From Acidimicrobiia bacterium (GTDB lineage Bacteria; Actinomycetota; Acidimicrobiia; Spongiisociales; Spongiisociaceae): a stretch of DNA of 64,000 bases. Positions 1-64,000 of this stretch are shown one piece after another. Position numbers and translations under genes: made by a program. The notes below the pieces were generated by a model. It worked only from the letters and a program-made list of their open reading frames with translations. It did not search any database and was not told where the DNA came from. The stretch lies in contig VXMM01000066.1 of the NCBI GenBank assembly GCA_009841105.1, positions 1 to 64,000 on the forward strand, given 5' to 3'. The number at the start of each line of letters is the position of its first letter. Position 1 is the stretch's first letter.

Positions 1-117
1 GGTGGCGGGGGTGTCGTCGCCTCCGCAGGCCGCCAGCACGGTTGGGGCTACAGCGCCCACCCCGATCATGAGACCGCTACGCCTTAGAAACTCTCTTCGG
101 TCCATTGATTTGGGCAC
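1..117 (-). CDS. Tat-type lipoprotein, N-terminus only (likely ABC solute-binding protein)
   Basis: The gene runs off the left edge; 39 codons are visible. From an internal ATG at 105 the protein reads MDRREFLRR, a twin-arginine signal, then a hydrophobic stretch and the lipobox LAAC followed by GGDD. It should therefore be exported folded and lipid-anchored. I prefer the GTG at 117 as start because a GGAGGAG sits 6 nt upstream of it and 18 nt from the ATG. Divergence from HyuA and the lipobox suggest a transporter binding protein, but no ligand domain is visible. Confidence 0.75.
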   Translation of the reverse strand, partial: MPKSMDRREFLRRSGLMIGVGAVAPTVLAACGGDDTPAT

Positions 118-134
118 AAGCAACTCCTCCCCGG

Positions 135-163
135 TTGGGATGCCTCGTCCGGGAGAATATAAT
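135..163 (+). promoter_or_regulatory. Sigma70-like promoter upstream of hyuA
   Basis: TTGGGA (135-140) and TATAAT (158-163) are separated by 17 nt, in an AT-rich island unlike the flanking DNA. It would give a leader of about 165 nt before the HyuA start at 335. On the opposite strand TATATT with an upstream TTGCCG overlaps the same element, so the region may serve both divergent genes. Confidence 0.55.
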
Positions 164-334
164 AGGTGGAGATGTCGGTCGGCAACTTGTCCTGTTCTGT
201 GCGTTAGTTCATACATGTGTTACTTTACTAAGCAAGCAAGATCCATTCGTATCCAGTGGTTACATAATCCATCTGTAATCACAATGTTTATAAAAATTGA
301 AAACCATCGAGGCTGAAGGTTCCCAAGGCGTTCA

Positions 335-2437
335 ATGGTCGGATCAGCAGGCAACGGTCTGAGAGTCGGCGTTGACATCGGCGGCACCTTCACCGATCTG
401 ATGATGATCGGCCGTTCTGGTCGGGTCGAGATCGGCAAGGTGCTCACCACGCCAGATCCGTCACGAGGGGTCGAGGAGGTACTGGTACAGACGCTCGATC
501 GCTCCGGTTTCTCCGGTGCTTCGGTCCGCCATCTGGTCCACGGAACCACCCTGGTCACCAATGCGATCATCGAGCGCAAGGGGGCCCGGACGGCGCTGCT
601 CACCACGTCAGGGTTCAGGGACTCCATAGAGATCGGCCGCGAGCATCGCTACGAGCTGTACGACCTGAATCTGGAGCACCCCAGGCCGCTAGTACCCCGG
701 CATCTCCGCTTCGACGTGCCTGAGCGGACCCTGACCGACGGGACTCAGGCCGCTGAGCTCGGCGAGGACTACGTGGCGCGCCTGGTCCGTGAGCTGGCCG
801 GGGCCGGTGTGGAGGCGGTGGCGATCTGCTTCCTCCATTCCTTCACCAATCCCGAGTCGGAGGAACGGACCCGTGACGTCGTCCATGGCGAGGCGCCGGA
901 CATGCGGGTCTCGCTCTCCTCGGAGGTCGTTCCCGAGATCGGTGAGTTCGAGCGGGCATCCACAACCATCGCGAACGTATACGTCCAGCCGCTGGTCGAG
1001 GACTATCTCCATGGACTCCACCGCCGGATGGAGAGGATCGGTTTCGCGGGGCAGTTGTTCGTCATGCTCTCCAGCGGCGGTGTGGCCACCCTCGACACCT
1101 GTGTCAGGTTCCCGATCCGTCTCCTCGAGTCCGGCCCGGCCGCCGGTGCGCTGGCGGCGGCGTCTGTGGGGACGGCCATGGGCCGTGACTCATTGCTGTC
1201 CTTCGACATGGGGGGCACCACTGCCAAGCTGAGCGTGGTGGACGGGGGCGAGCCGCTGGTCACCCACGACTTCGAGGTGGACCGCCGGTACCGCTTCAAG
1301 AAGGGGTCCGGTCTTCCGGTCAAGGTGCCGGTCATCGAGATGATCGAGATCGGCGCGGGTGGAGGATCCATCGCCCGGGTCGACTCCCTTGGCCTGCTCA
1401 AGGTGGGTCCCGACTCGGCCGGCGCCGATCCCGGACCGGTCTGTTACTCCCGGGGCGGGGTTTCCCCGACGGTTACGGACGCCGATCTGGTCCTCGGCTA
1501 TCTGGACCCCGATTACTTCCTGGGCGGCGCTATGAAGCTGGATGTGACCGCCGCTGAAGCCGCCATCGCCGGGCGCGTAGGAAACCGGCTGGGGATGTCG
1601 GTACCGGAGGCCGCCTGGGGGGTTCATCAGGTCGTCAACGAAGCCATGGCTAACGCCGCCCGGGTCCATGTCGTGGAGAGGGGGAAGAACCCCAGGGCCC
1701 TGCCGGTGGTCGCCTTCGGAGGCGCCGGACCGGTCCATGGTTACGGCGTCGCCGAGTTGCTCGGCAGCACCGAGTTGGTTCTGCCCTTCGGCGCCGGCGT
1801 CACCAGCGCCATGGGGCTCCTCGTGGCGCCGCTCGCCTTCGACTTCGTGCGCTCCTACTACGGAAGGCTCGACGAACTGGATTGGGACGAGGTGAACAGC
1901 ATCTTCGAGGAGATGGAGCGGGACGGGAACGACCTTCTCGTCGAGTCGGGCGCCGGCCCTGACGAGATCACTCACACCAGGACCGCCGACATCCGCTACG
2001 TGGGCCAGGGCCACGAGATTCGGGTTCCGATCCCGGACGGAACGCTGACGGCCAGCCAGCGCGGAGCAATCTACGAGGAGTTCGACCGGGTGTACCGGAG
2101 CCTCTACGGCCGGGAAGGTCCGCCGGTCGGTCTCGAAGCCCTCACCTGGAGAGTGGTGAGCCGGGGACCACGGCCCATGCCGGTCGAGGCGGATAGGAAG
2201 GACGTGATCGGCGACGCGGGGGCCGCCCGCAAGGGTGAGCGCCCGGCCTACTTCCCGTCGGAGGGCGGATACGTCACCACGCCGGTATACGACCGTTACC
2301 GGCTGGGTTCCGGCTCGACGATGGCAGGCCCGGCGATCATCGAGGAGCGCGAGTCCACCGCCATCATCGGACCGGGCGGCCTAGTCCATGTGGACGACCG
2401 GCTCAACATCGTCGTTTCGCTGGGAGGGGGAACATGA
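335..2437 (+). CDS. hyuA: Hydantoinase/oxoprolinase family subunit A
   Basis: This is the ATP-binding subunit of a HyuA/HyuB enzyme, the family of N-methylhydantoinase, 5-oxoprolinase and acetone carboxylase. These couple ATP hydrolysis to opening or carboxylating a small substrate in the cytoplasm. Seen here are the N-terminal phosphate loop DIGGTFTD at residues 14-21, a second ASKHA-type loop SFDMGGTTAK near residue 288 and the family motif GAGGGSI near 339. Length (700 residues) is normal. Its last codons overlap the hyuB start by ATGA, so the two are translationally coupled. The substrate cannot be told; a cyclic amide is likely given the surrounding amidohydrolases. Confidence 0.9.
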   Translation: MVGSAGNGLRVGVDIGGTFTDLMMIGRSGRVEIGKVLTTPDPSRGVEEVLVQTLDRSGFSGASVRHLVHGTTLVTNAIIERKGARTALLTTSGFRDSIEIGREHRYELYDLNLEHPRPLVPRHLRFDVPERTLTDGTQAAELGEDYVARLVRELAGAGVEAVAICFLHSFTNPESEERTRDVVHGEAPDMRVSLSSEVVPEIGEFERASTTIANVYVQPLVEDYLHGLHRRMERIGFAGQLFVMLSSGGVATLDTCVRFPIRLLESGPAAGALAAASVGTAMGRDSLLSFDMGGTTAKLSVVDGGEPLVTHDFEVDRRYRFKKGSGLPVKVPVIEMIEIGAGGGSIARVDSLGLLKVGPDSAGADPGPVCYSRGGVSPTVTDADLVLGYLDPDYFLGGAMKLDVTAAEAAIAGRVGNRLGMSVPEAAWGVHQVVNEAMANAARVHVVERGKNPRALPVVAFGGAGPVHGYGVAELLGSTELVLPFGAGVTSAMGLLVAPLAFDFVRSYYGRLDELDWDEVNSIFEEMERDGNDLLVESGAGPDEITHTRTADIRYVGQGHEIRVPIPDGTLTASQRGAIYEEFDRVYRSLYGREGPPVGLEALTWRVVSRGPRPMPVEADRKDVIGDAGAARKGERPAYFPSEGGYVTTPVYDRYRLGSGSTMAGPAIIEERESTAIIGPGGLVHVDDRLNIVVSLGGGT

Positions 2438-4170
2438 CCACCCGGACGCGGTTGGATCCTGTCCTTATCGAGGTGCTCTGGAGCCGGGTGCTGTCGGTCG
2501 TCAACGAGCAGCAGGTGGCCCTCCAGCGAACGGCCTTCAGCACCATCGTCCGCGAGACCCAGGACCTTGCCTGCGGGGTCTTCGACACCAACGGTTGGAT
2601 GATGGCCCAGTCGGTCACCGGAACCCCCGGGCACATCAACGCGATGGCCACCGGGGTACGCCACTTCCTGAAGGAGTATCCCCCTGGCAGCCTGAGCCCC
2701 GGCGACGTGCTGCTCACCAACGATCCCTGGATGACCGCCGGCCAGATCAACGACATAACGGTGTTGACCCCGGTCTTCAAGAACGGCTTCGAGGTCGCTT
2801 ACTTCGCCAACACCTGCCATGCGGCCGACATCGGCGGGCGGATCCTCTCCGCCGAGGCCCGTGAGGTGTACGAGGAGGGTCTGCGCATCCCCATCATGAA
2901 GCTATATGACCGTGGCGCCATCAACCAGGACCTGATCTCCATCGTCCGGGCCAACGTTCGTACCCCTGACGAGACGGTGGGCGATCTGTATGCCCAGACC
3001 TCCTGCAACGATGTCGGGGCCAGAGCGCTGCTCAGCTTCATGGACGAGTTCGATCTCGACACCGTCGATCCCCTTTCCCACGAGATCATTACCCGCTCGG
3101 AGGAGGCGATGCGCGGCGCCATCCGGGAGATTCCCAACGGCGTCCACGAGCACGAGACCTGGAGTGACGGCTTCGAGGAGCCGATCCTGATCAAGGCGAA
3201 GGTGACCATCGAGGACGAGGACATCCTGATCGATTTCGCCGGTTCGTCCCCGGAGAGCGTCCGGGGCATCAACGTGGTCTTCAACTACACCCACGCCTAT
3301 GCCTCGTTCGCGATGAAGGCAGCCATCAGCCCCGATGTTCCGCACAATGACGGGGCATTCCGTCCTGTGCACGTGTCGGCCCCTCCCGGGTCGATCCTCA
3401 ACTGTCTGGAGCCGGCCGCGGTGGCCTCCCGGCACGTCACCGGCCACTTCCTGCCGGGGGTGGTGTTCGGGGCGCTGGCGGAGGCCTTGCCCGACCGGCT
3501 CATGGCGCCCGGTGCCGACCCGATCTGGATCTCGATCTGGAGGGGGAGGCCCCGGCAGTCGGACGAACGGTTTACCTTCAGCCTGTTCCAGTGCGGCGGG
3601 GCCGGGGCTCGGGCATCCAAGGACGGCCTCAACACGACCGGGTTCCCCAGCGGGGTGGCGGGGGTACCGGCCGAGTCCGTGGAGACCCTCACCTCCATGG
3701 TCCAGCACAGGCGGGAACTACGCACCGACTCCGGCGGAGCCGGCAGGTTCAGGGGCGGACTCGGACAGTGGACCGAGATGAGCTGTCGTACCGACGGGGC
3801 ATGGACGGTCTCGGGCATGGTCGATCGCATCTCCTACCCGGCCGAGGGGTTACTCGGAGGAGGGTATGGAGCGGCCGGCGAGTTCCGGATCGACGGCGCC
3901 ACGGAGGCTCAGCCGAAACGCCTGCTGGTGCTCGACCCGGCCAGCCGGGTTCAACTCAACCTGCCGGGCGGCGGCGGTTACGGAGATCCGTTCATTCGGG
4001 ACCCCGAGGCTGTCCTGTGGGACGTGATCGAGGGGTATGTCTCGGTGGAGGGGGCAAGACGGGACTACGGAGTGGTGGTTGAGTACCTCGGCGAGGACGA
4101 TCAGTTGGTGCGCCTCCCCGACGACTACCGCCTCGACCTCGAAGCCACAGAGTTACTGCGTACGTCCTAA
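2434..4170 (+). CDS. hyuB: Hydantoinase/oxoprolinase family subunit B
   Basis: Partner of the preceding HyuA and the second half of the heteromeric ATP-dependent enzyme. The 578-residue protein has the family's early core (NDPWMTAGQINDITV and NTCHAADIGG) and the C-terminal glycine-rich block LPGGGGYGDP. The ATG overlaps the hyuA stop. The next gene is convergent, so the operon appears to be just hyuAB. It is one of two HyuB proteins in the window (the other is at 47834-49465). Confidence 0.9.
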   Translation: MTTRTRLDPVLIEVLWSRVLSVVNEQQVALQRTAFSTIVRETQDLACGVFDTNGWMMAQSVTGTPGHINAMATGVRHFLKEYPPGSLSPGDVLLTNDPWMTAGQINDITVLTPVFKNGFEVAYFANTCHAADIGGRILSAEAREVYEEGLRIPIMKLYDRGAINQDLISIVRANVRTPDETVGDLYAQTSCNDVGARALLSFMDEFDLDTVDPLSHEIITRSEEAMRGAIREIPNGVHEHETWSDGFEEPILIKAKVTIEDEDILIDFAGSSPESVRGINVVFNYTHAYASFAMKAAISPDVPHNDGAFRPVHVSAPPGSILNCLEPAAVASRHVTGHFLPGVVFGALAEALPDRLMAPGADPIWISIWRGRPRQSDERFTFSLFQCGGAGARASKDGLNTTGFPSGVAGVPAESVETLTSMVQHRRELRTDSGGAGRFRGGLGQWTEMSCRTDGAWTVSGMVDRISYPAEGLLGGGYGAAGEFRIDGATEAQPKRLLVLDPASRVQLNLPGGGGYGDPFIRDPEAVLWDVIEGYVSVEGARRDYGVVVEYLGEDDQLVRLPDDYRLDLEATELLRTS

Positions 4171-4198
4171 CGCCGCCCGATAGGCGAACAGAGGCCCG

Positions 4199-4507
4199 TC
4201 AGCAGTCGGACAAGGCTTCGAGCGCGGAGCAGATCTCGTGTCGGCGATGCCAGATGGTGCCGAGTCGTGACGTCAAAAAAGACTTGGGTACCGGCTGCAG
4301 GTTGTCGAAAGAAGCCACGCTGGTCTCGGGAAGCCCGTCCTCGTTGCCCAGCCGGACCTCGGTTGGGATTCCCCTGATCGTGCGGGTCACCGGCGCTACG
4401 AGGATCCTGTTCAACACGGGGATTGCCTCGCTGCGGGTGACCACGAGTACCGGCCGGCGCTGACCCTCTGACTCCGCCCACCAGATGTCTCCCTGCACGG
4501 GAGTCAC
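4199..4507 (-). CDS. MazF/PemK-family toxin
   Basis: About 102 residues beginning VTPVQGDIWW, the usual MazF start, followed by RRPVLVVTR and LVAPVTRTIRG, the conserved strands of the PemK/MazF barrel. Members are usually mRNA-cleaving endoribonucleases neutralised by a cognate antitoxin. I chose the GTG at 4507 rather than the longer ATG at 4552 because GTG overlaps the antitoxin stop as GTGA, the normal coupling, and the alternative would add 15 atypical residues. Cleavage specificity is unknown. Confidence 0.85.
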   Translation of the reverse strand: MTPVQGDIWWAESEGQRRPVLVVTRSEAIPVLNRILVAPVTRTIRGIPTEVRLGNEDGLPETSVASFDNLQPVPKSFLTSRLGTIWHRRHEICSALEALSDC

Positions 4508-4752
4508 CAAGGTTCCTCGGCGATCATGGACCTGGCCATATCTGCGGTCCATCCCGCCTCATCCTCGTCCTGAGGTAGGCGGCGGTAGCCGTCGACTATC
4601 GACGCAGCCACCGAGCGCCGGCGTTCGGAGTCAACCACTGCTCGCAAACCTCTACGGACCGCATCGGACCTCGACGACACCGCGCCACTTTCGACGAGGC
4701 GGTCCACTTGCCAAACCAACTCGTCGTCTACGCGCGTAACCAGTTGTGTCAT
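4504..4752 (-). CDS. Ribbon-helix-helix antitoxin
   Basis: An 82-residue protein starting MTQLVTRVDDELVWQVDRLV, a ribbon-helix-helix DNA-binding strand followed by two helices (SRSDAVRRGLRAVV). The C-terminal part (DEDEAGWTADM) is acidic, as expected for the toxin-binding tail. It overlaps the MazF-like toxin by 4 nt and should autoregulate the pair. The ATG at 4752 is chosen because the upstream extension is arginine/serine-rich non-protein-like sequence and a TATGCT box lies exactly 6 nt before this ATG. Confidence 0.8.
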   Translation of the reverse strand: MTQLVTRVDDELVWQVDRLVESGAVSSRSDAVRRGLRAVVDSERRRSVAASIVDGYRRLPQDEDEAGWTADMARSMIAEEPW

Positions 4753-4758
4753 GCGAAA

Positions 4759-4764
4759 AGCATA
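4759..4764 (-). promoter_or_regulatory. -10 box for a leaderless antitoxin transcript
   Basis: TATGCT on the minus strand, 6 nt before the ATG at 4752, with no Shine-Dalgarno sequence between. The spacing predicts an mRNA starting at or next to the start codon. A short direct repeat of ACGACT-like units lies just upstream and could be the operator. Confidence 0.5.
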
Positions 4765-4965
4765 GCATTCCGTACTACGACTACGACAGCGGCTCTGGCA
4801 TCTTGGCAACTCTTGGTCTTCTGTGGGAGGTCCGGCCGATGGCCGCTGTATTGGTCTCCGGCCTTGAAACGATCCGCAAGACCGGCATACCTCTACTCGA
4901 GGTGAATGTGAACCGCACCAGCGGCGAGGACGGGCGCACCTGGCCGGCTCCGGGGTTCAGCCGCC

Positions 4966-6267
4966 CTAACGGGAACGGTTGGAGCCAGGAAGTACGAGTT
5001 CCATCCATGGACGGCGCGACGGCTGAGGCCGCATCACGTCCCACTTCTTCATCTCGGACACATGCCTTCGTGTCATCGGTTCCACATGTCCGAGGACTCT
5101 CCTGCGGATCATCGGTCTCCAAGCCTTGTCACAGAGGCGGAAAGTGCGTGGATGGATCCTCATGGGCCAGTCCAGTTCGATCGATGGAAGGTCCCCGAGT
5201 CTGGATGTCATGAAGTGAGGCAGGGTACTCACGCGATCGCGGGCGAAGGAGAAGACGTAGCCTTGGTACAGGGGCTCGCGCTCGAGGAACTCATGTACGT
5301 CCTTGCGGTCGTACCGTCCCCAGTCGGCGTGGTGTCCTTCATCGACCACGGTACGGATCACATCCCTTCGCATGCACTTCGTGCATCGGTGGCAAGCGCT
5401 GCCGTCCCGCTCCATGCAGTAGACCACTCTTCCCGACCGGACAAGGTCGAGCGAGAGTGCCATGGTGAGGTACTCGCTCGCGCCGGATACGGGTGAGAAG
5501 AGGGGTATTCCGATGTCGTCGAATGCCGATTGCCAGAAGTTCCCGGTCGGTCCGTGCCATTTTCTGGCTTTGAAACGGTTGTAGTAGCGAGTCCCTTTGT
5601 GAAGGAGGGTGCCCCCGAGGTTCGACCCCATGAGGATGATTCCGAACCGGTAGTCCGTTGCCATCAGTAAGGAAGTGGCGAACGCGCAAGTCCACCCGTG
5701 CCACCCACCCGGATGCGAGACGTACCGTTGATTCGTGGTCACTAACCGGCCCCGGTCCGGACCGAGGTCTCGAACGACGTCATGGGCATCCGAAGGAACG
5801 ACTTGACCATTCCTGATGTGAGCTTCGTGGACGACGAAGGCCTCGGGGAACATCTTGCGGACGGCGCTGGAGTCTATGCCGCCTCCAAACGAGAGAACCA
5901 TTCTCGAGCCTTCATACTTTCGAATTCCTCGATCTACGTTGTCGAATCGGAACTGACGCTTGAACGAGCCTCTTCTGAACGCCTTCTCGAGTCTGGGTGA
6001 TACCGGGCTAGGGAAGACCACTCGTTGCCCTATGAACGGATAGAAGATTGTCAAGCAGAGAAGACCCAACAGGTCCGGATGAATGGAGCGCACGGCGTAG
6101 TCGAAGGATATCTCTTGCCCCGAGTAGGTAATCGGCTGGCCCGATCCCTCTTGGCGCTCTCCGGCGTATTGCTCGTCGGGTTCGAATATGGCGCGTAACG
6201 TAGAAGAGTCCTTGCCGGATTCGAACTCGAACCTCATGTCGCCGACAGCGTAGTGATAGGGCGGCAA
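4966..6267 (-). CDS. PP-loop (adenine nucleotide alpha hydrolase)-like protein, function unknown
   Basis: A 433-residue protein with the pyrophosphatase loop SFGGGIDSS at residues 126-134, the SGGxDS motif of enzymes that adenylylate a substrate before amidation or thiolation (QueC, NadE, AsnB, ThiI type). A cysteine cluster CHRCTKC at 292-298, plus C284, could bind zinc as in QueC. The N-terminal 100 residues and C-terminal 100 residues match nothing I recognise. It follows the aldehyde dehydrogenase gene by 46 nt on the same strand, so they may be co-transcribed. No partner pathway gene for a modified nucleotide or cofactor is visible nearby. Substrate unknown. Confidence 0.7.
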   Translation of the reverse strand: MPPYHYAVGDMRFEFESGKDSSTLRAIFEPDEQYAGERQEGSGQPITYSGQEISFDYAVRSIHPDLLGLLCLTIFYPFIGQRVVFPSPVSPRLEKAFRRGSFKRQFRFDNVDRGIRKYEGSRMVLSFGGGIDSSAVRKMFPEAFVVHEAHIRNGQVVPSDAHDVVRDLGPDRGRLVTTNQRYVSHPGGWHGWTCAFATSLLMATDYRFGIILMGSNLGGTLLHKGTRYYNRFKARKWHGPTGNFWQSAFDDIGIPLFSPVSGASEYLTMALSLDLVRSGRVVYCMERDGSACHRCTKCMRRDVIRTVVDEGHHADWGRYDRKDVHEFLEREPLYQGYVFSFARDRVSTLPHFMTSRLGDLPSIELDWPMRIHPRTFRLCDKAWRPMIRRRVLGHVEPMTRRHVSEMKKWDVMRPQPSRRPWMELVLPGSNRSR

Positions 6268-6313
6268 GTCCTAGGCAAGGCGCACCGCCGCGCCGGTCGA
6301 GGATCGCCGGGTC

Positions 6314-7687
6314 TCAGCCGGTGGCTATGTAGACGTTCTTCAGTTCCGTGTAGTAGTCGAGGGCGTCGGGTCCGAGCGCCCGGCCGATGCCCGACTGCTT
6401 GAAGCCTCCGTAGGGAGTGGCGATCCGGACCGACCAGTTGGAGTTGACCGACAGCGTGCCGGCTTCTAGCGCCCGGGCGACGCGGAGCGCCCTGGCGCCG
6501 TTCTCAGTCCATATCGATCCGGACAGGCCGTAGATGGTGTCGTTGGCGATGGAGATGGCCTCGTCCTCGCCATCGAACGGTAGGACGCAGGCGATGGGGC
6601 CGAAGATCTCCTCTGTGACCGCCCGGGCGTCTAGTGAGTTCGGAGTCACCACCGTCGGCGCGAACCAGAATCCGGGACCGTCAGGGGCGGTACCGCGGGC
6701 CACCACCGTGGTGTCATCGTTCAGGAACGAGGCCACCTTGGATCGGTGTTCCGCCGTGATCAGGGGTCCCATCTCGGTGGCCTCGTCCATAGGATTACCA
6801 ACCCGCATGGCGGCAACGTTGGCGGAGAGCAGGTCGAGGAAGTCGTCCAAGGCGCTGCGTTCCACCAGGATGCGGGAGCGGGCGCAGCAGTCCTGACCGG
6901 CGTTGCCGAATACCGCGCCAGGCGCGGCAGCGGCCGCCTGCTCGAGATCGGCGTCGGCGAACACGATGTTGGCCGACTTGCCGCCGAGTTCGAGGGTCAC
7001 CCGCTTAATGGTCTCCGAGGCGCGGACGCTGATCCGTTTGCCGACTTCGGTCGAGCCCGTGAAGCCGATCTTGGCCACGTCCGGGTGCTGGACGAGACGC
7101 TCGCCGACCAGGCTGCCCGGCCCGGCCAGTACCTGGAACACGCCTTCGGGCAGGCCCGCATCCAGCGCGATCCGTTCGAGTTCGATGGCCGTGAGCGGTG
7201 TTAGCTGCGCCGGCTTGAGAACCACCGTGTTGCCAGCTGCCAGAGCGGGCGCCACCCCCCAGGAGGCGATGGCGAGAGGGAAGTTCCATGGCGTGATCAG
7301 ACCGACCACGCCCATCGGTTCTTTGAAGGTCACGTTTACGCCGCCGGGGACGGGGATCGTCTTTCCGGTGAGGCGCTCCGGCGATCCGGCGTAGTAGGCG
7401 AACGTGGCTGCCACCATCCCCACCTCTCCCAAGGCGTCGTTGATCGGCTTGCCAACGTTGCGTGACTCCAGTTGCGCCAGCGACACCGCCTGCTCCTCGA
7501 CGGCTACACCGACGCGCCGCAGGATGGTGGCTCGGTCGCCGGCAGCGACGTTTCGCCACGTCGCGAAGGCTGCCTTGGCCTTGGCGACCGCTCGGTCGGC
7601 GTCTTCCGTACCGGCGGATGGAAGCCGGGTGATGACCTGCTCGGTCGCCGGGTCGATGACCTCGATGGAGTTTCTGACCCGATCCAT
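6314..7687 (-). CDS. NAD(P)-dependent aldehyde dehydrogenase
   Basis: A 457-residue ALDH with PWNFP (N135), the ELGG glutamate E233, the nucleotide-binding FTGSTEVG and catalytic C267 in GQDCCARSR. All catalytic elements are present. It oxidises an aldehyde to an acid; the sequence resembles betaine/aminobutyraldehyde-type enzymes. It is divergent from the aminotransferase-ligase operon across 180 bp. By analogy with PuuC it could oxidise a gamma-glutamylamino-aldehyde made by one of the aminotransferases (inference). The ATG at 7687 is favoured because it begins the normal family N-terminus. Confidence 0.9.
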   Translation of the reverse strand: MDRVRNSIEVIDPATEQVITRLPSAGTEDADRAVAKAKAAFATWRNVAAGDRATILRRVGVAVEEQAVSLAQLESRNVGKPINDALGEVGMVAATFAYYAGSPERLTGKTIPVPGGVNVTFKEPMGVVGLITPWNFPLAIASWGVAPALAAGNTVVLKPAQLTPLTAIELERIALDAGLPEGVFQVLAGPGSLVGERLVQHPDVAKIGFTGSTEVGKRISVRASETIKRVTLELGGKSANIVFADADLEQAAAAAPGAVFGNAGQDCCARSRILVERSALDDFLDLLSANVAAMRVGNPMDEATEMGPLITAEHRSKVASFLNDDTTVVARGTAPDGPGFWFAPTVVTPNSLDARAVTEEIFGPIACVLPFDGEDEAISIANDTIYGLSGSIWTENGARALRVARALEAGTLSVNSNWSVRIATPYGGFKQSGIGRALGPDALDYYTELKNVYIATG

Positions 7688-7804
7688 TCCTGACTCCTAT
7701 CTGACGGGTAGTTGGTTCCCGGCGCTGCCTCCGGTGGTCAGGGAGGAAGCCTGGTGCCGCCGGCGGTTGGTATCCTGCCCGGCGGTGGGCGCGCCGCTGT
7801 TCGC

Positions 7805-7831
7805 GGCTGTACCGGTTTCTAGGGTACAGCC
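7805..7831. promoter_or_regulatory. Operator-like perfect palindrome between ALDH and the aminotransferase operon
   Basis: GGCTGTACC (7805-7813) and GGTACAGCC (7823-7831) form a 9+9 inverted repeat with a 9-nt spacer, midway in the divergent intergenic region. The symmetry suits a dimeric repressor controlling both directions. An RNA hairpin is the alternative. No regulator gene is adjacent. Confidence 0.5.
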
Positions 7832-7832
7832 G

Positions 7833-7847
7833 GGCGGGAGGCCCGCC
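7833..7847 (+). repeat. GC-rich inverted repeat near the ribosome binding site
   Basis: GGCGGG and CCCGCC around a 3-nt loop, 12 nt upstream of the GGAGG (7859-7863) of the next gene. If transcribed it would form a short stable hairpin in the leader of the aminotransferase-amidotransferase mRNA. Confidence 0.4.
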
Positions 7848-7867
7848 GGGAACCGATTGGAGGCGGA

Positions 7868-9955
7868 TTGCAGTCGAGAGCACCGTTCGTAGCGCCCGGC
7901 GCCGGGGCCGTGCTCCAACTCGAGCTGGCGAGGCCGTATCGGATCATCGTCGCTGGGGATGGCGCCCGCGTGGAGGACTCCACCGGCAAGCGTTACCTGG
8001 ATGCCATGAGCGGTGGCTCCATGGCCGCCACCCTCGGCCACGGCCGCCGCGACCTCATCGATCTGGTCTGGGAGCAATCGCGCCGGGTCGGATACCTGGA
8101 CAACAACCGGCTGACCAATCCATGGCAGGAGGCATTGGCCGCGAAGCTGGTGGAGGTTGCTCCCCCGGGGTTCACCCGGGTGCGGTTCGTGACGGGAGGC
8201 TCCGAGGCCAACGAGGCCGCCATCCGGGCCGCACGCATGTATCACGTCGCCCGGGGAGAGCCGCAGCGCTGGCAGATTATCTCGCCTGCCCAGGCCTATC
8301 ACGGTCCCACCATGCAGACCCTCGCCCTCACCGGAAGGCCCGGATTGCATGGCGCCTTCGGCCCCTACCTCAGCCATCACCGGCACATACCGCCCTCCAC
8401 CGCCCGCTTCGACTCGACCGGGCAGGCGGCTCTCGACGCGCTGGACGAGGCACTTGAACAGGTCGGCCCCGAGAATGTGTCCGCGTTCTTCTGCGAGCCG
8501 GTGAGCGCCGCCTCGCTGCCCGCATACTCGCCCCCGGCCCGGTTCTGGGAAGGCCTGGCTGAGCGCCGGGAGAGGCACGGCTTCCTGATCTGTTTCGACG
8601 AGGTCGTGACGGGGATCGGCCGGACCGGAAACTGGTTCGCGGCCAAGGACCTCCCGATCGGTCCCGATGTGATCGCGACCGCCAAGGGTTTGGGGGCCGG
8701 CTATACCGCCATCGGAGCGGTTCTTTACCGCACTTCGGTGTACGAGGAGATCGCGTCCGCCGTGCGCTCGTTCTCGCTGGGTCACACTTGGGACGGCTCG
8801 CCGCTGCCGTGCGCGGTGGGCCTGGCAGTGCTCGAAATCCTCGAGTCCGAAGGCTGGGTAGACCATGTGGCGTCCCGCGGTCCGTCGCTCCGCCGCGAGC
8901 TGGAGGAGGCCCTCGCGGGTAACGACATCTTGGGCGAGGTCCGGGGGCGGGGCTACCTGCTCGGGATCGACTACGTGGATCCCCGGGACGGCCGATCCTT
9001 CCTGCCCCCCGAACTGGGTGTGGCGGGGCGGATCGAGCGAGCCGCCGCTCGCCACGGTCTCCTGGTCCTGGGCACCATGCCCACCCGGGACGGGTTCGCG
9101 GGCGACCAGCATCTGTTCGCGCCGCCCTTCCCGACCCCGGACGGCGACCTCGGGGAGATGGTGGATCGCATGGCCGCCGCCGTAGAGGAGGTCGCCGCAG
9201 AGGTGAGGGAGGAGCTCGGATCGAGTCTGTCTCCCGGAGGTGGTCCGTCCGCTGGGCTCAGCGTCCTGATCGTCCAGCACGAGGAGCCGACCCCGGCCGG
9301 GTTCGTCCACGAGTGGTTGGTGGACCAGGGCGCCGACGTGGAGACCTACCGCATCGACCTCGAGGACCGCCGCGTCGACCCCACGCGTTACGACCTCATC
9401 GTCTCGCTCGGCTCGGAGTTCGCCGCCTTCGACGACTCGATTCCCTGGATCGACCGGGAGAAGGATCTGCTGGTCGAGGCTCACGGCGCCGACGTCCCGA
9501 TCCTCGGCCTTTGTTTCGGCGGCCAGCTTCTCGCCAGAGTCTTAGGCGGTGACTCGTACCGGGGGGAGGTCTCGGAGGTCGGCTGGCTCCCGGTGCGTAG
9601 CGTCGATGAGGATCTGGTGCCTCGGGGACCATGGTTCCAGTGGCACTTCGACACCTTCTCGGTACCGCCCGGAGGCGAGCTCATCGCAGACAGCGAAGCC
9701 GGACCGCAGGCATTCGTCGTGGGACGAAGCCTCGGCGTCCAGTTCCACCCGGAGGTCAACCAGGAGATCATGGACGGCTGGGTCGATGCCTACCGCCACG
9801 AACTCGACGACGAGGGAGTCGATCCCGATGCCCTGCTGGAGGAGACCCGCCGGCTCATTTCCAGATCGAAAGCCGTGGCGGCGCAGTTGCTCGAGCGCTT
9901 TGCCGAGGACATAGCCGGCCTGGCCCTGCCAAGTCGGGGACGGGACCGATCATGA
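7868..9955 (+). CDS. Class III aminotransferase fused to a class I glutamine amidotransferase/hydrolase domain
   Basis: A 695-residue two-domain protein. Residues about 10-440 are a class III PLP aminotransferase with GGSEANEAA, FCEPVSAAS, the FDEVVTG block and the PLP lysine K273 in TAKGLGAG. Residues about 460-670 are a class I amidotransferase (peptidase C26-like) domain with nucleophile C549 in GLCFGGQ and the H627/E629 pair in QFHPEV, so the triad is complete. The second domain could hydrolyse a gamma-glutamyl bond as PuuD or IpuF do (inference). Start is TTG at 7868 with GGAGG 4 nt upstream. The stop overlaps the next ATG. A fusion of these families is unusual to my knowledge. Confidence 0.85.
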   Translation: MQSRAPFVAPGAGAVLQLELARPYRIIVAGDGARVEDSTGKRYLDAMSGGSMAATLGHGRRDLIDLVWEQSRRVGYLDNNRLTNPWQEALAAKLVEVAPPGFTRVRFVTGGSEANEAAIRAARMYHVARGEPQRWQIISPAQAYHGPTMQTLALTGRPGLHGAFGPYLSHHRHIPPSTARFDSTGQAALDALDEALEQVGPENVSAFFCEPVSAASLPAYSPPARFWEGLAERRERHGFLICFDEVVTGIGRTGNWFAAKDLPIGPDVIATAKGLGAGYTAIGAVLYRTSVYEEIASAVRSFSLGHTWDGSPLPCAVGLAVLEILESEGWVDHVASRGPSLRRELEEALAGNDILGEVRGRGYLLGIDYVDPRDGRSFLPPELGVAGRIERAAARHGLLVLGTMPTRDGFAGDQHLFAPPFPTPDGDLGEMVDRMAAAVEEVAAEVREELGSSLSPGGGPSAGLSVLIVQHEEPTPAGFVHEWLVDQGADVETYRIDLEDRRVDPTRYDLIVSLGSEFAAFDDSIPWIDREKDLLVEAHGADVPILGLCFGGQLLARVLGGDSYRGEVSEVGWLPVRSVDEDLVPRGPWFQWHFDTFSVPPGGELIADSEAGPQAFVVGRSLGVQFHPEVNQEIMDGWVDAYRHELDDEGVDPDALLEETRRLISRSKAVAAQLLERFAEDIAGLALPSRGRDRS

Positions 9956-11313
9956 CCGTATCGGCCGTCGACGCCGCCTCCACCCGCGTCTTCCCCAAGT
10001 ACCTCGACCGGGTCTATCCGAGTATCGATCGCGGAGAGGGCGTGTGGCTGCACGCCACCGGCGGCCGACGCATCCTCGACGCCGTCTCCGGCGGCGCGAT
10101 GACGGCCGGTCTCGGTCACGGGGTGGGGGAGATCGCGGACGCCGCGCAGACCGCCATGGGCGACATCGCGTACTACTACGCCCACCACTTCACCAACCAT
10201 CCCCAGGAGCGGCTGGCGGCTCGTCTAGTGGAGACAGCCCCGGAGATGGCCAAGGTCCGTTTCCTGAGCGGCGGTTCCGAGGCCAACGAGACCGCTCTCC
10301 GGCTGGCCCGCCAGTACCACGTGGATTGCGGGGAGGGCACGCGCTGGCAGGTCATCTCGCCGGCCCAGGCCTACCACGGCGGCACCATGGCCACGGTGGC
10401 CCTCACCGGCCGCCCCAACTTCCAGGCGCCGTTGGGTCCCTACCTGTCCGAGCATCTCCATATCCCTCCGTCCACCTCGAGGTTCGACCCGACCGGCGGA
10501 GCCGCGCTGGATGCTCTTGACGAAGCGATCGAACAGGCGGGCCCCGAGAATGTGTCTGCCTTCTTCTGCGAGCCGGTGAGTGCCGCCTCCCTACCCGGCT
10601 ACTCGCCCCCGGATCGGTTTTGGGAGGGGCTGGCGGAGCGGCGGGACCGGCACGGCTTCCTGATCTGCTTTGACGAGGTCGTCACCGGTATGGGGCGTAC
10701 GGGAGGTTGGTTCGCCTACCAGAGCCTGCCGATCACTCCCGACATCGTGACCATCGGCAAGATGCTCGGCGGGGGCTACATGCCACTGGCGGCCACCATG
10801 TGCCGGCAACCCGTGTACGACACATTGGCGAGCGGTTCGAAGGAGTTCGACCTGGGCCATACGTGGGACGGAGCGCCCCTGAGCTGCGCGGTCGGACTCG
10901 CGGTGCTCGACTACCTGGATCGGCACGACTTGCCAGGCCTGGCTGCGGAGCGGGGGCCGGCCCTGCTCGACCGGTTCCGAGCGGCGCTCGCGGGTTATGC
11001 GATCGTGGGGGAGGTCCGGGGCCGCGGGTTCCTGCTGGGCGTGGAATACGTGGACCCGCGGGACGGCGCCTCCATACCCCCCGACTCTCTGGGCATCGCC
11101 GAACTCATCGACGCCTGCGCACTGGAGAACGACCTGCTCGTGATGTCGACCCACCCGAACGCCGATGGCTACGCGGGGGATCAGACGGTCTTCGCGCCGG
11201 CCCTCACGAGCACGGACGAGGAACTGGCCGAGATGATCGAACGGTTCGCCCGGTCGGTGGAAGAGGTGGACCGGACGGTCAGGGACCGCTTGGCGAACGG
11301 AGGAACGACATGA
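9952..11313 (+). CDS. Class III PLP-dependent aminotransferase
   Basis: 453 residues, clearly paralogous to the aminotransferase half of the preceding gene: both share FCEPVSAASLP, RFWEGLAERR and HGFLICFDEVVTG, with extended DNA-level similarity. PLP lysine is K270 in TIGKMLGGGY. Class III enzymes move an amino group from a terminal amine or omega-amino acid to pyruvate or 2-oxoglutarate. The ATG overlaps the upstream stop (ATGA) and the stop overlaps the downstream ligase start. In the proposed route it could deaminate gamma-glutamyl-diamine or the released omega-amino acid. Confidence 0.9.
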   Translation: MTVSAVDAASTRVFPKYLDRVYPSIDRGEGVWLHATGGRRILDAVSGGAMTAGLGHGVGEIADAAQTAMGDIAYYYAHHFTNHPQERLAARLVETAPEMAKVRFLSGGSEANETALRLARQYHVDCGEGTRWQVISPAQAYHGGTMATVALTGRPNFQAPLGPYLSEHLHIPPSTSRFDPTGGAALDALDEAIEQAGPENVSAFFCEPVSAASLPGYSPPDRFWEGLAERRDRHGFLICFDEVVTGMGRTGGWFAYQSLPITPDIVTIGKMLGGGYMPLAATMCRQPVYDTLASGSKEFDLGHTWDGAPLSCAVGLAVLDYLDRHDLPGLAAERGPALLDRFRAALAGYAIVGEVRGRGFLLGVEYVDPRDGASIPPDSLGIAELIDACALENDLLVMSTHPNADGYAGDQTVFAPALTSTDEELAEMIERFARSVEEVDRTVRDRLANGGTT

Positions 11314-12602
11314 ACTGGAATCCTTCCGACGAAGGCTTCGTCCTCCTGGGTATGCCGGATGTGCACGGCTCGATACGGGGCAAGGCCTTCCGGCCCGGCG
11401 CTTTCCGGTCGGCCGTGGATAAGGGCACGGTGATGACCGATCTGTGGCTCGGTCTGGACCCGGTCGACATGCCGATCGCCGACTACCGGGAGTACGGGAT
11501 CAACACCGGTGCGCCCGACCTCCTGTTACAGCCGGACCCCGGCACTCTCCGGCCACTGGCGTGGAGGCCGGGATGGGGGATCTGCCTGGCCGATCCGAGC
11601 TGGCCGGACGGCTCCCGATGCCGGTTGGCCTCACGCGAGGTGCTGCGCGATGTGCTGGTGGATCTGGCGGACCTGGGCTACGAGGTGATGGCGGGGTTCG
11701 AGTACGAGGTCAGGATCTTCGACAGTGCCGGCGAGCCCCTCTCGTCGGGCATCAGCTACAGCCTCGGCGAGATCGGCCGTTTCGACCGGTTGCTGGAGGT
11801 GCTGGTCCCGGCCCTGGAGGGTCTTGGCGTGAACCTCGAAGCCGTCCACACCGAGGCGGGTCCCGGTCTGCTGGAGCTGAACATCTTCGCCCGGCGGGGC
11901 ATCCGGGCCGCCGACGACGCCGCCCTGCTGAAGTTCGCGGTCAAGGAGGTGGCGGCTTCCCTGGGCCTCACCGCCAGCTTCCTGGCCAAGACCATGCCGC
12001 TCGAGGAGGGTTCGAGCGGCCACGTCCACCTGTCGTTCTGGCAAGGCGAGCACAACGCCTTCGCCCCCACCGCAGACGGCGAGTTCCCCGCTACGTGTAT
12101 TTCGGCCATAGGGGGTCTCCTCGATCATCTTCCCGCTGCCTCCCTCCTGGTGAACCCGACCGTCAACTCCTACAAACGACTGGTTCCCGGCTACTTCGCG
12201 CCGGTGAACGTGAGCTGGGGCTACGAGAACCGCTCCACTTCGGTGCGCGCCATCCGGGGCGACCGCCCGGCCCGTTCCCGGCTCGAGTGCCGCCGTCCCG
12301 GCGCTGACGCCAACCCCTATCTCGCGCTGGCGGCTCTGGTGGCTTCGGCCATTATCGGGATCAGGGATGGGGCGTCGCCCCCGGCGCCCGAGACCCGAGA
12401 TGTCTCCGAGCGGGCGGACCTACCGCCGCTGCCCAACTCACTGGAGAGCGCCCTGAGGGTCTTCCGGTCCGACAATGCCTTGCAGGAGGCCTTGGGTACG
12501 GAGTTCAGCGACTACTACGCCATATCGAGAGCGTGGGAGTTGCGCGCCTGGCAGGAGAGCGTCAGCGACTGGGAGCGGGAGCGCTACATCAGAGCTGTAT
12601 AG
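11310..12602 (+). CDS. Glutamine-synthetase-family ligase (gamma-glutamylpolyamine synthetase-like)
   Basis: 430 residues with the type III glutamine synthetase fold: a short N-terminal domain with DVHGSIRGK, the metal/ammonium block HTEAGPGLLELN, nucleotide-binding SSGHVHLSFW, PTVNSYKRL and SRLECRRPGADANPYLA. Family members outside true GlnA ligate glutamate to amines such as putrescine or isopropylamine with ATP. It is the last gene of the coupled operon and would provide the activating first step. A true ammonium-assimilating role is less likely given the divergent N-terminus and context. Confidence 0.85.
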   Translation: MNWNPSDEGFVLLGMPDVHGSIRGKAFRPGAFRSAVDKGTVMTDLWLGLDPVDMPIADYREYGINTGAPDLLLQPDPGTLRPLAWRPGWGICLADPSWPDGSRCRLASREVLRDVLVDLADLGYEVMAGFEYEVRIFDSAGEPLSSGISYSLGEIGRFDRLLEVLVPALEGLGVNLEAVHTEAGPGLLELNIFARRGIRAADDAALLKFAVKEVAASLGLTASFLAKTMPLEEGSSGHVHLSFWQGEHNAFAPTADGEFPATCISAIGGLLDHLPAASLLVNPTVNSYKRLVPGYFAPVNVSWGYENRSTSVRAIRGDRPARSRLECRRPGADANPYLALAALVASAIIGIRDGASPPAPETRDVSERADLPPLPNSLESALRVFRSDNALQEALGTEFSDYYAISRAWELRAWQESVSDWERERYIRAV

Positions 12603-12631
12603 GTGGTGCCGTGGTTCTACGGAGGTAACAG

Positions 12632-13057
12632 ATGCCCGACGTACTCAGAAGACCCGTTGGCGGAGCGCTGTTCGCATACGCCATCATCTACACCGTACAG
12701 GTGGTATTCGACACGTTCTATTCCGGTGTGCTCGCTCCAAGCGATGTGTACCGGGTCCTGAACTATCTAACCGCGGTAGGCATCCTGGTATCCGTTGTCG
12801 TGGTGTGGTCCCACAAGACGAGCGGCGGATCCGCCGACGCGTCGGCGGGCCGGTACCTGGCCGCGCAGGCCGGGTTCTACTGCACGCTCGCCCTCGCCAT
12901 ACTGTTCTTCTCGCTCTGGTTCCGGTTGCTCAACATGGCCGATGGCGAGTCCTTCAGCGAAGCGGACAACGTTGCCTGGTACCTGGTCGCGGTGCTCAAC
13001 CCCCTGGTACTCGGGACCGTGGGCGCCGGTCTCTGGAAGTCGGCCGCGAAGGGATAG
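12632..13057 (+). CDS. Small four-helix membrane protein, function unknown
   Basis: 141 residues with hydrophobic segments at about 10-30, 45-60, 80-105 and 118-135, typical of a small inner-membrane protein. The ATG follows a good GGAGG (12619-12623). It starts 29 nt after the ligase stop in the same direction and may be the operon's final gene. I do not recognise the family. A role in moving the amine substrate is possible but unsupported. Confidence 0.7.
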   Translation: MPDVLRRPVGGALFAYAIIYTVQVVFDTFYSGVLAPSDVYRVLNYLTAVGILVSVVVVWSHKTSGGSADASAGRYLAAQAGFYCTLALAILFFSLWFRLLNMADGESFSEADNVAWYLVAVLNPLVLGTVGAGLWKSAAKG

Positions 13058-13066
13058 GCACAAGTC

Positions 13067-15433
13067 TCAACTGATCGCATCCTGGCGGTCAGCAATCGCC
13101 CTTGTTCCACAGGTCCGCATCGGGGCCGCCAGTACCCTCTCGGGGGTCATGGGCACCCGGCTGGCGAGGCCCGGCTGGCCCAGGGCATGTTCTATCGCGG
13201 TGGCTATGGCGGCGGCCACGCCCGGGACGCCGCCCTCACCGGCCCCCTTGATGCCCAGCGGGTTGGTCCCTGTCGAATCCTGCTCGCCGATGAGGGCGGT
13301 CATGGCCGGGGTCTCGGCGAGGGTGGGCAGCAGGTAGTCCATGAACGATCCGCACAAGGGGTTGCCGTCCTCGTCGTAGTCGAACTGCTCGTAGAGCGCG
13401 CCTCCGACGGCTTGGATGGCGCCTCCTTCCATCTGTCCCGCCACCAGCATCGGGTTGATCGCCCTCCCGATGTCGTAGTACAGGATCAGCTGCTCGACCG
13501 CCACCTCGCCCGTCTCCCGATCCACCCGGACCACGGCCAGGTTGGCTCCGCACGGGTAGACAACTCGCTCCACATCGAACACCGAGTCCACGGCCAGGCC
13601 CGGCTTGGGCCTTCCGTACCTACCGGCTGTGACGGGATGCAACCGGGCGGCCGCCTCGAAGATGGACAGGTTGAACTCCGGCGATCCGGACACGAAGACC
13701 GAGCCGTCCCGGTAGTCCAGGTCTGCTGTGTCCACCTCGAAGTCCATAGCCGCCACCTGCTTTGCGATCCGCACCACCTCCTCGGCGGCCTGAACCAGGG
13801 CGCTACCGGCGGTGACGGTCGACCGGCTGGCGTAGCTGCCGATCCCGTAGGGCGTGCGGTCGGTGTCGAGTAGTTCCACCCGTACGCGGGCATGATCCAG
13901 CTGGAGCTGATCGGCCACGATCTGAGCCAGGACCGTACGGATGCCCTGGCCGACAGAGGAGCATCCCGACCGGACCCGGACCAGACCATCGGGGTCGACT
14001 TCGATCGTGCCGGTCTCCCACGGGCCCAACCCCGACTTCTCCATGAACATCGCCACGCCGGCTCCGACCTGCTCGCCCGCCTCGCGCCGTCGCTCCAAGG
14101 CCTGCCAGTCCAACGAACCGACCAGCCGGTCGAGGATGCCTGGGAAGTCGCCGTCGCTGAACAGCATCGGCTCACCGGTCGACGCCAGCGGGCGGGAGTA
14201 GGGGATCTGGTCGGGTTTGATCAGGTTGCGGCGCCGCACCTCGACGGGGTCCATACCGATCTCGGCGGCGAACAGGTCGATGAGCCGTTCCCGCACGAAG
14301 CTGGACTCGAACCGGCCAGGAGCGCGATAGGTTCCGGTAGGGGTCTTGTTCGTGACCACGCACCGTGCCGTTCCCCGGTATGCATCCAGGTCGTAGGGGC
14401 CGGGGACCATCGAAAGCGTGAGGTCGGCCACCCGGATGCTGTGGGTGCGGGCGTAGGCCCCCATGTCCATGTCGAAGTCCGATGCGATGGCGGCGATCCG
14501 GCCGTCCCGGTCACCGGCTATGCGCGCCCGATGGAGCTGCTGGCGGGAGTGATTGGCCGCCAGGAGGTGTTCCCTACGGTCCTCGATCCACACCACGGAT
14601 CGACGCAGCCGGTCGGCCACCCATACAGCCAGCACGTCCTCGGGGTACAGCTCGCCCCGCACGCCGAAACCTCCGCCCACCGCCGTCTCACGCATGCGCA
14701 GGCGGCCGGCAGGCATGCCCAGGAGATCGGCCGTGGTCGCCAGGTTCCAGTGCGGCACCTTCGTCGCTCCATGGACGGTGAGCCGTTCGCCGGCCGGGTC
14801 GAACTCGACAACGATGCCTCGCGTCTCCATCGGCACGCCGCTGTGGCGGCCGACCGCCAACTCGGCCTCGACCACCACCTCCGCCTCCCCGAAGGCCCGT
14901 TCCGTATCGCCGAAGCGGGCTTCGAGGGTGGTGACCAGGTTCTCCGGCTCGAACAGGCGCCGGGCGGGCTCGTCGTCGGAGGCGGCGTCCAGCATCACCG
15001 GGCGGGAGTCGATGTCGGCGAACACCAGCTCGGCGGCGTCCTCCGCCACGTACCGGTCCCGGGCCACCACCAGGGCCATCGGCTCGCCGACGTAACGCAC
15101 CCGGTCGTGGGCGAGGACGGGCTGCAGGTAGGGGACCACGGTCCCGTCGAACGAGACGCGGGGCGGAATCGTGGGAATGCCCCCGAGCGACTCGCTCAAC
15201 TCTTCAGCGGTGAAAACGGCCTCCACTCCGGGTAACCGGCGGGCCTCGGAGCAGTCGATGCTCCGTAGCGTGCCGTGGGCTACGGGCGCCCTGACGACCA
15301 CCATGGTGAGCATGCCCGGAAGGCGGATGTCGGCGACGTAGCGGGCCCGGCCGGCCAGCAGCGGAGGGTCCTCGTGGCGCCGGACGGAGCTTCCGATACC
15401 ACCGGTGGGCACCGGCCGCTGGGGTGGAGTCAT
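13067..15433 (-). CDS. Molybdopterin-dependent hydroxylase large subunit (CoxL/XdhB-like), copy 1
   Basis: 788 residues of the xanthine-oxidase-family large subunit, which binds the molybdenum-MCD cofactor. It starts near SVRRHEDPPLLAG and retains FGVRGELYPED and the catalytic glutamate in GIKGAGEGG. The active-site loop is TYRAPGRFE, not the cysteine-containing AYxCSFR of true carbon monoxide dehydrogenases, so it probably hydroxylates an organic substrate such as an N-heterocycle or aldehyde. It is divergent from the FAD subunit gene across 50 bp and has no Fe-S or FAD subunit of its own. Confidence 0.88.
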   Translation of the reverse strand: MTPPQRPVPTGGIGSSVRRHEDPPLLAGRARYVADIRLPGMLTMVVVRAPVAHGTLRSIDCSEARRLPGVEAVFTAEELSESLGGIPTIPPRVSFDGTVVPYLQPVLAHDRVRYVGEPMALVVARDRYVAEDAAELVFADIDSRPVMLDAASDDEPARRLFEPENLVTTLEARFGDTERAFGEAEVVVEAELAVGRHSGVPMETRGIVVEFDPAGERLTVHGATKVPHWNLATTADLLGMPAGRLRMRETAVGGGFGVRGELYPEDVLAVWVADRLRRSVVWIEDRREHLLAANHSRQQLHRARIAGDRDGRIAAIASDFDMDMGAYARTHSIRVADLTLSMVPGPYDLDAYRGTARCVVTNKTPTGTYRAPGRFESSFVRERLIDLFAAEIGMDPVEVRRRNLIKPDQIPYSRPLASTGEPMLFSDGDFPGILDRLVGSLDWQALERRREAGEQVGAGVAMFMEKSGLGPWETGTIEVDPDGLVRVRSGCSSVGQGIRTVLAQIVADQLQLDHARVRVELLDTDRTPYGIGSYASRSTVTAGSALVQAAEEVVRIAKQVAAMDFEVDTADLDYRDGSVFVSGSPEFNLSIFEAAARLHPVTAGRYGRPKPGLAVDSVFDVERVVYPCGANLAVVRVDRETGEVAVEQLILYYDIGRAINPMLVAGQMEGGAIQAVGGALYEQFDYDEDGNPLCGSFMDYLLPTLAETPAMTALIGEQDSTGTNPLGIKGAGEGGVPGVAAAIATAIEHALGQPGLASRVPMTPERVLAAPMRTCGTRAIADRQDAIS

Positions 15434-15468
15434 GGGACGGTAAAGGCCTCGGGTTGGCGGCCGGATAC

Positions 15469-15474
15469 TACACT
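15469..15474 (+). promoter_or_regulatory. Possible -10 box of the molybdenum hydroxylase operon
   Basis: TACACT lies 9 nt before the ATG at 15484, in the 50-bp gap between two divergent genes and with no Shine-Dalgarno sequence between. It fits a transcript with almost no leader. Confidence 0.35.
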
Positions 15475-15483
15475 CCGGCCCTC

Positions 15484-16341
15484 ATGAAGCCGGCTCCGTT
15501 CGACTACCACCAGGCCCGATCCGTGGCCGAAGCGGTAGCTCACCTAGGCGAGTACGGCTACGAAGCCAAGATTCTGGCCGGCGGCCAGAGCCTGGTACCG
15601 GCCATGAACTTCCGCCTAGCCCGACCGGCGGTTCTAGTCGACATCAACCCGCTGGACGAACTTGACTACCTGGAGGAGGACGGCGACACGCTCCGGATCG
15701 GAGCGATGGTCCGCCATGTGACCTTCGAGCGACCGGTTACGGAAGGCCCAACCGGCCGCATCCTGACCATGGCCGCCCAGCACGTCGGCCACCTACCGAT
15801 CAGGATCAGGGGCACCTTCGGGGGCAGCCTGGCCCATGCCGACCCGGCCGCCGAGTGGTGCGTGATCGCCCTGCTGCTCGATGCCGAGTTGTCGACCCGG
15901 AGCCCGTCCGGCAGCCGTGACATCCCTGTGGCCGGGTTTTTCCAGACCGTTTTCACCACCGCTCTCGAACCCGACGAGCTCCTGGTGGAGGCTCGCCTTC
16001 CCAAACTCTCCCCGCGCACCCGTATCGGGTTCCAGCAGTTCAGCCGCCGGGCTGGTGATTTCGCCCTGACCATGGCCGCAGTGGCTCTTGAGTCCGATGA
16101 CGGGCGGGTCGGGAACGCTCGGATCGCGCTCGGTGGCGTGAGCGATCGGCCGCTTCGAGCCAGCGAGGCGGAGCAGGCGCTGGAGGGCCAGCCCGCCACT
16201 GGGGAATCGTTCCGGGCCGCCGCCGAGGTCGCCGCTCGCGAGATCGACGCCATCGGCGACATCCACGGGTCCGCCGACTACCGGCGAGACCTGGTACGTG
16301 CCCTGACCCGACGAGCTCTTGAGCAGGCGACCGCCGCGTGA
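15484..16341 (+). CDS. Molybdenum hydroxylase FAD-binding medium subunit (CoxM-like)
   Basis: 285 residues starting MKPAPFDYHQARSVAEAV, the standard start of CoxM-type proteins. FAD loops are seen as AGGQSLVPAMNFR near residue 36 and GGSLAHADPAAEW near 115. It passes electrons between the [2Fe-2S] subunit and the external acceptor. The ATG at 15484 is chosen because the open upstream frame does not resemble the family. The stop overlaps the GTG of the next large subunit, the first of three couplings in this operon. Confidence 0.9.
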   Translation: MKPAPFDYHQARSVAEAVAHLGEYGYEAKILAGGQSLVPAMNFRLARPAVLVDINPLDELDYLEEDGDTLRIGAMVRHVTFERPVTEGPTGRILTMAAQHVGHLPIRIRGTFGGSLAHADPAAEWCVIALLLDAELSTRSPSGSRDIPVAGFFQTVFTTALEPDELLVEARLPKLSPRTRIGFQQFSRRAGDFALTMAAVALESDDGRVGNARIALGGVSDRPLRASEAEQALEGQPATGESFRAAAEVAAREIDAIGDIHGSADYRRDLVRALTRRALEQATAA

Positions 16342-18656
16342 TCCCGTGGATCGGGCAGCCGCTCCCACGCTTCGAGGATCCACCCCTGCTTACCGGCGAG
16401 GGCCGGTTCGTCGCCGACCTGACCCGGGGTGCCTCCTTCCTGAGGTTCGTCCGTAGCCCGGTCGCCCACGGCCGGATCGTTGCCATCGAAGCGCCCGAGC
16501 AGGTCACTGCCTTCACCGCAAAGGACCTCAGGGACGTGCGTCCCATCCGCCCGCTGCTCCACCGGCCGGACTTCCACCCCATCGAGCAGCCGGTACTGGC
16601 TTCCGGCAAGGTCCGTTTCGTGGGTGAGCCCGTAGCGGTTGTGGTGGCCGGCTCGCCCGAGGAGGCGGAGGATGCCGCCGAGCAGGTCTTCGTGGACATC
16701 GAGCCGGAGGACCGCGTGATCAGCGCCCCAGAGGCCATACGCCGCGGAGCGCCGGCCGTTCACGACCACTTGGAGGGCAACGTGGTTGTCGACGCCCGTT
16801 TCGAGACCGAGCGGGTGGACGAGGTCTTCTCCGGCGCCGCGGTGGTAGTGGACTTCGATCTGCGCAACCGGCGCCAGAACGCCCTCCCTCTGGAGGCCAG
16901 AGGCTCCATTGCCGCCTACGACCCGCGTTCGGGGCGGACCACCCTGACGGCTTCCGTCCAGTCGCCCCACGTGGTCCGTACCGTCCTGGCCGACCTGCTC
17001 GGCATGCCCGAGTCCGACCTCAGGGTGGTGGTCCCGGATGTGGGAGGTGCGTTCGGGCAGAAGTTCTGCCTGGCGCCGGAGGACGTGGTGACGGCTTGGG
17101 TGGCGAGACGGCTCCGGACCACGGTGTCGTGGGTGGAGGATCGGCGCGAGAATCTGATTTCCTCTTTCCACAGCCGCGACCACCACTACCGGGTGCGGGG
17201 CGCCTTCGACGCGGACGCCCGGCTGCTGGCGGTGGATGCCGACCTGCTGTGCAACATCGGCGCTTACTCCTGCTACCCGGTGACCTGCGGGGTGGAGCCG
17301 CTGATGGCGCTGGCCGAGTTCCCGGGACCCTACGACTTCCGTACCTACCGGGTCCGGTCCCGCGGCGTCACCACCAACACCTGCCCGATGGCGCCGTACC
17401 GGGGGGTGTCAAGACCGGTGATCACCTTGGCCATGGAGCGCCTCATGGACCTGGCGGCTGTCCGATTCGATATTGAGCCCGCCGAGATCAGGCGCCGCAA
17501 CCTGATATCGGAGTTCCCCTACGCCTCGGCCACCGGCCTCGTGTACGACGAAGGCTCCTACGTGGAGTCCCTGGACCGGGCCGTCGAGGCGATCGGCCTG
17601 GAGGACTTCCGGGACTGCCAGGCGGCGGCCCGGTCCGAGGGCCGCTACCTCGGGATCGGCTTCTCCGTGTTCTCTGAGCGCACCGGCTACGGGACCTCGG
17701 CCTTTGCCGCCCGGAGTATGGATGTGACGCCCGGATACGAGACCGTGGACCTGGCCATGGACCCGTCCGGCAACGTAGAGGCCCGGCTAGGGGCCTCACC
17801 GCACGGCCAGGGTCTGGAGACCACCCTCGCCCAGCTCATCGGGGACCGACTGGGTGTCGAGCCGGCTCGGGTCCGGATAGTCCACGGCGACACCGACCGC
17901 ACGCCCTACGGCTGGGGTACGTTCGCCAGCCGGTCCCTGGTCATTGCTGGGGGAGCGGCCCGCCTGGCGTCCGACCGGTTGGCGGCCAAGCTGGCCGCTA
18001 TCGCTTCCGCAGAGTTGGAGGCGGCGCCCGAGGACATCGTCATCCGGGCAGGCAGGGCGACCGTGGCGGGTACGGATGCCGGGATCGAAGTGGCCGACCT
18101 GGCCCGCCTCGCCTACCACTCCAGCCACCGCCTGGCTGCCGGAATGGATCCGGGCCTGACTGTCACGGCCAGCTACGATCCGGCCGGTACCTTCTCCAAC
18201 GCCTGCCATGTCGCAACGGTGGAGGTGGATCCGGAGACGGGCGGGGTCCGCGTGGACCGGTTCGTGGTGGTGGAGGACGCCGGGCGCCTCATCAACCCCA
18301 TGATCGTGGACGGGCAACTCCATGGTGGAGTCACCCAGGGGATCGCCGGCGCCCTGTACGAGGAGATTCGCTACGACGGGGAGGGCAACATCCTCACCAC
18401 CTCGCTCATGGATTTCCTGCCGCCCACCCTGGCAGAGGTTCCCACCATTGAGGTCCACCACCTGGAGACCATCTCCGACGCCACCATTACCGGCGCCAAG
18501 GGCCTGGGGGAGGGGGGCACGATCGGTGCCCCGGCCGCCATCATCAACGCGGTTTCCGATGCGCTCCGCCCCCTCGGGGTCGAGGTCGCCGAGGTGCCCG
18601 CAACCCCGTCCCGGCTGCGTAGGCTGGTAAGCGAGAGCGAGAGGATTCCCGCATGA
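16338..18656 (+). CDS. Molybdopterin-dependent hydroxylase large subunit, copy 2
   Basis: 772 residues; start GTG at 16338 overlapping the upstream TGA. It has FVGEPVAVVVA, the cofactor-binding VVPDVGGAFGQKF and the catalytic-glutamate region GAKGLGEGG. Its active-site loop reads APYRGVSRP, differing from TYRAPGR of copies 1 and 3, so its substrate is probably different. It sits between the FAD and Fe-S subunit genes and is the most likely primary partner of both. The stop overlaps the next ATG. Confidence 0.9.
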   Translation: MIPWIGQPLPRFEDPPLLTGEGRFVADLTRGASFLRFVRSPVAHGRIVAIEAPEQVTAFTAKDLRDVRPIRPLLHRPDFHPIEQPVLASGKVRFVGEPVAVVVAGSPEEAEDAAEQVFVDIEPEDRVISAPEAIRRGAPAVHDHLEGNVVVDARFETERVDEVFSGAAVVVDFDLRNRRQNALPLEARGSIAAYDPRSGRTTLTASVQSPHVVRTVLADLLGMPESDLRVVVPDVGGAFGQKFCLAPEDVVTAWVARRLRTTVSWVEDRRENLISSFHSRDHHYRVRGAFDADARLLAVDADLLCNIGAYSCYPVTCGVEPLMALAEFPGPYDFRTYRVRSRGVTTNTCPMAPYRGVSRPVITLAMERLMDLAAVRFDIEPAEIRRRNLISEFPYASATGLVYDEGSYVESLDRAVEAIGLEDFRDCQAAARSEGRYLGIGFSVFSERTGYGTSAFAARSMDVTPGYETVDLAMDPSGNVEARLGASPHGQGLETTLAQLIGDRLGVEPARVRIVHGDTDRTPYGWGTFASRSLVIAGGAARLASDRLAAKLAAIASAELEAAPEDIVIRAGRATVAGTDAGIEVADLARLAYHSSHRLAAGMDPGLTVTASYDPAGTFSNACHVATVEVDPETGGVRVDRFVVVEDAGRLINPMIVDGQLHGGVTQGIAGALYEEIRYDGEGNILTTSLMDFLPPTLAEVPTIEVHHLETISDATITGAKGLGEGGTIGAPAAIINAVSDALRPLGVEVAEVPATPSRLRRLVSESERIPA

Positions 18657-19135
18657 GCGAGCGAACCAAGGCCGAAGTCACCCTTGCGGTCAACGGCCGG
18701 TCCTACCGGGTCCGGGTGGAGCCCCGGCGTACCCTGGCCGACACCCTGCGGGACGACTGTGGCCTCACGGGAACCCACCTGGGGTGCGAGCACGGCGTGT
18801 GCGGGGCCTGCACCATCCTGGCCGACGGCCAACCGGTCCGGTCCTGCCTGATGTTCGCCGTCCAGTGCGAGGGCATGGACCTCCGCACGGTGGAGGATCT
18901 GGCCGACGGTGACCGTCTCCATCCCATCCAAGAGGCCTTCTGGGAGAACCACGGACTCCAGTGCGGCTTTTGTACCCCAGGGTTCCTGATGCTGGCGGCC
19001 GGGTACCTGGAACAGAATCCCGATCCCGACGATGACGAGCTGCGAGCGGTACTGTCCTCCAACCTGTGCCGCTGCACCGGGTACCAGAACATACTGAAGT
19101 CGGTGCGCCAGGCCGCCGAGGTCATGCGGGGATGA
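18653..19135 (+). CDS. Molybdenum hydroxylase [2Fe-2S] small subunit (CoxS-like)
   Basis: 160 residues carrying two [2Fe-2S] clusters. The plant-ferredoxin-type motif is CEHGVCGACTILADG with a later Cys in RSCL. The helical-domain motif is CGFCTPGF followed by CRCTGY. It shuttles electrons from the molybdenum site to FAD. It is the only Fe-S subunit for the three large subunits here and is coupled by ATGA overlaps to genes on both sides. Confidence 0.93.
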   Translation: MSERTKAEVTLAVNGRSYRVRVEPRRTLADTLRDDCGLTGTHLGCEHGVCGACTILADGQPVRSCLMFAVQCEGMDLRTVEDLADGDRLHPIQEAFWENHGLQCGFCTPGFLMLAAGYLEQNPDPDDDELRAVLSSNLCRCTGYQNILKSVRQAAEVMRG

Positions 19136-21402
19136 GCTATGTCGGTAGCTCGGTCAAGAGGATCGAGGACCGACCACTACTGACGGGAATGGCCCGGTTC
19201 GCTGCCGACCTGTCCCTTCCCGGCCAGCTGCACATGAGGGTCGTGCGCTCGCCGGTTGCCCACGGCCGGCTGGTGAAGATAGACACGTCGGAAGCGCTCG
19301 CCATGGATGGTGTGGAGGCGGTCTGGACCGGCGACGACGTCCGGGACATACCGCCGATCGACTTCCGTATGCCCTGGGTGGAGGGGTTGGAGCGGTTCCG
19401 CCAACCCATCCTCGCCACCGACCACGTTCGCTACGTGGGCGAGCCGGTGGCGATGGTGCTGGCCGAAGACCCATACCTGGCCGAGGACGCCGCCGAGCTG
19501 GTCTACGCCGGTATCGAGGAGCTCGATCCGGTCGTGGATCCGCTGGCAGCCGAGCCGGCGGCCACCGAGACGACGATTGTGGAGAAGGCCTACGGGGACC
19601 TGGAGGGGGCATTCGAGGATGCTCCGGTCGTCGTGGAGATGGAGCTGGCGGTGGGGAGGCACACCGGGGTGCCCATGGAGACCCGGGGAGCGGTGGCTCA
19701 CTACGACCCCATGAGATCTGTGGTGGAGATGTTCGGCGCCGCCAAGGTACCCCACCACAACCGGGCCGCCATCGCCTCCATGCTCGGCCTACCGCTCGGC
19801 GCCGTCGTTCTCCGGGAGGGTCATGTCGGGGGAGGGTTCGGGATCAGGGGAGAGCTCTATCCCGAGGACGTTCTGCTGTGCCTGGCCGCCCTCCGGCTCG
19901 GGCGCCCCGTCCGCTGGGTGGAGGATCGTCGGGAGCACATGGTGGCCGCCAATCACTCCCGCGATCAGGTCCATCGGATTAAGGCTGCGGTGGAGTTCGA
20001 CGGCTGGATAAGGGGCGTGATCGACGAGTTCTGGGTGGATCAGGGGGCCTATCTGCGGACCCATCAGGTAACGGTCACGGAGTTGACCACATCCATGCTT
20101 CCGGGCCCCTATGTCTGGCCCGCATACCGGAGCCGCGGTCATGTGATGCTCAGCAACAAGACCCCTTGCGGCACCTACCGAGCCCCGGGCCGGTACGAGA
20201 GCACCTTCGTCCGTGAGCGCCTGATCGACGTCATAGCCCACCGGCTCGGTCTCGACCCGGCCAAGGTTCGCCGCCGCAACCTGGTCCGGCCGGAGCGTAT
20301 GCCCTTCAAGCGGGGGATCACCGCGCTCGGTACCGAGTTGACCTACGACTCCGGCGACTACCCGGGTCTCCTGGATCGGACCCTTGAGTACCTGGACTAC
20401 GAGCGGTTGACCGCCGATCTCACCCGGAGGCGGTCCGGCGGTGAGTTGGTGGGACTCGGCATGGGGTTCTTCGTGGAGAAGAGCGGTCTCGGTCCGTTCG
20501 ACGGAGTGAAGGTCACCGTCGACGAAGCGGGAGAGGTGGTAGTGATAACCGGCGTGGCCTCGATCGGTCAAGGCGTCGAGACGGTGCTCGCCCAGGTGTG
20601 TGCCGACACGCTGGGCGTGGGAATCGAATCGGTGCGGGTGCGCCACGGCCAGACCGACGACCTCGCCTACGGGATGGGCGCCTTCGCGAGCCGGGTCACA
20701 GTCATGTCCGGTTCCGCCACTCTGATCGCCGCCCGCGGGGTGCGGCGCAAGGCCTTGGAGGTGGCGGCCTCGGTACTGGAAGCCGATCCGCATGACCTCA
20801 CCATCGACCGGGGCCGTGTATTCGTCCGGGGCTCGGCCGGCGGGCCGGCCATCACGCTGGGCGAGGTGGCGCAGAGGCTCCGTCCCGGCCTGACCGGCGG
20901 CGATCCCGGCCTGACCGCGGAGGGCTGGTTCACGGCAGACCACATGGTCTATCCCTACGGTATCCACGCCGCGGTCGTGCGGGTGGATCCCGAATCCGGC
21001 CTCGTAGAGGTGGAACGGCTCGTGGTGGCCTACGAGGTCGGCAAGGCGGTCAACCCGGAGTTGGTCAACGGCCAGATTGCGGGCGGCGCCGCCCAGGGCA
21101 TCGGGGGTGCCCTGCTCGAGGACTTCGCCTACGACGAGTCCGGCCAACCGCTCGCCGCCACGTTCATGGACTACCTGATGCCCACCATCGCCGAGATGCC
21201 GGAGGTGGAGGTGCTGCTGCTCGAGGAAGCGCCCAGCCCGCTCAATCCGCTGGGCGTGAAGGGAGCGGGCGAGGGGGGCATAACCGCGGTGGGGGCGGCC
21301 ATTGCCAACGGCGTGGCTGACGCGCTGGGCCGTCCCGAGGAGGTGACCCGCCTGCCGTTGGGCCCCGAGCGGGTCCGCCGGATCGTTACGGGCGTCGCAT
21401 AA
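19132..21402 (+). CDS. Molybdopterin-dependent hydroxylase large subunit, copy 3
   Basis: 756 residues starting MSYVGSSVKRIEDRPLLTG. Like copy 1 it has FGIRGELYPEDV, the loop TYRAPGRYE and the catalytic glutamate in GVKGAGEGG, so copies 1 and 3 are closer to each other than to copy 2. The ATG at 19132 overlaps the Fe-S subunit stop; the longer frame is an out-of-family extension. It probably shares the FAD and Fe-S subunits, giving an alternative holoenzyme (inference). Confidence 0.9.
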   Translation: MSYVGSSVKRIEDRPLLTGMARFAADLSLPGQLHMRVVRSPVAHGRLVKIDTSEALAMDGVEAVWTGDDVRDIPPIDFRMPWVEGLERFRQPILATDHVRYVGEPVAMVLAEDPYLAEDAAELVYAGIEELDPVVDPLAAEPAATETTIVEKAYGDLEGAFEDAPVVVEMELAVGRHTGVPMETRGAVAHYDPMRSVVEMFGAAKVPHHNRAAIASMLGLPLGAVVLREGHVGGGFGIRGELYPEDVLLCLAALRLGRPVRWVEDRREHMVAANHSRDQVHRIKAAVEFDGWIRGVIDEFWVDQGAYLRTHQVTVTELTTSMLPGPYVWPAYRSRGHVMLSNKTPCGTYRAPGRYESTFVRERLIDVIAHRLGLDPAKVRRRNLVRPERMPFKRGITALGTELTYDSGDYPGLLDRTLEYLDYERLTADLTRRRSGGELVGLGMGFFVEKSGLGPFDGVKVTVDEAGEVVVITGVASIGQGVETVLAQVCADTLGVGIESVRVRHGQTDDLAYGMGAFASRVTVMSGSATLIAARGVRRKALEVAASVLEADPHDLTIDRGRVFVRGSAGGPAITLGEVAQRLRPGLTGGDPGLTAEGWFTADHMVYPYGIHAAVVRVDPESGLVEVERLVVAYEVGKAVNPELVNGQIAGGAAQGIGGALLEDFAYDESGQPLAATFMDYLMPTIAEMPEVEVLLLEEAPSPLNPLGVKGAGEGGITAVGAAIANGVADALGRPEEVTRLPLGPERVRRIVTGVA

Positions 21403-21427
21403 AAGAGGAGTGTCCGGCGTTCGGCCA

Positions 21428-21448
21428 GACCGGCGTTTCGACCCGGTC
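21428..21448 (+). terminator. Hairpin between convergent genes
   Basis: GACCGG (21428-21433) and CCGGTC (21443-21448) form a 6-bp stem with a 9-nt loop, 26 nt after the hydroxylase stop. There is no T-run, so termination is only suggested. Confidence 0.35.
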
Positions 21449-21474
21449 TCCTAGCGGCCGATGGCCAGGCGGGT

Positions 21475-22671
21475 TCAAGCGCCGCGGTTGCCGTTAGCCA
21501 GTGCGATCGCGGCGTGCAGTGCCGTGCCGGTGATCATCGCCTCCTCGTCGAAGACGGCCCGGTCGGAGTGCAACCCGGGTGCCCGGCCCGGTTCCAGCTC
21601 GGGCGGGCAGGCCCCGAGGAACGACATGGTTCCCGGGACTTCCCGGAGCACGTAACCCCAGTCCTCGGCGGCCATGATTGGCGAGTCCATCCACGCCACG
21701 CAGTTGTCGCCCAGGGTGTCTCGGGCCACCGTGTCCACCCACGCTGTGTGATCGGGATCGTTGACGGTCACCGGATATCCCAGTTTGATCTCGACCTCGG
21801 CCTCCACTCCGTGGGCTGCCGCGATACCGGGGACCACCCGGTTGATCAAGGCGTGAAGTTGATCCCGGGTACTTTCGGAGACGGCTCGGATCGTCGCGAC
21901 CATAGTGGCGGTCTCGGGGATCACGTTGTGGGTGGTCCCCGCCGTGACGGTGGCAAAGGTGACCACGCCCGGCTCGAAGACGTTGATACGGCGGGTGATG
22001 GCGGTCTGCGTTGCCAGGACGATCTCCGCAGCCACCGGAATCGGGTCGTAGGAGAGGTAAGGGGCCGAGGCATGGCCTCCCTTGCCCCGAAGCGTAACGC
22101 GCGCCTCATCGGCCGAGGCGAGTTGCGGGCCCTTGCGGTGGAGCACCACACCGGTGCGCGTCCAGGTGTTCACGTGGATGGCGAAGGCACTCGAGGGCCG
22201 GTCCTTCACCGTGGACAGCAGACCCTCTTCGAGCATGAAACGCGCCCCGGCGAAGCCCTCCTCGCCGGGCTGGAACATGAACAGCACCGTCCCCGCCAGG
22301 CCGGATTTCATGGAGGACAGCAACCGGGCCGCTCCCACCAGCATGGCGGTGTGCAGGTCATGGCCGCACGCATGCATGAACCCGTCATGGCTGCTGGCGA
22401 ACTCCAGGCCGGTCGCTTCCGTCACCGGCAGGGCGTCCATGTCGGCCCGCAGCAGGGTTACCGGGCCGGGATGGTCACCCTCCAGCGCCGCCACGATCCC
22501 GCTGGTGGTCTCGTGTGCCACGATGTCGAGGGGCAGGCCTTTCAGTGCTTCGAGCACGATCCGGCGGGTCTCGGGGAGGTGGTTGCCCTGCTCGGGGAAT
22601 CGATGGAGTAGCCGCCGCAGGTCGACCAACTCCGGGAACAGGTGTTGAGCAGCTGCTATGAGGTCGGACAC
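21475..22671 (-). CDS. M20-family amidohydrolase
   Basis: 398 residues of the M20D amidohydrolase family (hippurate, N-acyl or N-carbamoyl amino acid hydrolases). Metal and catalytic residues are present: RADMDALP, H100/C102/H104 in HACGHDLHT and E137/E138 in FQPGEEG, with the usual dimerisation insert. It cleaves an amide in a small N-acylated compound in the cytoplasm. Start is GTG at 22671, with a TAGCAT box 8 nt upstream and no clear ribosome site. It is convergent with the hydroxylase operon and divergent from the ABC transporter. Confidence 0.88.
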   Translation of the reverse strand: MSDLIAAAQHLFPELVDLRRLLHRFPEQGNHLPETRRIVLEALKGLPLDIVAHETTSGIVAALEGDHPGPVTLLRADMDALPVTEATGLEFASSHDGFMHACGHDLHTAMLVGAARLLSSMKSGLAGTVLFMFQPGEEGFAGARFMLEEGLLSTVKDRPSSAFAIHVNTWTRTGVVLHRKGPQLASADEARVTLRGKGGHASAPYLSYDPIPVAAEIVLATQTAITRRINVFEPGVVTFATVTAGTTHNVIPETATMVATIRAVSESTRDQLHALINRVVPGIAAAHGVEAEVEIKLGYPVTVNDPDHTAWVDTVARDTLGDNCVAWMDSPIMAAEDWGYVLREVPGTMSFLGACPPELEPGRAPGLHSDRAVFDEEAMITGTALHAAIALANGNRGA

Positions 22672-22679
22672 GATGCCGG

Positions 22680-22685
22680 ATGCTA
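22680..22685 (-). promoter_or_regulatory. -10 box for a near-leaderless amidohydrolase transcript
   Basis: TAGCAT on the minus strand, 8 nt before the GTG at 22671, without a Shine-Dalgarno sequence. The same hexamer precedes the regulator at 59994. Confidence 0.4.
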
Positions 22686-23037
22686 CCCGCCCCGCGGTAG
22701 CCGTTCGGAGATTGCCGTGGCGTCCGTCGGACGGCTAGGCGGTATGTCCCCAAGGAACCCGGTAGAAGTGGTTTGTCCTACATTCCGAGGCGAGTAGTTG
22801 TAAAGTTATATTCACGAAGTGTCCTCTACTGATTGTGGGCGAGGGTTAGGAGGCGCGAGTGGTCGGCTTGGGTCAGCGATACCCGGCTGCATTCTGCCCG
22901 TACCACACGCCTGTGGCAGACGTCTCTAGGGATCACGCGGCTCGGCGAAGCCGATGCAGCCTCGAGCGATCGTCCTCGGGCCTGTTGTCGAGTAGTGAGG
23001 GCCTTAGCTAGCTGCGCCCGTACGGAAGGAAGAACTG
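22686..23037 (+). other. 352-bp intergenic region and long transporter leader
   Basis: No credible gene is seen. The left part holds AT-rich promoter sequence. From about 22820 the DNA returns to high GC and would be transcribed as a leader of some 220 nt. A short stem CGGCT/AGCCG occurs around 22940-22956. The ribosome site GGAAGGAAG lies just before the ATG at 23038. I looked for thiamine and guanidine riboswitch cores and found no convincing match. Confidence 0.4.
22783..22812 (+). promoter_or_regulatory. Putative promoter of the NitT/TauT-type transporter operon
   Basis: TTCCGA (22783-22788) and TATATT (22807-22812) with an 18-nt spacer, in a local AT-rich patch. It would start transcription near 22819. 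Confidence 0.4.
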
Positions 23038-24033
23038 ATGAAACGAATGCTGACCGGGTTGGTGGTGCTCGGACTGCTGGCGGGTGCCTGCGGCGAAGAC
23101 GAGCCCGAACTCGAGGAACTCAATGTGGCGTACTTCTTGGAATGGCCGACGGCCAACCAGGTGGCGCAGATCGACCAGACGTACGATGACGAACTCGGGT
23201 TGACCGTGAATTGGATCCCGTTCGCCAGCGGGGGCGACATGGCGCAGGCGATGGAAGCCGGAGATATCGACATCTCCTATTCGCAGGGTCTAACCCCGTT
23301 CGCCAACTTCGTGACCGGAGGCTCCGACCTTCTCCTGATCGGCGTGGCGGTTGCCTACGCGGACGCCGACAACTGCGTCGCCAGGGGCGACCTCGGAATC
23401 ACAAAGGAGAACGCAGCCCAGACGCTGGACGGCCAGAGCATCTACACGCCTCTCGGGAACGTGACCCACTTCAAGCTCCTGAAGATGCTCGAGCATCTCG
23501 GGGTGGACCTCGACAGCGTCGAGTTGATCCAGTCGGAGGGCGGTCCGGCGGCGGTGGCGGCTCTGGATTCGGGCAACGTGGCCATGGCCTGCGCGTTCGG
23601 TGGTGCGGTCAACCAGATGATCGCCGCCGGCGGAAACCTGGTGATGACTGGCTCCGAGCAGGAGGCCATCGGCATCCGGGTGTTCGACATTATCTCGACC
23701 ACCGGCGCCTTTGCAGAGGAGTATCCCTCGGTACTGACCACATTCCTCCAGGTGACCGAGGATGCCAACCGGGCCTACAACCGGAACCGGGAGCCTTACA
23801 TCGACACGATCGCCCGAGCGGCCGGCATGGACCGAGCGGCAACCATCGCGCTGCTCGACGCATTCAGCTTCCCCGAGAAGGACGCCCAGGTCTCGGCGGC
23901 ATGGCTTGGGGGAACAGTCCAATCGGTGATGAAGGAACAGATGGACTTCTTCGTGGCTCAGGGGGAGATCGAGACCGCCCTGGCTAGCTACGACGAGTTC
24001 GTGGACACCAGCTTCCTCGAAGGCGTCGAGTGA
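23038..24033 (+). CDS. ABC transporter solute-binding lipoprotein (NitT/TauT type)
   Basis: 331 residues with a short signal peptide and lipobox LAGAC (Cys at residue 19), so it is membrane-anchored outside the cytoplasm. The mature part resembles NMT1/TauA/SsuA binding proteins: a two-lobed fold with the early strand LNVAYFLEWPTA and the middle motif AMEAGDIDISYSQG. Known ligands in this class include taurine, alkanesulfonates, nitrate, pyrimidine precursors and guanidine-type compounds; the specific ligand is not evident. It is the first gene of a three-gene transporter operon, with a ribosome site just upstream. Confidence 0.88.
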   Translation: MKRMLTGLVVLGLLAGACGEDEPELEELNVAYFLEWPTANQVAQIDQTYDDELGLTVNWIPFASGGDMAQAMEAGDIDISYSQGLTPFANFVTGGSDLLLIGVAVAYADADNCVARGDLGITKENAAQTLDGQSIYTPLGNVTHFKLLKMLEHLGVDLDSVELIQSEGGPAAVAALDSGNVAMACAFGGAVNQMIAAGGNLVMTGSEQEAIGIRVFDIISTTGAFAEEYPSVLTTFLQVTEDANRAYNRNREPYIDTIARAAGMDRAATIALLDAFSFPEKDAQVSAAWLGGTVQSVMKEQMDFFVAQGEIETALASYDEFVDTSFLEGVE

Positions 24034-24147
24034 GTACCTGATCGCATCATCGCGGTGGGTGTCCGGCTTCGCGGGGTGCTCGTGAAGGTTGCGCCCGAGC
24101 GGCCGGCCCCCGGAAGTCGTTGACGTCGTAGCGACGAAAGGAGCAGC

Positions 24148-25521
24148 GTGGATTCCATCGTTCAAGCCTTGGCCGATGTCTTCGGCGCTATCGCATCCGT
24201 GGTGCCAAGGGTGGCCGTCGTGGTCGTGTGGATTGCGCTGGCGGTGGCGGCCGCAGCAGCGGTCACCATGACCGTCGACCTGTTGACGACACCGGTCCTG
24301 CGGTTCAGATCAGCCGACCGGGCGGCGCAGCCGAGCGACGGAATCCTGCTGATCGGCCAACTCATGGGCGCAGCCGGGCTGGTCGGCGGTGTGCTGTTCG
24401 CGTTCCGCGACACGGCGGGCGTGTGGGAGCCGGTAGTGGCCTTCCTGGGTGGAGCGGCCCTTCTCGCCGTGATCCTGAGGTACCGCCGGTCGGACCACGA
24501 CGCCCAGGCGAGGCTGGCGAGATCGGCATGGCTGGCGCTGGCCCTGGCCTCTGTCATCTCGGTGATCCTGGCCTTCATACAGCGTCAGGATTCGTCCATC
24601 GTGTTCCTCACGATGGTCGGCCTCGTGCTGATGATTGCCCGGGCATGGTTCCGGTTCAGCCGTCCCGAGGTGCGGTTCGAGCCGTCCGGCGCGGATGTCG
24701 CAAGGGAATCCCGTACCGACCATCCGCTGGTGGTCGACAAGGTAGGCATGATCTACCAGCTTCCGGACGGGGGCGAGGTCGAGGCGCTCGCCGACGTGAC
24801 GTTCACCCTGGAGCCGGGGAGGTTGCTCACCCTGCTCGGACCGTCAGGTTGCGGCAAGACGACCCTTCTCAACATTCTTGCCGGATTCCTGGCGCCGACC
24901 TCGGGCGAGGTGAGGCTCGGCGAGGAGCCGATTATCGGACCCGGCCAGGACCGAGGGATGGTGTTCCAGCAGGGCGCCCTGTTCGAGTGGTTGAGCGTCA
25001 ACGACAACGTGGGATTCGGCGCCCGGATGAACGGCAGGTCCCGGCCTGCCTCCCGGGAGGCCGTCCAGGACCTGCTGCAGACGGTGGGCCTTCACGACTT
25101 CGGCGACAAGGCCGTGTACGAACTGTCCGGCGGGATGAAACAGCGCGTGGCCCTGGCGCGCTGCCTGGCCAACGATCCGGAGATCATCCTGATGGACGAG
25201 CCGCTGGGCGCCCTAGACGCCCTGACCCGAGAGAAGATGCAGGGTCTGGTTCTCAACCTGTGGAACGAGACGGGCAAGACCATCGTGCTGGTCACCCATA
25301 GCGTCGAGGAGGCCCTGTATCTCGGAGACCAACTTTTCGTGATGGCACCGCGCCCGGGACGGATCGAGCGGGCCTACGACCTGCCGTTCGCCCGGCGAGC
25401 GCTCGGGATGGACGTGCGCGACCTCAAGACCTCCCGCGACTTCATCAGTACCCGGGAGGAAATACTGGGAATGATCTGGGAGATGGAGGAGCAGATAATG
25501 GGAACGGAAGGGGGTGCTTGA
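24148..25521 (+). CDS. ABC transporter ATPase with N-terminal membrane domain (TauB/SsuB-like)
   Basis: 457 residues, far longer than the usual 250. The C-terminal part (from about residue 190) is a complete ATPase: Walker A GPSGCGKTT, Q-loop VFQQGALFEW, signature LSGGMKQRVALAR, Walker B IILMDEPLGALD and switch HSVEEA. The first 170 residues contain about five hydrophobic segments (near 20-45, 65-85, 92-110, 125-142, 150-168) that normal NitT/TauT ATPases lack. Start is GTG at 24148 behind GAAAGGAG. It overlaps the permease start by one base. Confidence 0.88.
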   Translation: MDSIVQALADVFGAIASVVPRVAVVVVWIALAVAAAAAVTMTVDLLTTPVLRFRSADRAAQPSDGILLIGQLMGAAGLVGGVLFAFRDTAGVWEPVVAFLGGAALLAVILRYRRSDHDAQARLARSAWLALALASVISVILAFIQRQDSSIVFLTMVGLVLMIARAWFRFSRPEVRFEPSGADVARESRTDHPLVVDKVGMIYQLPDGGEVEALADVTFTLEPGRLLTLLGPSGCGKTTLLNILAGFLAPTSGEVRLGEEPIIGPGQDRGMVFQQGALFEWLSVNDNVGFGARMNGRSRPASREAVQDLLQTVGLHDFGDKAVYELSGGMKQRVALARCLANDPEIILMDEPLGALDALTREKMQGLVLNLWNETGKTIVLVTHSVEEALYLGDQLFVMAPRPGRIERAYDLPFARRALGMDVRDLKTSRDFISTREEILGMIWEMEEQIMGTEGGA

Positions 25522-26612
25522 TGTCATCCAAGGAACCCCGTCCCCAAGAGCAGCGGGCCGCATCCGGGGACAAGAGCGGTGGCAAGAGGCCGGCTGCGAG
25601 TCGAATAGTGCTCATTCGAGGCCCGAAGGCCCTGCGCAGGTCAGGCAGGGATACCAGCGCCAAGACGGTTACGTTCGGCGACGCCTCCGAGGTGAGCGGA
25701 GCGGTGGCGTGGACGATCCTCAGCCTCGTCGTCATCCTCGTGGTGTGGTTCGTGGCGACCAACGTGTGGGGTCTGCCGGGGGAGTGGCGCGACTACGCCG
25801 CGGACGTGCGGGCCGGGTTGTCGGCCGACGAGAGCTACGCGCAACGTGATCTTCTCCGAGACTGCGAGTCTTCGCAGACCAATCCGGGCGACTATCCGGG
25901 CCTCCCGGCGTGTTCCTACACGCAGTGGCTCAGCGAACGGGTCATGCCCGGCCCGTTACAGCTCTGGGGCGCCATGTGGGGTTTCGCCCGCGACGGCTAC
26001 AGCAACTTCACCCTGTGGGAACATCTCTGGGACAGCTTCAGCCGGTTGATCAAGGGACTTTTCTGGGGGATCGTCATCGGCGTTCCCATCGGTCTGGCTA
26101 TGGGCCTGTCCAACCGGTGGCGCGGTATCTTCGACCCGGTCGTGGAATTGTTGAGGCCGATCCCGCCGCTGGCTCTGATCCCACTATTCATCGTGTGGTT
26201 CGGCATCGGCGAGGAGGGCAAGGTCAACCTGCTCCTGTTCGCCGCCGTGTGGATCATGGTCATAGCGGCGCGCTCGGGCGTTCTGGCCGTGAGCGTGTCG
26301 AAGGTTCACGCCGCTTATTCGCTGGGCGCGTCCAAGACCCAGGTGCTGCGGCATGTGATCCTGCCCAACGCTCTCCCCGAGATTCTCACCGGAGTGCGGG
26401 TGGCGATCGGCGTGTGCTGGGGGACCCTGGTGGCCGCCGAACTGCTCGGCGCCAGTTCAGGCCTGGGGTTCACGATCTTCAAGGCCCGCCAGTTCTTCCT
26501 CCTGGATCTGATGCTGGCGTCCGTCATCCTCATCAGCATCCTGGGCGTGAGCATGGACATCGTCATGCGGATGGCGGAGAAGCGGCTCATACCGTGGCGA
26601 GGCAGGGGCTGA
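25521..26612 (+). CDS. ABC transporter permease (TauC/SsuC-like)
   Basis: 363 residues of the BPD_transp_1 family, with the EAA loop GASKTQVLRHVILPNALPE that contacts the ATPase. It has an unusual polar N-terminal tail of about 55 residues, a first helix near 55-75, then a loop of about 75 residues containing two cysteines before the conserved core. I chose the ATG at 25521 over TTG at 25518 because it overlaps the ATPase stop and has a GGAAGGGGG ribosome site. It completes the transporter operon. Confidence 0.88.
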   Translation: MSSKEPRPQEQRAASGDKSGGKRPAASRIVLIRGPKALRRSGRDTSAKTVTFGDASEVSGAVAWTILSLVVILVVWFVATNVWGLPGEWRDYAADVRAGLSADESYAQRDLLRDCESSQTNPGDYPGLPACSYTQWLSERVMPGPLQLWGAMWGFARDGYSNFTLWEHLWDSFSRLIKGLFWGIVIGVPIGLAMGLSNRWRGIFDPVVELLRPIPPLALIPLFIVWFGIGEEGKVNLLLFAAVWIMVIAARSGVLAVSVSKVHAAYSLGASKTQVLRHVILPNALPEILTGVRVAIGVCWGTLVAAELLGASSGLGFTIFKARQFFLLDLMLASVILISILGVSMDIVMRMAEKRLIPWRGRG

Positions 26613-26627
26613 TCTCGCGGCCGCGGG

Positions 26628-26646
26628 GCAACCGGCGGTCGGTTGC
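26628..26646 (+). terminator. Hairpin after the ABC transporter operon
   Basis: GCAACCG (26628-26634) and CGGTTGC (26640-26646), a perfect 7-bp stem with a 5-nt loop, 15 nt after the permease stop. There is no clear T-run. The remaining bases to 26845, between convergent genes, hold nothing recognisable. Confidence 0.45.
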
Positions 26647-26845
26647 TAGCCCTGATTATTCATGTCCCCAGCACACCAACGCGGCCCAGGCCACTTCAAC
26701 CGATCGTTCCGCGGTGGCGACTCTTCACCGGGGGTTCGATCTCAGGCTCCGGCGGAGGGCGTTGCCAAATAGCTATACCCCAGGTCAAGAGCACGGAGCA
26801 CCCATTCTCGTCACCCGCCCAAACCCCATCCATGAATGATCGGGG

Positions 26846-27646
26846 CTATATGGCCGTCCAGCCCCCGTCGTGGGTCATGACCGCCCCGCTCACGAACCGC
26901 GAGGCGTCACTGGCCAGGTAGAGGACCAGGGGAGCGAGCTCCTCGGCGGTGGAGGCTCGCTGGAGCGGTATCCGCTCGTGGATGGTGCGCTGGAGTTGGG
27001 CCTCCTGCTCGGGGGTGGCGAAGTTGCCGGCCCGCTTGCTCAGGTTGGTGCCGAGGTGCCAGCCGGGAGCCACCGCGTTGGCGCGCAACCCGAACTCCCC
27101 GTAGTCGGCCGCCGTCTGGAGGGTAAGCCCGATCATGCCTGCCTTGGACGCGGCGTATCCGGCCTGGGAGATGACGTCCGGATGGAAGCCCCGCATCCCG
27201 AGCACCGAGGCGATGTTCACGATGGACGGGCTCTTGGTCGTCAGCATCATCGGTATCAGGGCTCTGGTACACAGGAACGCGCTCCGCAGGTTGACCGAGA
27301 TCACGTCGTCCCATTCCTGGATCGGTATATCGGCCACCCGCCGTGATGGCGGGGAATTGCCGGCGTTGTTGATCAGCACGTCCACGCCGGAGCCGGTCTC
27401 CTCCAGCCGTTCGGCCATCGCGTCGACAGCAGTCGCGTCCGCCACGTCGCACTCGATCGCCCACGCCTGGCCGCCGGCTCCCGTGACCAGGGAGGCGGTC
27501 TCCTCGGCGGCGGCCCCATCTATATCCACCGGGATGACCTCGGCCCCCGCCTCGGCCAGGATCCGGCAGAAGGCCCTACCGAACCCCCCACCACCACCGG
27601 TTACCACGGTCCGCCGCCCGGCCAATGAGAATCGCTCTTCGATCAT
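26846..27646 (-). CDS. Short-chain dehydrogenase/reductase
   Basis: 266-residue classical SDR: nucleotide-binding GGGGGFGRAF near residue 17, NNAGN, catalytic Ser in NIASVLG and the YAASK pair. It oxidises an alcohol or reduces a ketone with NAD(P). A GGAGGG sits 8 nt before the ATG. It lies downstream of the amidohydrolase on the same strand, separated by 124 bp, so they may or may not be co-transcribed. Substrate not inferable. Confidence 0.9.
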   Translation of the reverse strand: MIEERFSLAGRRTVVTGGGGGFGRAFCRILAEAGAEVIPVDIDGAAAEETASLVTGAGGQAWAIECDVADATAVDAMAERLEETGSGVDVLINNAGNSPPSRRVADIPIQEWDDVISVNLRSAFLCTRALIPMMLTTKSPSIVNIASVLGMRGFHPDVISQAGYAASKAGMIGLTLQTAADYGEFGLRANAVAPGWHLGTNLSKRAGNFATPEQEAQLQRTIHERIPLQRASTAEELAPLVLYLASDASRFVSGAVMTHDGGWTAI

Positions 27647-27686
27647 GTAGGAAGCCCTCCTGCCACAGCCGACCCGACGATGCTAG

Positions 27687-27714
27687 GGCAAAGCCGGTAT
27701 GGGTTGGCCTTGCC
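27687..27714 (-). terminator. Possible hairpin between amidohydrolase and SDR
   Basis: GGCAAAGCC (27687-27695) and GGCCTTGCC (27706-27714) form a 9-bp stem with one mismatch and a 10-nt loop, downstream of the amidohydrolase stop at 27771. It could terminate that gene or reduce read-through. Confidence 0.35.
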
Positions 27715-27770
27715 GAACTCTCGAGCATGCCGGCTAGGTTCGGCGGCCGGTTGTGACCTCGCTTCGATCC

Positions 27771-28661
27771 TCAGGTGAGGTCGAAGAGAGCCGACGCGTT
27801 GCCGGCGAAGATCGAGTTGCGGGTCGTCTCGTCGACCGTTTCCATGGCGTCCATCGTGGCGCCGGCATCCTCGATCGAGAAGGGGTGGTCGGTGCCGAAC
27901 ATGACCCGGTCGCTCCCGACCATGGTAATCGAGGCCCGGAACGGGCCGGCGGCGTACGTGATGGCGTCTACGTACAGCCGGGCGATCGACTTGGACGGGA
28001 GTTCCGGAAGTCTGGTCCGACCGATCTCGTCCGATCGCCACGCGGCGTCGAGGCGGCCTACGAGCGCCGACAGCGTTCCACCACCGTGAGAGACGATGAT
28101 CTTGAGATCGGGATGGTTGTGGAGGATGCCGCCGAACACGAGCCGGCTCACGACGGCAGTGGTCTCCATCGGGAAGCCCACCCCGACCGGTAGCACGTGT
28201 CCGTACCCTTCGAGGAGGTCGAGGGCGATGCCGTCCTGGGGGTGTAACAACAGGGGGAGTTGCCGGGACTCGAGTTCGGTCCACACCGGTTCCAATTCCG
28301 GATCGTCAAGCCTGAACTGGGCGATCCTCGGGCCGGTCACGATCCCGCGGAGGCTGGGGTGGGCATCAATGGCCTCGATCTCGTCCACCACGTCAGAGAC
28401 GCCCGTGGCGGGAAGCGCACCCAGGCCCACCAACCGACCCTCCGTCCTCTCCTCCAGTGTTCCCAGCTCATCGTTGACCACCCGAGTGAGTTCGACTCCG
28501 TGCTGTCCCTCGAACGGCTCCATCCAGGGATTGCCGAGCGAGATGACCGACCGTGAGATGGCGTTCTCGTCCATGAAGCCGACCTTGCCGGCGATGGTCC
28601 ACCAGCCGTCCTCGATGGGGCGACCAATGCGCGGGTCGGCTTCCTCCTCCGGGAAGATCAC
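27771..28661 (-). CDS. Amidohydrolase-2 family protein (ACMSD-like), N-terminus apparently missing
   Basis: 296 residues with the PF04909-type core: DAHPSLRGI, LLLHPQDG (metal His), VSHGGGTL and the metal aspartate in MFGTDHPFS. Members hydrolyse or decarboxylate aromatic or cyclic acids in the cytoplasm. The family normally begins with a first strand carrying HxH; here the frame begins at GTG 28661 already past it. Upstream the frame continues protein-like for about 20 codons (HCDSRPAISAYRDGEVRRF) before a TGA at 28722-28724, so the 5' end may have been damaged. Function is doubtful without the two histidines. Confidence 0.6.
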   Translation of the reverse strand: MIFPEEEADPRIGRPIEDGWWTIAGKVGFMDENAISRSVISLGNPWMEPFEGQHGVELTRVVNDELGTLEERTEGRLVGLGALPATGVSDVVDEIEAIDAHPSLRGIVTGPRIAQFRLDDPELEPVWTELESRQLPLLLHPQDGIALDLLEGYGHVLPVGVGFPMETTAVVSRLVFGGILHNHPDLKIIVSHGGGTLSALVGRLDAAWRSDEIGRTRLPELPSKSIARLYVDAITYAAGPFRASITMVGSDRVMFGTDHPFSIEDAGATMDAMETVDETTRNSIFAGNASALFDLT

Positions 28662-28724
28662 GAACCGCCGAACCTCCCCGTCCCTGTAGGCGGAGATTGC
28701 AGGACGCGAATCGCAGTGTCTTCA

Positions 28725-29167
28725 CCTCGGCCGGGCAATCTGAACAGGTGGCCGCGGACGGGCAGACCACCGTGCCGATTGCTGGAACCATCGGGGTCCT
28801 GACAGTCGTCCGGGTGGCCGGCAACTCGAGTTCATACTTGGTGAACTGGCTGGGTTCGACCTGAGTCCGTTGGCACGCCCCAAGATAGGCACGCCCCAAG
28901 ATATGGGAGGAAATCGTCAAGCTCGACAAAGAGGGTCGCACCAGACACGATTGAGGATCCTGGTTGCCAGGGGAGTTGGCTCTGGCGTCAACGACCAGTA
29001 CAGACCTAGGCCGGCTCCGTTATGGTAGTGCTCGTTCGTCAGGTGTGGTGGAGCAGGACTGCAGAGGTCGAGATCGGGATCGGGAAAGGCGTCGAAGGCT
29101 TCGTCAAAGTCGAGTGTGCGGGATCGTCCAGAGCCTTGAGGCACCTCAGGATCAGGGAGGAACCGGT
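28725..29167. other. 443-bp intergenic region with a tandem repeat
   Basis: No convincing gene. The left part could hold remnants of the 5' end of the leftward amidohydrolase: one minus-strand frame stays open but resembles no family. The right part contains the leader and ribosome site (GGGAGGAACC) of the small membrane protein at 29168. A 16-bp tandem duplication lies at 28872-28903. Confidence 0.4.
28872..28903. repeat. Tandem 16-bp direct repeat
   Basis: GGCACGCCCCAAGATA occurs twice with no spacer (28872-28887 and 28888-28903). It may be a replication-slippage duplication or paired binding site; nothing else supports a function. Confidence 0.7.
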
Positions 29168-29545
29168 ATGAAGGGAACGAAGGTGGTGATGGTCATCCTG
29201 GCTTCGCTGCATCTTGCGTGGTCAGCCGTGATCGCCCTTGTGGCCAACTTCGCCGACGGGGGCTCTGGATTGGAGCGCCTCCTCCTCGGCGCGGTGCACC
29301 CGCTGGCGGCTCTCCTTCTCCTCTACGCCGTGGTGTCATCCGCGCGACCCAGCCTGCTCATCAGGCGAGTCACGTTGGCGATGCTGTCGGTGAGCATCTG
29401 TGGGGACATCCTGGTGGCGGTTCTGATAGGCCAGGGGACCCTACGGGGTGACTGGCCGCTGCCGCTGACGTTCGCGGTGGTTCCGGTGATCGGCCTCGTC
29501 TACCTCACCCGGAGGGGCTATACCGGGCAGCTGACCGATGGCTAA
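29168..29545 (+). CDS. Small four-helix membrane protein, function unknown
   Basis: 125 residues, MKGTKVVMVILASLHLAW onward, with hydrophobic segments near 5-25, 38-55, 65-85 and 95-112. The ATG at 29168 is chosen because GGGAGGAACC precedes it directly, whereas the upstream extension is highly charged and arginine-rich. The neighbours point in other directions, so it is probably monocistronic. I do not recognise the family. Confidence 0.65.
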   Translation: MKGTKVVMVILASLHLAWSAVIALVANFADGGSGLERLLLGAVHPLAALLLLYAVVSSARPSLLIRRVTLAMLSVSICGDILVAVLIGQGTLRGDWPLPLTFAVVPVIGLVYLTRRGYTGQLTDG

Positions 29546-29559
29546 GCTCTCCGCTTGAT

Positions 29560-29799
29560 ATGACCGAAGCGACAGGTTGGCTGATCTCCGATCTGGCCGA
29601 GGAGATCGAGAGGGCTCTGGCCGAGGGTGGGGCCGGCGATGGAAGGCTCGTGGAGGGCCGGGCGACCGCGGTCAAGGCTTCACCGGAACGCGGCAACTCC
29701 TCCAAGATCGTGATGGGCACCTCCTGCTTCGCCGTTCGATCTCATACCGGGCGGAGGCTAGCTACGGAGTCCCTCGCACCGGGCACCCTTCGTAGTTAG
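29560..29799 (+). CDS. Doubtful small ORF
   Basis: 79 codons beginning MTEATGWLISDLAEEIERALAEG, 14 nt after the membrane protein stop. The first half has third-position GC like a real gene and predicts an amphipathic helix; the second half does not. No ribosome site and no recognised domain. The rest of the 318-bp gap (29546-29863) holds nothing else I can identify. Confidence 0.25.
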   Translation: MTEATGWLISDLAEEIERALAEGGAGDGRLVEGRATAVKASPERGNSSKIVMGTSCFAVRSHTGRRLATESLAPGTLRS

Positions 29800-29863
29800 G
29801 AGCCTGCCGGCTAGATGAAGGCGGGGTGACACCTTGGGCAGGGGTGCCCGTCCGGCCGGGGAG

Positions 29864-30691
29864 TCAGAGGGCCTGGGAAATTTCCTCTACGGTCAGGTCG
29901 CCGACATCGAAGAAGGCGATGATGCGGCAGGGGCAAGCCTCGCCCCCTTCGAACTTCCACGGGAAGGCGCCGATGATGCATCGCTGGTTGAGCACCATTT
30001 CGATGTCGCCGCCCACGTTCTCGGCATGGATACAGCCCTTCGGGAAGGTGAGGTAGTGGAGGGGGAACAGGTCCTCGGTGATCTCCCGCCCGCTGTTGTG
30101 ATGGGTGTAGGTGTACTCGCCGAAGTATTCCAATGCCGACATGCCAACCTTATCCTCGAACCGCCGGGTCAGGTCGGGTCGCATGTGGCGGATGGTGGTG
30201 TTCATGGGGTGGTCGGCCGAGCCGGCGTCGATTCCCCACCACGCCAGCTCCCTCTCCACCATCCACTCGGCTAGCTCGGTGGTCCCGCCGGGGTGCATGC
30301 AGAAGTAGCGGGTCAGGTCCTGCTCGGGTCTCCCCTGGTAGTAGCGGTGATAGCCGGTGTGGATGATCAGGATGTCCCCCTTCTTGACCTCCACCTTGGA
30401 CGTGATCATCTCGGGGGTGATGATGCTCCAGTCGCTCACTTCGTCGGACACGTCGACGATGACCCCTTCGTGGACCAGTTTGGTGAGCGGCAGGGAGGCC
30501 ATGTCGCCAATCACGTCGGCCATGTGCATCGGACCGTCGAGGTGGGTTCCGACATGCAGCGAAGACTCGATCCTCTGTGACACCACCCGGTTGGTCTGCA
30601 GAGTTTGGGTGTAATACATCCTGGATCCGGGATACCCAACCCAACCCGGAGTGTGAAGGTTGATCGGGTGGGAGAGATCGACGAGCTTCAT
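29864..30691 (-). CDS. Cyclase family protein (kynurenine formamidase-like hydrolase)
   Basis: 275 residues of the metal-dependent cyclase/KynB family, shown by the signature HVGTHLDGPMH near residue 46 and the later WGIDAGSADHP. Family members hydrolyse N-formylkynurenine, isatin or similar cyclic or formyl amides. Strong ribosome site GGAGGT 8 nt before the ATG. It is downstream of the nitrilase gene on the same strand, 152 bp away. No kynurenine-pathway partner is present, so another amide is more likely. Confidence 0.88.
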   Translation of the reverse strand: MKLVDLSHPINLHTPGWVGYPGSRMYYTQTLQTNRVVSQRIESSLHVGTHLDGPMHMADVIGDMASLPLTKLVHEGVIVDVSDEVSDWSIITPEMITSKVEVKKGDILIIHTGYHRYYQGRPEQDLTRYFCMHPGGTTELAEWMVERELAWWGIDAGSADHPMNTTIRHMRPDLTRRFEDKVGMSALEYFGEYTYTHHNSGREITEDLFPLHYLTFPKGCIHAENVGGDIEMVLNQRCIIGAFPWKFEGGEACPCRIIAFFDVGDLTVEEISQAL

Positions 30692-30843
30692 TTCGGGTTA
30701 CCTCCGCTGTCGGTGGGCGCATGGATATTAGAGAGCATTGGCACGGCGCCGGCCCGCGATGCTAGTTGATGGTGGTCGGCCCGCAGCGCAGACAGACCAC
30801 GGGACCCGCGATGACTATCGAACGCTCATAGCGTGAACACGCC

Positions 30844-31698
30844 CTAGTACCTCACACCGTTCTCCCAGATCCCGTAGAGATCGGTGCGGCGGTCCGCCCG
30901 GGGAGCGATCAGCTCACCCCGCACCTGTGCTCGCTTGGCCGCGCCAAGGTCGACCTCGGTGACGCTGAGGGCGTTCTCCGAGCCGGGTAGGGGTCCGGAA
31001 GCCAGCTTGCCATAGGGGTCGACCAGGATGGACGAGCCGAGAAAGTCGAATTCCCCGTGACGGCCGGCCTGAGAGGCGCAGGCGATATAGACCTGGGAGA
31101 GGTTGGCCTGCAGGACCGCCCCCTTGCCCTGGGGACACATTCCGTCCTCGTCCCAGCGCTCCTTGTCGTAGCCAGGCAGCCAGGCGGTCGGAACGCATAT
31201 GAGGTCCGCGCCCTTCAGGGCCATCAACCGCACGACCTCCAAGAAGCGGAGGTCGTAGCAGACACACAACCCGATCGTTCCGAACCGGGTGTGGGCAACC
31301 GGGAAGCCGAGGTCGCCGTCGTGGAAAGCGATCTTCTCGTTGGCGAACAGGTGGGTCTTGCGGTAGTGGAGGATGGTTCCGTCCGGGCCGACCGCTACCG
31401 CCGTGTTGTACAGCGACTCGCCGTCGCGCTCACAGAACCCACCCACTACGTAACCGTTGGCCTCGGCCGCCAGGGCGGTCCACTGCTTGACGGTCGGGCC
31501 GTCCATCGGCTCGGCGGACTCGGCCAGCGCCCGCCAGTCGAAGGCGTACCCGTGGATGATCATCTCGGGCAGCACCACGATGTCCGCCCCCGCGTTGAAG
31601 GCGCGCTCCGTCCATCGGACCGTGAGGTCGAGGTTCTCCCCGACCGCCAAGGGCTCGCCCCCTATCTGGACCAGACCTATAGAGACCCTATTAACCAT
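30844..31698 (-). CDS. Nitrilase-superfamily C-N hydrolase
   Basis: 284 residues with the complete Glu-Lys-Cys triad: E in VVLPEMI near 43, K in HYRKTHLF near 114 and C in LCVCYDLRF near 149. The family includes N-carbamoylputrescine amidase, beta-ureidopropionase and omega-amidase; all hydrolyse a non-peptide C-N bond. It starts 4 nt after the bicupin stop, and its AGGAG ribosome site is embedded in the bicupin's final codons, so the two are coupled. A carbamoyl or amide substrate is likely. Confidence 0.9.
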   Translation of the reverse strand: MVNRVSIGLVQIGGEPLAVGENLDLTVRWTERAFNAGADIVVLPEMIIHGYAFDWRALAESAEPMDGPTVKQWTALAAEANGYVVGGFCERDGESLYNTAVAVGPDGTILHYRKTHLFANEKIAFHDGDLGFPVAHTRFGTIGLCVCYDLRFLEVVRLMALKGADLICVPTAWLPGYDKERWDEDGMCPQGKGAVLQANLSQVYIACASQAGRHGEFDFLGSSILVDPYGKLASGPLPGSENALSVTEVDLGAAKRAQVRGELIAPRADRRTDLYGIWENGVRY

Positions 31699-31702
31699 GG
31701 TG

Positions 31703-32536
31703 TTACTCCTGTGTTCTTGGCATGTCGGGCATGAGCCCGGCTATACGCAGCATGTTCCAGTCGGCCGGGCACGGGCCGCCCACGCTTTCGATGTGGTCGT
31801 CACGGTCTCCCGACACCGCGTGCCAGACTCCCACCGGCGCATGAACCACATCCCCGGCCTCGAACTCCAGCCGGACATCGTTGGTCAGGTCCTCGACGCT
31901 GCCCTTGCCGTCGAGGACGTAGATGGTGTCTTCCGACTCGGGATGGACATGGTCCTTGTTCCGTTCTCCGGCCTGCATGTCCACGTAGTTCATGTTGGCG
32001 GTGTAGGCCCCGACTCCGGCCCAGACGATCAGACGGGCATCACGGGCGATCATGGGGACGACGGCGGTCGGCTGATCACGGTGGAAGATCCGGATGCCAC
32101 GGGCCGCCACCCGGTCCCCGCCCGCAGGCTGCGGTGGATGGGGGCGCCGCTCGTATTCGAGGTGGGAGTAGAGCCGTTCGTCAGCAGGGCAGGGACCACC
32201 GATCAACTCGGCGCCGTCCGGACCCGCCTCGAATTCATACCTCGTGTCGGCTCCGATGTGTGCCATCGCCCCGGTAGAGAGCTCGAGCCGCCGGTCGAAG
32301 GATCTGTCCGACGCCGCCACGCTTCCGGACATGGCGTAATAGACGGACTCCATGGGGTGTTCCAACTGGACGGTCCGTCCGCCCGGCTCCAGGGAGATGT
32401 GGTGAATGGAGCGCAGATGGGCGTCCAGGCCCGGCCAGACCACCACCCAGGCCCGGCCCCCGTGCTCGACGATGGGAAGCTCCGGAGCATCCTCGTCATC
32501 CCGCAGGATCCGGACGCGATCGCGTTCAGCAACCAT
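31703..32536 (-). CDS. Two-domain cupin protein (bicupin)
   Basis: 277 residues made of two cupin barrels, each ending with the same signature (IGGPCPADERL and VGGPCPADWNM), evidence of internal duplication. The second barrel keeps the metal motif HVHPESEDTIYVL; in the first the equivalent reads EHPMESVYYAM and lacks the HxH. Bicupins include ureidoglycine aminohydrolase, which would suit a neighbouring amidase, but similarity is only of fold. It is first in the cupin-nitrilase unit and divergent from the CMD-like gene. Confidence 0.8.
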   Translation of the reverse strand: MVAERDRVRILRDDEDAPELPIVEHGGRAWVVVWPGLDAHLRSIHHISLEPGGRTVQLEHPMESVYYAMSGSVAASDRSFDRRLELSTGAMAHIGADTRYEFEAGPDGAELIGGPCPADERLYSHLEYERRPHPPQPAGGDRVAARGIRIFHRDQPTAVVPMIARDARLIVWAGVGAYTANMNYVDMQAGERNKDHVHPESEDTIYVLDGKGSVEDLTNDVRLEFEAGDVVHAPVGVWHAVSGDRDDHIESVGGPCPADWNMLRIAGLMPDMPRTQE

Positions 32537-32652
32537 CTCGGCGGTTCGGTCCGTCCATTCGCGTCAAGTTTACCTGCCGGTGATCCGCCGTCAGCCTGCC
32601 GGCGAAGGGCGCTACGGTCGGTCCGGCAATCGCTTGACCGGGGCTCGGAGGG

Positions 32653-33189
32653 ATGATGGCGCGGATAGAGCTGATCGACCGGAAGGACAGGCTCGCTCCG
32701 GGCCAGGCTCGGCTGTTCGACTGGATCGTGGAGAGCAGGGGCGAGCTGGTGAGGCCCTTCCAGGTACTGCTCCACGCCCCCGAGCAGGCGGAGCACATCG
32801 CTCGGCTCGGTCATGTGGTCCGCTTCGAGTCGGCCCTGGACGGCTCCGACCGGGAACTAGCCATCCTGGCGACCGGGCGGGCTCACGGGTGCGACTACGT
32901 CTGGGACACGCACGTGGATCTGGCGCGCCGCGAAGGGACGAGTCCAGAGGCGATCGCTCACCTCGACGACGGCGATGCGGGGGACCTGGCGCCAAGAGAG
33001 GCCGCCATCTTGGACATGGTCGGTGAGCTCTGCGCGGTGTCATCCTTGTCCGCATCGACGTTCGCCCGCGTTGAATCCCACCTCGGCACCGAGGGCGTTG
33101 TCGAACTCAGCATCCTGGTGGGCTACTACACCCTGCTGGGCTACGCCATGGCATCGTTCGATGTCTGCCGCACACCGGGCGAGGGGTAA
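32653..33189 (+). CDS. Carboxymuconolactone decarboxylase-family protein
   Basis: About 178 residues of the AhpD/CMD-like all-helical family. The signature region AHGCDYVWDTHVDLARREG matches the variant with YxW and His but lacks the CxxC pair of AhpD peroxidases, so a lactone decarboxylase or hydrolase-like role is more likely than peroxide reduction. Two ATGs (32653 and 32656) follow GGAGGG; the second has better spacing. Divergent from the bicupin gene. Confidence 0.8.
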   Translation: MMARIELIDRKDRLAPGQARLFDWIVESRGELVRPFQVLLHAPEQAEHIARLGHVVRFESALDGSDRELAILATGRAHGCDYVWDTHVDLARREGTSPEAIAHLDDGDAGDLAPREAAILDMVGELCAVSSLSASTFARVESHLGTEGVVELSILVGYYTLLGYAMASFDVCRTPGEG

Positions 33190-33435
33190 GTACCGGGTAG
33201 CCGAAGGGAATCCTTTGCTGGCGAAGGCGGTGGCCCAGAAGTCCCTTGATATGCAGCGCACGATCGAGGGATTCTCTAGGATCCCTGGACTCATCCGACG
33301 TATCCCACCTGGCTTCTGGGCGTCCTCGAGCCCGCTCGCTGGAGCGCCGGCCGGCATTGCCTGCGCTTTTCAGCCCGCCGACCGCGACTAGTAGAGTCCG
33401 ACGGTCAGCCCCTAAGGACGAAGGAGCCCCGTCAG

Positions 33436-34602
33436 ATGACTCAGGTCCCAGTAACCCACATCACCTCGGATGCCGAGCGCGCCCGCCGCTACGCAGCCCT
33501 ACGGGAGGCGATGGCCGGAGCCGACATGGATGCCTTCGTCATCTGTAGCAGGGGCGACGAGTTCGTGAGGGGCCGGGTTCAGTACGTGAGCGATATCTTC
33601 CAGTGGGCTGGCCGTGGCTTCGTGGTGCTCCCGCTGAAAGGGGAGGCCAGCTTCGTGGTGGATCCGTTGTGGGGCACCGGCTACGCCATGCAGGGAAGGT
33701 GGCTGAACGACTACCGCCAGCCCGACGACGCAGGCACCGAGATCGGGGCGATCCTCTCCGACCACGGTCTCGCCACCGGCACGATCGGGATCGTGGGGCT
33801 GGCCGACATCACGTCGGTGGCTGATTACAACAGCATGAAGAACGCCCTTCCCAACGCCAACTGGCAGGACGCCACCGACCTCTTCGATGACGTGCGGGCC
33901 ATCAAGAGCCAGGAGGAGATCGACGCCACCATCGAGACCGGCAACATCATGCGCCGGGTGTTCCACGCGCTCGAGGCCGAGATCCGTCCGGGCGTCCAGG
34001 AGGTGGACGTACTGTCCGAGGCCCACCGGCTGGCTCGTCAACTGGGCTGCATGGAGGGCATAGCCCTCATGGGACGCGCCCCCTTCAGTTGCTTCGGCCC
34101 CGGCACACGCGGCGTGATAGAGAAGGACGATGTGATGGTCATCGACCTGGAATGGGGCGGGCCGCTCGGCTACTGGGTGGAAGTCCGCCGGGTGTACAGC
34201 TTCAAGCCTCCCAACGATGAGCAGAAGGCGTTCTGGGAGATGCGGGTCGAGAGCTTCGAGGCGTGCGTTCAGGCCATGAAGGCGGGTGAGGACTCTGACA
34301 CCGTCCTCGACGCCCGCGACCGGGTGTATGACGTGTACGGGTACGACGCCAGGGATGCCAACTCCTACACCGCCCACGGGATCGGCATCGACTCGCTGGA
34401 GCCTCCGTGGGTGCCGGGCAAGCCGCGCATCATGGAAGAGAACATGATGATCAACCTCCACCCCGCCGTGGGCGGCTTCTCGGATGCCGAGACCGGCGCC
34501 CGTTTGGGTGGCATCAGCATTGCCGACAACATTCTGGTCGGTCCCGACGGCGGCACTCGGATGGTCGATGAGGCCGATGAATGGATCGTCCTCGACGCCT
34601 AG
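33436..34602 (+). CDS. M24-family (creatinase/prolidase-like) protein with altered metal ligands
   Basis: 388 residues with the two-domain creatinase/prolidase layout: N-terminal RNase H-like domain, then a pita-bread domain. The five ligands of M24 peptidases are D, D, H, E, E. Here D237 and H314 are kept, the second D is E249 (WVEVRR), and the last two positions read NLHP and ISIAD instead of Glu. It is thus unlikely to be a dimetal peptidase and closer to creatinase-like C-N hydrolases. Ribosome site AAGGAG upstream. First gene of the rightward cluster. Confidence 0.8.
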   Translation: MTQVPVTHITSDAERARRYAALREAMAGADMDAFVICSRGDEFVRGRVQYVSDIFQWAGRGFVVLPLKGEASFVVDPLWGTGYAMQGRWLNDYRQPDDAGTEIGAILSDHGLATGTIGIVGLADITSVADYNSMKNALPNANWQDATDLFDDVRAIKSQEEIDATIETGNIMRRVFHALEAEIRPGVQEVDVLSEAHRLARQLGCMEGIALMGRAPFSCFGPGTRGVIEKDDVMVIDLEWGGPLGYWVEVRRVYSFKPPNDEQKAFWEMRVESFEACVQAMKAGEDSDTVLDARDRVYDVYGYDARDANSYTAHGIGIDSLEPPWVPGKPRIMEENMMINLHPAVGGFSDAETGARLGGISIADNILVGPDGGTRMVDEADEWIVLDA

Positions 34603-34699
34603 ACAGACCATATGGCGCGAGTTGTGGGGCATCGAGTTCCTACCCGGCGGCCGTTCCGGGACGCCTTGCCTCAGCAGCGCCCGGTTTGGATAGGTGTAT

Positions 34700-34715
34700 C
34701 CCCGGATCGCCGGGG
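34700..34715 (+). terminator. Stable stem-loop between M24 homologue and epimerase
   Basis: CCCCGG-ATCG-CCGGGG, a perfect 6-bp stem with tetraloop, about 100 nt after the M24 stop. No T-run follows. It could terminate the upstream gene. TAATAT at 34726-34731 just beyond it may be a -10 box for the next gene. Confidence 0.35.
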
Positions 34716-34839
34716 GGAGTCCAACTAATATCGTCGGGCCTACCCGAGTTCGTTGGCAGTGACACCCGAGACCGGGGGCAGACCGAGAGCAACCGAATGA
34801 GCCTGCGCGCGGGCGCGGGAGAAGGGAACAGCTAGTCGA

Positions 34840-35772
34840 ATGAGAGTATTGATCACCGGCGCAGCCGGGTTCTTCGGACGGGCACTAGTCCGGGCGTTTG
34901 CCCTTGGCGGCGAGCACGTGGTGGCGGCGGACATACTCCCGCCCGGCGATTTCGTACCCCGGTCGGACACTCCGAGCGACCGCCTCGAGTATGTGGTGCT
35001 GGACGTGGCCGATCCGGATGCCTGGTCTACCGACGTCACCGGGAATGTCGACGCGATCGTCCACGCCGCCGCTCTCACCCCGAGCATCCAGGAGGCCAAG
35101 GAAGATCCTTCCAAGCTCGTGAGCGTCAACCTCATCGGTACCCTCAACGCCCTGGAGTTCGCCCGGAGCCAGGACCTGGGCAAGGTCCTCTTCATCTCCT
35201 CTGCGGGTGTCTACAACCAGTTCGACGAGGTCACGCTCACCGAGGCGGACGCGGACGGTGGGTTCTCTCTCTACGGTTCAGCCAAGCTGGCCGCCGAAAT
35301 CATGCTGTTCAGGTATGCCGACATGTTCGGGTTCGATGCCGGTGCGATCCGGCCCACCTCCATGTACGGCCCTGCGGAGGAGTTCCGCGACACGCGCCCG
35401 TTCGTCACCCAGGCCAAGCAGCTGGCGGACGCAGCCCTGGACGGGGTGCCGGTCCGGGTAATTGGGGCCGACGACCGTTGCGATTGGGTTTTCGTGGACG
35501 ACGTCGCGGAAGGCGCCCATCGCTTCTTCTCCGGCGACATGGACAGCCGCGCGTTCGCCTTCTCCTCGGGCGACCCGATCCCGTTCCAGGACGTGCTGGA
35601 TGCGGCGGTGGCCGCGTTCGGTGTAGTGGTGGACGGCGACGCCGAGATGTTGGTCGACGCCACGCCTGACCGCGCCACCACCATCTCCTGCGACAAGGCC
35701 CGTTCCGAGTTGGGATGGGACCCGATGGGAATCGAGGAGGGGATGCGCCGCTACGCCGAGTTGGGCGGCTGA
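34840..35772 (+). CDS. NAD-dependent epimerase/dehydratase (extended SDR)
   Basis: 310 residues with GAAGFFGRAL near residue 6, HAAALTPS, the catalytic Tyr-Lys pair in LYGSAKLAAE and RPTSMYGP. The family converts sugar nucleotides or reduces small carbonyls. Among catabolic enzymes rather than sugar-nucleotide genes, a dehydrogenase for a small hydroxy acid or lactone precursor is as likely as an epimerase. Its ribosome site is weak. 53 nt separate it from the aminotransferase. Confidence 0.85.
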   Translation: MRVLITGAAGFFGRALVRAFALGGEHVVAADILPPGDFVPRSDTPSDRLEYVVLDVADPDAWSTDVTGNVDAIVHAAALTPSIQEAKEDPSKLVSVNLIGTLNALEFARSQDLGKVLFISSAGVYNQFDEVTLTEADADGGFSLYGSAKLAAEIMLFRYADMFGFDAGAIRPTSMYGPAEEFRDTRPFVTQAKQLADAALDGVPVRVIGADDRCDWVFVDDVAEGAHRFFSGDMDSRAFAFSSGDPIPFQDVLDAAVAAFGVVVDGDAEMLVDATPDRATTISCDKARSELGWDPMGIEEGMRRYAELGG

Positions 35773-35825
35773 GGGCCGCCCTACCGTTTCCCGAACGAAC
35801 CGATAGCCTCAGATATGGAGTTTCG

Positions 35826-37022
35826 ATGAGCCAGAGCACACTGAGACAAAGGCTGGCGGAGCGCACCCTGCGTATCCGGGGTGGCCACGAGTCGCCCTAC
35901 TTCCAGATCATGCGGAAGGTCGAAGGCCGCGATGACATCATCCGGCTGGTGCGGGGGGAGCCGGACATCCCGACCCCTCCACACATAGTCGAAGCGGCCA
36001 AGCGGTGTCTGGACACTGGGCACGTTGGCTACACCCCTCCGGGCGGGATGATCGAGCTCCGGGAAGCCATTGCCCGCAAGTTCAAGGAGGACAACAACCT
36101 CGAGTACGACGCCGCTTCCGAGATACTGGTTACCGCCGGGGCGCAGGAGTCGATGGCGGTCAGCCTCCAAACGCTTCTGGATCCCGGCGACGAGGTGCTC
36201 CTCGCCACCCCCCACTACATGGCCTACCCGGCCAACATCATCATGGTGGGCGGGCACATCGTCTACGTGGACACGGTCGAGGAGGAGAACTTCGAGCTCA
36301 AGCCCGAGGCCATCGAGGCGGCCATCACCGACCGTACCAAGCTGCTGGTGCTCGTAACCCCCAACAACCCAACGGCCGGCGTGATCACGGCCGAGACGCT
36401 GTCGGCGATCGCCGACGTGGTTCGCGCCCATCCGGGCCTGGTGGTGATTTCCGACGAGCTATACGAGAAGGTGGTGTACGACGGCTTCGAGCACATCTCC
36501 TTCGCCACGCTGCCCGATATGTGGGACCGCACGATCACCATCAACGGTTTCTCCAAGGCCTACAGCATGACCGGCTTCCGGGTGGGCTACATGGCGGGTC
36601 CGGCCGACTACATCCTGGCTGCCACCGAGCCGCGCCACTCCCTCAGCATCTCCACGTCCCTGCCTTCCCAGCACGGCGCCCTGGCCGCGCTGGAAGGTCC
36701 GCAGGACTTCATGGCCGAGATGATGGAGGAGTACCACGTGCGCCGGGCGATGATGCGGGCCACTTTCGACGAGCTGGGTGTTACCTACGGCGAGCCCCAG
36801 GGCGGTTTCTACTTCTTCGCCAATGTCTCCGGCTCGGGGATGGACGCGGTCGAATTCGCCGACAAGGCGGTGGATTACGGGATCCTGTTCTCTCCGGGCA
36901 ACGTCTTCGCCGAGGGCGCCCGTAAGTACATCCGGATCTCCTACCTGGCGCCGAGGGATCAGTTGGCCGAGGCTCTCGAGCGCTTCGGGCGGCTCTGGAA
37001 CGACTGCCGGAGCGGCCGATGA
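35826..37022 (+). CDS. Class I/II PLP-dependent aminotransferase
   Basis: 398 residues of the AspC/fold-type I family: TPPGGMIELREAIA, TPNNPTAGVI, SDELYE and the PLP lysine in NGFSKAYSMTGFRVGY. It transfers amino groups between an amino acid and a 2-oxoacid. The ATG at 35826 gives the usual start (MSQSTLRQRLAERT). The stop overlaps the dehydrogenase start, suggesting that its 2-oxoacid product is reduced by the next enzyme (inference). Confidence 0.9.
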   Translation: MSQSTLRQRLAERTLRIRGGHESPYFQIMRKVEGRDDIIRLVRGEPDIPTPPHIVEAAKRCLDTGHVGYTPPGGMIELREAIARKFKEDNNLEYDAASEILVTAGAQESMAVSLQTLLDPGDEVLLATPHYMAYPANIIMVGGHIVYVDTVEEENFELKPEAIEAAITDRTKLLVLVTPNNPTAGVITAETLSAIADVVRAHPGLVVISDELYEKVVYDGFEHISFATLPDMWDRTITINGFSKAYSMTGFRVGYMAGPADYILAATEPRHSLSISTSLPSQHGALAALEGPQDFMAEMMEEYHVRRAMMRATFDELGVTYGEPQGGFYFFANVSGSGMDAVEFADKAVDYGILFSPGNVFAEGARKYIRISYLAPRDQLAEALERFGRLWNDCRSGR

Positions 37023-37996
37023 GCGGCCCGAAGGTAGCCGTTGTAGAGGAGTTCACGGCTGCCCAACTGGATGCCCTCCGTCAGGCCCTCCCGGATGGAG
37101 TCACGTTGCTCACCGACGCCCTAGGTGCCGGGACCATCGGCCAGGCCGACTACCTGGTGCTCCGGGAGGAGGGCATCGAAGACGACCGGCTCGCCGCCCT
37201 CGCCTCTCTGCGGGGGGTGGTCACCATCGATTCGGGGGGCGCTGCCGTCTCCGCAGAGATATGCGAGTCCATGGGAGTGTGGACCGAAGGTGTCCCATCT
37301 CCCGGGCCGATCAGCGTGGCCGAGCACACCGTGATGCTCATCCTGGCGCTGTTCAAGCGGCTTCCGACCGCCCATCGGCGCCTCATGGACGGGGTGATCG
37401 TGGACGGAATGGAGCCCTTCGTCACCGACCAACTCAACTATTCGTACAACTGGGTAGGCCTGGAACTGTTCGAGGCCGTCTTGGGCAAGACCGTGGGCTT
37501 GGTGGGTGTAGGCCAGATCGGCGGCGCGGCCGCCAGGATGCTGGTGGCGTTCGGAGTGGATGTGGTCTACTACAAGCGCAACCGCTTCTCGCCCGAGGAG
37601 GAGCAGGAGATGGGTATCCGCTACCTACCCTTCGATGAGCTGCTGGCTGAGTCGCACTGTGTCTCGCTCCATAACAAGTTCACTCCCGAGACCGAGAAGA
37701 TGATGGGCGCTCGCGAGTTCGCCCTCATGCCGGAGGGGTCGTTCTTCGTGAACACCGCCCGGGGCCGTCTCGTCGATGAGGACGCCCTGATGGAAGCTCT
37801 CGACAGCGGCCATCTGGCCGGTGCCGCCCTGGATGTCTTCTGGTGGGAGCCGATCCTGCCCGACAGCCCTCTGCGGACCACCCCCAACCTGCTGATGACC
37901 CCCCACACCGCTGGAACGCCCGCCGGCGACACGGTGGCTCTGGAATTGGGCTCGGCCGGAAGGGTTGTCCGCCGACGGAACGGAACCGCGGCATGA
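37019..37996 (+). CDS. D-isomer 2-hydroxyacid dehydrogenase
   Basis: 325 residues with the NAD-binding motif VGVGQIGGAAARM, NTARGRLVDEDAL (Arg of the substrate pocket), the acidic partner in DVFWWEP and the histidine in TPHTAG. Family members such as SerA and glyoxylate reductase interconvert 2-oxo and D-2-hydroxy acids. It lies coupled (ATGA overlaps) between the aminotransferase and the unrecognised protein at 37993, so the three are probably made together. Confidence 0.9.
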   Translation: MSGPKVAVVEEFTAAQLDALRQALPDGVTLLTDALGAGTIGQADYLVLREEGIEDDRLAALASLRGVVTIDSGGAAVSAEICESMGVWTEGVPSPGPISVAEHTVMLILALFKRLPTAHRRLMDGVIVDGMEPFVTDQLNYSYNWVGLELFEAVLGKTVGLVGVGQIGGAAARMLVAFGVDVVYYKRNRFSPEEEQEMGIRYLPFDELLAESHCVSLHNKFTPETEKMMGAREFALMPEGSFFVNTARGRLVDEDALMEALDSGHLAGAALDVFWWEPILPDSPLRTTPNLLMTPHTAGTPAGDTVALELGSAGRVVRRRNGTAA

Positions 37997-39375
37997 GCGA
38001 CCGGACCTTCGTCGGCATGCAGGTGGGTGGGATCAGCTTTATCGACGAGGGCATCGAGGAGACACTCGACATCTTTGTGGAGAAAGCCGGTGTGAACGCC
38101 ATCTTTATCTCCGCCCTGTCGTGGGCCCGCGGAAACGCGGGGCGTTCGAGCAGCAACGACTTCCCCGATCATGGTGGGCAGGAGCCCGACCACCTGCAGG
38201 GCGGAGCCTTCTTCCCTCCGGATCCCAAGTACTACCACGGAACCTCGATCAAGGACTTCACCGCCCCTGACCCCCTCTACGAGGGGTTCGACATCCTGGG
38301 CGACGTCATCCCCGCCGCCCGGGAGCGGGGCATGGAGGTATTCCCGTACTACTGCGAGACCTCCCACCGCAACCCACGGGCCCTATGGCAGCCGGGGTTC
38401 GCCCAGGTCATCGAGCTGGACGCCTGGGGACGGCGGGCTAGCCGGCCCTGCCTCTACAACCCGGACTACCGGAACTGGTGGTTCGGGGTGATCGACAACT
38501 GGCTCAACGAGTACGACCTCGACGGCATCATGTGGGGCATCGAGCGGGAGGATCCGCTTTCCTCCATGATCGTCAGCAACGAGGTCCCCACCTGCTTCTG
38601 CGTCCACTGCCGGGCCGAAGCCTACCGGCGGGGTATCGATGCCGGACGGGCGGCCGAGGGCTACCGGCGGATGTACGAGTACCTGGCCTCGGTGCGGGCC
38701 GGATACCAGCCTCCCGATGGCAAGTTGATCACCTTCCTCCGCCATCTCTTCGAGTATCCCGAGGTTTCCCAGTGGCAGAAGCTGTGGTGGGACGGCCACA
38801 AGGACCTCTACCGGGCGATATCCGGGACGGTGCGCTACTTCGGGGACGACTACCACGTGGGCTTGGGTATCTGGCAGATGATCAACACCTTCAACCCTTT
38901 GCTCCGGGCCGCCCACGATCCCGCCGAGTACAAGCTGTACGCCGACTGGCTCAAGCCGGTGTTCTACAACGCTCCGGGCGGGGCGCGGTTCGCCAAGTTC
39001 GTGACCAACCTGTGCCAGACCATTCTCGGCGACGCCAGTCCGTCGGAGTGGACCCCCATCCTTTACAAGATTCTCGGGTTGGACGAGGCGCCCTTCGAGG
39101 AACTGCCTCCCACGGGATTCAGCCCGCAGTATGTCGCCGACTTCACCCGCCGTCACGTGGAGGCGGTCGGCCCCGACGTGGCCGTCTACCCCGGCATAGG
39201 CCTCGGTGTGGAGACGGTTGCCCGGGACATCTCTCCCGCTGACTGCGAAGCGATGGTCGAAGCTTCGTTCGAAGGGGGAGGGAAAGGCGTGATGATTTCC
39301 CGGAACTACTCGGAGTTGACCCTCACAAACCTGGCCGCGGTGGGCAATGCCCTGCGCCGGCTCGGAAAGATCTGA
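37993..39375 (+). CDS. Probable TIM-barrel (glycosidase-like) protein, function unknown
   Basis: 460 residues that I cannot assign to a named family. The alternation of hydrophobic strands (NAIFISALSW, MEVFPYYCE, DLDGIMWGIERED, VMISRNYSE) and conserved acidic ends resembles glycoside-hydrolase-like TIM barrels. A cysteine cluster CFCVHC near residue 202 recalls the CxCxxC found in some uncharacterised barrel proteins. No signal peptide, so it is cytoplasmic. The ATG at 37993 overlaps the dehydrogenase stop. Neighbours suggest a small-molecule hydrolase rather than polysaccharide breakdown. Confidence 0.6.
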   Translation: MSDRTFVGMQVGGISFIDEGIEETLDIFVEKAGVNAIFISALSWARGNAGRSSSNDFPDHGGQEPDHLQGGAFFPPDPKYYHGTSIKDFTAPDPLYEGFDILGDVIPAARERGMEVFPYYCETSHRNPRALWQPGFAQVIELDAWGRRASRPCLYNPDYRNWWFGVIDNWLNEYDLDGIMWGIEREDPLSSMIVSNEVPTCFCVHCRAEAYRRGIDAGRAAEGYRRMYEYLASVRAGYQPPDGKLITFLRHLFEYPEVSQWQKLWWDGHKDLYRAISGTVRYFGDDYHVGLGIWQMINTFNPLLRAAHDPAEYKLYADWLKPVFYNAPGGARFAKFVTNLCQTILGDASPSEWTPILYKILGLDEAPFEELPPTGFSPQYVADFTRRHVEAVGPDVAVYPGIGLGVETVARDISPADCEAMVEASFEGGGKGVMISRNYSELTLTNLAAVGNALRRLGKI

Positions 39376-39398
39376 TCGGACCCAGAAAGGAACCAACC

Positions 39399-40643
39399 GT
39401 GCGCACAATTCTCAAAGGCGGAGTGGTCGTCAACCTCGACGGTGGGCCCTCAACGCAACAGGACCTGGTCATCGAAGGCGAGCAGATCGCCTCGGTTGGC
39501 GGCGCGGCGGCCGCGAACGGCGACAAAGTGGTGGATGTCTCCGGCATGTACCTGCTGCCCGGTCTGGTGAACTGCCATGTTCACCTGGGGTGGGACGGCA
39601 GCCACGACCTCCAGATGCAGGCCAACGAATCGCCGGCTATCAACGCCCTGAAGGCGATTATGAACATCCATCGCCACCTGTCGGCCGGCGTAACCACCAT
39701 CCGTGATCTGGGCATGAACGAAGCCAACATCGACGCCAAGATTGCCGTCGACAACGGATGGGCGCCGTGGATCCGTCTGTTTCCCAACGGCCGGGCGATC
39801 TGCACCACCGGTGGCCACACTTGGTGGTGCTGCCGCGAGGCCGACGGCATCTATGGTGTCCGCAAGGCCGTCCGCGAGCAGTTCAAGGCCGGCGCATCCT
39901 GGATCAAGATCATGGGTTCCCACGAAGAGGTGCAGTTCACTATGGACGAGCTCCGGGCCATGGTGGAGGAGGCGCACCAGAACGGCATGATGGTCACCGC
40001 CCATGCCACCTTCAACGAGGCCATCTCGCGGGTGGTGGACGCCGGGGTGGACTGCGTGGAGCACGGCGGGTCGATGACACCGGAGACCATCGACAAGCTG
40101 GTCGAGAAGGGAGTTCCCATCGTCACCACCTTCTCGCCGCTCGTGCAGCAGGTGAAGTTCGGCTTGGACTTCGGCATGAGCGTCTCCGACGTGGAGCGCC
40201 GCAAGGATCAAATGGCCGAGAAGAGCCGCTTCGCGGGCAACGTGGCCGCGGCCAGGGCCGGGGTCCCGATCGTGTTCGGCACCGATGCCGGAAGCCCGGT
40301 GGTGCCTCACTACGCCATCGCCGAGGAACTCAAGTTCATGGTCGACATCGGGGTCTGCCCGGACAATCTCGACGCGCTGAACTCGATCACCCGCCGGGGT
40401 ATCAAGCTGCTTGGCCTCGAGGACGAGTTGGGCAGTTTGGAAGCGGGGAGGACGGCCGATGTGGTGGCCGTGGGAGGCGATCCGCTGGCCTCGCTCGACC
40501 ATATGAAGGACGTCAAGAGGGTCTTCGTGCGTGGCCAGATGGCCTTCTCATCCGAGGGCGGCTACACCCAGGTCGGGCGGGATGTCGAGGGTATAGGAAC
40601 CCGCTGGGGTCCCGGAGCCGAGATCGGCTACCGCAGGGCATAG
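39399..40643 (+). CDS. Metal-dependent amidohydrolase (imidazolonepropionase/prolidase-like)
   Basis: 414 residues with all amidohydrolase-superfamily ligands: HxH in NCHVHLG near 65, lysine in SWIKIMGS near 171, histidines in VTAHATF and CVEHGG and aspartate in FGTDAGS. This subgroup removes an acyl or cyclic amide from small substrates. GTG start at 39399 preceded by AGAAAGG. It closely resembles in layout the amidohydrolase at 46635-47837. Part of the rightward operon. Confidence 0.88.
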   Translation: MRTILKGGVVVNLDGGPSTQQDLVIEGEQIASVGGAAAANGDKVVDVSGMYLLPGLVNCHVHLGWDGSHDLQMQANESPAINALKAIMNIHRHLSAGVTTIRDLGMNEANIDAKIAVDNGWAPWIRLFPNGRAICTTGGHTWWCCREADGIYGVRKAVREQFKAGASWIKIMGSHEEVQFTMDELRAMVEEAHQNGMMVTAHATFNEAISRVVDAGVDCVEHGGSMTPETIDKLVEKGVPIVTTFSPLVQQVKFGLDFGMSVSDVERRKDQMAEKSRFAGNVAAARAGVPIVFGTDAGSPVVPHYAIAEELKFMVDIGVCPDNLDALNSITRRGIKLLGLEDELGSLEAGRTADVVAVGGDPLASLDHMKDVKRVFVRGQMAFSSEGGYTQVGRDVEGIGTRWGPGAEIGYRRA

Positions 40644-40675
40644 GTCAGGTACCGGGCATAGGGGCAAGCAGACCG

Positions 40676-42061
40676 ATGCTCGATCTGAGGATCGTCGGGG
40701 GCGTCGTGGTGAGCGATGGCCGTTCCCGCCCGGCCGATGTCGGGCTGGAGGGGGATAGCATCGTCGAGGTCGCTCCCCAGGGTGGCCTCGGTCCGGCCCG
40801 TGGGGAGATCGACGCTTCGGGGTTGCTGGTCCTTCCCGGTGCGGTGGATGCCCACTTCCACTGCCGGGCGCCCAGCCATCCCCAGCGCGCCACCTTCGGC
40901 TCCGAGTCGCGGGCGGCGGCGGCGTCCGGGGTGACCACCTTTTTCGAGATGCCGATCTCCAACCCGCCATGCAGCACGCCGGAGGCCTTCGAGATGCGCC
41001 GTGAGTTGGGGGAGGCCGAGAGCCTCATCGACTTTGCCCTCTACTCGGGCGCCGGATTCAGCGATCCGGCCCGGGCGGAGGCGATGGCCGAGTGCGGGGC
41101 GATCGCCTTCAAGCTCTTCACCCACGATCCGCCTCCGCAGCGACTCGACGAGTTCGAGGGTCTCTGTGCAGGAGCGCCCGAGTTCATCTTCGAGTGTCTC
41201 CGCGCGGTGGCGGGCACCGGACTGAGGTGTGCCGTTCACTCCGAGAGCCAACAGATGATCGATCTCTTCCGGAAGGAGTTGGACCGGTTCGGGCATCCGG
41301 CCCGCCCACCTCTGGTCGAGGCCGTGGCGGTGGGCCTGGTGGCAACCATCACCCGGGAGCTGGGGATGCCCGCCCATATCGTCCACATCACCTCCCGCCT
41401 GGCCCTGGAAGAGGTCCAGGCGGCCCAGTCGCTGGGAGCTGACCTCTCCGCCGAGTCGTGCCCCCAGTACCTGGTTCTCGACGAGTCGGCGATTCCCGAG
41501 TTCGGCAACTTCGTGAAGGTGGCGCCCCCCCTCCGCCCGTTGGAGGATGTCGCATATTTGTGGGAGGCGCTGACCGACGGTTCGCTGTCGGTGGTTGCGT
41601 CAGACCACGCTCCGTTCACACCGGAGGAGAAGGCGGCTGCATCCTATGTCGAATCCGGGCAGGGGATCCCCTCTCTCGAGATGCTGGTTCCAGCGATGCT
41701 CGATGCCGGCCTGACCGGGCGCCTCCCGCTCGCCCGGGCGGTGGACGTGATCACCGCCAACCCGGCCAAGCTGTACGGCATCTATCCACGCAAGGGCACG
41801 ATCTCGGCAGGATCGGAGGCCGACCTGCTGCTGGTCGATCCTGAGACCACCCGCACGGTCCGTTCGTCCGAGTTCCTGGCCCGCTCGGGCGGGAGCGGCC
41901 GGGCCTACGACGGGATGGAGCTCAGAGGCAAGATCCTGACCACTCTTTCACGGGGCCGCATCGTCTTCGAGGCGGGCCGGGTGATAGGGGAGAACGGGGG
42001 CCGGTTCGTCAGGCCGGATGGCCCTCCCCAGCACGTTAGCCACACCCAGGGCGCCGGCTAG
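40676..42061 (+). CDS. Dihydropyrimidinase/allantoinase/dihydroorotase-like cyclic amidohydrolase
   Basis: 461 residues with DAHFHCR (metal HxH), the carbamylated lysine in AFKLFTH, histidines in AVHSES and HIVHIT and the aspartate in VASDHAPF. Enzymes of this group hydrolyse ring amides of dihydropyrimidines, hydantoins, allantoin or dihydroorotate. The ATG at 40676 is chosen as it begins the standard LRIVGGVVV strand; the open frame continues far upstream only as a shadow. It follows the other amidohydrolase by 32 nt. Confidence 0.88.
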   Translation: MLDLRIVGGVVVSDGRSRPADVGLEGDSIVEVAPQGGLGPARGEIDASGLLVLPGAVDAHFHCRAPSHPQRATFGSESRAAAASGVTTFFEMPISNPPCSTPEAFEMRRELGEAESLIDFALYSGAGFSDPARAEAMAECGAIAFKLFTHDPPPQRLDEFEGLCAGAPEFIFECLRAVAGTGLRCAVHSESQQMIDLFRKELDRFGHPARPPLVEAVAVGLVATITRELGMPAHIVHITSRLALEEVQAAQSLGADLSAESCPQYLVLDESAIPEFGNFVKVAPPLRPLEDVAYLWEALTDGSLSVVASDHAPFTPEEKAAASYVESGQGIPSLEMLVPAMLDAGLTGRLPLARAVDVITANPAKLYGIYPRKGTISAGSEADLLLVDPETTRTVRSSEFLARSGGSGRAYDGMELRGKILTTLSRGRIVFEAGRVIGENGGRFVRPDGPPQHVSHTQGAG

Positions 42062-42137
42062 CCGACCCTGCTCCGGGAGGTTCCTACCCGGCGGTCCGGG
42101 CTCGGGTGGTGCTGGCACCGGGGCAGACCCCGATCGG

Positions 42138-42143
42138 TATTCT
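42138..42143 (+). promoter_or_regulatory. -10 box for a leaderless adenosine deaminase transcript
   Basis: TATTCT, 6 nt before the ATG at 42150, with no ribosome site between. Identical spacing is seen at the antitoxin and XRE-regulator genes of this window. Confidence 0.5.
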
Positions 42144-42149
42144 CGGCCG

Positions 42150-43232
42150 ATGCCCGCAGGACTCTCCCAACCCGGTGGTAGCCCCAGCGTCGACCGGCTG
42201 CGGAAGGCGCCCAAGGTGGTACTTCATGACCATCTGGACGGCGGGTTGCGTCCCGTCACGATCGTCGAACTGGCGCGGGAGACGGGCTATCGGGACCTGC
42301 CGACGCTCGACTCGGGCGAGTTGGCGGAGTTGCTCCGGCAAGGTGCCCGGCGGCGGAGCCTGGAGCTGTATCTGGAGATGTTCCGCCACACCTTGGGGGT
42401 CATGCAGACCGCGCCTGCTGTCTACAGGGTGGCGTCGGAGTGCGCGCAGGACCTGGCGGCCGACGGCGTGGTGTACGCGGAGGTCAGGTTCGCTCCCGAG
42501 CTGAACGTTGAGGGCGGTATGTCGCTCGACCGGGTGGTCGAGGCAGCGGTGGCCGGATTCCGGGACGGAAGCGAGGGGCGCGGCATCCGGATCGGCCTAC
42601 TTCTCTGCGCTATGAGGACCGGCTCCCGCAGTCTCGAGATCGCCGAGTTGGTGCTGCGACATCGGGACCGGGGAGTGGTGGGATTCGACATCGCGGGCGC
42701 CGAGGCCGGCAACCCACCAGTACGTCACCTGGCGGCGTTCGATCTCCTCCGCCAGGCGGGCATGCCCTTCACCATCCATGCGGGCGAGGCGGACGGTCTG
42801 GACTCGATACGCGAGGCTGTCCGAACCTGCGGCGCCCGGCGGATCGGCCACGGGATCAGGATCGTGGACGATGTGGGCGAGGACGGTGCCCTGGGCCCGC
42901 TCGCCGGCGAGCTTCTCGAGAGGCAAGTCCCATTCGAACTGTGCCCGACCTCCAACGTCCACATCGGTGCTGCCGACTCGATCGACACCCACCCGATAGG
43001 CAGGCTGTTCGACCTGGGCTTCCGGGTCACCGTCAACACGGACAACCGCCTTATGAGCGGCATCTCCCTGACAGGGGAGTTCGACCGGTGCCGCCAGGCC
43101 TTCGGATGGTCCTGGCCAGAGATGCGTCGCCTGACAGTCAACGCCATGAAGAGCGCTTTCCTCCCCGCCGACCAGCGCCAAGAGTTCATCGATCACGTCA
43201 TCGACCCCTGGTACGCCACCCCGCCCCACTAA
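42150..43232 (+). CDS. Adenosine deaminase family protein
   Basis: 360 residues with every catalytic element of adenosine deaminase: HDHLDGG, HAGE, IGHGIR, CPTSN and the zinc aspartate in NTDNRLMSG. It deaminates adenosine or a related purine to inosine-type products. The NTDNRLMS variant is the form I associate with actinobacterial enzymes. ATG at 42150 chosen because a TATTCT box lies 6 nt upstream and the 44-residue extension is Gly/Pro-rich filler. 88 bp separate it from the cyclic amidohydrolase, so it may have its own promoter. Confidence 0.9.
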   Translation: MPAGLSQPGGSPSVDRLRKAPKVVLHDHLDGGLRPVTIVELARETGYRDLPTLDSGELAELLRQGARRRSLELYLEMFRHTLGVMQTAPAVYRVASECAQDLAADGVVYAEVRFAPELNVEGGMSLDRVVEAAVAGFRDGSEGRGIRIGLLLCAMRTGSRSLEIAELVLRHRDRGVVGFDIAGAEAGNPPVRHLAAFDLLRQAGMPFTIHAGEADGLDSIREAVRTCGARRIGHGIRIVDDVGEDGALGPLAGELLERQVPFELCPTSNVHIGAADSIDTHPIGRLFDLGFRVTVNTDNRLMSGISLTGEFDRCRQAFGWSWPEMRRLTVNAMKSAFLPADQRQEFIDHVIDPWYATPPH

Positions 43233-43278
43233 ACACCACACCTCGTGGACGGTGGCTCGTCGGATCTACCTTGCGCGC

Positions 43279-43656
43279 CTAAGCAACGAGCGTCGAGACC
43301 GGATAGGCAAGAACCTTCCGGTCGCCGGTTACCAGCGTGAGATCCGCGGCAAGGGCTTGGGCTACTAGAAGCCGGTCGAGCGGATCGGCATGTAAGGGTG
43401 GGAGAGTCCGTAGGCCCATTGCATGGCTGGCGGTGAGGTCCAGCCGTGGCGCGCCGAGTCGTACTGTGAGCGTGTGGCAACTGTGGCTCAGCCTCAGTTT
43501 CCCGAGTTTGCGCTCTATCTCGATCTCCGCCACCGAGATGGACGAAACGTAGAGATCATTGTATGGGTCCTCAATAGCGTCAGTTGCCTCGATGGACAGT
43601 CGTTCGGGAGCAGTGTGGGCCCAGAGAAGCACATGGGTGTCAAGCAGCAGTTTCAC
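43279..43656 (-). CDS. PIN-domain toxin (VapC-like)
   Basis: 125 residues with the PIN acidic residues: D6 in LLLDTHVLLW, E in SVAEIEIE, D in DPLDRLLVAQA and D in VTGDRKV. VapC toxins are Mg-dependent RNases. It follows its antitoxin by 15 nt on the same strand. Confidence 0.9.
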   Translation of the reverse strand: MKLLLDTHVLLWAHTAPERLSIEATDAIEDPYNDLYVSSISVAEIEIERKLGKLRLSHSCHTLTVRLGAPRLDLTASHAMGLRTLPPLHADPLDRLLVAQALAADLTLVTGDRKVLAYPVSTLVA

Positions 43657-43671
43657 TGTCAGAGCGGCTCG

Positions 43672-43896
43672 TCAACAGCCCCTCAGAACCTCTGCGGGAG
43701 TCTCGTTGAAGTCATCGGAGATCGTGATGCTGCCGCGGAGTTGTCCGAGGCGCCGTCGGGTCGGAGCGCTGGCCACTCGCTTGAGGCCCTCGGCTAGTAG
43801 TTCGTTGATGACCTCGCTCAGTGCTCTCCTCGATTCGTAGGCCAGCCGGCGAGCCTCGTCGTAGAGGTGGTCATCGATCACGATTGTGGTGCGCAT
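43672..43896 (-). CDS. Antitoxin of the VapBC pair (ribbon-helix-helix type)
   Basis: 74 residues starting MRTTIVIDDHLYDEARRLA, the strand-helix-helix of a MetJ/CopG-like DNA-binding domain, with an acidic C-terminus (SDDFNETPAEVL) for toxin binding. ATG at 43896 is selected because a TATCGT box lies 6 nt upstream; the longer start lacks support. It should repress its own promoter with VapC. Confidence 0.85.
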   Translation of the reverse strand: MRTTIVIDDHLYDEARRLAYESRRALSEVINELLAEGLKRVASAPTRRRLGQLRGSITISDDFNETPAEVLRGC

Positions 43897-43902
43897 GCAC
43901 GC

Positions 43903-43908
43903 ACGATA
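43903..43908 (-). promoter_or_regulatory. -10 box for a leaderless vapBC transcript
   Basis: TATCGT, 6 nt before the antitoxin ATG, inside a GCGTGC/GCACGC-rich near-palindrome that could be the operator. Confidence 0.45.
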
Positions 43909-44069
43909 CATACATCACGAAGTCCATCCATGGAGGAGTGACAGGGCGATGGGCGCAAGGGACTGGGGTAGGCAGGACACGCGGACGTGAATGTGGGTCT
44001 TGAGGGTGTGGCAAGTATGGGTGTTAGAGGTGGCTTGGCCGCTTGATCGGCGGGATGGAACCTACCGGG

Positions 44070-45248
44070 CTAGTCGCGGACCGCCATGGTGGTGGGGTGC
44101 TCGTTGAGCTTGACGCCGCCTTCCTCGGTGCAGAGGATGATGTCCTCGACGCGGACGCCCACCCGGCCCGGCCAGAAGACCGACGGCTCGAGGGTGAAGG
44201 TCATACCGGCTTCGAGGGGGGTGTCGTCCTCCGGTGAGATAAAGGGCTCCTCGTGGACGTCGAGGCCGATGCAATGGCCGGTCCTGTGGCGGAACCAATC
44301 TCCGTATCCCGCGTCCACAATCACTTGCCGGGTGGCGCGGTGCACCTCGGACGCCAGCACGCCCGGCCGGGCAGCCTTCATCCCGGCCTGCTGGGCGGCC
44401 ATGACCACCTCGTACACGTGGCGGTACTCGTCGTCAGGTTCGCCGATCCGGATGGTTCGGCCGAAGTCCGAGCAGTAGCCCTGCACCACCGCGCCGAAAT
44501 CAAAGGACACCCCCACGCCCGGCCGCAATTCCCGCTGGGAGAGCCGAACGTTGGCATCCCGGTCGTCGCCAGGACCCATCCCCCAGACCGCAGTGTCGAA
44601 CGACCAGGTACGGGAACCGAGCCGGAGCATTTGGTAGTTCACCTCCTCGGCCAGTTCCAGTTCGGTGACTCCGCTTGAGATGCGGGCCTTGGTCTCCTCC
44701 ATCGCTCCGTCCGCAATATGGCAAGCGCGGCGCAACAGGCGCAGTTCGTCGGCGCTCTTGATCCTCCGGAGGCGGTTGACCAGGCGGCTGGCGTTGACCA
44801 ACTTAGGATTCCGCAGCTCCTCGAGGAGGTTCATCGTGGCCGAAGCCCAGGTCCGGGCGCCGACCGCCAGCGTGTCTGGTGAAGCGAAAGACTGGGCTAC
44901 CCGCGAGAACAAAGCGTGTCCGTCGTCCATCTCGCTCACGCTGACCACCTCACCGGGAACTCCTTCTGGCAGGTCGAATTCGACGTAGTTGCGAGGGAGG
45001 ATGAAGGCCGGATCACGACCCGGCGCCAGGAAGGCCCCGGCTACCCAGCCGTGGGCATAGTTGACATCACCGAAGGTCGGCACTCGCCGCTGGATGCCGG
45101 TCAGGTATTCGAGATCGGCGCCGATCGGGAGCCATACCAGATCGATTCCCGCCTCGTCGAGCACGGTGTCAAGGGCGAGACGCCGGGCACGGTGGTCGAA
45201 ATCGATGGCGTCCATATCCAGCGGCCAGTCTAGACCGTTGGTCTGCAA
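44070..45248 (-). CDS. M24-family Xaa-Pro dipeptidase-like protein
   Basis: 392 residues with all dimetal ligands of the family: the two aspartates in FDFGAVVQGYCSDFGR, histidine in GHCIGLDVHE and glutamates in TLEPSVF and RVEDI. It should cleave X-Pro dipeptides or related imide bonds. Contrast the altered M24 homologue at 33436. The start is uncertain: TTG at 45248 or ATG at 45215; neither has a good ribosome site. It is the last gene of the leftward run, 115 bp after the methyltransferase. Confidence 0.85.
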   Translation of the reverse strand: MQTNGLDWPLDMDAIDFDHRARRLALDTVLDEAGIDLVWLPIGADLEYLTGIQRRVPTFGDVNYAHGWVAGAFLAPGRDPAFILPRNYVEFDLPEGVPGEVVSVSEMDDGHALFSRVAQSFASPDTLAVGARTWASATMNLLEELRNPKLVNASRLVNRLRRIKSADELRLLRRACHIADGAMEETKARISSGVTELELAEEVNYQMLRLGSRTWSFDTAVWGMGPGDDRDANVRLSQRELRPGVGVSFDFGAVVQGYCSDFGRTIRIGEPDDEYRHVYEVVMAAQQAGMKAARPGVLASEVHRATRQVIVDAGYGDWFRHRTGHCIGLDVHEEPFISPEDDTPLEAGMTFTLEPSVFWPGRVGVRVEDIILCTEEGGVKLNEHPTTMAVRD

Positions 45249-45363
45249 CCACTGTGCGTACCGTTTCCCTGGCGGACTAGGTTCGCGGAGGTGCTAGGGC
45301 GGCTCCTCCAGTTGGTGTGGGGTCCGGCTGCTGCGCTGACCCGGACAGTACCCGCCGACCGAC

Positions 45364-46389
45364 TCAGGTCCTGGCGCCGCGGCGGCGCCGGCCTCTCTGG
45401 ACCGCAGCAGGACGGGATGGGCGCGGTGCGTGGGGTAGGCGGCGAGCGATCTCCTCGCGGGTGACACTCCGGGTGGAACGGTGGAAATCGACTGCCTCTC
45501 TTATGGCGGCTATGTGTCGGGGTTTGCTCCCGCAACATGCGCCGATCAACCCTGCCCCCGCCCGGATCGCCAGATCGACGTAGGTGGGCATGATCTCGGG
45601 ACCATCGGGATAGGCCAGGTGTCCCTCGGTGTAGGCGGGAAGGCCGCAGTTGGCCTTCGCCACGATGGCCGTTCCCGGGTCCGCCTTGGCCAGCTCATTC
45701 ACGGCAAGCACCACGTCGCCGGCGCCCACGCCGCAGTTGGCCCCTACCGCCGCCGGACGGACGGCCTGAGCGCGGCTCCACGCGGCGAGTTGCTCGGGAC
45801 GAACACCCATCATTGTCCGGCCGTGGGTGTCGAAGGTCATCGTGGCCACGACAGGCGTGCGGAAGGCTGTAGCCGCCTCGTAGGCCGCTTCCAACTCCTC
45901 CCGGCTCGACATGGTCTCGATCCATACCACGTCGACGCCACCGCGCACCAGAGCGTCGATCTGCTCGCTGAACACCTCGACGGCGGTGTCACGCTCCAGC
46001 GGCCCGAGCGGCGCCAGCAGGTCGCCCGTCGGTCCGACGCTCCCGGCTACCGCCACGGTCCTTTCGAGCCGGTCGGTGATCTGCCGGAGCAGCGCCACGG
46101 CCGCCAGGTTGAGTTCAGCAACCCGGTCCTGAAGACCGTGCAGGATGAGCCGCCGCCGGTTGGCTCCGAACGTGTTGGTGAGGACGATGTCGCATCCCGC
46201 CTCCAGGAAGCCCGAATGCGCTTCGATCACCATCGCCGGACACTCCACGCTCAGCAGCTCGGGACAGGCGCCCGGTGGCATTCCCAGCGCGAAGAGGCTG
46301 GTTCCCAAGCCTCCGTCGGCCACCAGGATGGCCGACTCCGCGAGTAGTCGGTCAAACGAGGTGTTCACTAGCGGGTTCGATGGGGACAC
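45364..46389 (-). CDS. Homocysteine S-methyltransferase family protein
   Basis: 341 residues of the zinc/thiol methyltransferase family: GGLGTSL near 26, NTFGANRRRL, the zinc cysteine in GANCGVG and the Cys-Cys pair in GACCGSKP. Such enzymes methylate homocysteine to methionine using S-methylmethionine, betaine or another donor. The tail is Arg-rich. GTG at 46389 follows GGAGGAGG at close spacing. A SAM-II-like aptamer lies in the leader about 110 nt upstream, linking expression to S-adenosylmethionine. Confidence 0.88.
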   Translation of the reverse strand: MSPSNPLVNTSFDRLLAESAILVADGGLGTSLFALGMPPGACPELLSVECPAMVIEAHSGFLEAGCDIVLTNTFGANRRRLILHGLQDRVAELNLAAVALLRQITDRLERTVAVAGSVGPTGDLLAPLGPLERDTAVEVFSEQIDALVRGGVDVVWIETMSSREELEAAYEAATAFRTPVVATMTFDTHGRTMMGVRPEQLAAWSRAQAVRPAAVGANCGVGAGDVVLAVNELAKADPGTAIVAKANCGLPAYTEGHLAYPDGPEIMPTYVDLAIRAGAGLIGACCGSKPRHIAAIREAVDFHRSTRSVTREEIARRLPHAPRPSRPAAVQRGRRRRGART

Positions 46390-46472
46390 GGCCTCCTCCG
46401 TTTCCGCCAGGATGCCGGTGCTCCGAGGGGCTCCTCCACGAGAGAAGGGCCGCCCAACTTCTGCGGCCCCAT
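46368..46472 (-). CDS. Possible leader ORF between SAM-II-like aptamer and methyltransferase
   Basis: 34 codons starting MGPQKLGGPS behind AGGAA (11 nt before the ATG), ending in TAG just inside the methyltransferase gene, in a different frame. The peptide is Arg/Pro-rich and looks like no protein; if translated its role would be coupling of the aptamer to the downstream GTG. A perfect hairpin GGGCCGC/GCGGCCC (46447-46469) lies at its start. Confidence 0.3.
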   Translation of the reverse strand: MGPQKLGGPSLVEEPLGAPASWRKRRRPCPHRTR

Positions 46473-46496
46473 GTGGTGTTCCTGTAGAAACGCCCC

Positions 46497-46552
46497 GGTC
46501 GCTTTAGCTGGTCTTCTAGAGCGCCCGCAAGCTGACTGATCAAATCGGCGCT
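46497..46552 (-). promoter_or_regulatory. Candidate SAM-II riboswitch aptamer
   Basis: On the minus strand the leader reads P1 AGCGCC (46552-46547), then GATTT directly after it, TTGC (46530-46527), P1' GGCGCT (46525-46520) and AGCTAAAG (46509-46502). The order and spacing match my recollection of the SAM-II (SAM_alpha) consensus: P1, GAUUU, UUGC, P1', GCUAAA. The pseudoknot also forms: TTGC with GC(T)AA leaving the ligand-contacting U bulged, extended by GC/GC and GTC/GAC. The downstream gene is a homocysteine methyltransferase, a natural target. Confidence 0.7.
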
Positions 46553-46563
46553 GTCTTTCGAAA

Positions 46564-46569
46564 AGTGTA
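46564..46569 (-). promoter_or_regulatory. -10 box in front of the SAM-II-like aptamer
   Basis: TACACT, 11 nt upstream of the first aptamer stem, so the RNA would begin 3-5 nt before the aptamer, as expected for a riboswitch. No convincing -35 hexamer. Confidence 0.45.
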
Positions 46570-46634
46570 TCACGGGCGCCGCACCGGTGCCGGAACAACG
46601 CGGCCAGCTGCTCCGAACGTGAGGAATCTAGGAG

Positions 46635-47837
46635 TCAGCGCTTGTAGACCACCCGACCGTGGGTGACCACGACAACAGGCTCTCGTAGCGTCTCCGGCGA
46701 CGACATCGGGTTCTCCTCCACCAGTATCAGGTCGGCTACAGCGCCGGGATCGGGAGTCGAGCAGTCGCCGAAGCCGTTGAGAGATCGCCCGCCCACCGAG
46801 GCGGCGTGCAGGACCGACCGCCTATCCATGCCGGCTCGCTCCAGCATCTCGAGCTCCCTGTGGAAGCGGGGACCGATCGGGTTCAGGTCGGCGCCTACGG
46901 CGATCTGAACACCTGCGTCGATGCAGGCATGCAGGGCGGCGGCGTGGACCGGCATCAACTCACGGGAGCGGTTGGCAGCGAACTCCGGCCAACCCTCGCT
47001 CTCAATGTACTCCTGGTCATGGGTGACGCCGATGGTGGCCACCAGCCAGGTCCCGTTGCGGGCCATCACGGCCGCGGCTCTCTCATCGAGCATGTAACCG
47101 TGCTCGACCGAGCGCCCGCCCAGCTCCGAGAAGGCGATAGCTGGGTCGCTACCCCCGCAGTGGGCCGCCACCGGTATGTGGCGCTGGTTGGCCACCCCCA
47201 TCAGGGTCTCCAACTCGGCGTCGGTGAACTGGCCCTCGTCGGCAGACTCGTACGGACTGTAGAGGCCGCCCGTAAGCATGATCTTGATCCACTGCGCGCC
47301 TCGCTCAACCTGCCTCCGGACCGCACGGGCCATCGCATCCGGTCCGTCGACCACCAACTCGGCGCCCATCTGGGTGTAGACCCGGGGGAATGCGGTGCCG
47401 TGGCCACCCGTGGTGCGGATGCCCCGCCCGGCACCTGTCACCCGCGGTCCGAGCGTGGTTCCGGCGGCGTAGGCCCGGCCCCAGGCCAGGTCCACGTCAT
47501 CGGGCTCGTCAACGCACCGCACCCCGGTGATACCCATTTCCGCCGCCTGACGGAAGTTCTCGCCGGCTCGGATAGTCCGGTCGGGGGCCGCCTCAAAGTA
47601 GCCGCTGGCGTCCGGGTCGTACATGAGCCCGCCGGCATGGGCATGGCATTCCCACAGGCCGAACATGGCATGCAGGTCCGATCCGTCCACGGTTCTCGCC
47701 GCGCGGACGTCGTCGGCCAGGATGATGCCGTCCCGGATAAACAGGTCACGCGTCTGTGACTCGGCGGTGGCAGTGTCAAGCCAGGACACGCCCCGGATTC
47801 GGAGCGGAGGGGTCGGGGCGTGGGCGCCGGCCATCAT
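46635..47837 (-). CDS. Metal-dependent amidohydrolase
   Basis: 400 residues with HxH in ECHAHAGG near 64, lysine in QWIKIMLTGG, histidines in VAAHCGG and SVEHGY and aspartate in VGADLNPIG. Same subgroup as the enzyme at 39399 (imidazolonepropionase/prolidase-like). ATG at 47837 overlaps the HyuB stop as ATGA; the open frame upstream is only a shadow of HyuB. Last gene of the HyuA-Dpp-HyuB operon, it probably processes the opened or released amide product. Confidence 0.88.
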   Translation of the reverse strand: MMAGAHAPTPPLRIRGVSWLDTATAESQTRDLFIRDGIILADDVRAARTVDGSDLHAMFGLWECHAHAGGLMYDPDASGYFEAAPDRTIRAGENFRQAAEMGITGVRCVDEPDDVDLAWGRAYAAGTTLGPRVTGAGRGIRTTGGHGTAFPRVYTQMGAELVVDGPDAMARAVRRQVERGAQWIKIMLTGGLYSPYESADEGQFTDAELETLMGVANQRHIPVAAHCGGSDPAIAFSELGGRSVEHGYMLDERAAAVMARNGTWLVATIGVTHDQEYIESEGWPEFAANRSRELMPVHAAALHACIDAGVQIAVGADLNPIGPRFHRELEMLERAGMDRRSVLHAASVGGRSLNGFGDCSTPDPGAVADLILVEENPMSSPETLREPVVVVTHGRVVYKR

Positions 47838-49465
47838 CCGGTCGCGTAACCGTCGATCGCGTCCCGGGCAGCCAGCTCGGGATCCCGCTCCTCCGGGACG
47901 CCATAGCCACCACCCCCGCCGGTGGCTACATGAAGCCGCGCTCCCCTCGGTGCCGGTATCTGGTTGGCCTTGAGCAACGGAACCGTCTCCCCGTCCACAG
48001 TGAGCGTGACGTTGGTGGCCGCCCCGTCCTCGCCGCCGAACAGTCCCCAGGCGGGGGTCCTGGTGCGTTCGAACCAGGTCGACACGGTTATTTTGTCGGC
48101 CAGCACCTCGTAGTCCCGCAGCACTCCCAGGCCGCCCCGCCACCTTCCCCGGCCGCCCGAATCGGGCCAGACCGAGTACTGGTGGACCCGGATCGGATAG
48201 CGGGACTCCATGACCTCGACTGGGATGTTCTTCAGGTCGCCGCCCCCGTAGTTGATGAGTCCGTTGGTACCATCGCCGCCCTGGTAGGCGCCCCAGCCGA
48301 CCGCGGTGGCTTCTCCGACCACGAAGTCCTCGCCGGTCCGGGGGTTGGGGCCGCTGAACAGTACGTTCATCGGGTCGGCGGCTTGGCCGGCCACCACCCG
48401 GTCCGGAACTGCCGGCGCCAACGCCCGGATGAATAGATCGATCATCATTCCGAGGTGGGGGTAGTAGTACTGGCAGGCTGCCGGCTCTCTGGCGTCGAAA
48501 ACGGAAGCCTCCGGGGCGCTCAGCGTGAGGTTGCGGAAGGTGCCGGCGGTGACCGGGACATCGGAGTTGATCAGCATCTTGAAAGCCAGATTGGCCGCAG
48601 CCTCGGTCTGGGCCAATCCGCAGTTCAGGCAACCTGGAGTCATGGGCGCCGACCCGTCCAGGTCGACCCTGACTTCCTCGCCCTCCACCGTCACCACGAC
48701 GTGGACATATACCGGATCGCCGCCGGGTCCCCAGCTGTCCATCTCGCCCTCCGTCTCGTAGACCCCGTCGGGGATGGATGCCACCGCCTCCCGATCGAGG
48801 CGTTCGCACTGATCGAAGATGACTTCGGCGGCGGCGGTCACCGTGTCCAGCCCGAAGCGGTCTATCAGCTCGGAAAGCCCACGCTCGCCGGTCCGGCAGG
48901 CGGCGATCTGGGCGTGCATGTCACCCCAGATCGAGCGGGGCAGGCGGCTGTTGCGGGTCAGGAAGTCGAGCATCCCGCGTTCGGGGCGGCCTTCCCGGTA
49001 GAGGTGAACGGGCGCGATCCGGTAGCCCTCCTGGTAGATGGAGGTGGAGTCCATCGCCTGGCCGGGGTCCTTGGCGCCGATGTCCAACCAGTGGGCCTTG
49101 GTGGCGCCGAACCCGACCAGTTCGCCGCTGTGGAAGATGGGCGAGATCACATTGACGTCGTTGAGGTGGCTGCCGACCATGTAGCTGTCGTTGACCGCGT
49201 AGACGTCGCCGGGCCGGCAGGTCTCCGGGCCTCCCAGATGCTCGAGCGTGACGTCGATGGCCGCTTCCAGACTCCCGAGGAAGATGGGCAGCCCGGGCGC
49301 CTGCCCGAGCAGGTTCCCGCGGGCGTCGAAGAGGCCGACCGAGCAGTCCTTCATCTCGTAGATGATGGGGGTGTAGGCGGAGCGGGCCAGGTTGTTGTTC
49401 ATCTGGGACGCGATCGAGATGAAGGCATTGCGTATCACCTCGACGGTTACCGGGTCTACGTACAT
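47834..49465 (-). CDS. hyuB: Hydantoinase/oxoprolinase family subunit B, second copy
   Basis: 543 residues with the family core NDSYMVGSHLNDVNV and the C-terminal TGGGGGYGVPEERDP block. Its HyuA partner is not adjacent but seven genes upstream (56202-58223), with racemase and a Dpp transporter between. Start ATG at 49465, 4 nt after the ABC ATPase stop, so it is tightly coupled to the transporter. It is shorter than the first HyuB (578 residues) and not a recent copy. Confidence 0.88.
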   Translation of the reverse strand: MYVDPVTVEVIRNAFISIASQMNNNLARSAYTPIIYEMKDCSVGLFDARGNLLGQAPGLPIFLGSLEAAIDVTLEHLGGPETCRPGDVYAVNDSYMVGSHLNDVNVISPIFHSGELVGFGATKAHWLDIGAKDPGQAMDSTSIYQEGYRIAPVHLYREGRPERGMLDFLTRNSRLPRSIWGDMHAQIAACRTGERGLSELIDRFGLDTVTAAAEVIFDQCERLDREAVASIPDGVYETEGEMDSWGPGGDPVYVHVVVTVEGEEVRVDLDGSAPMTPGCLNCGLAQTEAAANLAFKMLINSDVPVTAGTFRNLTLSAPEASVFDAREPAACQYYYPHLGMMIDLFIRALAPAVPDRVVAGQAADPMNVLFSGPNPRTGEDFVVGEATAVGWGAYQGGDGTNGLINYGGGDLKNIPVEVMESRYPIRVHQYSVWPDSGGRGRWRGGLGVLRDYEVLADKITVSTWFERTRTPAWGLFGGEDGAATNVTLTVDGETVPLLKANQIPAPRGARLHVATGGGGGYGVPEERDPELAARDAIDGYATG

Positions 49466-49469
49466 GCTT

Positions 49470-50495
49470 CTAACTCCTATCGCCCAGCGCGGGCGGCTCG
49501 GGTAATCCTATGGAAACTGGTGCCTCGACCGCCTTCCAGCACCGGACCAACTGACCGGCTCGGGTCTCGCGGAGCGGCTGGGGTTCGGCGCACCTCGCCT
49601 CCGCATAGGGACACCTCGGCTTGAGGCGGCACCCGGGCGAGCCGAGGTGGTCGGTGCTGATCTCGCCGGACAAGCGTACCGGCTCTCCGATATGCCCCGG
49701 TTCCTCAAGCTGGGCGGCTTCCAGCAGGCCGCGAGTGTAGGGGTGGGCGGCTTGGCGGTAGACCTGATCCCGAGTACCGATCTCGACGAACTGACCAAGG
49801 TACATGACCGCCACCCGGTGGGCCATGGCGTACACCACCCGGAGGTCGTGGGCCACCAGCAGATACGCCAGCTGGTTGGTCTCCTGGAGGCCGGTGAGCA
49901 GGTTGACGATCTGGCCCCGGATGGACACGTCCAGCGAGGAAGTGGGTTCATCCAGAAAGAGCAACCGGGGCTCGACCAGCAGGGAGCGGGCCACGCTCAA
50001 CCGCTGCAGCTGGCCACCGCTGACCTCGGCCGGGCGCCGGTCGGCGATCTCGGGCGACAGGCCCACGTTGCGGATGGCTTCCTCGATGGCCTGGTCCTCC
50101 TGAGCATGTGTGTGCTCACCTCCGAACTCGGCGAACTCGCGGAGGCTGGATCGGATCGTCGCCCTCGGATCGAAGGCCGCCAGCGGATCCTGGAAAACCA
50201 TCTGCAGGTTTGTCCGCAAGGGCCGGAACTGCTTCTCGCGCAGGGCAAGGATGTTCTCGCCCAGCAAGGACACGTGACCCTCGGTGGCGTCGGTCAGCTT
50301 GAGGATCACCCTGCCGACCGTCGACTTGCCCGAGCCGGACTCGCCGACGATGGCGAAGGTCTCGGACGGCCAGACCTCGAAGCTGACGCCGTCGACCGCT
50401 CTCACCACCCGCTGGCGGAGCTTGGCGTCGCGCGATATGTAGTCCTTGACGAGGTCACGAACCTCGAGGAGTGGGGAGTTCACGCCTTCACGCAT
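49470..50495 (-). CDS. Oligopeptide/opine ABC transporter ATPase (DppF-like)
   Basis: 341 residues: Walker A VGESGSGKST, Q-loop MVFQDPLAAFDP, signature EVSGGQLQRLSVAR, Walker B LLFLDEPTSSLD and the C-terminal cysteine-rich oligo_HPY tail (CRLKPRCPYAEARC). The ATG at 50495 has GGGAGG just upstream and overlaps the DppD gene by 16 nt. It powers import together with the paired ATPase at 50480. Confidence 0.92.
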   Translation of the reverse strand: MREGVNSPLLEVRDLVKDYISRDAKLRQRVVRAVDGVSFEVWPSETFAIVGESGSGKSTVGRVILKLTDATEGHVSLLGENILALREKQFRPLRTNLQMVFQDPLAAFDPRATIRSSLREFAEFGGEHTHAQEDQAIEEAIRNVGLSPEIADRRPAEVSGGQLQRLSVARSLLVEPRLLFLDEPTSSLDVSIRGQIVNLLTGLQETNQLAYLLVAHDLRVVYAMAHRVAVMYLGQFVEIGTRDQVYRQAAHPYTRGLLEAAQLEEPGHIGEPVRLSGEISTDHLGSPGCRLKPRCPYAEARCAEPQPLRETRAGQLVRCWKAVEAPVSIGLPEPPALGDRS

Positions 50496-51466
50496 GCCAC
50501 CTCCCGGTCTGCGATGGTCCGGAGTTCCGGCACGCCGTCGCGGCACTCCTCACCAACCTCAGGGCAGCGGCTGGCGAAGGGACACTCGCCGAGTGGGCCG
50601 ACGAGCGTAGGAACGGTTCCGGGGATGGCGTACATCCGGCCCTCGTCCACGGTTGCGAAGGCCCTCAGCAATGCCGTGGTGTAGGGATTGGCAGGGGAAG
50701 AGGTCACCGACGCAGTCGGTCCGCTCTCCATGACCCTTCCCGCGTACATCACAGCGGTTCGCTCGCAGGTTTGGCGGGCGATGGCGATGTCGTGGGTAAT
50801 CAGTAGCAGGGAGGCGCCCCGGTCCGAGACCTGTTCTACCACCAACTCCAGCACCTGTTGCTGGAGAGTGGCGTCGAGCCCCGTGGTGGGTTCGTCGGCG
50901 ATGAGGAGATCAGGTTGGCAGGAGAGTGCCATGGCGAGGGCGGCCCGCTGTGCCATCCCTCCCGAGTACTGGTGGACGTAGTCGCCGGCCCGCCGGCGGG
51001 CGTCGGGAACTCCCATCTGATCGAGTAGATCGATGGCTCGGAGTTGGCTCTCGCGGCGCCCGGCGTCGGAGTGGGTGCGGATGACCTCCGCGATCTGGCC
51101 TCCGACGGTCAGGACCGGGTTGAGGGACGCTCTAGGGTTCTGGAACATGATGGCGATCTGCCGGCCGCGCAGATCACGCATCCGCCGCTTTGGGACGCCG
51201 ATCAGTTCTTCGCCGTCCAGTCGGATCGAGCCCCTTAGGATTTCCGCTCCCTCCGGCAGCATCCCGATGACGGCGGACGCGGTGAGGCTCTTGCCCGATC
51301 CGGACTCCCCGACCAGCGACATGCGGCTGGCGCGTGGTACCCGCAGGTTCACACCCTGTAGGGGCATGGACGCGTCCTCACTGCCGGTGTGGAACCCGAC
51401 CGTCAGGCTTTCGATGTCGAGGAGGGGAGCGTCCTCGGTCACCGGGGAGGCTGGTCTGCCTGTCAT
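50480..51466 (-). CDS. Oligopeptide/opine ABC transporter ATPase (DppD-like)
   Basis: 328 residues with Walker A VGESGSGKSL, IMFQNPRASLNP, signature QYSGGMAQRAALA, Walker B LLIADEPTTGLD and the tail CPFASRCPEVGEEC. ATG at 51466 overlaps the DppC stop (ATGA). The longer open frame upstream runs within DppC and is not coding. Confidence 0.92.
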   Translation of the reverse strand: MTGRPASPVTEDAPLLDIESLTVGFHTGSEDASMPLQGVNLRVPRASRMSLVGESGSGKSLTASAVIGMLPEGAEILRGSIRLDGEELIGVPKRRMRDLRGRQIAIMFQNPRASLNPVLTVGGQIAEVIRTHSDAGRRESQLRAIDLLDQMGVPDARRRAGDYVHQYSGGMAQRAALAMALSCQPDLLIADEPTTGLDATLQQQVLELVVEQVSDRGASLLLITHDIAIARQTCERTAVMYAGRVMESGPTASVTSSPANPYTTALLRAFATVDEGRMYAIPGTVPTLVGPLGECPFASRCPEVGEECRDGVPELRTIADREVACVKA

Positions 51467-52329
51467 CGGCTTCCTATCGACCCTCGCTGGCCGTGCCTGA
51501 TCTCGTCGGACAGGTAGTTGAGGGTGAGGACGGTGGCCAGGATGGCCAGCCCCGGGAAGAGAGAAATCCACCACTGCCCGTAGTACATGTAGTCGATGCC
51601 ATCCCGCACCATGGCGCCCCACTCGGCGGTCGGGAGCTTGACGCCGAGCCCGACGAAGCTCAGCGCAGCCAGAATCTGGATTGCCCAAGCCACGTTCACC
51701 GAGAACTGGGCGAACACGATCTCCGACACGTTGGGCAGGATGTGGCGCCGCAGGATGGTGGCCTGGCTCTTGCCCGCGCACCGCGCCGCCAGCACGAAGT
51801 CCGAGTCGACCAGGGGTTTCACTGCGCTCCTGGTGAGGCGTAGGTAGACGGGGACGTTCACCATGGCGATGACCATGATCAGGATGGGAATGCTGGGACC
51901 CAGGGCGGCCACGATCCCGAGGGCCAGCAACAGGGTGGGGAAGGCCTGGAACGACTCGGAGACTCGCAGCAGCAGCGCGTCGAAGGCACCTCCCCGGTAG
52001 GCGCCCAGGGCGCCCAGCGGCATCCCGACTACGACGGCTAGCGCAGCCGCGATCAGGCCCACCCAGAGGTCGAGGCGGGCGGCGTGAACCACCCGGGCGA
52101 AGATGTCCCGGCCGAACTGGTCGGTCCCGAACCAGAACTCGGCCGAAGGGGCGGTCAGCGTGCCGCCATGGAAACCCAGCGGGTCCCTGACGAGAAAGGG
52201 TCCGACGAGCGCGACCAGCACGATGATCGCTATGGACAGGTAGGCCGGCGTCCGGAGCACCTGGCGAGCCACCCTTCCCAACCGACTACGCGTGCGCGTC
52301 CTGTGGTCCGGCGACGTCCCGGCGGTCAT
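51463..52329 (-). CDS. ABC transporter permease (DppC-like)
   Basis: 288 residues, about six membrane helices, with the DppC N-terminal segment and the EAA loop ARCAGKSQATILRRHILPN. The motif GTDQFGRDIFARVVHAAR near residue 70 is standard for DppC permeases. It overlaps the DppB stop at its start and the DppD ATG at its end. Confidence 0.92.
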   Translation of the reverse strand: MTAGTSPDHRTRTRSRLGRVARQVLRTPAYLSIAIIVLVALVGPFLVRDPLGFHGGTLTAPSAEFWFGTDQFGRDIFARVVHAARLDLWVGLIAAALAVVVGMPLGALGAYRGGAFDALLLRVSESFQAFPTLLLALGIVAALGPSIPILIMVIAMVNVPVYLRLTRSAVKPLVDSDFVLAARCAGKSQATILRRHILPNVSEIVFAQFSVNVAWAIQILAALSFVGLGVKLPTAEWGAMVRDGIDYMYYGQWWISLFPGLAILATVLTLNYLSDEIRHGQRGSIGSR

Positions 52330-53333
52330 GTCCTGGTCCTCGGGTCGATCACGAAGTGCAGGATGTCCATGATCAGGTACACCAGCAGGTATGAGAGGGC
52401 GCTCAGTAGTACGGCAGCGAGTACCGGGGCGAAGTCGGACTCGCTGATGGAGTCGATGGCGTACTTGCCGATACCCGGTCGGGCGAACACGAATTCGACG
52501 AGCACCGTCCCGCCCAGCAGGTAGCCGTACATGATCGCCCCCATCGTGGAGACGGGAAGCAGTACGTTGGGGAGCGCGTGGCGGAGCACGATCGATCGTT
52601 CCGGCACGCCCAGTGCTCGGGCGGATCGGATGTGATGGGAGGCCATCGTCTCGCGCATGAACCCGCGAGTGACCCTGACCATGGGCGCTCCCACCGTCAC
52701 CGCCAGCGTCACCGCGGGCAGGATCATCTGTACTGCGGCTGCTTTGAACGCCTCCCAGTCACCGGCCAGGATGGCGTCGACCGTGTAGAAACCGGTCGTG
52801 TGGGGCGGGACGTCCCCCAGCGTCCGTCCGAGCGCGGGGGGCGCCCACTCCAGCGTTGCGAAGAACACCAGCAGGAGGATCATGCCGAGGAAGAACTCGG
52901 GTATCGACACTCCGAAGCCTGACAATGCGTTTGCCAGGCGATCGGAGAAGGAACGCCTCCGCAACGCTGAAACGATCCCCAAGGGAATCGACCACGCCAG
53001 AGCAAGGACCAGGGCCGCGCTGCCGAGCTCTATGGTGGCCGGCCAGCGGGCCCCGATGTCGGTGGTGACCGGATTGCGGGTCCGCCAGCTGTCGCCCAAG
53101 TCGCCGGACGCCAGCTGCTGGATGTAGCGGAAGTACTGCTCGTGAATCGGGAGGTTGAGGCCGAGCCGCTCGGTGACCGCTATCACCGTGGATTCGTCGG
53201 CCATGACCCCCACGATCATGTAAGCGGGGTTACCGGGTAGCAACCTGGTCACCACGAAGGCGACCAGCGACACGCCGAACAGCGCCACCAGCATGTATGC
53301 CAGCCGGCGGAGCACGTAGACGGCGAGGTGCAT
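52326..53333 (-). CDS. ABC transporter permease (DppB-like)
   Basis: 335 residues, about six helices, starting MHLAVYVLRRLAYMLVALFGV as in DppB proteins, with the EAA loop ARALGVPERSIVLRHALPN. ATG at 53333 preceded by GGAG. It is separated from the binding-protein gene by 188 bp containing strong hairpins, unlike the other gaps of this operon. Confidence 0.92.
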   Translation of the reverse strand: MHLAVYVLRRLAYMLVALFGVSLVAFVVTRLLPGNPAYMIVGVMADESTVIAVTERLGLNLPIHEQYFRYIQQLASGDLGDSWRTRNPVTTDIGARWPATIELGSAALVLALAWSIPLGIVSALRRRSFSDRLANALSGFGVSIPEFFLGMILLLVFFATLEWAPPALGRTLGDVPPHTTGFYTVDAILAGDWEAFKAAAVQMILPAVTLAVTVGAPMVRVTRGFMRETMASHHIRSARALGVPERSIVLRHALPNVLLPVSTMGAIMYGYLLGGTVLVEFVFARPGIGKYAIDSISESDFAPVLAAVLLSALSYLLVYLIMDILHFVIDPRTRT

Positions 53334-53436
53334 ACCCTCTCCTAGGAGGGTACTGAAAAGTGTTCAGCTGGCCCTATAGCCGGATACAGGACCCCAGCTA
53401 GACGCATCACGGGCCAAGCCGTCCCCATCTTATTCA

Positions 53437-53480
53437 GCACCCTCCTCGGTTGTTTCCTCTTTCTGGTCCTCGGAGGGTGC
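53437..53480 (-). repeat. Alternative hairpin (antiterminator-like) in the binding protein-permease gap
   Basis: GCACCCTCC (53437-53445) is a third copy of the repeat arm and can pair with GGAGGGTGC (53472-53480), which is also the middle arm of the stronger hairpin at 53472-53505. The two structures exclude each other. Confidence 0.55.
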
Positions 53481-53505
53481 GCAGATGGGTATCCGCGCAC
53501 CCTCC
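53472..53505 (-). terminator. Strong hairpin downstream of the solute-binding protein gene
   Basis: GGAGGGTGCGC (53472-53482) and GCGCACCCTCC (53495-53505): a perfect 11-bp stem with 12-nt loop, 16 nt after the binding-protein stop. It could stabilise the upstream mRNA end or partly terminate, giving more binding protein than permease. There is no T-run after it. Confidence 0.55.
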
Positions 53506-53521
53506 TAGACGTGATCCTCGA

Positions 53522-55252
53522 TCAGCCTGCCGGGTAAAGGTCGGCGAAGCGAGGTATGGCGTTCGGGTACAGAACGAATCCGTCCACATCTTCCCGCATG
53601 GCGAACTTGAAGTCCGGCTGCGCCAGGAAGACCCACGGGGCATCCTCGGAGATAAGCCTCTGGGCCTCCTCGAAGATCGCTCTACGGGCGTCGGGGTCCT
53701 GCTCCGCCCAGCCGTCCGTGATGATCTCGTCCACCCGGGCGTTCGAGTAGTCGGCGTAGTTGCCGAACACCCCGGACTCCAGGGTCAGGGACAGCTGGTA
53801 GTTGGGGTCGTCGATCCAGGCCAGCAACTCGTCCACGAACATCTGCAGCTGCTTGCCCACCTTACGCTCCGCGAACACGGGGGACTGGAGGGTTTCGATC
53901 TCGATGTCCATGCCGATCTCGCGCAGCGCCGACTGGACTCGGACCGCGATCAACTGGTGCTCGGCCTTGGCGGAATCGATCGACAGGGTCACCGTGCTGC
54001 CGTCGTAGCTGCTGGAAGCGAGAAGCTCCTGCGCCTTGGCGGTGTCCTGGAAGTATCCGACCTCGGCGCCCAGCGAGACCGCCGAGCCGTTGGGGATGGC
54101 CCCGTGGAGGCGGCGGGCGTCGCCCTTGTAGACGTTCTCCAGGATGTCGTCATAGTCGACACCGTAGGAGACCGCCTGGCGGACCGCCACGTCGTCGAAG
54201 GGGGCGATCGAGTTGTTCATACCCACGTAGGCCATGTTCTTGGAAGGCGCCCGGACGACCTTCACGCCCTCGGATCCGTCCAGTGCGTTGAACTCCTCGG
54301 TCCCGAGACCGACAGCCAGGTCGATCACGCCGGCCCTGAGCAACTGGACGCGCTCGGCGGGTGACGGGATGATCTTCCACACGATCTTGTCGTAGGCGGG
54401 ACGGCCGCCCCAGTAGTTGTCCCTGGCCTCGAACACCACTTCCTCGTCGGGGGTCCGGCTGACCAGGCGGTAAGGACCGCTGGGGTTGTCGGCGTTGCGC
54501 GCCATGTACTCGGTCGCCCATGGGTCATCATCGGTGGCGTTGGCCGCCACGACGGCGGGATCAACCGCTGCCGAACTGGACATGTAGAAGGACTGCATGA
54601 CCATCGGGCTGCGCCGATCCGACACCAGCTCCAGGGTGTACTCGTCGATTACGGTCGGGGGCTTGGTCACGAAGGCGATGTTGGTGAGCAACCATGCGCC
54701 ACCGCCGGGGGTGTTGAGGTTGCGGTCGATCATGAACCGAACGGTCTCGGCGGTGATCGGAGTGCCGTCGTCGAACGTCATGCCCTGCCGCACCTTGATG
54801 GTGAACGTCAGGCCGTCATCGTGCTCGACCCACGACTCGAAGTAGCGGGGCAGCAGGTTGTCCGCATCGCCGACCATGGCGCCGTTCTGCTCCACGATGG
54901 GGTGGATCACCGGAACGTCGTAGACCATCAGCAGCGCCTCGTGGGCCCTGATGAAGTTGGCGCAACACGGGTCGAGGGTCTCGATGTCGCCGGGCACTCC
55001 GATAGTGAGCACCCGCTCCTCCATCATCGCCTCTTCGGCGGGGGCCTCTTCGGCGGGCTCCTCCATCGGTTCTTCGGCCGGCGCCTCTTCGGTCGCGGCC
55101 GCTGCCGTCGTAGCCGTCGTCGCCTGCGCAGCCGTGGTCGCGGGCGTGCTCTCCGGCTCGGCATCGTCCGATCCGCAGGCCGCTACGACGAGCGCGAGCG
55201 TGGCGAAGACGGCAATCAGGCGGAGCCGGACAACCGATCTTGTTTTGTTCAC
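53522..55252 (-). CDS. ABC transporter solute-binding lipoprotein (peptide/opine type)
   Basis: 576 residues of the SBP_bac_5 (DppA/OppA) family, with signal peptide and lipobox VVAAC followed by GSDD. The mature N-terminus carries a low-complexity Thr/Ala then Glu/Pro/Ala linker of about 50 residues (repeats of EEAPAEEP type) before the folded domain (LTIGVPGDIETLDPC). It binds a peptide-like ligand outside the membrane. GTG at 55252 has GGAGG 6 nt upstream and is preferred to the longer in-frame start at 55294. Confidence 0.9.
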   Translation of the reverse strand: MNKTRSVVRLRLIAVFATLALVVAACGSDDAEPESTPATTAAQATTATTAAAATEEAPAEEPMEEPAEEAPAEEAMMEERVLTIGVPGDIETLDPCCANFIRAHEALLMVYDVPVIHPIVEQNGAMVGDADNLLPRYFESWVEHDDGLTFTIKVRQGMTFDDGTPITAETVRFMIDRNLNTPGGGAWLLTNIAFVTKPPTVIDEYTLELVSDRRSPMVMQSFYMSSSAAVDPAVVAANATDDDPWATEYMARNADNPSGPYRLVSRTPDEEVVFEARDNYWGGRPAYDKIVWKIIPSPAERVQLLRAGVIDLAVGLGTEEFNALDGSEGVKVVRAPSKNMAYVGMNNSIAPFDDVAVRQAVSYGVDYDDILENVYKGDARRLHGAIPNGSAVSLGAEVGYFQDTAKAQELLASSSYDGSTVTLSIDSAKAEHQLIAVRVQSALREIGMDIEIETLQSPVFAERKVGKQLQMFVDELLAWIDDPNYQLSLTLESGVFGNYADYSNARVDEIITDGWAEQDPDARRAIFEEAQRLISEDAPWVFLAQPDFKFAMREDVDGFVLYPNAIPRFADLYPAG

Positions 55253-55346
55253 TTGCTTACCTCCCTCGTTGGGTTTGTTACTCGACCGCTCCAACCGTTC
55301 GACGAAGTAACGACGCTCGGGGCTCGAGAAGCGGCCAATCCACTAG

Positions 55347-56090
55347 TCAGTTACTCCCGGTCCTGGCCAGCATCTCCGCGTAGAGAACGGGGGTGATGAG
55401 CGGGTCGAGCACGCGCACCGGGACCTGTTCGCGGATGGGGCCCAGCAGGCCCGACCACAGTGTGCAGGCGAAGAAGAGCACGTCCGCGTCGAGGTCGCGG
55501 AAGGCTCGCTGCGCCGCATCCAGCGCCGTGGTCGTGGCAGAGACTTCCATTTCGGCCCGGACCGCGGCCCGCAGCCCTGGCGGATCCTCGGCCAAGAGCC
55601 GGTTCACCTCGTCGGCCGGGGGATGGCCGCTGGGTGCTGAGATCACCCCGGCGAACATGGACTCGGCGCCATACCGATGGATCAGGCGGCGTATCCAGTT
55701 GGCGTTCTGTGGAAGGTTCTCGCCCTCGCCGCTCTCTATGCGAGGGCAGATGACCGCGAGATGGCCGAAGGCGCGACCGGCCGCCACAGCCGCCTCCATC
55801 GGTCCGGTCACGGGGATGTCGACCAAGTCCTTGGCGTCCTCCACGCCGGGGTCGGCGGCGCAGGCGATCACTACCGCGTCGAACCCGTCCCGTTCTGCTG
55901 TCTCGACCTGGGTGAGCAGTTGGTTCATAAGGAGCGAATGGGCCGGAAGGAAGGCGGTAGCCGGGACACCGGTGCCCATCAGCGAACGGACCTCGACCTT
56001 CGTGTCGGGAGCCGTGGCTCTCGCGATGGCCTGTTCGACCATCGGGTTGTACACGTCAACCCCCATCGGGTTGATGACCTGAATTCTCAT
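55347..56090 (-). CDS. Asp/Glu/hydantoin racemase family protein
   Basis: 247 residues with two symmetric cysteines in IACAADPG near residue 79 and FFACTLWSG near 209, the acid-base pair of cofactor-independent racemases. Members include hydantoin racemase, and related ones isomerise maleate. It sits between HyuA and the binding-protein gene, consistent with interconverting stereoisomers of a cyclic or open substrate before HyuA/HyuB acts. Confidence 0.88.
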   Translation of the reverse strand: MRIQVINPMGVDVYNPMVEQAIARATAPDTKVEVRSLMGTGVPATAFLPAHSLLMNQLLTQVETAERDGFDAVVIACAADPGVEDAKDLVDIPVTGPMEAAVAAGRAFGHLAVICPRIESGEGENLPQNANWIRRLIHRYGAESMFAGVISAPSGHPPADEVNRLLAEDPPGLRAAVRAEMEVSATTTALDAAQRAFRDLDADVLFFACTLWSGLLGPIREQVPVRVLDPLITPVLYAEMLARTGSN

Positions 56091-56201
56091 GGTTTCCGTA
56101 CCTCCAAGACTGGGTTGCTCGTGTGCGGATTCCCGGTTCCGCTTCGGGCGGTGTCGGGGTGGGCCTTCATCGTAGAGATGGACTGCTTCAGCATGATCGC
56201 C

Positions 56202-58223
56202 TCACGACCGATTGAGGACGAGATGCCCGTGCCCCGATACCCGGGCGGTCCAGGTCGGCGGGACCAATGTGGTACACGCGTCCTCCAGGACGATCGCCGG
56301 CCCCGCCAACTCCGCGGCCGCCGGCAGTTCCGAGCGCTGGTAGACCGGGGTATCGAACCAGGTGTCACCGAACCAGGTTCGCTCGATGGCGCTCGGCGCC
56401 GGCGCATCTCCGGTCGGGAGGGCCTGGGGGCGGGGGCGGGTCATGCCACCGAAGGCGGCCATCCGGAGGTTGACGAACTCCACCGCCTCTCCGGGATTGC
56501 TGTGCCCGTACCGAACGTCGTGGGCCTCCGCGAACTGGTCTGGTATTCCCTCGATCAGGGCTTTCATGCCCCGGCTGGTATCGAGCGGGAGTGTCACCGT
56601 GTACTCCTGGCCTGAGTAACGCAGATCGGCCGACGGTTCTAGCGTGATCGCCTGGTCGTCGAAGCCGTCTTCCTTCACCATCAGCCGGGCTCGTTCCTCC
56701 AGATCCGATAGGGCGGCCTCGAGGGCTTCATCGGTGAGCTCGGCCACCCGCACGTAGAAACTCTGGACGGCGTCGTGGCGGGTGTCGGTCTGGAGCATTC
56801 CATAGGCGGAGAGGACGCCGGGATTGACCGGTACTACCACAGTGGCGAGGTCCAACTCGTCCGCCAGCGACGTGGCGTGGAGCGGTCCGGCCCCTCCGAA
56901 AGCCACCAGAATGAAATCGCGGGGGTCGATCCCGCGCATAACCGTGATCTCGCGGATCGCGTTCGCCATCGTCGAGTCGGCTACCGCGACCATTCCGGCC
57001 GCGAGCCCCAGTTCGTCCATTCCGAGAGACTCGGCGACAGCCGTCAGGGATTGTTGGGCGGCTGCTTTGTCGAGAGCTATCCCACCGGCGAGGCGGGTAC
57101 TACCCGGTAGACGTCCGAGATGGAGATTGGCATCCGTAATCGTCGGTTCGGTTCCTCCCGATCCATAGCAGGCGGGTCCGGGCACGGCGCCCGCCGAACG
57201 CGGACCAACCCGGAGCCCACCGCCCGCGGTGTGGCCGATACTTCCACCGCCCGCGCCGATGGTGTGGATCGCCACGGTGGGTGCCAGTACGGGGTGGCGT
57301 TGGAGCTCTGCCTCGAGCTCGACGTCGGCCCGTCCATCCACCACCAGGCTCATGTCGAAGGATGTTCCACCCATGTCCACGCATATCAGCCGGCTTGCCG
57401 CCGTCTCCTCGATCAGATCGTCCGCCACCGATAGGCAGGCCATGGTGCCCCCGACCGGTCCGGAGAACAGGGTCTGGATGGGCTTGCGCCGCGCGGAACC
57501 GGCGGACATGACGCCGCCGTTGGACTGCATGACGCGCAACGATCCCCTCATGCCCCGCTCGGACGTACATATCTCAAGTTCTTCGAGATAGCTACCGACG
57601 ATGGGCGCCACGTAGGCGGCGATGGCCGTTGTGCTGGTTCGTTCGTACTCGCGCCACTCCGGGGCGATGTCCGAGGAGCACACAACCGAGAGAGCGCCGT
57701 CCGCCGAACGGAGCAACTCGGCCACCCGGTGCTCGTGGGCGGGGTTGGCGTAGGAGTGGAGGAAGCAGATGGCCACCGCGTCGTAGTCTCGGGCCAGCCG
57801 GGGCGCCATATCGCGGATCGCCTCCTCCTGCAACTCCAGCACCACAGAGCCGTCCGGGGCCATGCGCTCATCCACCTCGTAGATGGAACGGCGGGGTACC
57901 AGCGGCGTAGGCGGCCGGTAGCGGACGTTGTACATGTCCGGCCGGTTCGCTCGGCCCAACTCGTAGACATCCCGGAAGCCGCGGGTGGTGAGAAGGGCGA
58001 CCCTGGCGCCGCGGCGCTCGAGGAAGGCGTTCAGCCCGGCCGTGGTGCCGTTAGTAATCGAGTCGAGTTGGGTCCAATCGATGCCGAGTTGGTCGAGTGC
58101 GGAAAGAACTCCGTCGTAAAGCTGGTCAGGGGTGGTAAGCGCCTTGGCTGTATTGGTGTTGCCATCGTCGTCGATGACTACGGCGTCGGTAAAAGTACCG
58201 CCTATGTCCACCGCTACGCGCAT
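56202..58223 (-). CDS. hyuA: Hydantoinase/oxoprolinase family subunit A, second copy
   Basis: 673 residues with DIGGTFTD at 5-12, VDMGGTSFDMSLV near 277 and GAGGGSIGHTAGG near 318. It starts the long leftward operon (HyuA, racemase, Dpp transporter, HyuB, amidohydrolase). ATG at 58223 follows GGGGAG. The AT-rich TATGTAGCTAAAA stretch at about 58240-58252 may hold its promoter. Partner HyuB is at 47834. The substrate is presumably what the Dpp-type transporter imports. Confidence 0.9.
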   Translation of the reverse strand: MRVAVDIGGTFTDAVVIDDDGNTNTAKALTTPDQLYDGVLSALDQLGIDWTQLDSITNGTTAGLNAFLERRGARVALLTTRGFRDVYELGRANRPDMYNVRYRPPTPLVPRRSIYEVDERMAPDGSVVLELQEEAIRDMAPRLARDYDAVAICFLHSYANPAHEHRVAELLRSADGALSVVCSSDIAPEWREYERTSTTAIAAYVAPIVGSYLEELEICTSERGMRGSLRVMQSNGGVMSAGSARRKPIQTLFSGPVGGTMACLSVADDLIEETAASRLICVDMGGTSFDMSLVVDGRADVELEAELQRHPVLAPTVAIHTIGAGGGSIGHTAGGGLRVGPRSAGAVPGPACYGSGGTEPTITDANLHLGRLPGSTRLAGGIALDKAAAQQSLTAVAESLGMDELGLAAGMVAVADSTMANAIREITVMRGIDPRDFILVAFGGAGPLHATSLADELDLATVVVPVNPGVLSAYGMLQTDTRHDAVQSFYVRVAELTDEALEAALSDLEERARLMVKEDGFDDQAITLEPSADLRYSGQEYTVTLPLDTSRGMKALIEGIPDQFAEAHDVRYGHSNPGEAVEFVNLRMAAFGGMTRPRPQALPTGDAPAPSAIERTWFGDTWFDTPVYQRSELPAAAELAGPAIVLEDACTTLVPPTWTARVSGHGHLVLNRS

Positions 58224-58395
58224 CGGCTCCCCGGAGATGGCTTTTAGCTACATACGAACAACGTGTCGGCACGCGGGCCGACCCGTTGAGAAGGGTCTTC
58301 CCTGATCGGGTCCTTCGCCCGTGTCTGCCGCAGCAGTCGGGCGTAACGAACAGGAATCCTACGATGCGGGAAGGGCAGGCGCAACCTGGGCGCGG

Positions 58396-58614
58396 TCAGG
58401 GGTTCCGGTCGCTGAACAGAATCCCGCCGGCGGCCCAGTCGTCGGCGCCGATGTTATGGAAAACCACGGTGACTAGGTCCTTGGGCGAACCCTGGTGATG
58501 GTGCACCACATTGCGGGCGATGCTGTCAGCCACCTCGTCCGCCAGCTTGCGTTTCGCCTCCTGAAGGTCGCCCTCCACCAGGTCATACATGAAGTGAATA
58601 TGGGCGAGCGGCAT
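58396..58614 (-). CDS. 4-oxalocrotonate tautomerase-like enzyme
   Basis: 72 residues beginning M-P-L-A-H-I-H-F, so removal of Met exposes the catalytic Pro1 of the tautomerase superfamily; the rest fits the beta-alpha-beta unit (EAKRKLADEVADSIARNV, VTVVFHNI). It would act as a hexamer on an unsaturated oxoacid or a related compound. ATG at 58614 has AGGAGG 6 nt upstream; the longer frame would bury the proline. It lies upstream of the HyuA operon on the same strand. Confidence 0.85.
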   Translation of the reverse strand: MPLAHIHFMYDLVEGDLQEAKRKLADEVADSIARNVVHHHQGSPKDLVTVVFHNIGADDWAAGGILFSDRNP

Positions 58615-58678
58615 CAAGACCTCCTCACTGGCAAACGGGCGGGCACTTCGACTAAGGGCACGATAACTGCCGTGATGA

Positions 58679-59917
58679 TCAGGCGGTGCCCAGAGCGGGA
58701 TACTCAGCATCCGAGGGCACGGGAGGCGTTTCCTCCTCGGTCGAGTCCAGTGCCGTTTTGATCCGGCTGTAAGCGGTCACAACGTACACGACCCCTCCAA
58801 CCGTCACGAGAGCCGGAGCGGCTGTCGCAAGGGCGGGGCCAGCGCCTAGGGCAACGACTACTGTCATGCCCGCCCCGCCGATCGCAGCTCCCTTGCTCTT
58901 TCTCAGCATGTCTTTGAGCACCTTTCTGCCTGCCTGTCGGTACGTCATCTCGTCCTTATAGACGTAGATGAGGTTCTCGGCCCCGCTGACCACGCCTTCG
59001 AGCGCCATGCCCACGCACCCGGCGACCGCTGCAGTCTGTAGTGCTTCGACGGCGACAATCCCAGTAGCGTTCAGGACGTTCAGGGCGTTGGCCTTCGCCA
59101 ATTCGAATGGCGTCATGTTGGCGCCACCGCGAGCCAGGTTGTCACGAGCGGCTTCCCAAACGATGTTGGCGGTGTCCATCATTCTTCCGGGCGCATTGAC
59201 GACGGCTTCGATATGGCTGGCATGCTTCCCGTCGATGAAGGCGAGTACAGCGTCCTCTCCCAGGTTTCTGACCGGGAGGGGAATGCCCGACTCGTAGAAC
59301 GAACTCGCGACATCGACCGGTCTCCAAGTCCCGTGCATGCCTGCCATTGCGAACTTCGCCCTTAGCGTTGGAGGAAGGTCACTGAACGTTGGAACCGCTG
59401 CCTGGAGGCTCTCGAGAGCTCCCCAGGCTGCCGCCGTTGCGGTCGTTGCCCGCTCCTGAGCGTCTTTGCCGACTCTTCGAGCTTCGATGCTAAGTGGCTC
59501 GAATGACTGCCTGCATCTCTCTCTGAAGGCCTCGCCGTGTTCTAGAACTCCACCAGCGGCCACGCCCAATGCGTTACCGACTTCGGCAGCCGCTGTTCCG
59601 GCTAGCTCCAGGGCCTTGCCAGCAGCTGTGGCTCCGGCTCTCCCGATTTGGGTTCCGGCGGCATCACTGATCCTCGCTTGAGTGGAAGCCTTGATCGCTT
59701 GCGCCAACTCTGCAGGTTTGGTGTGAAACCTCAGGTCCGCCTTTCTGAGATCTCGAACCGTCGTGCTGGTGTAGCGATAGGCGACGCGGCTAGCTTCGAC
59801 CACGATGGATACAGCCTCCTGTGGAGCCTCGGTGACCTTCGAACCTACGAACTTCAATCGCCGCTCCTGCTTGCGCTCTCCGGAACTCGGACCTTCCTCG
59901 TCAGGCTTTGTGGACAT
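58679..59917 (-). CDS. Ala/Gly-rich protein with C-terminal membrane segments, function unknown
   Basis: 412 residues that I do not recognise. After a charged start (MSTKPDEEGPSSGERKQERR) comes an Ala-rich helical region (about 60-170) with no obvious domain, a polar middle (TWRPVDVASSFYESGIPLPVRN, then ARDNLARGGANMTPFELAKANALNVL), two hydrophobic segments near 275-300 and a Gly/Ala-rich one at about 345-390. Spacing of glycines in the last segment recalls glycine-zipper membrane proteins. ATG at 59917 has GGAGGAA upstream. It is divergent from an XRE-cupin regulator across 76 bp, which may control it. Confidence 0.6.
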   Translation of the reverse strand: MSTKPDEEGPSSGERKQERRLKFVGSKVTEAPQEAVSIVVEASRVAYRYTSTTVRDLRKADLRFHTKPAELAQAIKASTQARISDAAGTQIGRAGATAAGKALELAGTAAAEVGNALGVAAGGVLEHGEAFRERCRQSFEPLSIEARRVGKDAQERATTATAAAWGALESLQAAVPTFSDLPPTLRAKFAMAGMHGTWRPVDVASSFYESGIPLPVRNLGEDAVLAFIDGKHASHIEAVVNAPGRMMDTANIVWEAARDNLARGGANMTPFELAKANALNVLNATGIVAVEALQTAAVAGCVGMALEGVVSGAENLIYVYKDEMTYRQAGRKVLKDMLRKSKGAAIGGAGMTVVVALGAGPALATAAPALVTVGGVVYVVTAYSRIKTALDSTEEETPPVPSDAEYPALGTA

Positions 59918-59981
59918 ATGGTGTATTCCTCCTTCAAAACGTGCACACGCTACATAAGACATAGGTGCGGCAGGCGGACGG

Positions 59982-59987
59982 TAGCAT
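59982..59987 (+). promoter_or_regulatory. -10 box for a leaderless XRE-cupin regulator transcript
   Basis: TAGCAT, 6 nt before the ATG at 59994, no ribosome site between. Confidence 0.45.
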
Positions 59988-59993
59988 CGGACC

Positions 59994-60590
59994 ATGCCTG
60001 ATGCAGCCGAAACCCGCAAGGATGACCGACGGGTCGACGGGGATGCGATGGCCGCCAACTTGGGCGCCGCGCTCCGGAGACTTCGCAAGGCACAGGGACT
60101 GACGCTCCAACAGCTGGCCTCCCGCTGCGGTTTGTCCCAACCGTTTCTCAGCCAGCTGGAGAACGGGAAGGCAATGCCCAGCCTCATGGCTCTTCACCAT
60201 GTCGCCCAGGCTCTGAATACCACCGCTCACAGCCTTCTCCTGCCTCAGGAGCGGTTGGAGACCAGCCTGGTCCGTCACGGCGAAGGCGAGATCTACCAAC
60301 TCGTGGAAGGCGCATCGGTGCGGTTCCTGACCCGTGGAGCCTCCCACCTCATGGAGCCGAACGAGGTGGCGTTCGACCCCGGCACCGCTACGGTGAACCT
60401 TGGTCACGAAGGCGAAGAGGTCATATACGTCCTGGAGGGCTGCCTTCGGGTAGGGCTGGAGGGATCACAGCCGGTGGAGTTGAACCGGGGAGATGTGTAC
60501 ACCTACCCGGCGACCATCCCGCACACCATGACGGCGGCCGGCGAGGCCGGCTGCCGTTTCCTGGTGGTCACCTCCCCGCCCTCCTTCTGA
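59994..60590 (+). CDS. XRE-family regulator with C-terminal cupin sensor
   Basis: 198 residues: helix-turn-helix at about 24-78 (LQQLASRCGLSQPFLSQLENG) and a small cupin barrel at 115-195 (HEGEEVIYVLEG, YPATIPHTM). This architecture (PuuR, SutR type) senses a small ligand in the cupin and controls nearby catabolic or transport genes. It is divergent from the unknown 412-residue protein gene. A PuuR-like role for the amine operon at 7868 is possible but it lies 50 kb away. Confidence 0.85.
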   Translation: MPDAAETRKDDRRVDGDAMAANLGAALRRLRKAQGLTLQQLASRCGLSQPFLSQLENGKAMPSLMALHHVAQALNTTAHSLLLPQERLETSLVRHGEGEIYQLVEGASVRFLTRGASHLMEPNEVAFDPGTATVNLGHEGEEVIYVLEGCLRVGLEGSQPVELNRGDVYTYPATIPHTMTAAGEAGCRFLVVTSPPSF

Positions 60591-60648
60591 TCCGTCGGGT
60601 GGGACGGTCAGCCGGAGACCTACTGTCCTGCTGCCTCGCCTGCCGTCC

Positions 60649-62260
60649 TCAGCCGATCATGAATGCGGACGCGTGAACGATGGCGCCGCGGTGGGTCAGC
60701 GCCTGGCCTACCGTCCTCCGGTCGTTCACGTGCACCTCTGTGCCGAGGCCGACTCCGCGGTTTACCAACTTCGCCGCTCCGGCGAAGCGTCTGATCCTGT
60801 GAAGGACCAGGCTTGCCGACGGGCGTCCGTTGGCGGTCGGTCGTTCCATGAGGTGGGAGCGGACCAACCCTTCCCAATGGGGGAGCAGAAGGTCGTGATT
60901 GCCGAACACCTCGACCGCCACCACGCGCCTGCCGTGGGCGACAGCGACGCCGCACTGGCCCGGCAGCGGCCCCCGCCTGGCGAGACTCCGGATCGCGTGG
61001 GCACGTTGCCGGTCGCGGCGGAGGAACTGCTCGGCATCCCTGACGGCTCGGGTACCGGAATGGACCCCTAGATGGGCCAGTTCCTCGTCTACGGCGTTCC
61101 AGACAGCCGCCTGGTCGCTATGGCGAGATCCTTCCCGGCGGACCGAATCGGCCACCGATGCGTTCTTCGCCCGCCGAGTCCGTCTCGGCGCGAAAGCCCG
61201 ACCGCGCCCGAAGTCACGAAGATCACCCCACCTGCCCTGCTCGAGGCAGGACACGGGAATGTCCAGGTGGGTCGATGGCGCCACCAGGACGCTCGTGTTG
61301 AGTACCCGATCCTGGAGGCCGCCGATGAGCTGTTCGCCCTCCGGGGATCAGGATGGGGCGGTTGGTCGGGTTCGCCACCTCGAGGGATGGCACTCTTGAG
61401 GCTTGTAACTCCTCGATCACGAGACCGGAGTTCGGACCCGTAGCGATCTCCGGCAGGTCGTTCCCCAGCAGGTAGACAGGAAACAGTGAGATCCCGAGAC
61501 GGGTGATGGGTCGGCCAACCGCCGCCCGCTCCAGGTTGGGGATACCCCGCCGCCGTTTCGGGACCCTCGCCGGCCCGCCTCCGTCTCGCATCACGTCCTC
61601 CGCCTCGCGGGTGCCGCCGAAGAAGGTCCCGGAGTCTCTCGTCCGTTCGACCCTGGTCTTTCCCCGAAACTCTCGGGTGGCTCGCGAGATCGACTGGAAG
61701 GCCGCTGAGGTACCCACCGCGGTGGCGGCATAGTTGGAGGTGCTCTCCCGGGAGACTCCGATGCGGCCCGCTTCCAGGTAGCTGTCCTGGTTGGCGCCCA
61801 TGAACACGAACTCCCAGCCGGCTTCCTGCCGGAGGCTGATCAACTCGGCCACCCGCGCCCGGCTGTACTTGCTGGATGCGTTTTCCATCCCGTCGCTGAA
61901 GATCACCACCAGCTGGTCCTCCGCGGGTCGGTCGTCCAGCGATCTGGCGTCGATGCGCCGGTCGGCGTGTTCGATGAGGTCACCGATCGCGTCCAGCAGA
62001 GGGGTACCCCCTCGCGGGCGGTAGATGTCGGAATTGAGCGCCGGTACGTCCTCAATCCGCGCCGCATCGTGGATGATCTCGAACGAGTCCTGGGTGTCGA
62101 ACTGAACAAGGGTCAGGTGCGCGGTGCCGGGTTCGGCGGCTTGATCGGCGACGAACGTGTTGAACCCTCCGATCACATCCTGGGTCAGACCGCTCATCGA
62201 TCCCGAACGGTCGAGGAGGAACCAGAGCTTGGTCGGTTCGGTAACGGTTGCGTCAGTCAA
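60649..62260 (-). pseudogene. VWA domain - ARPP-1 (DUF6569-type) protein broken by a frameshift
   Basis: The first part (TTG at 62260, with AAGGAGAG 5 nt before) encodes a von Willebrand A domain with the MIDAS motif DRSGSMSG, then continues in the same frame into an ARPP-1 domain (ITRLGISLFPVYLLG, NPTNRPILIPGG). There the frame fails: at 61337-61339 a run GGG has one base too many. Removing one base restores GEQLIGGLQDRVLNTSV and continues in the other frame through IPVSCLEQGRW and SRHSDQAAVW to the stop at 60649. About 536 residues if intact. Sequencing error, programmed shift and recent inactivation are all possible. Confidence 0.75.
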
Positions 62261-62338
62261 TGTATCTCTCCTTCGGTCTGGGGTGCCCGCGCGTTCTGCA
62301 TCTAGGTAAGACGCCGAGACCCACCGATTTATTCCAAC

Positions 62339-62393
62339 TTGACAATAACCCTAGATTCAGGTTCTTGTCCTGTCAACACAAACTTGATATCAT
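62339..62393 (+). promoter_or_regulatory. Promoter/operator region of the NrtR-like gene
   Basis: TTGTCC (62365-62370) and TATCAT (62388-62393) with a 17-nt spacer put the RNA start at about the ATG (62401). An inverted pair TTGACA (62339-62344) and TGTCAA (62371-62376) flanks the -35 and may be an autoregulatory site. The stretch is AT-rich relative to its surroundings. Confidence 0.45.
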
Positions 62394-62400
62394 TCTACGG

Positions 62401-63189
62401 ATGGGGTATGACACGAAGCCTCCAGACGGCTACGACCCCCGGGCGTACCCACCGGTCGCCGTCACCGTGGACGTGGTCACGTTCACCATCGTTGCCGACA
62501 ACCTCCAGATACTTCTAATCCGGCGCGGGCAGGCTCCACATAGGGGACGTTGGGCGCTGCCGGGCGGCTTCGTGCGCCAGAACGAGGACCTCGAGGCGGC
62601 GGCCCTGCGCGAACTCCACGAGGAGACAGCGGTTACCGCCGAGCCGCGCCATCTCGAGCAACTCGGCACGTACGGGAGACCCGACCGCGACCCCCGGATG
62701 CGGGTGGTCACCGTCGCCTACTGGGCGATCCTCGCCAACCTCCCCGAGCCCAAGGGAGGCGGAGACGCGGCCGAAGCCAGCCTCTTCCCCGTCGTGATGG
62801 TCGAAGCCCAGGCTCTCAAGTTGGCCTTCGACCACGGCAAGATCATCAAGGAGGCGGTGGAGAGGGTGCGCTCAAAGCTCGAATACACCACCCTCGCCGC
62901 GCAATTCTGTCCACCCGAGTTCACTATCAGCCAGTTGCGGCGGGTCTACGAAGTGGTGTGGAATGCCCGCATCGACCCGGCCAACTTCCACCGCAAGGTC
63001 ACCACCAGCCCCGACTTCCTCCGCTCGACCGGCGACCTCACCGATCCGAGAGCACGAGGCGGGCGTCCAGCCAGGATGTACAGCCCCGGTGAGGCGGAGT
63101 ACATTTCCTCACCGATCATGAGATCCCCCTCCAGCCCGACGCCTCGCCGTAGACGCCCCCCTCCGAAGGAACCTCCGGCTGATCGGTGA
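62401..63189 (+). CDS. NrtR-like Nudix-domain transcriptional regulator
   Basis: 262 residues: a Nudix domain with box GGFVRQNEDLEAAALRELHEE near residue 55 and a C-terminal winged helix (about 165-225) typical of NrtR, whose Nudix domain senses ADP-ribose and controls NAD metabolism genes. The tail is Pro/Arg-rich. It is divergent from the VWA/ARPP-1 gene, so it probably controls that gene and itself. ATG at 62401 chosen since the N-terminal extension is not family-like. No NAD biosynthesis gene is seen in the window. Confidence 0.85.
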   Translation: MGYDTKPPDGYDPRAYPPVAVTVDVVTFTIVADNLQILLIRRGQAPHRGRWALPGGFVRQNEDLEAAALRELHEETAVTAEPRHLEQLGTYGRPDRDPRMRVVTVAYWAILANLPEPKGGGDAAEASLFPVVMVEAQALKLAFDHGKIIKEAVERVRSKLEYTTLAAQFCPPEFTISQLRRVYEVVWNARIDPANFHRKVTTSPDFLRSTGDLTDPRARGGRPARMYSPGEAEYISSPIMRSPSSPTPRRRRPPPKEPPADR

Positions 63190-63299
63190 GCACGGCGCCC
63201 GGCTCACACCTCCGAGCACGCAGGGTCTGGAGAGTCACGGTAGGTGGTCTGTGAGATTCACGGTATGAGAGTTCGATGGGCCGCTTGGGCGCGACGGGA

Positions 63300-63989
63300 C
63301 TACTCGACACCCATCGTAGGAACACCCGTCAGATGCTCAATGGCATCATCCATGTGAGCCGTGATCGCAAGCGCCACCTCTGCGCGGTCACCGGAGCGGA
63401 GAGCTACCAGGATCCGCCGATGCTCGTCTGCGAGGTGACTTCCCCCGTCGTACGCACCTTCGAGCCGGCGGATGCAGACCGCTGTCTCGACCAGCAGGGT
63501 TCCGAACATCCTCGATAGCCTCGGACTGTCGGCTGCCTCGACCAGTTTCTCGTGAAAGTAGCGATCTGCCTCCAATGTCGACCTCAGATCGGAGGAACGG
63601 GCTGCTCTCTCCAGAGAACTCAGGGCAGACTCGAGTACCTCCCATTGCACACGGTGGGGTGCCTGCATGATTGCCTCCGCCGCAGCCGTCTCGCACGCGG
63701 TGCGCGCGAAGTAGACATCGACGACATCTTCGTTTGTCAGTTCTCGGATGTACACACCGCGGCGCCGATTCTCCATGAGGCCTTCCTGAATGAGGCGCTG
63801 CAGCGCTTCCCGGATAGGTGCTCGACTGACTCCCAGTTGTTCGGCCAGTCGGGTTTCCACCATTCGGGTGCCTGGAGAGAGCGCACCAGCAAGCATCGCG
63901 TCCCGGATCCGGCGGGCGATGATCAAGGCGGTCGGAGCCCGGGAGATCGGCTCTAATTGCTCCAAACCTGTAACTTGTGTGCTTCGCAT
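63300..63989 (-). CDS. GntR-family regulator with FCD ligand domain
   Basis: 229 residues: winged helix at about 20-85 (LAEQLGVSRAPIREALQRL) and an FCD all-helical domain with the metal-binding Asp/His residues (DRYFHEKLVE, DEHRRILVAL). FadR/FCD regulators respond to organic acids and control catabolic operons. It is near the right edge; its likely target gene would lie beyond 64000. The start ATG is 11 nt from the window end, so upstream signals cannot be judged. Confidence 0.88.
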   Translation of the reverse strand: MRSTQVTGLEQLEPISRAPTALIIARRIRDAMLAGALSPGTRMVETRLAEQLGVSRAPIREALQRLIQEGLMENRRRGVYIRELTNEDVVDVYFARTACETAAAEAIMQAPHRVQWEVLESALSSLERAARSSDLRSTLEADRYFHEKLVEAADSPRLSRMFGTLLVETAVCIRRLEGAYDGGSHLADEHRRILVALRSGDRAEVALAITAHMDDAIEHLTGVPTMGVE

Positions 63990-64000
63990 GCCTAAACGCG

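Follow-up and report, generated by a model that had tools for sequence, protein, structure and literature searches.

In the genome of an Acidimicrobiia bacterium (GCA_009841105.1), a homocysteine methyltransferase gene is preceded by a leader in which a SAM-II element had been predicted from the letters of the DNA. This leader raises two questions: does it contain a genuine member of the SAM-II class, which is usually encountered in Alphaproteobacteria and which literature reports place in alpha-, beta- and gammaproteobacteria and in Bacteroidetes, and how would such an element control the gene? The window analysed here is the stretch of 64,000 nucleotides from positions 1 to 64,000 of the contig VXMM01000066.1, and both the element and the gene are carried by its minus strand. 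The element is a real SAM-II riboswitch, of a known class that is new for the lineage within the literature that could be searched. We estimate at about 85% the probability that it controls a betaine-homocysteine methyltransferase gene as an OFF switch at the level of transcription.

A SAM-II aptamer in front of the bmt gene

The whole window was compared with all Rfam models. The model RF00521 (SAM_alpha, corresponding to SAM-II) matched positions 46483-46561 of the minus strand with 42.7 bits, for a gathering threshold of 36 and an E-value of 2.9e-6, and the match spans the model positions 1-79, which represent its whole length. The original prediction of a SAM-II element before a homocysteine methyltransferase gene is therefore borne out by the covariance search, and the identity of the gene can be sharpened to betaine-homocysteine S-methyltransferase (bmt). 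The bounds proposed at 46497-46569 do contain the predicted elements, but the aptamer proper runs past the lower bound, to about 46483. A covariance model named R1, built from 33 aligned aptamers (relatives and the window sequence), attributes 81.3 bits to this locus and 8.0 bits to the next best match in the window. The window contains a single occurrence of a motif pattern derived from the relatives, against none in 100 shuffles. RF00521 is found as a single copy in the genome, at the bmt leader, and 14 control genomes gave no match. Nothing else credible was recovered from Rfam on the aptamer stretch; the sRNA Bp2_287, on the opposite strand, was rejected as a sub-threshold match (21.2 bits for a gathering threshold of 70) to the reverse complement of the aptamer. 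Elsewhere in the window, the very short model HIV-1_SD matches the 19 bases 62442-62460 of the minus strand with 31.6 bits and an E-value of 0.009, a match that is surely fortuitous.

On the minus strand from 46569 to 46440, the leader is composed of the box TACACT, the sequence AGCGCC-GATTTGATCAGTCAGCTTGCG-GGCGCT, the sequence TCTAGAAGACC-AGCTAAAGCGACCGGGG and the hairpin GGGGCCGC/GCGGCCC. The helix P1 is formed by AGCGCC (46547-46552) and GGCGCT (46520-46525). The motif L1, GATTT (46542-46546), includes the three U of the SAM pocket (U10-U12, numbering of 2QWY as reference; conserved residues according to PMC3764141). The P2 pseudoknot associates the 5' strand GTC-A-GC-TTGC (46527-46536), whose TTGC (46527-46530) corresponds to U20-C23, with the 3' strand GC-T-AA-A-GC-GAC (46498-46508), whose GCUAAA corresponds to G42-A47. 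With AGCTAAAG at 46502-46509, each of the predicted elements (P1, GATTT, TTGC, AGCTAAAG, the pseudoknot and TACACT) has thus been located. In SAM-II, 13 pocket nucleotides are completely conserved, namely U10-12, U20, U21, G22, C23, G42, C43, U44, A45, A46 and A47 (PMC3764141); all 13 are present in the window aptamer, in GAUUU, UUGC and GCUAAA. Over four families of the order, hardly any change is seen in the aptamer core.

Covariation among SAM-II sequences is strong in P1 and weaker in P2a. In an alignment of 70 SAM-II aptamers of the GCGCC and classical CGUGG types, the six P1 pairs all show changes on both sides and 99% of the cells are paired, a level of covariation reached by 0 of 500 shuffles; this alignment is biased towards P1, since the P1 model served to fit it, yet slides and shuffles destroy P1. 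For P2a, where GUC/GAC is for instance replaced by AUC/GAU, the matched duplex energy is -112.6 versus -87.4 after permutation (sd 9.0, fraction 0.0034), and the Acidimicrobiia set alone gives p = 0.057; these permutation figures, like the one given below for the antiterminator, are lenient since related genomes are not independent. The core pairs of P2b never vary within the order and are thus uninformative by covariation. The leaders of relatives, whose loss of the pairings would have spoken against the prediction, keep the P1 and P2 core in all cases, with compensatory changes.

The element could alternatively be a SAM-V or another H-type pseudoknot of different ligand specificity (SAH or SAM/SAH, for example) that merely resembles SAM-II. 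The binding core of SAM-V is nearly identical to that of SAM-II (PMC6061858), and bhmT of Pelagibacter is controlled by SAM-V (PMC2704228). The SAM-V model RF01826 (gathering threshold of 41 bits), however, gives no match in the window even at E-values up to 10, while RF00521 passes its threshold. SAM-V is moreover translational, adjoins the start codon at about 10 nt and occludes the Shine-Dalgarno sequence, whereas here about 100 nt separate the P2 3' strand from the downstream Shine-Dalgarno GGAGGA (46394-46399), and the extended P2a and the downstream terminator are traits of SAM-II. This alternative thus appears very improbable, and a SAM-II/SAM-V tandem was rejected together with SAM-V itself, no SAM-V match having been obtained. 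A close known counterpart of the SAM-II reading is found in Ca. Pelagibacter ubique, where a SAM-II located before bhmT binds SAM (KD of 1.2 uM) and is reported to terminate transcription (PMC5069961). The likeness with our locus lies in a transcriptional SAM-II before a betaine-homocysteine methyltransferase gene (PMC2704228, PMC5069961); the differences are the phylum and the SAM-V that follows in Ca. Pelagibacter ubique, where it controls translation, and that is missing here.

Promoter and expression platform

The box TACACT (46564-46569) corresponds to a -10 element located 11 nt upstream of P1. A TANNNT motif is present 7-14 nt before the GCGCC core of P1 in 36 of the 38 homologous leaders, for 6.2 expected from shuffles, and transcription therefore probably starts at the aptamer. 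A consensus scan of the window leader gave no match to a -35 element.

Downstream of the aptamer, folding predicts the terminator-like hairpin GGGGCCGC-N9-GCGGCCCU (46446-46470, -15.7 kcal/mol), which is followed by the U-poor tail UCUCUCGU (46438-46445, 4 U in 8). With a criterion of -13 kcal/mol or better and then four or more U within 8 nt, 34 of the 38 leaders possess such a hairpin, against 18% of shuffles; the four leaders devoid of it include L101, L104 and L183. The U-tract of the window is weak and its hairpin was not flagged by a stock terminator scan; the leaders L085, L094 and L112 possess a better U-tract.

A competing structure is predicted between the antiterminator 5' strand CCAGCUAAAGCGACCG (46496-46511), which overlaps the P2 3' strand, and the 3' strand GGGCCGCAGAAGUUGG (46454-46469), which overlaps the 5' arm and the loop of the terminator (duplex energy of -14.0 kcal/mol). 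In the window, it is the aptamer 3' strand CCAGCUAAAGCGACC that is complementary to GGGCCGCAGAAGUUGG, and CAGCU pairs with AGUUG in the centroid fold of a transcript truncated ahead of the 3' arm of the terminator. In L099, CAGCUAAAGCG has a perfect partner in CGCUUUAGCUG. Over nine groups of relatives, the sum of the matched antiterminator energies is -110.1 versus -95.7 for permuted partners (sd 4.2), a value reached in 0 of 20000 permutations. Since the P2 pseudoknot and the antiterminator share bases, they are mutually exclusive. The free energy of the isolated whole leader is not below that of shuffles, and MFE is thus uninformative.

The support computed for a transcriptional OFF switch consists of the family membership, the conservation of the structure, the fixed gene linkage, the -10 box, the hairpin and the antiterminator complementarity. 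In the mechanism that we propose, transcription would start a few bases before P1. When SAM is high, S-adenosylmethionine, the presumed ligand, would bind the P2 major groove and lock the pseudoknot, and the 3' strand GCUAAAGCGAC would become unavailable for downstream pairing; the GGGGCCGC/GCGGCCC hairpin would then form and transcription would stop before bmt in the cell. At low SAM, this 3' strand would pair with the 5' arm and the loop of the hairpin to give the antiterminator, bmt would be transcribed and methionine would be restored, the whole constituting a SAM feedback on methionine synthesis. SAM-II riboswitches are mostly transcriptional (PMC6061858, PMC2258182). The weak U-tract of the window, the four leaders devoid of a qualifying hairpin and the free energy of the leader count against this mechanism.

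The same aptamer could instead act on translation if the bmt ribosome binding site were masked by the pseudoknot in its SAM-bound, locked state or by the hairpin further downstream. Riboswitches of Actinomycetota are mostly translational and the transcriptional mode is rare among them (PMC12452182, PMC13273304), the U-tract of the window is weak, and in the f4 leaders L101 and L104, devoid of terminator, the start codon is about 50-66 nt after the aptamer. We nevertheless consider translational control unlikely: the Shine-Dalgarno of the window, which precedes a GTG start located 56 nt after the hairpin, lies outside P2, and most leaders have at a conserved place a U-tailed hairpin that is mutually exclusive with the antiterminator. 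Attenuation by a leader peptide or by a protein, with a resemblance to SAM-II due to chance or to a relic, would find an argument in the ATG at 46472, which opens a short frame running through the hairpin. This ATG is absent from L087, L091 and L092 and was rejected as not kept in relatives; furthermore, the core hardly varies over four families, the score and the linkage to bmt exclude chance, and such an explanation is barely credible beside transcriptional control by a SAM-II riboswitch.

Distribution of the aptamer and methionine physiology

The host order is an uncultured order of Acidimicrobiia (Actinomycetota). RF00521 matches 13 of the 15 genomes of the family and 33 of the 138 genomes of the order, many relatives being at 26-36 bits, below the gathering threshold. 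Outside the order, no match was found among 395 genomes of the class, and among 296 genomes of the phylum only the genome of the window was recovered; the first-look filters of these class and phylum scans were stricter, so that isolated weak members could be missed. The Rfam cut-off is passed in 15 of the 138 genomes of the order versus 37 with strong matches to the tuned model R1, which shows that many aptamers of the GCGCC subtype escape the Rfam threshold. Two weak R1 matches of the order (G022 and G076, 23 bits) were set aside as they have no bmt match.

Each of the 37 aptamer genomes possesses a bmt homologue with one aptamer just upstream, in the same direction, and the co-occurrence of both is highly significant (Fisher p 4e-24). 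There are 11 genomes that have bmt without aptamer: six of one genus (g45), G052, G071, G018 where bmt is cut by the contig edge, and G037 and G047 that contain only distant homologues. The genome G007, from the same genus as the window genome, has neither aptamer nor bmt. In a quick protein tree, the bmt genes of the order group apart from the other homologues with a low support (0.32), and the aptamer-less members are nested inside it as two clusters, a pattern compatible with one gain of the aptamer and about two losses. The prediction that the lineage might be one where SAM-II is little described agrees with the literature searched, where we found no report of SAM-II in Actinomycetota or Acidimicrobiia and no description of it in this lineage with a fixed target gene, which is weak evidence as subscription papers and the Rfam hit list were outside its scope. 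The range of the class, considered to lie largely in Proteobacteria and Bacteroidota, is thus widened to Actinomycetota, where a single gene is its constant target, and the bmt leader represents a ready candidate for a SAM-responsive leader. In G120 (C494; L174:2549-2610, minus strand), a degenerate SAM-II with GGCAAAG in place of GCTAAAG precedes an EamA-type transporter; the contig also carries a normal bmt aptamer at a distance of about 2.3 kb.

The bmt gene (45364-46389, minus strand, GTG start) encodes a protein of 341 aa with the Pfam domain S-methyl_trans (PF02574), which scores 371.4 bits against the NCBIfam model NF005718/PRK07534 (cut-off of 338). Its closest relatives, at 85-88%, come from MAGs labelled Acidimicrobiia. 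Since the PRK07534 cut-off is passed and those of MmuM and MetH are not, betaine is likely the methyl donor. Downstream on the same strand, a gene for a creatinase-like M24 metallopeptidase (44070-45248) is possibly co-transcribed with bmt. A small PIN-domain-like protein, of VapC type by eye, is encoded at 43279-43656 of the minus strand.

The genome of the window contains no MetH above the family cut-off, and its matches to Meth_synt_2 (PF01717) are partial and in proteins much shorter than MetE. MetH (E <= 1e-100) was detected in 4 of the 37 aptamer genomes versus 49 of the 101 other genomes of the order (p 3e-5, uncorrected for relatedness). As most aptamer genomes are devoid of MetH, many of them may methylate homocysteine mainly through bmt. 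The riboswitch also points to betaine-dependent methylation as the step at which methionine synthesis may be regulated in these uncultured Acidimicrobiia. In G000 (C10, C56 and C60), separate MetH-like pieces with pterin-binding and cobalamin-binding parts are present with no full MetH, which suggests corrinoid methyltransferase systems.

Alphaproteobacterial counterparts and origin

The element shares with the alphaproteobacterial SAM-II the pseudoknot, the pocket nucleotides, the place before a methionine-pathway gene and the terminator platform. It differs from them by its phylum and by its target, which is always bmt here and metY, metZ, metA or metX in Alphaproteobacteria. In its P1, GCGCC/GGCGC replaces CGUGG/CCACG, and the RF00521 score drops as a result to about 26-46 bits. 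The GCGCC-type aptamer is common in Alphaproteobacteria too: R1 matches 125 of 385 genomes, the weaker matches including classical SAM-II. In 30 of the best alphaproteobacterial loci, this aptamer precedes metY-like genes (eight of them with metY as best match) and metZ-like genes, and a reading of the sequences also reveals sulfonate-type (SsuA-like) and methionine-type (MetQ/MetN) transporters and genes of sulfite-reductase or siroheme type. Such settings concern the loci L230-L259 and L221-L224. RF00521 attributes 29-44 bits to a sample of 20 of the alphaproteobacterial loci, about half of them being below gathering.

Rfam was run on 60 of 80 retrieved bmt relatives and R1 on 74 relatives beyond the close group, and in these scans the homologues outside the order show no credible aptamer beside bmt. 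A transfer of aptamer and bmt as one unit from Alphaproteobacteria was rejected on this ground. To judge from these sequences, the aptamer and bmt were therefore probably joined within the lineage, after the aptamer came from, or was shared with, Alphaproteobacteria. A broader scenario, to which we give slightly less than even odds, is that a single order of Acidimicrobiia received SAM-II from Alphaproteobacteria with bmt as its fixed target, and that SAM came to exert its principal feedback on methionine synthesis through this switch where MetH was lost or lacking; its transcriptional mode would then stand out in a phylum whose other riboswitches are mostly translational.

Two SAM-II-like aptamers separated by about 70 nt were observed in the alphaproteobacterial loci L230 (1367-1563, minus strand) and L235 (2855-3047, plus strand), as possible tandem riboswitches. 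In L231 (788-856, minus strand), a SAM-V match of 35.8 bits, below the gathering threshold of 41, is located about 0.65 kb from a GCGCC-type SAM-II on the same strand.
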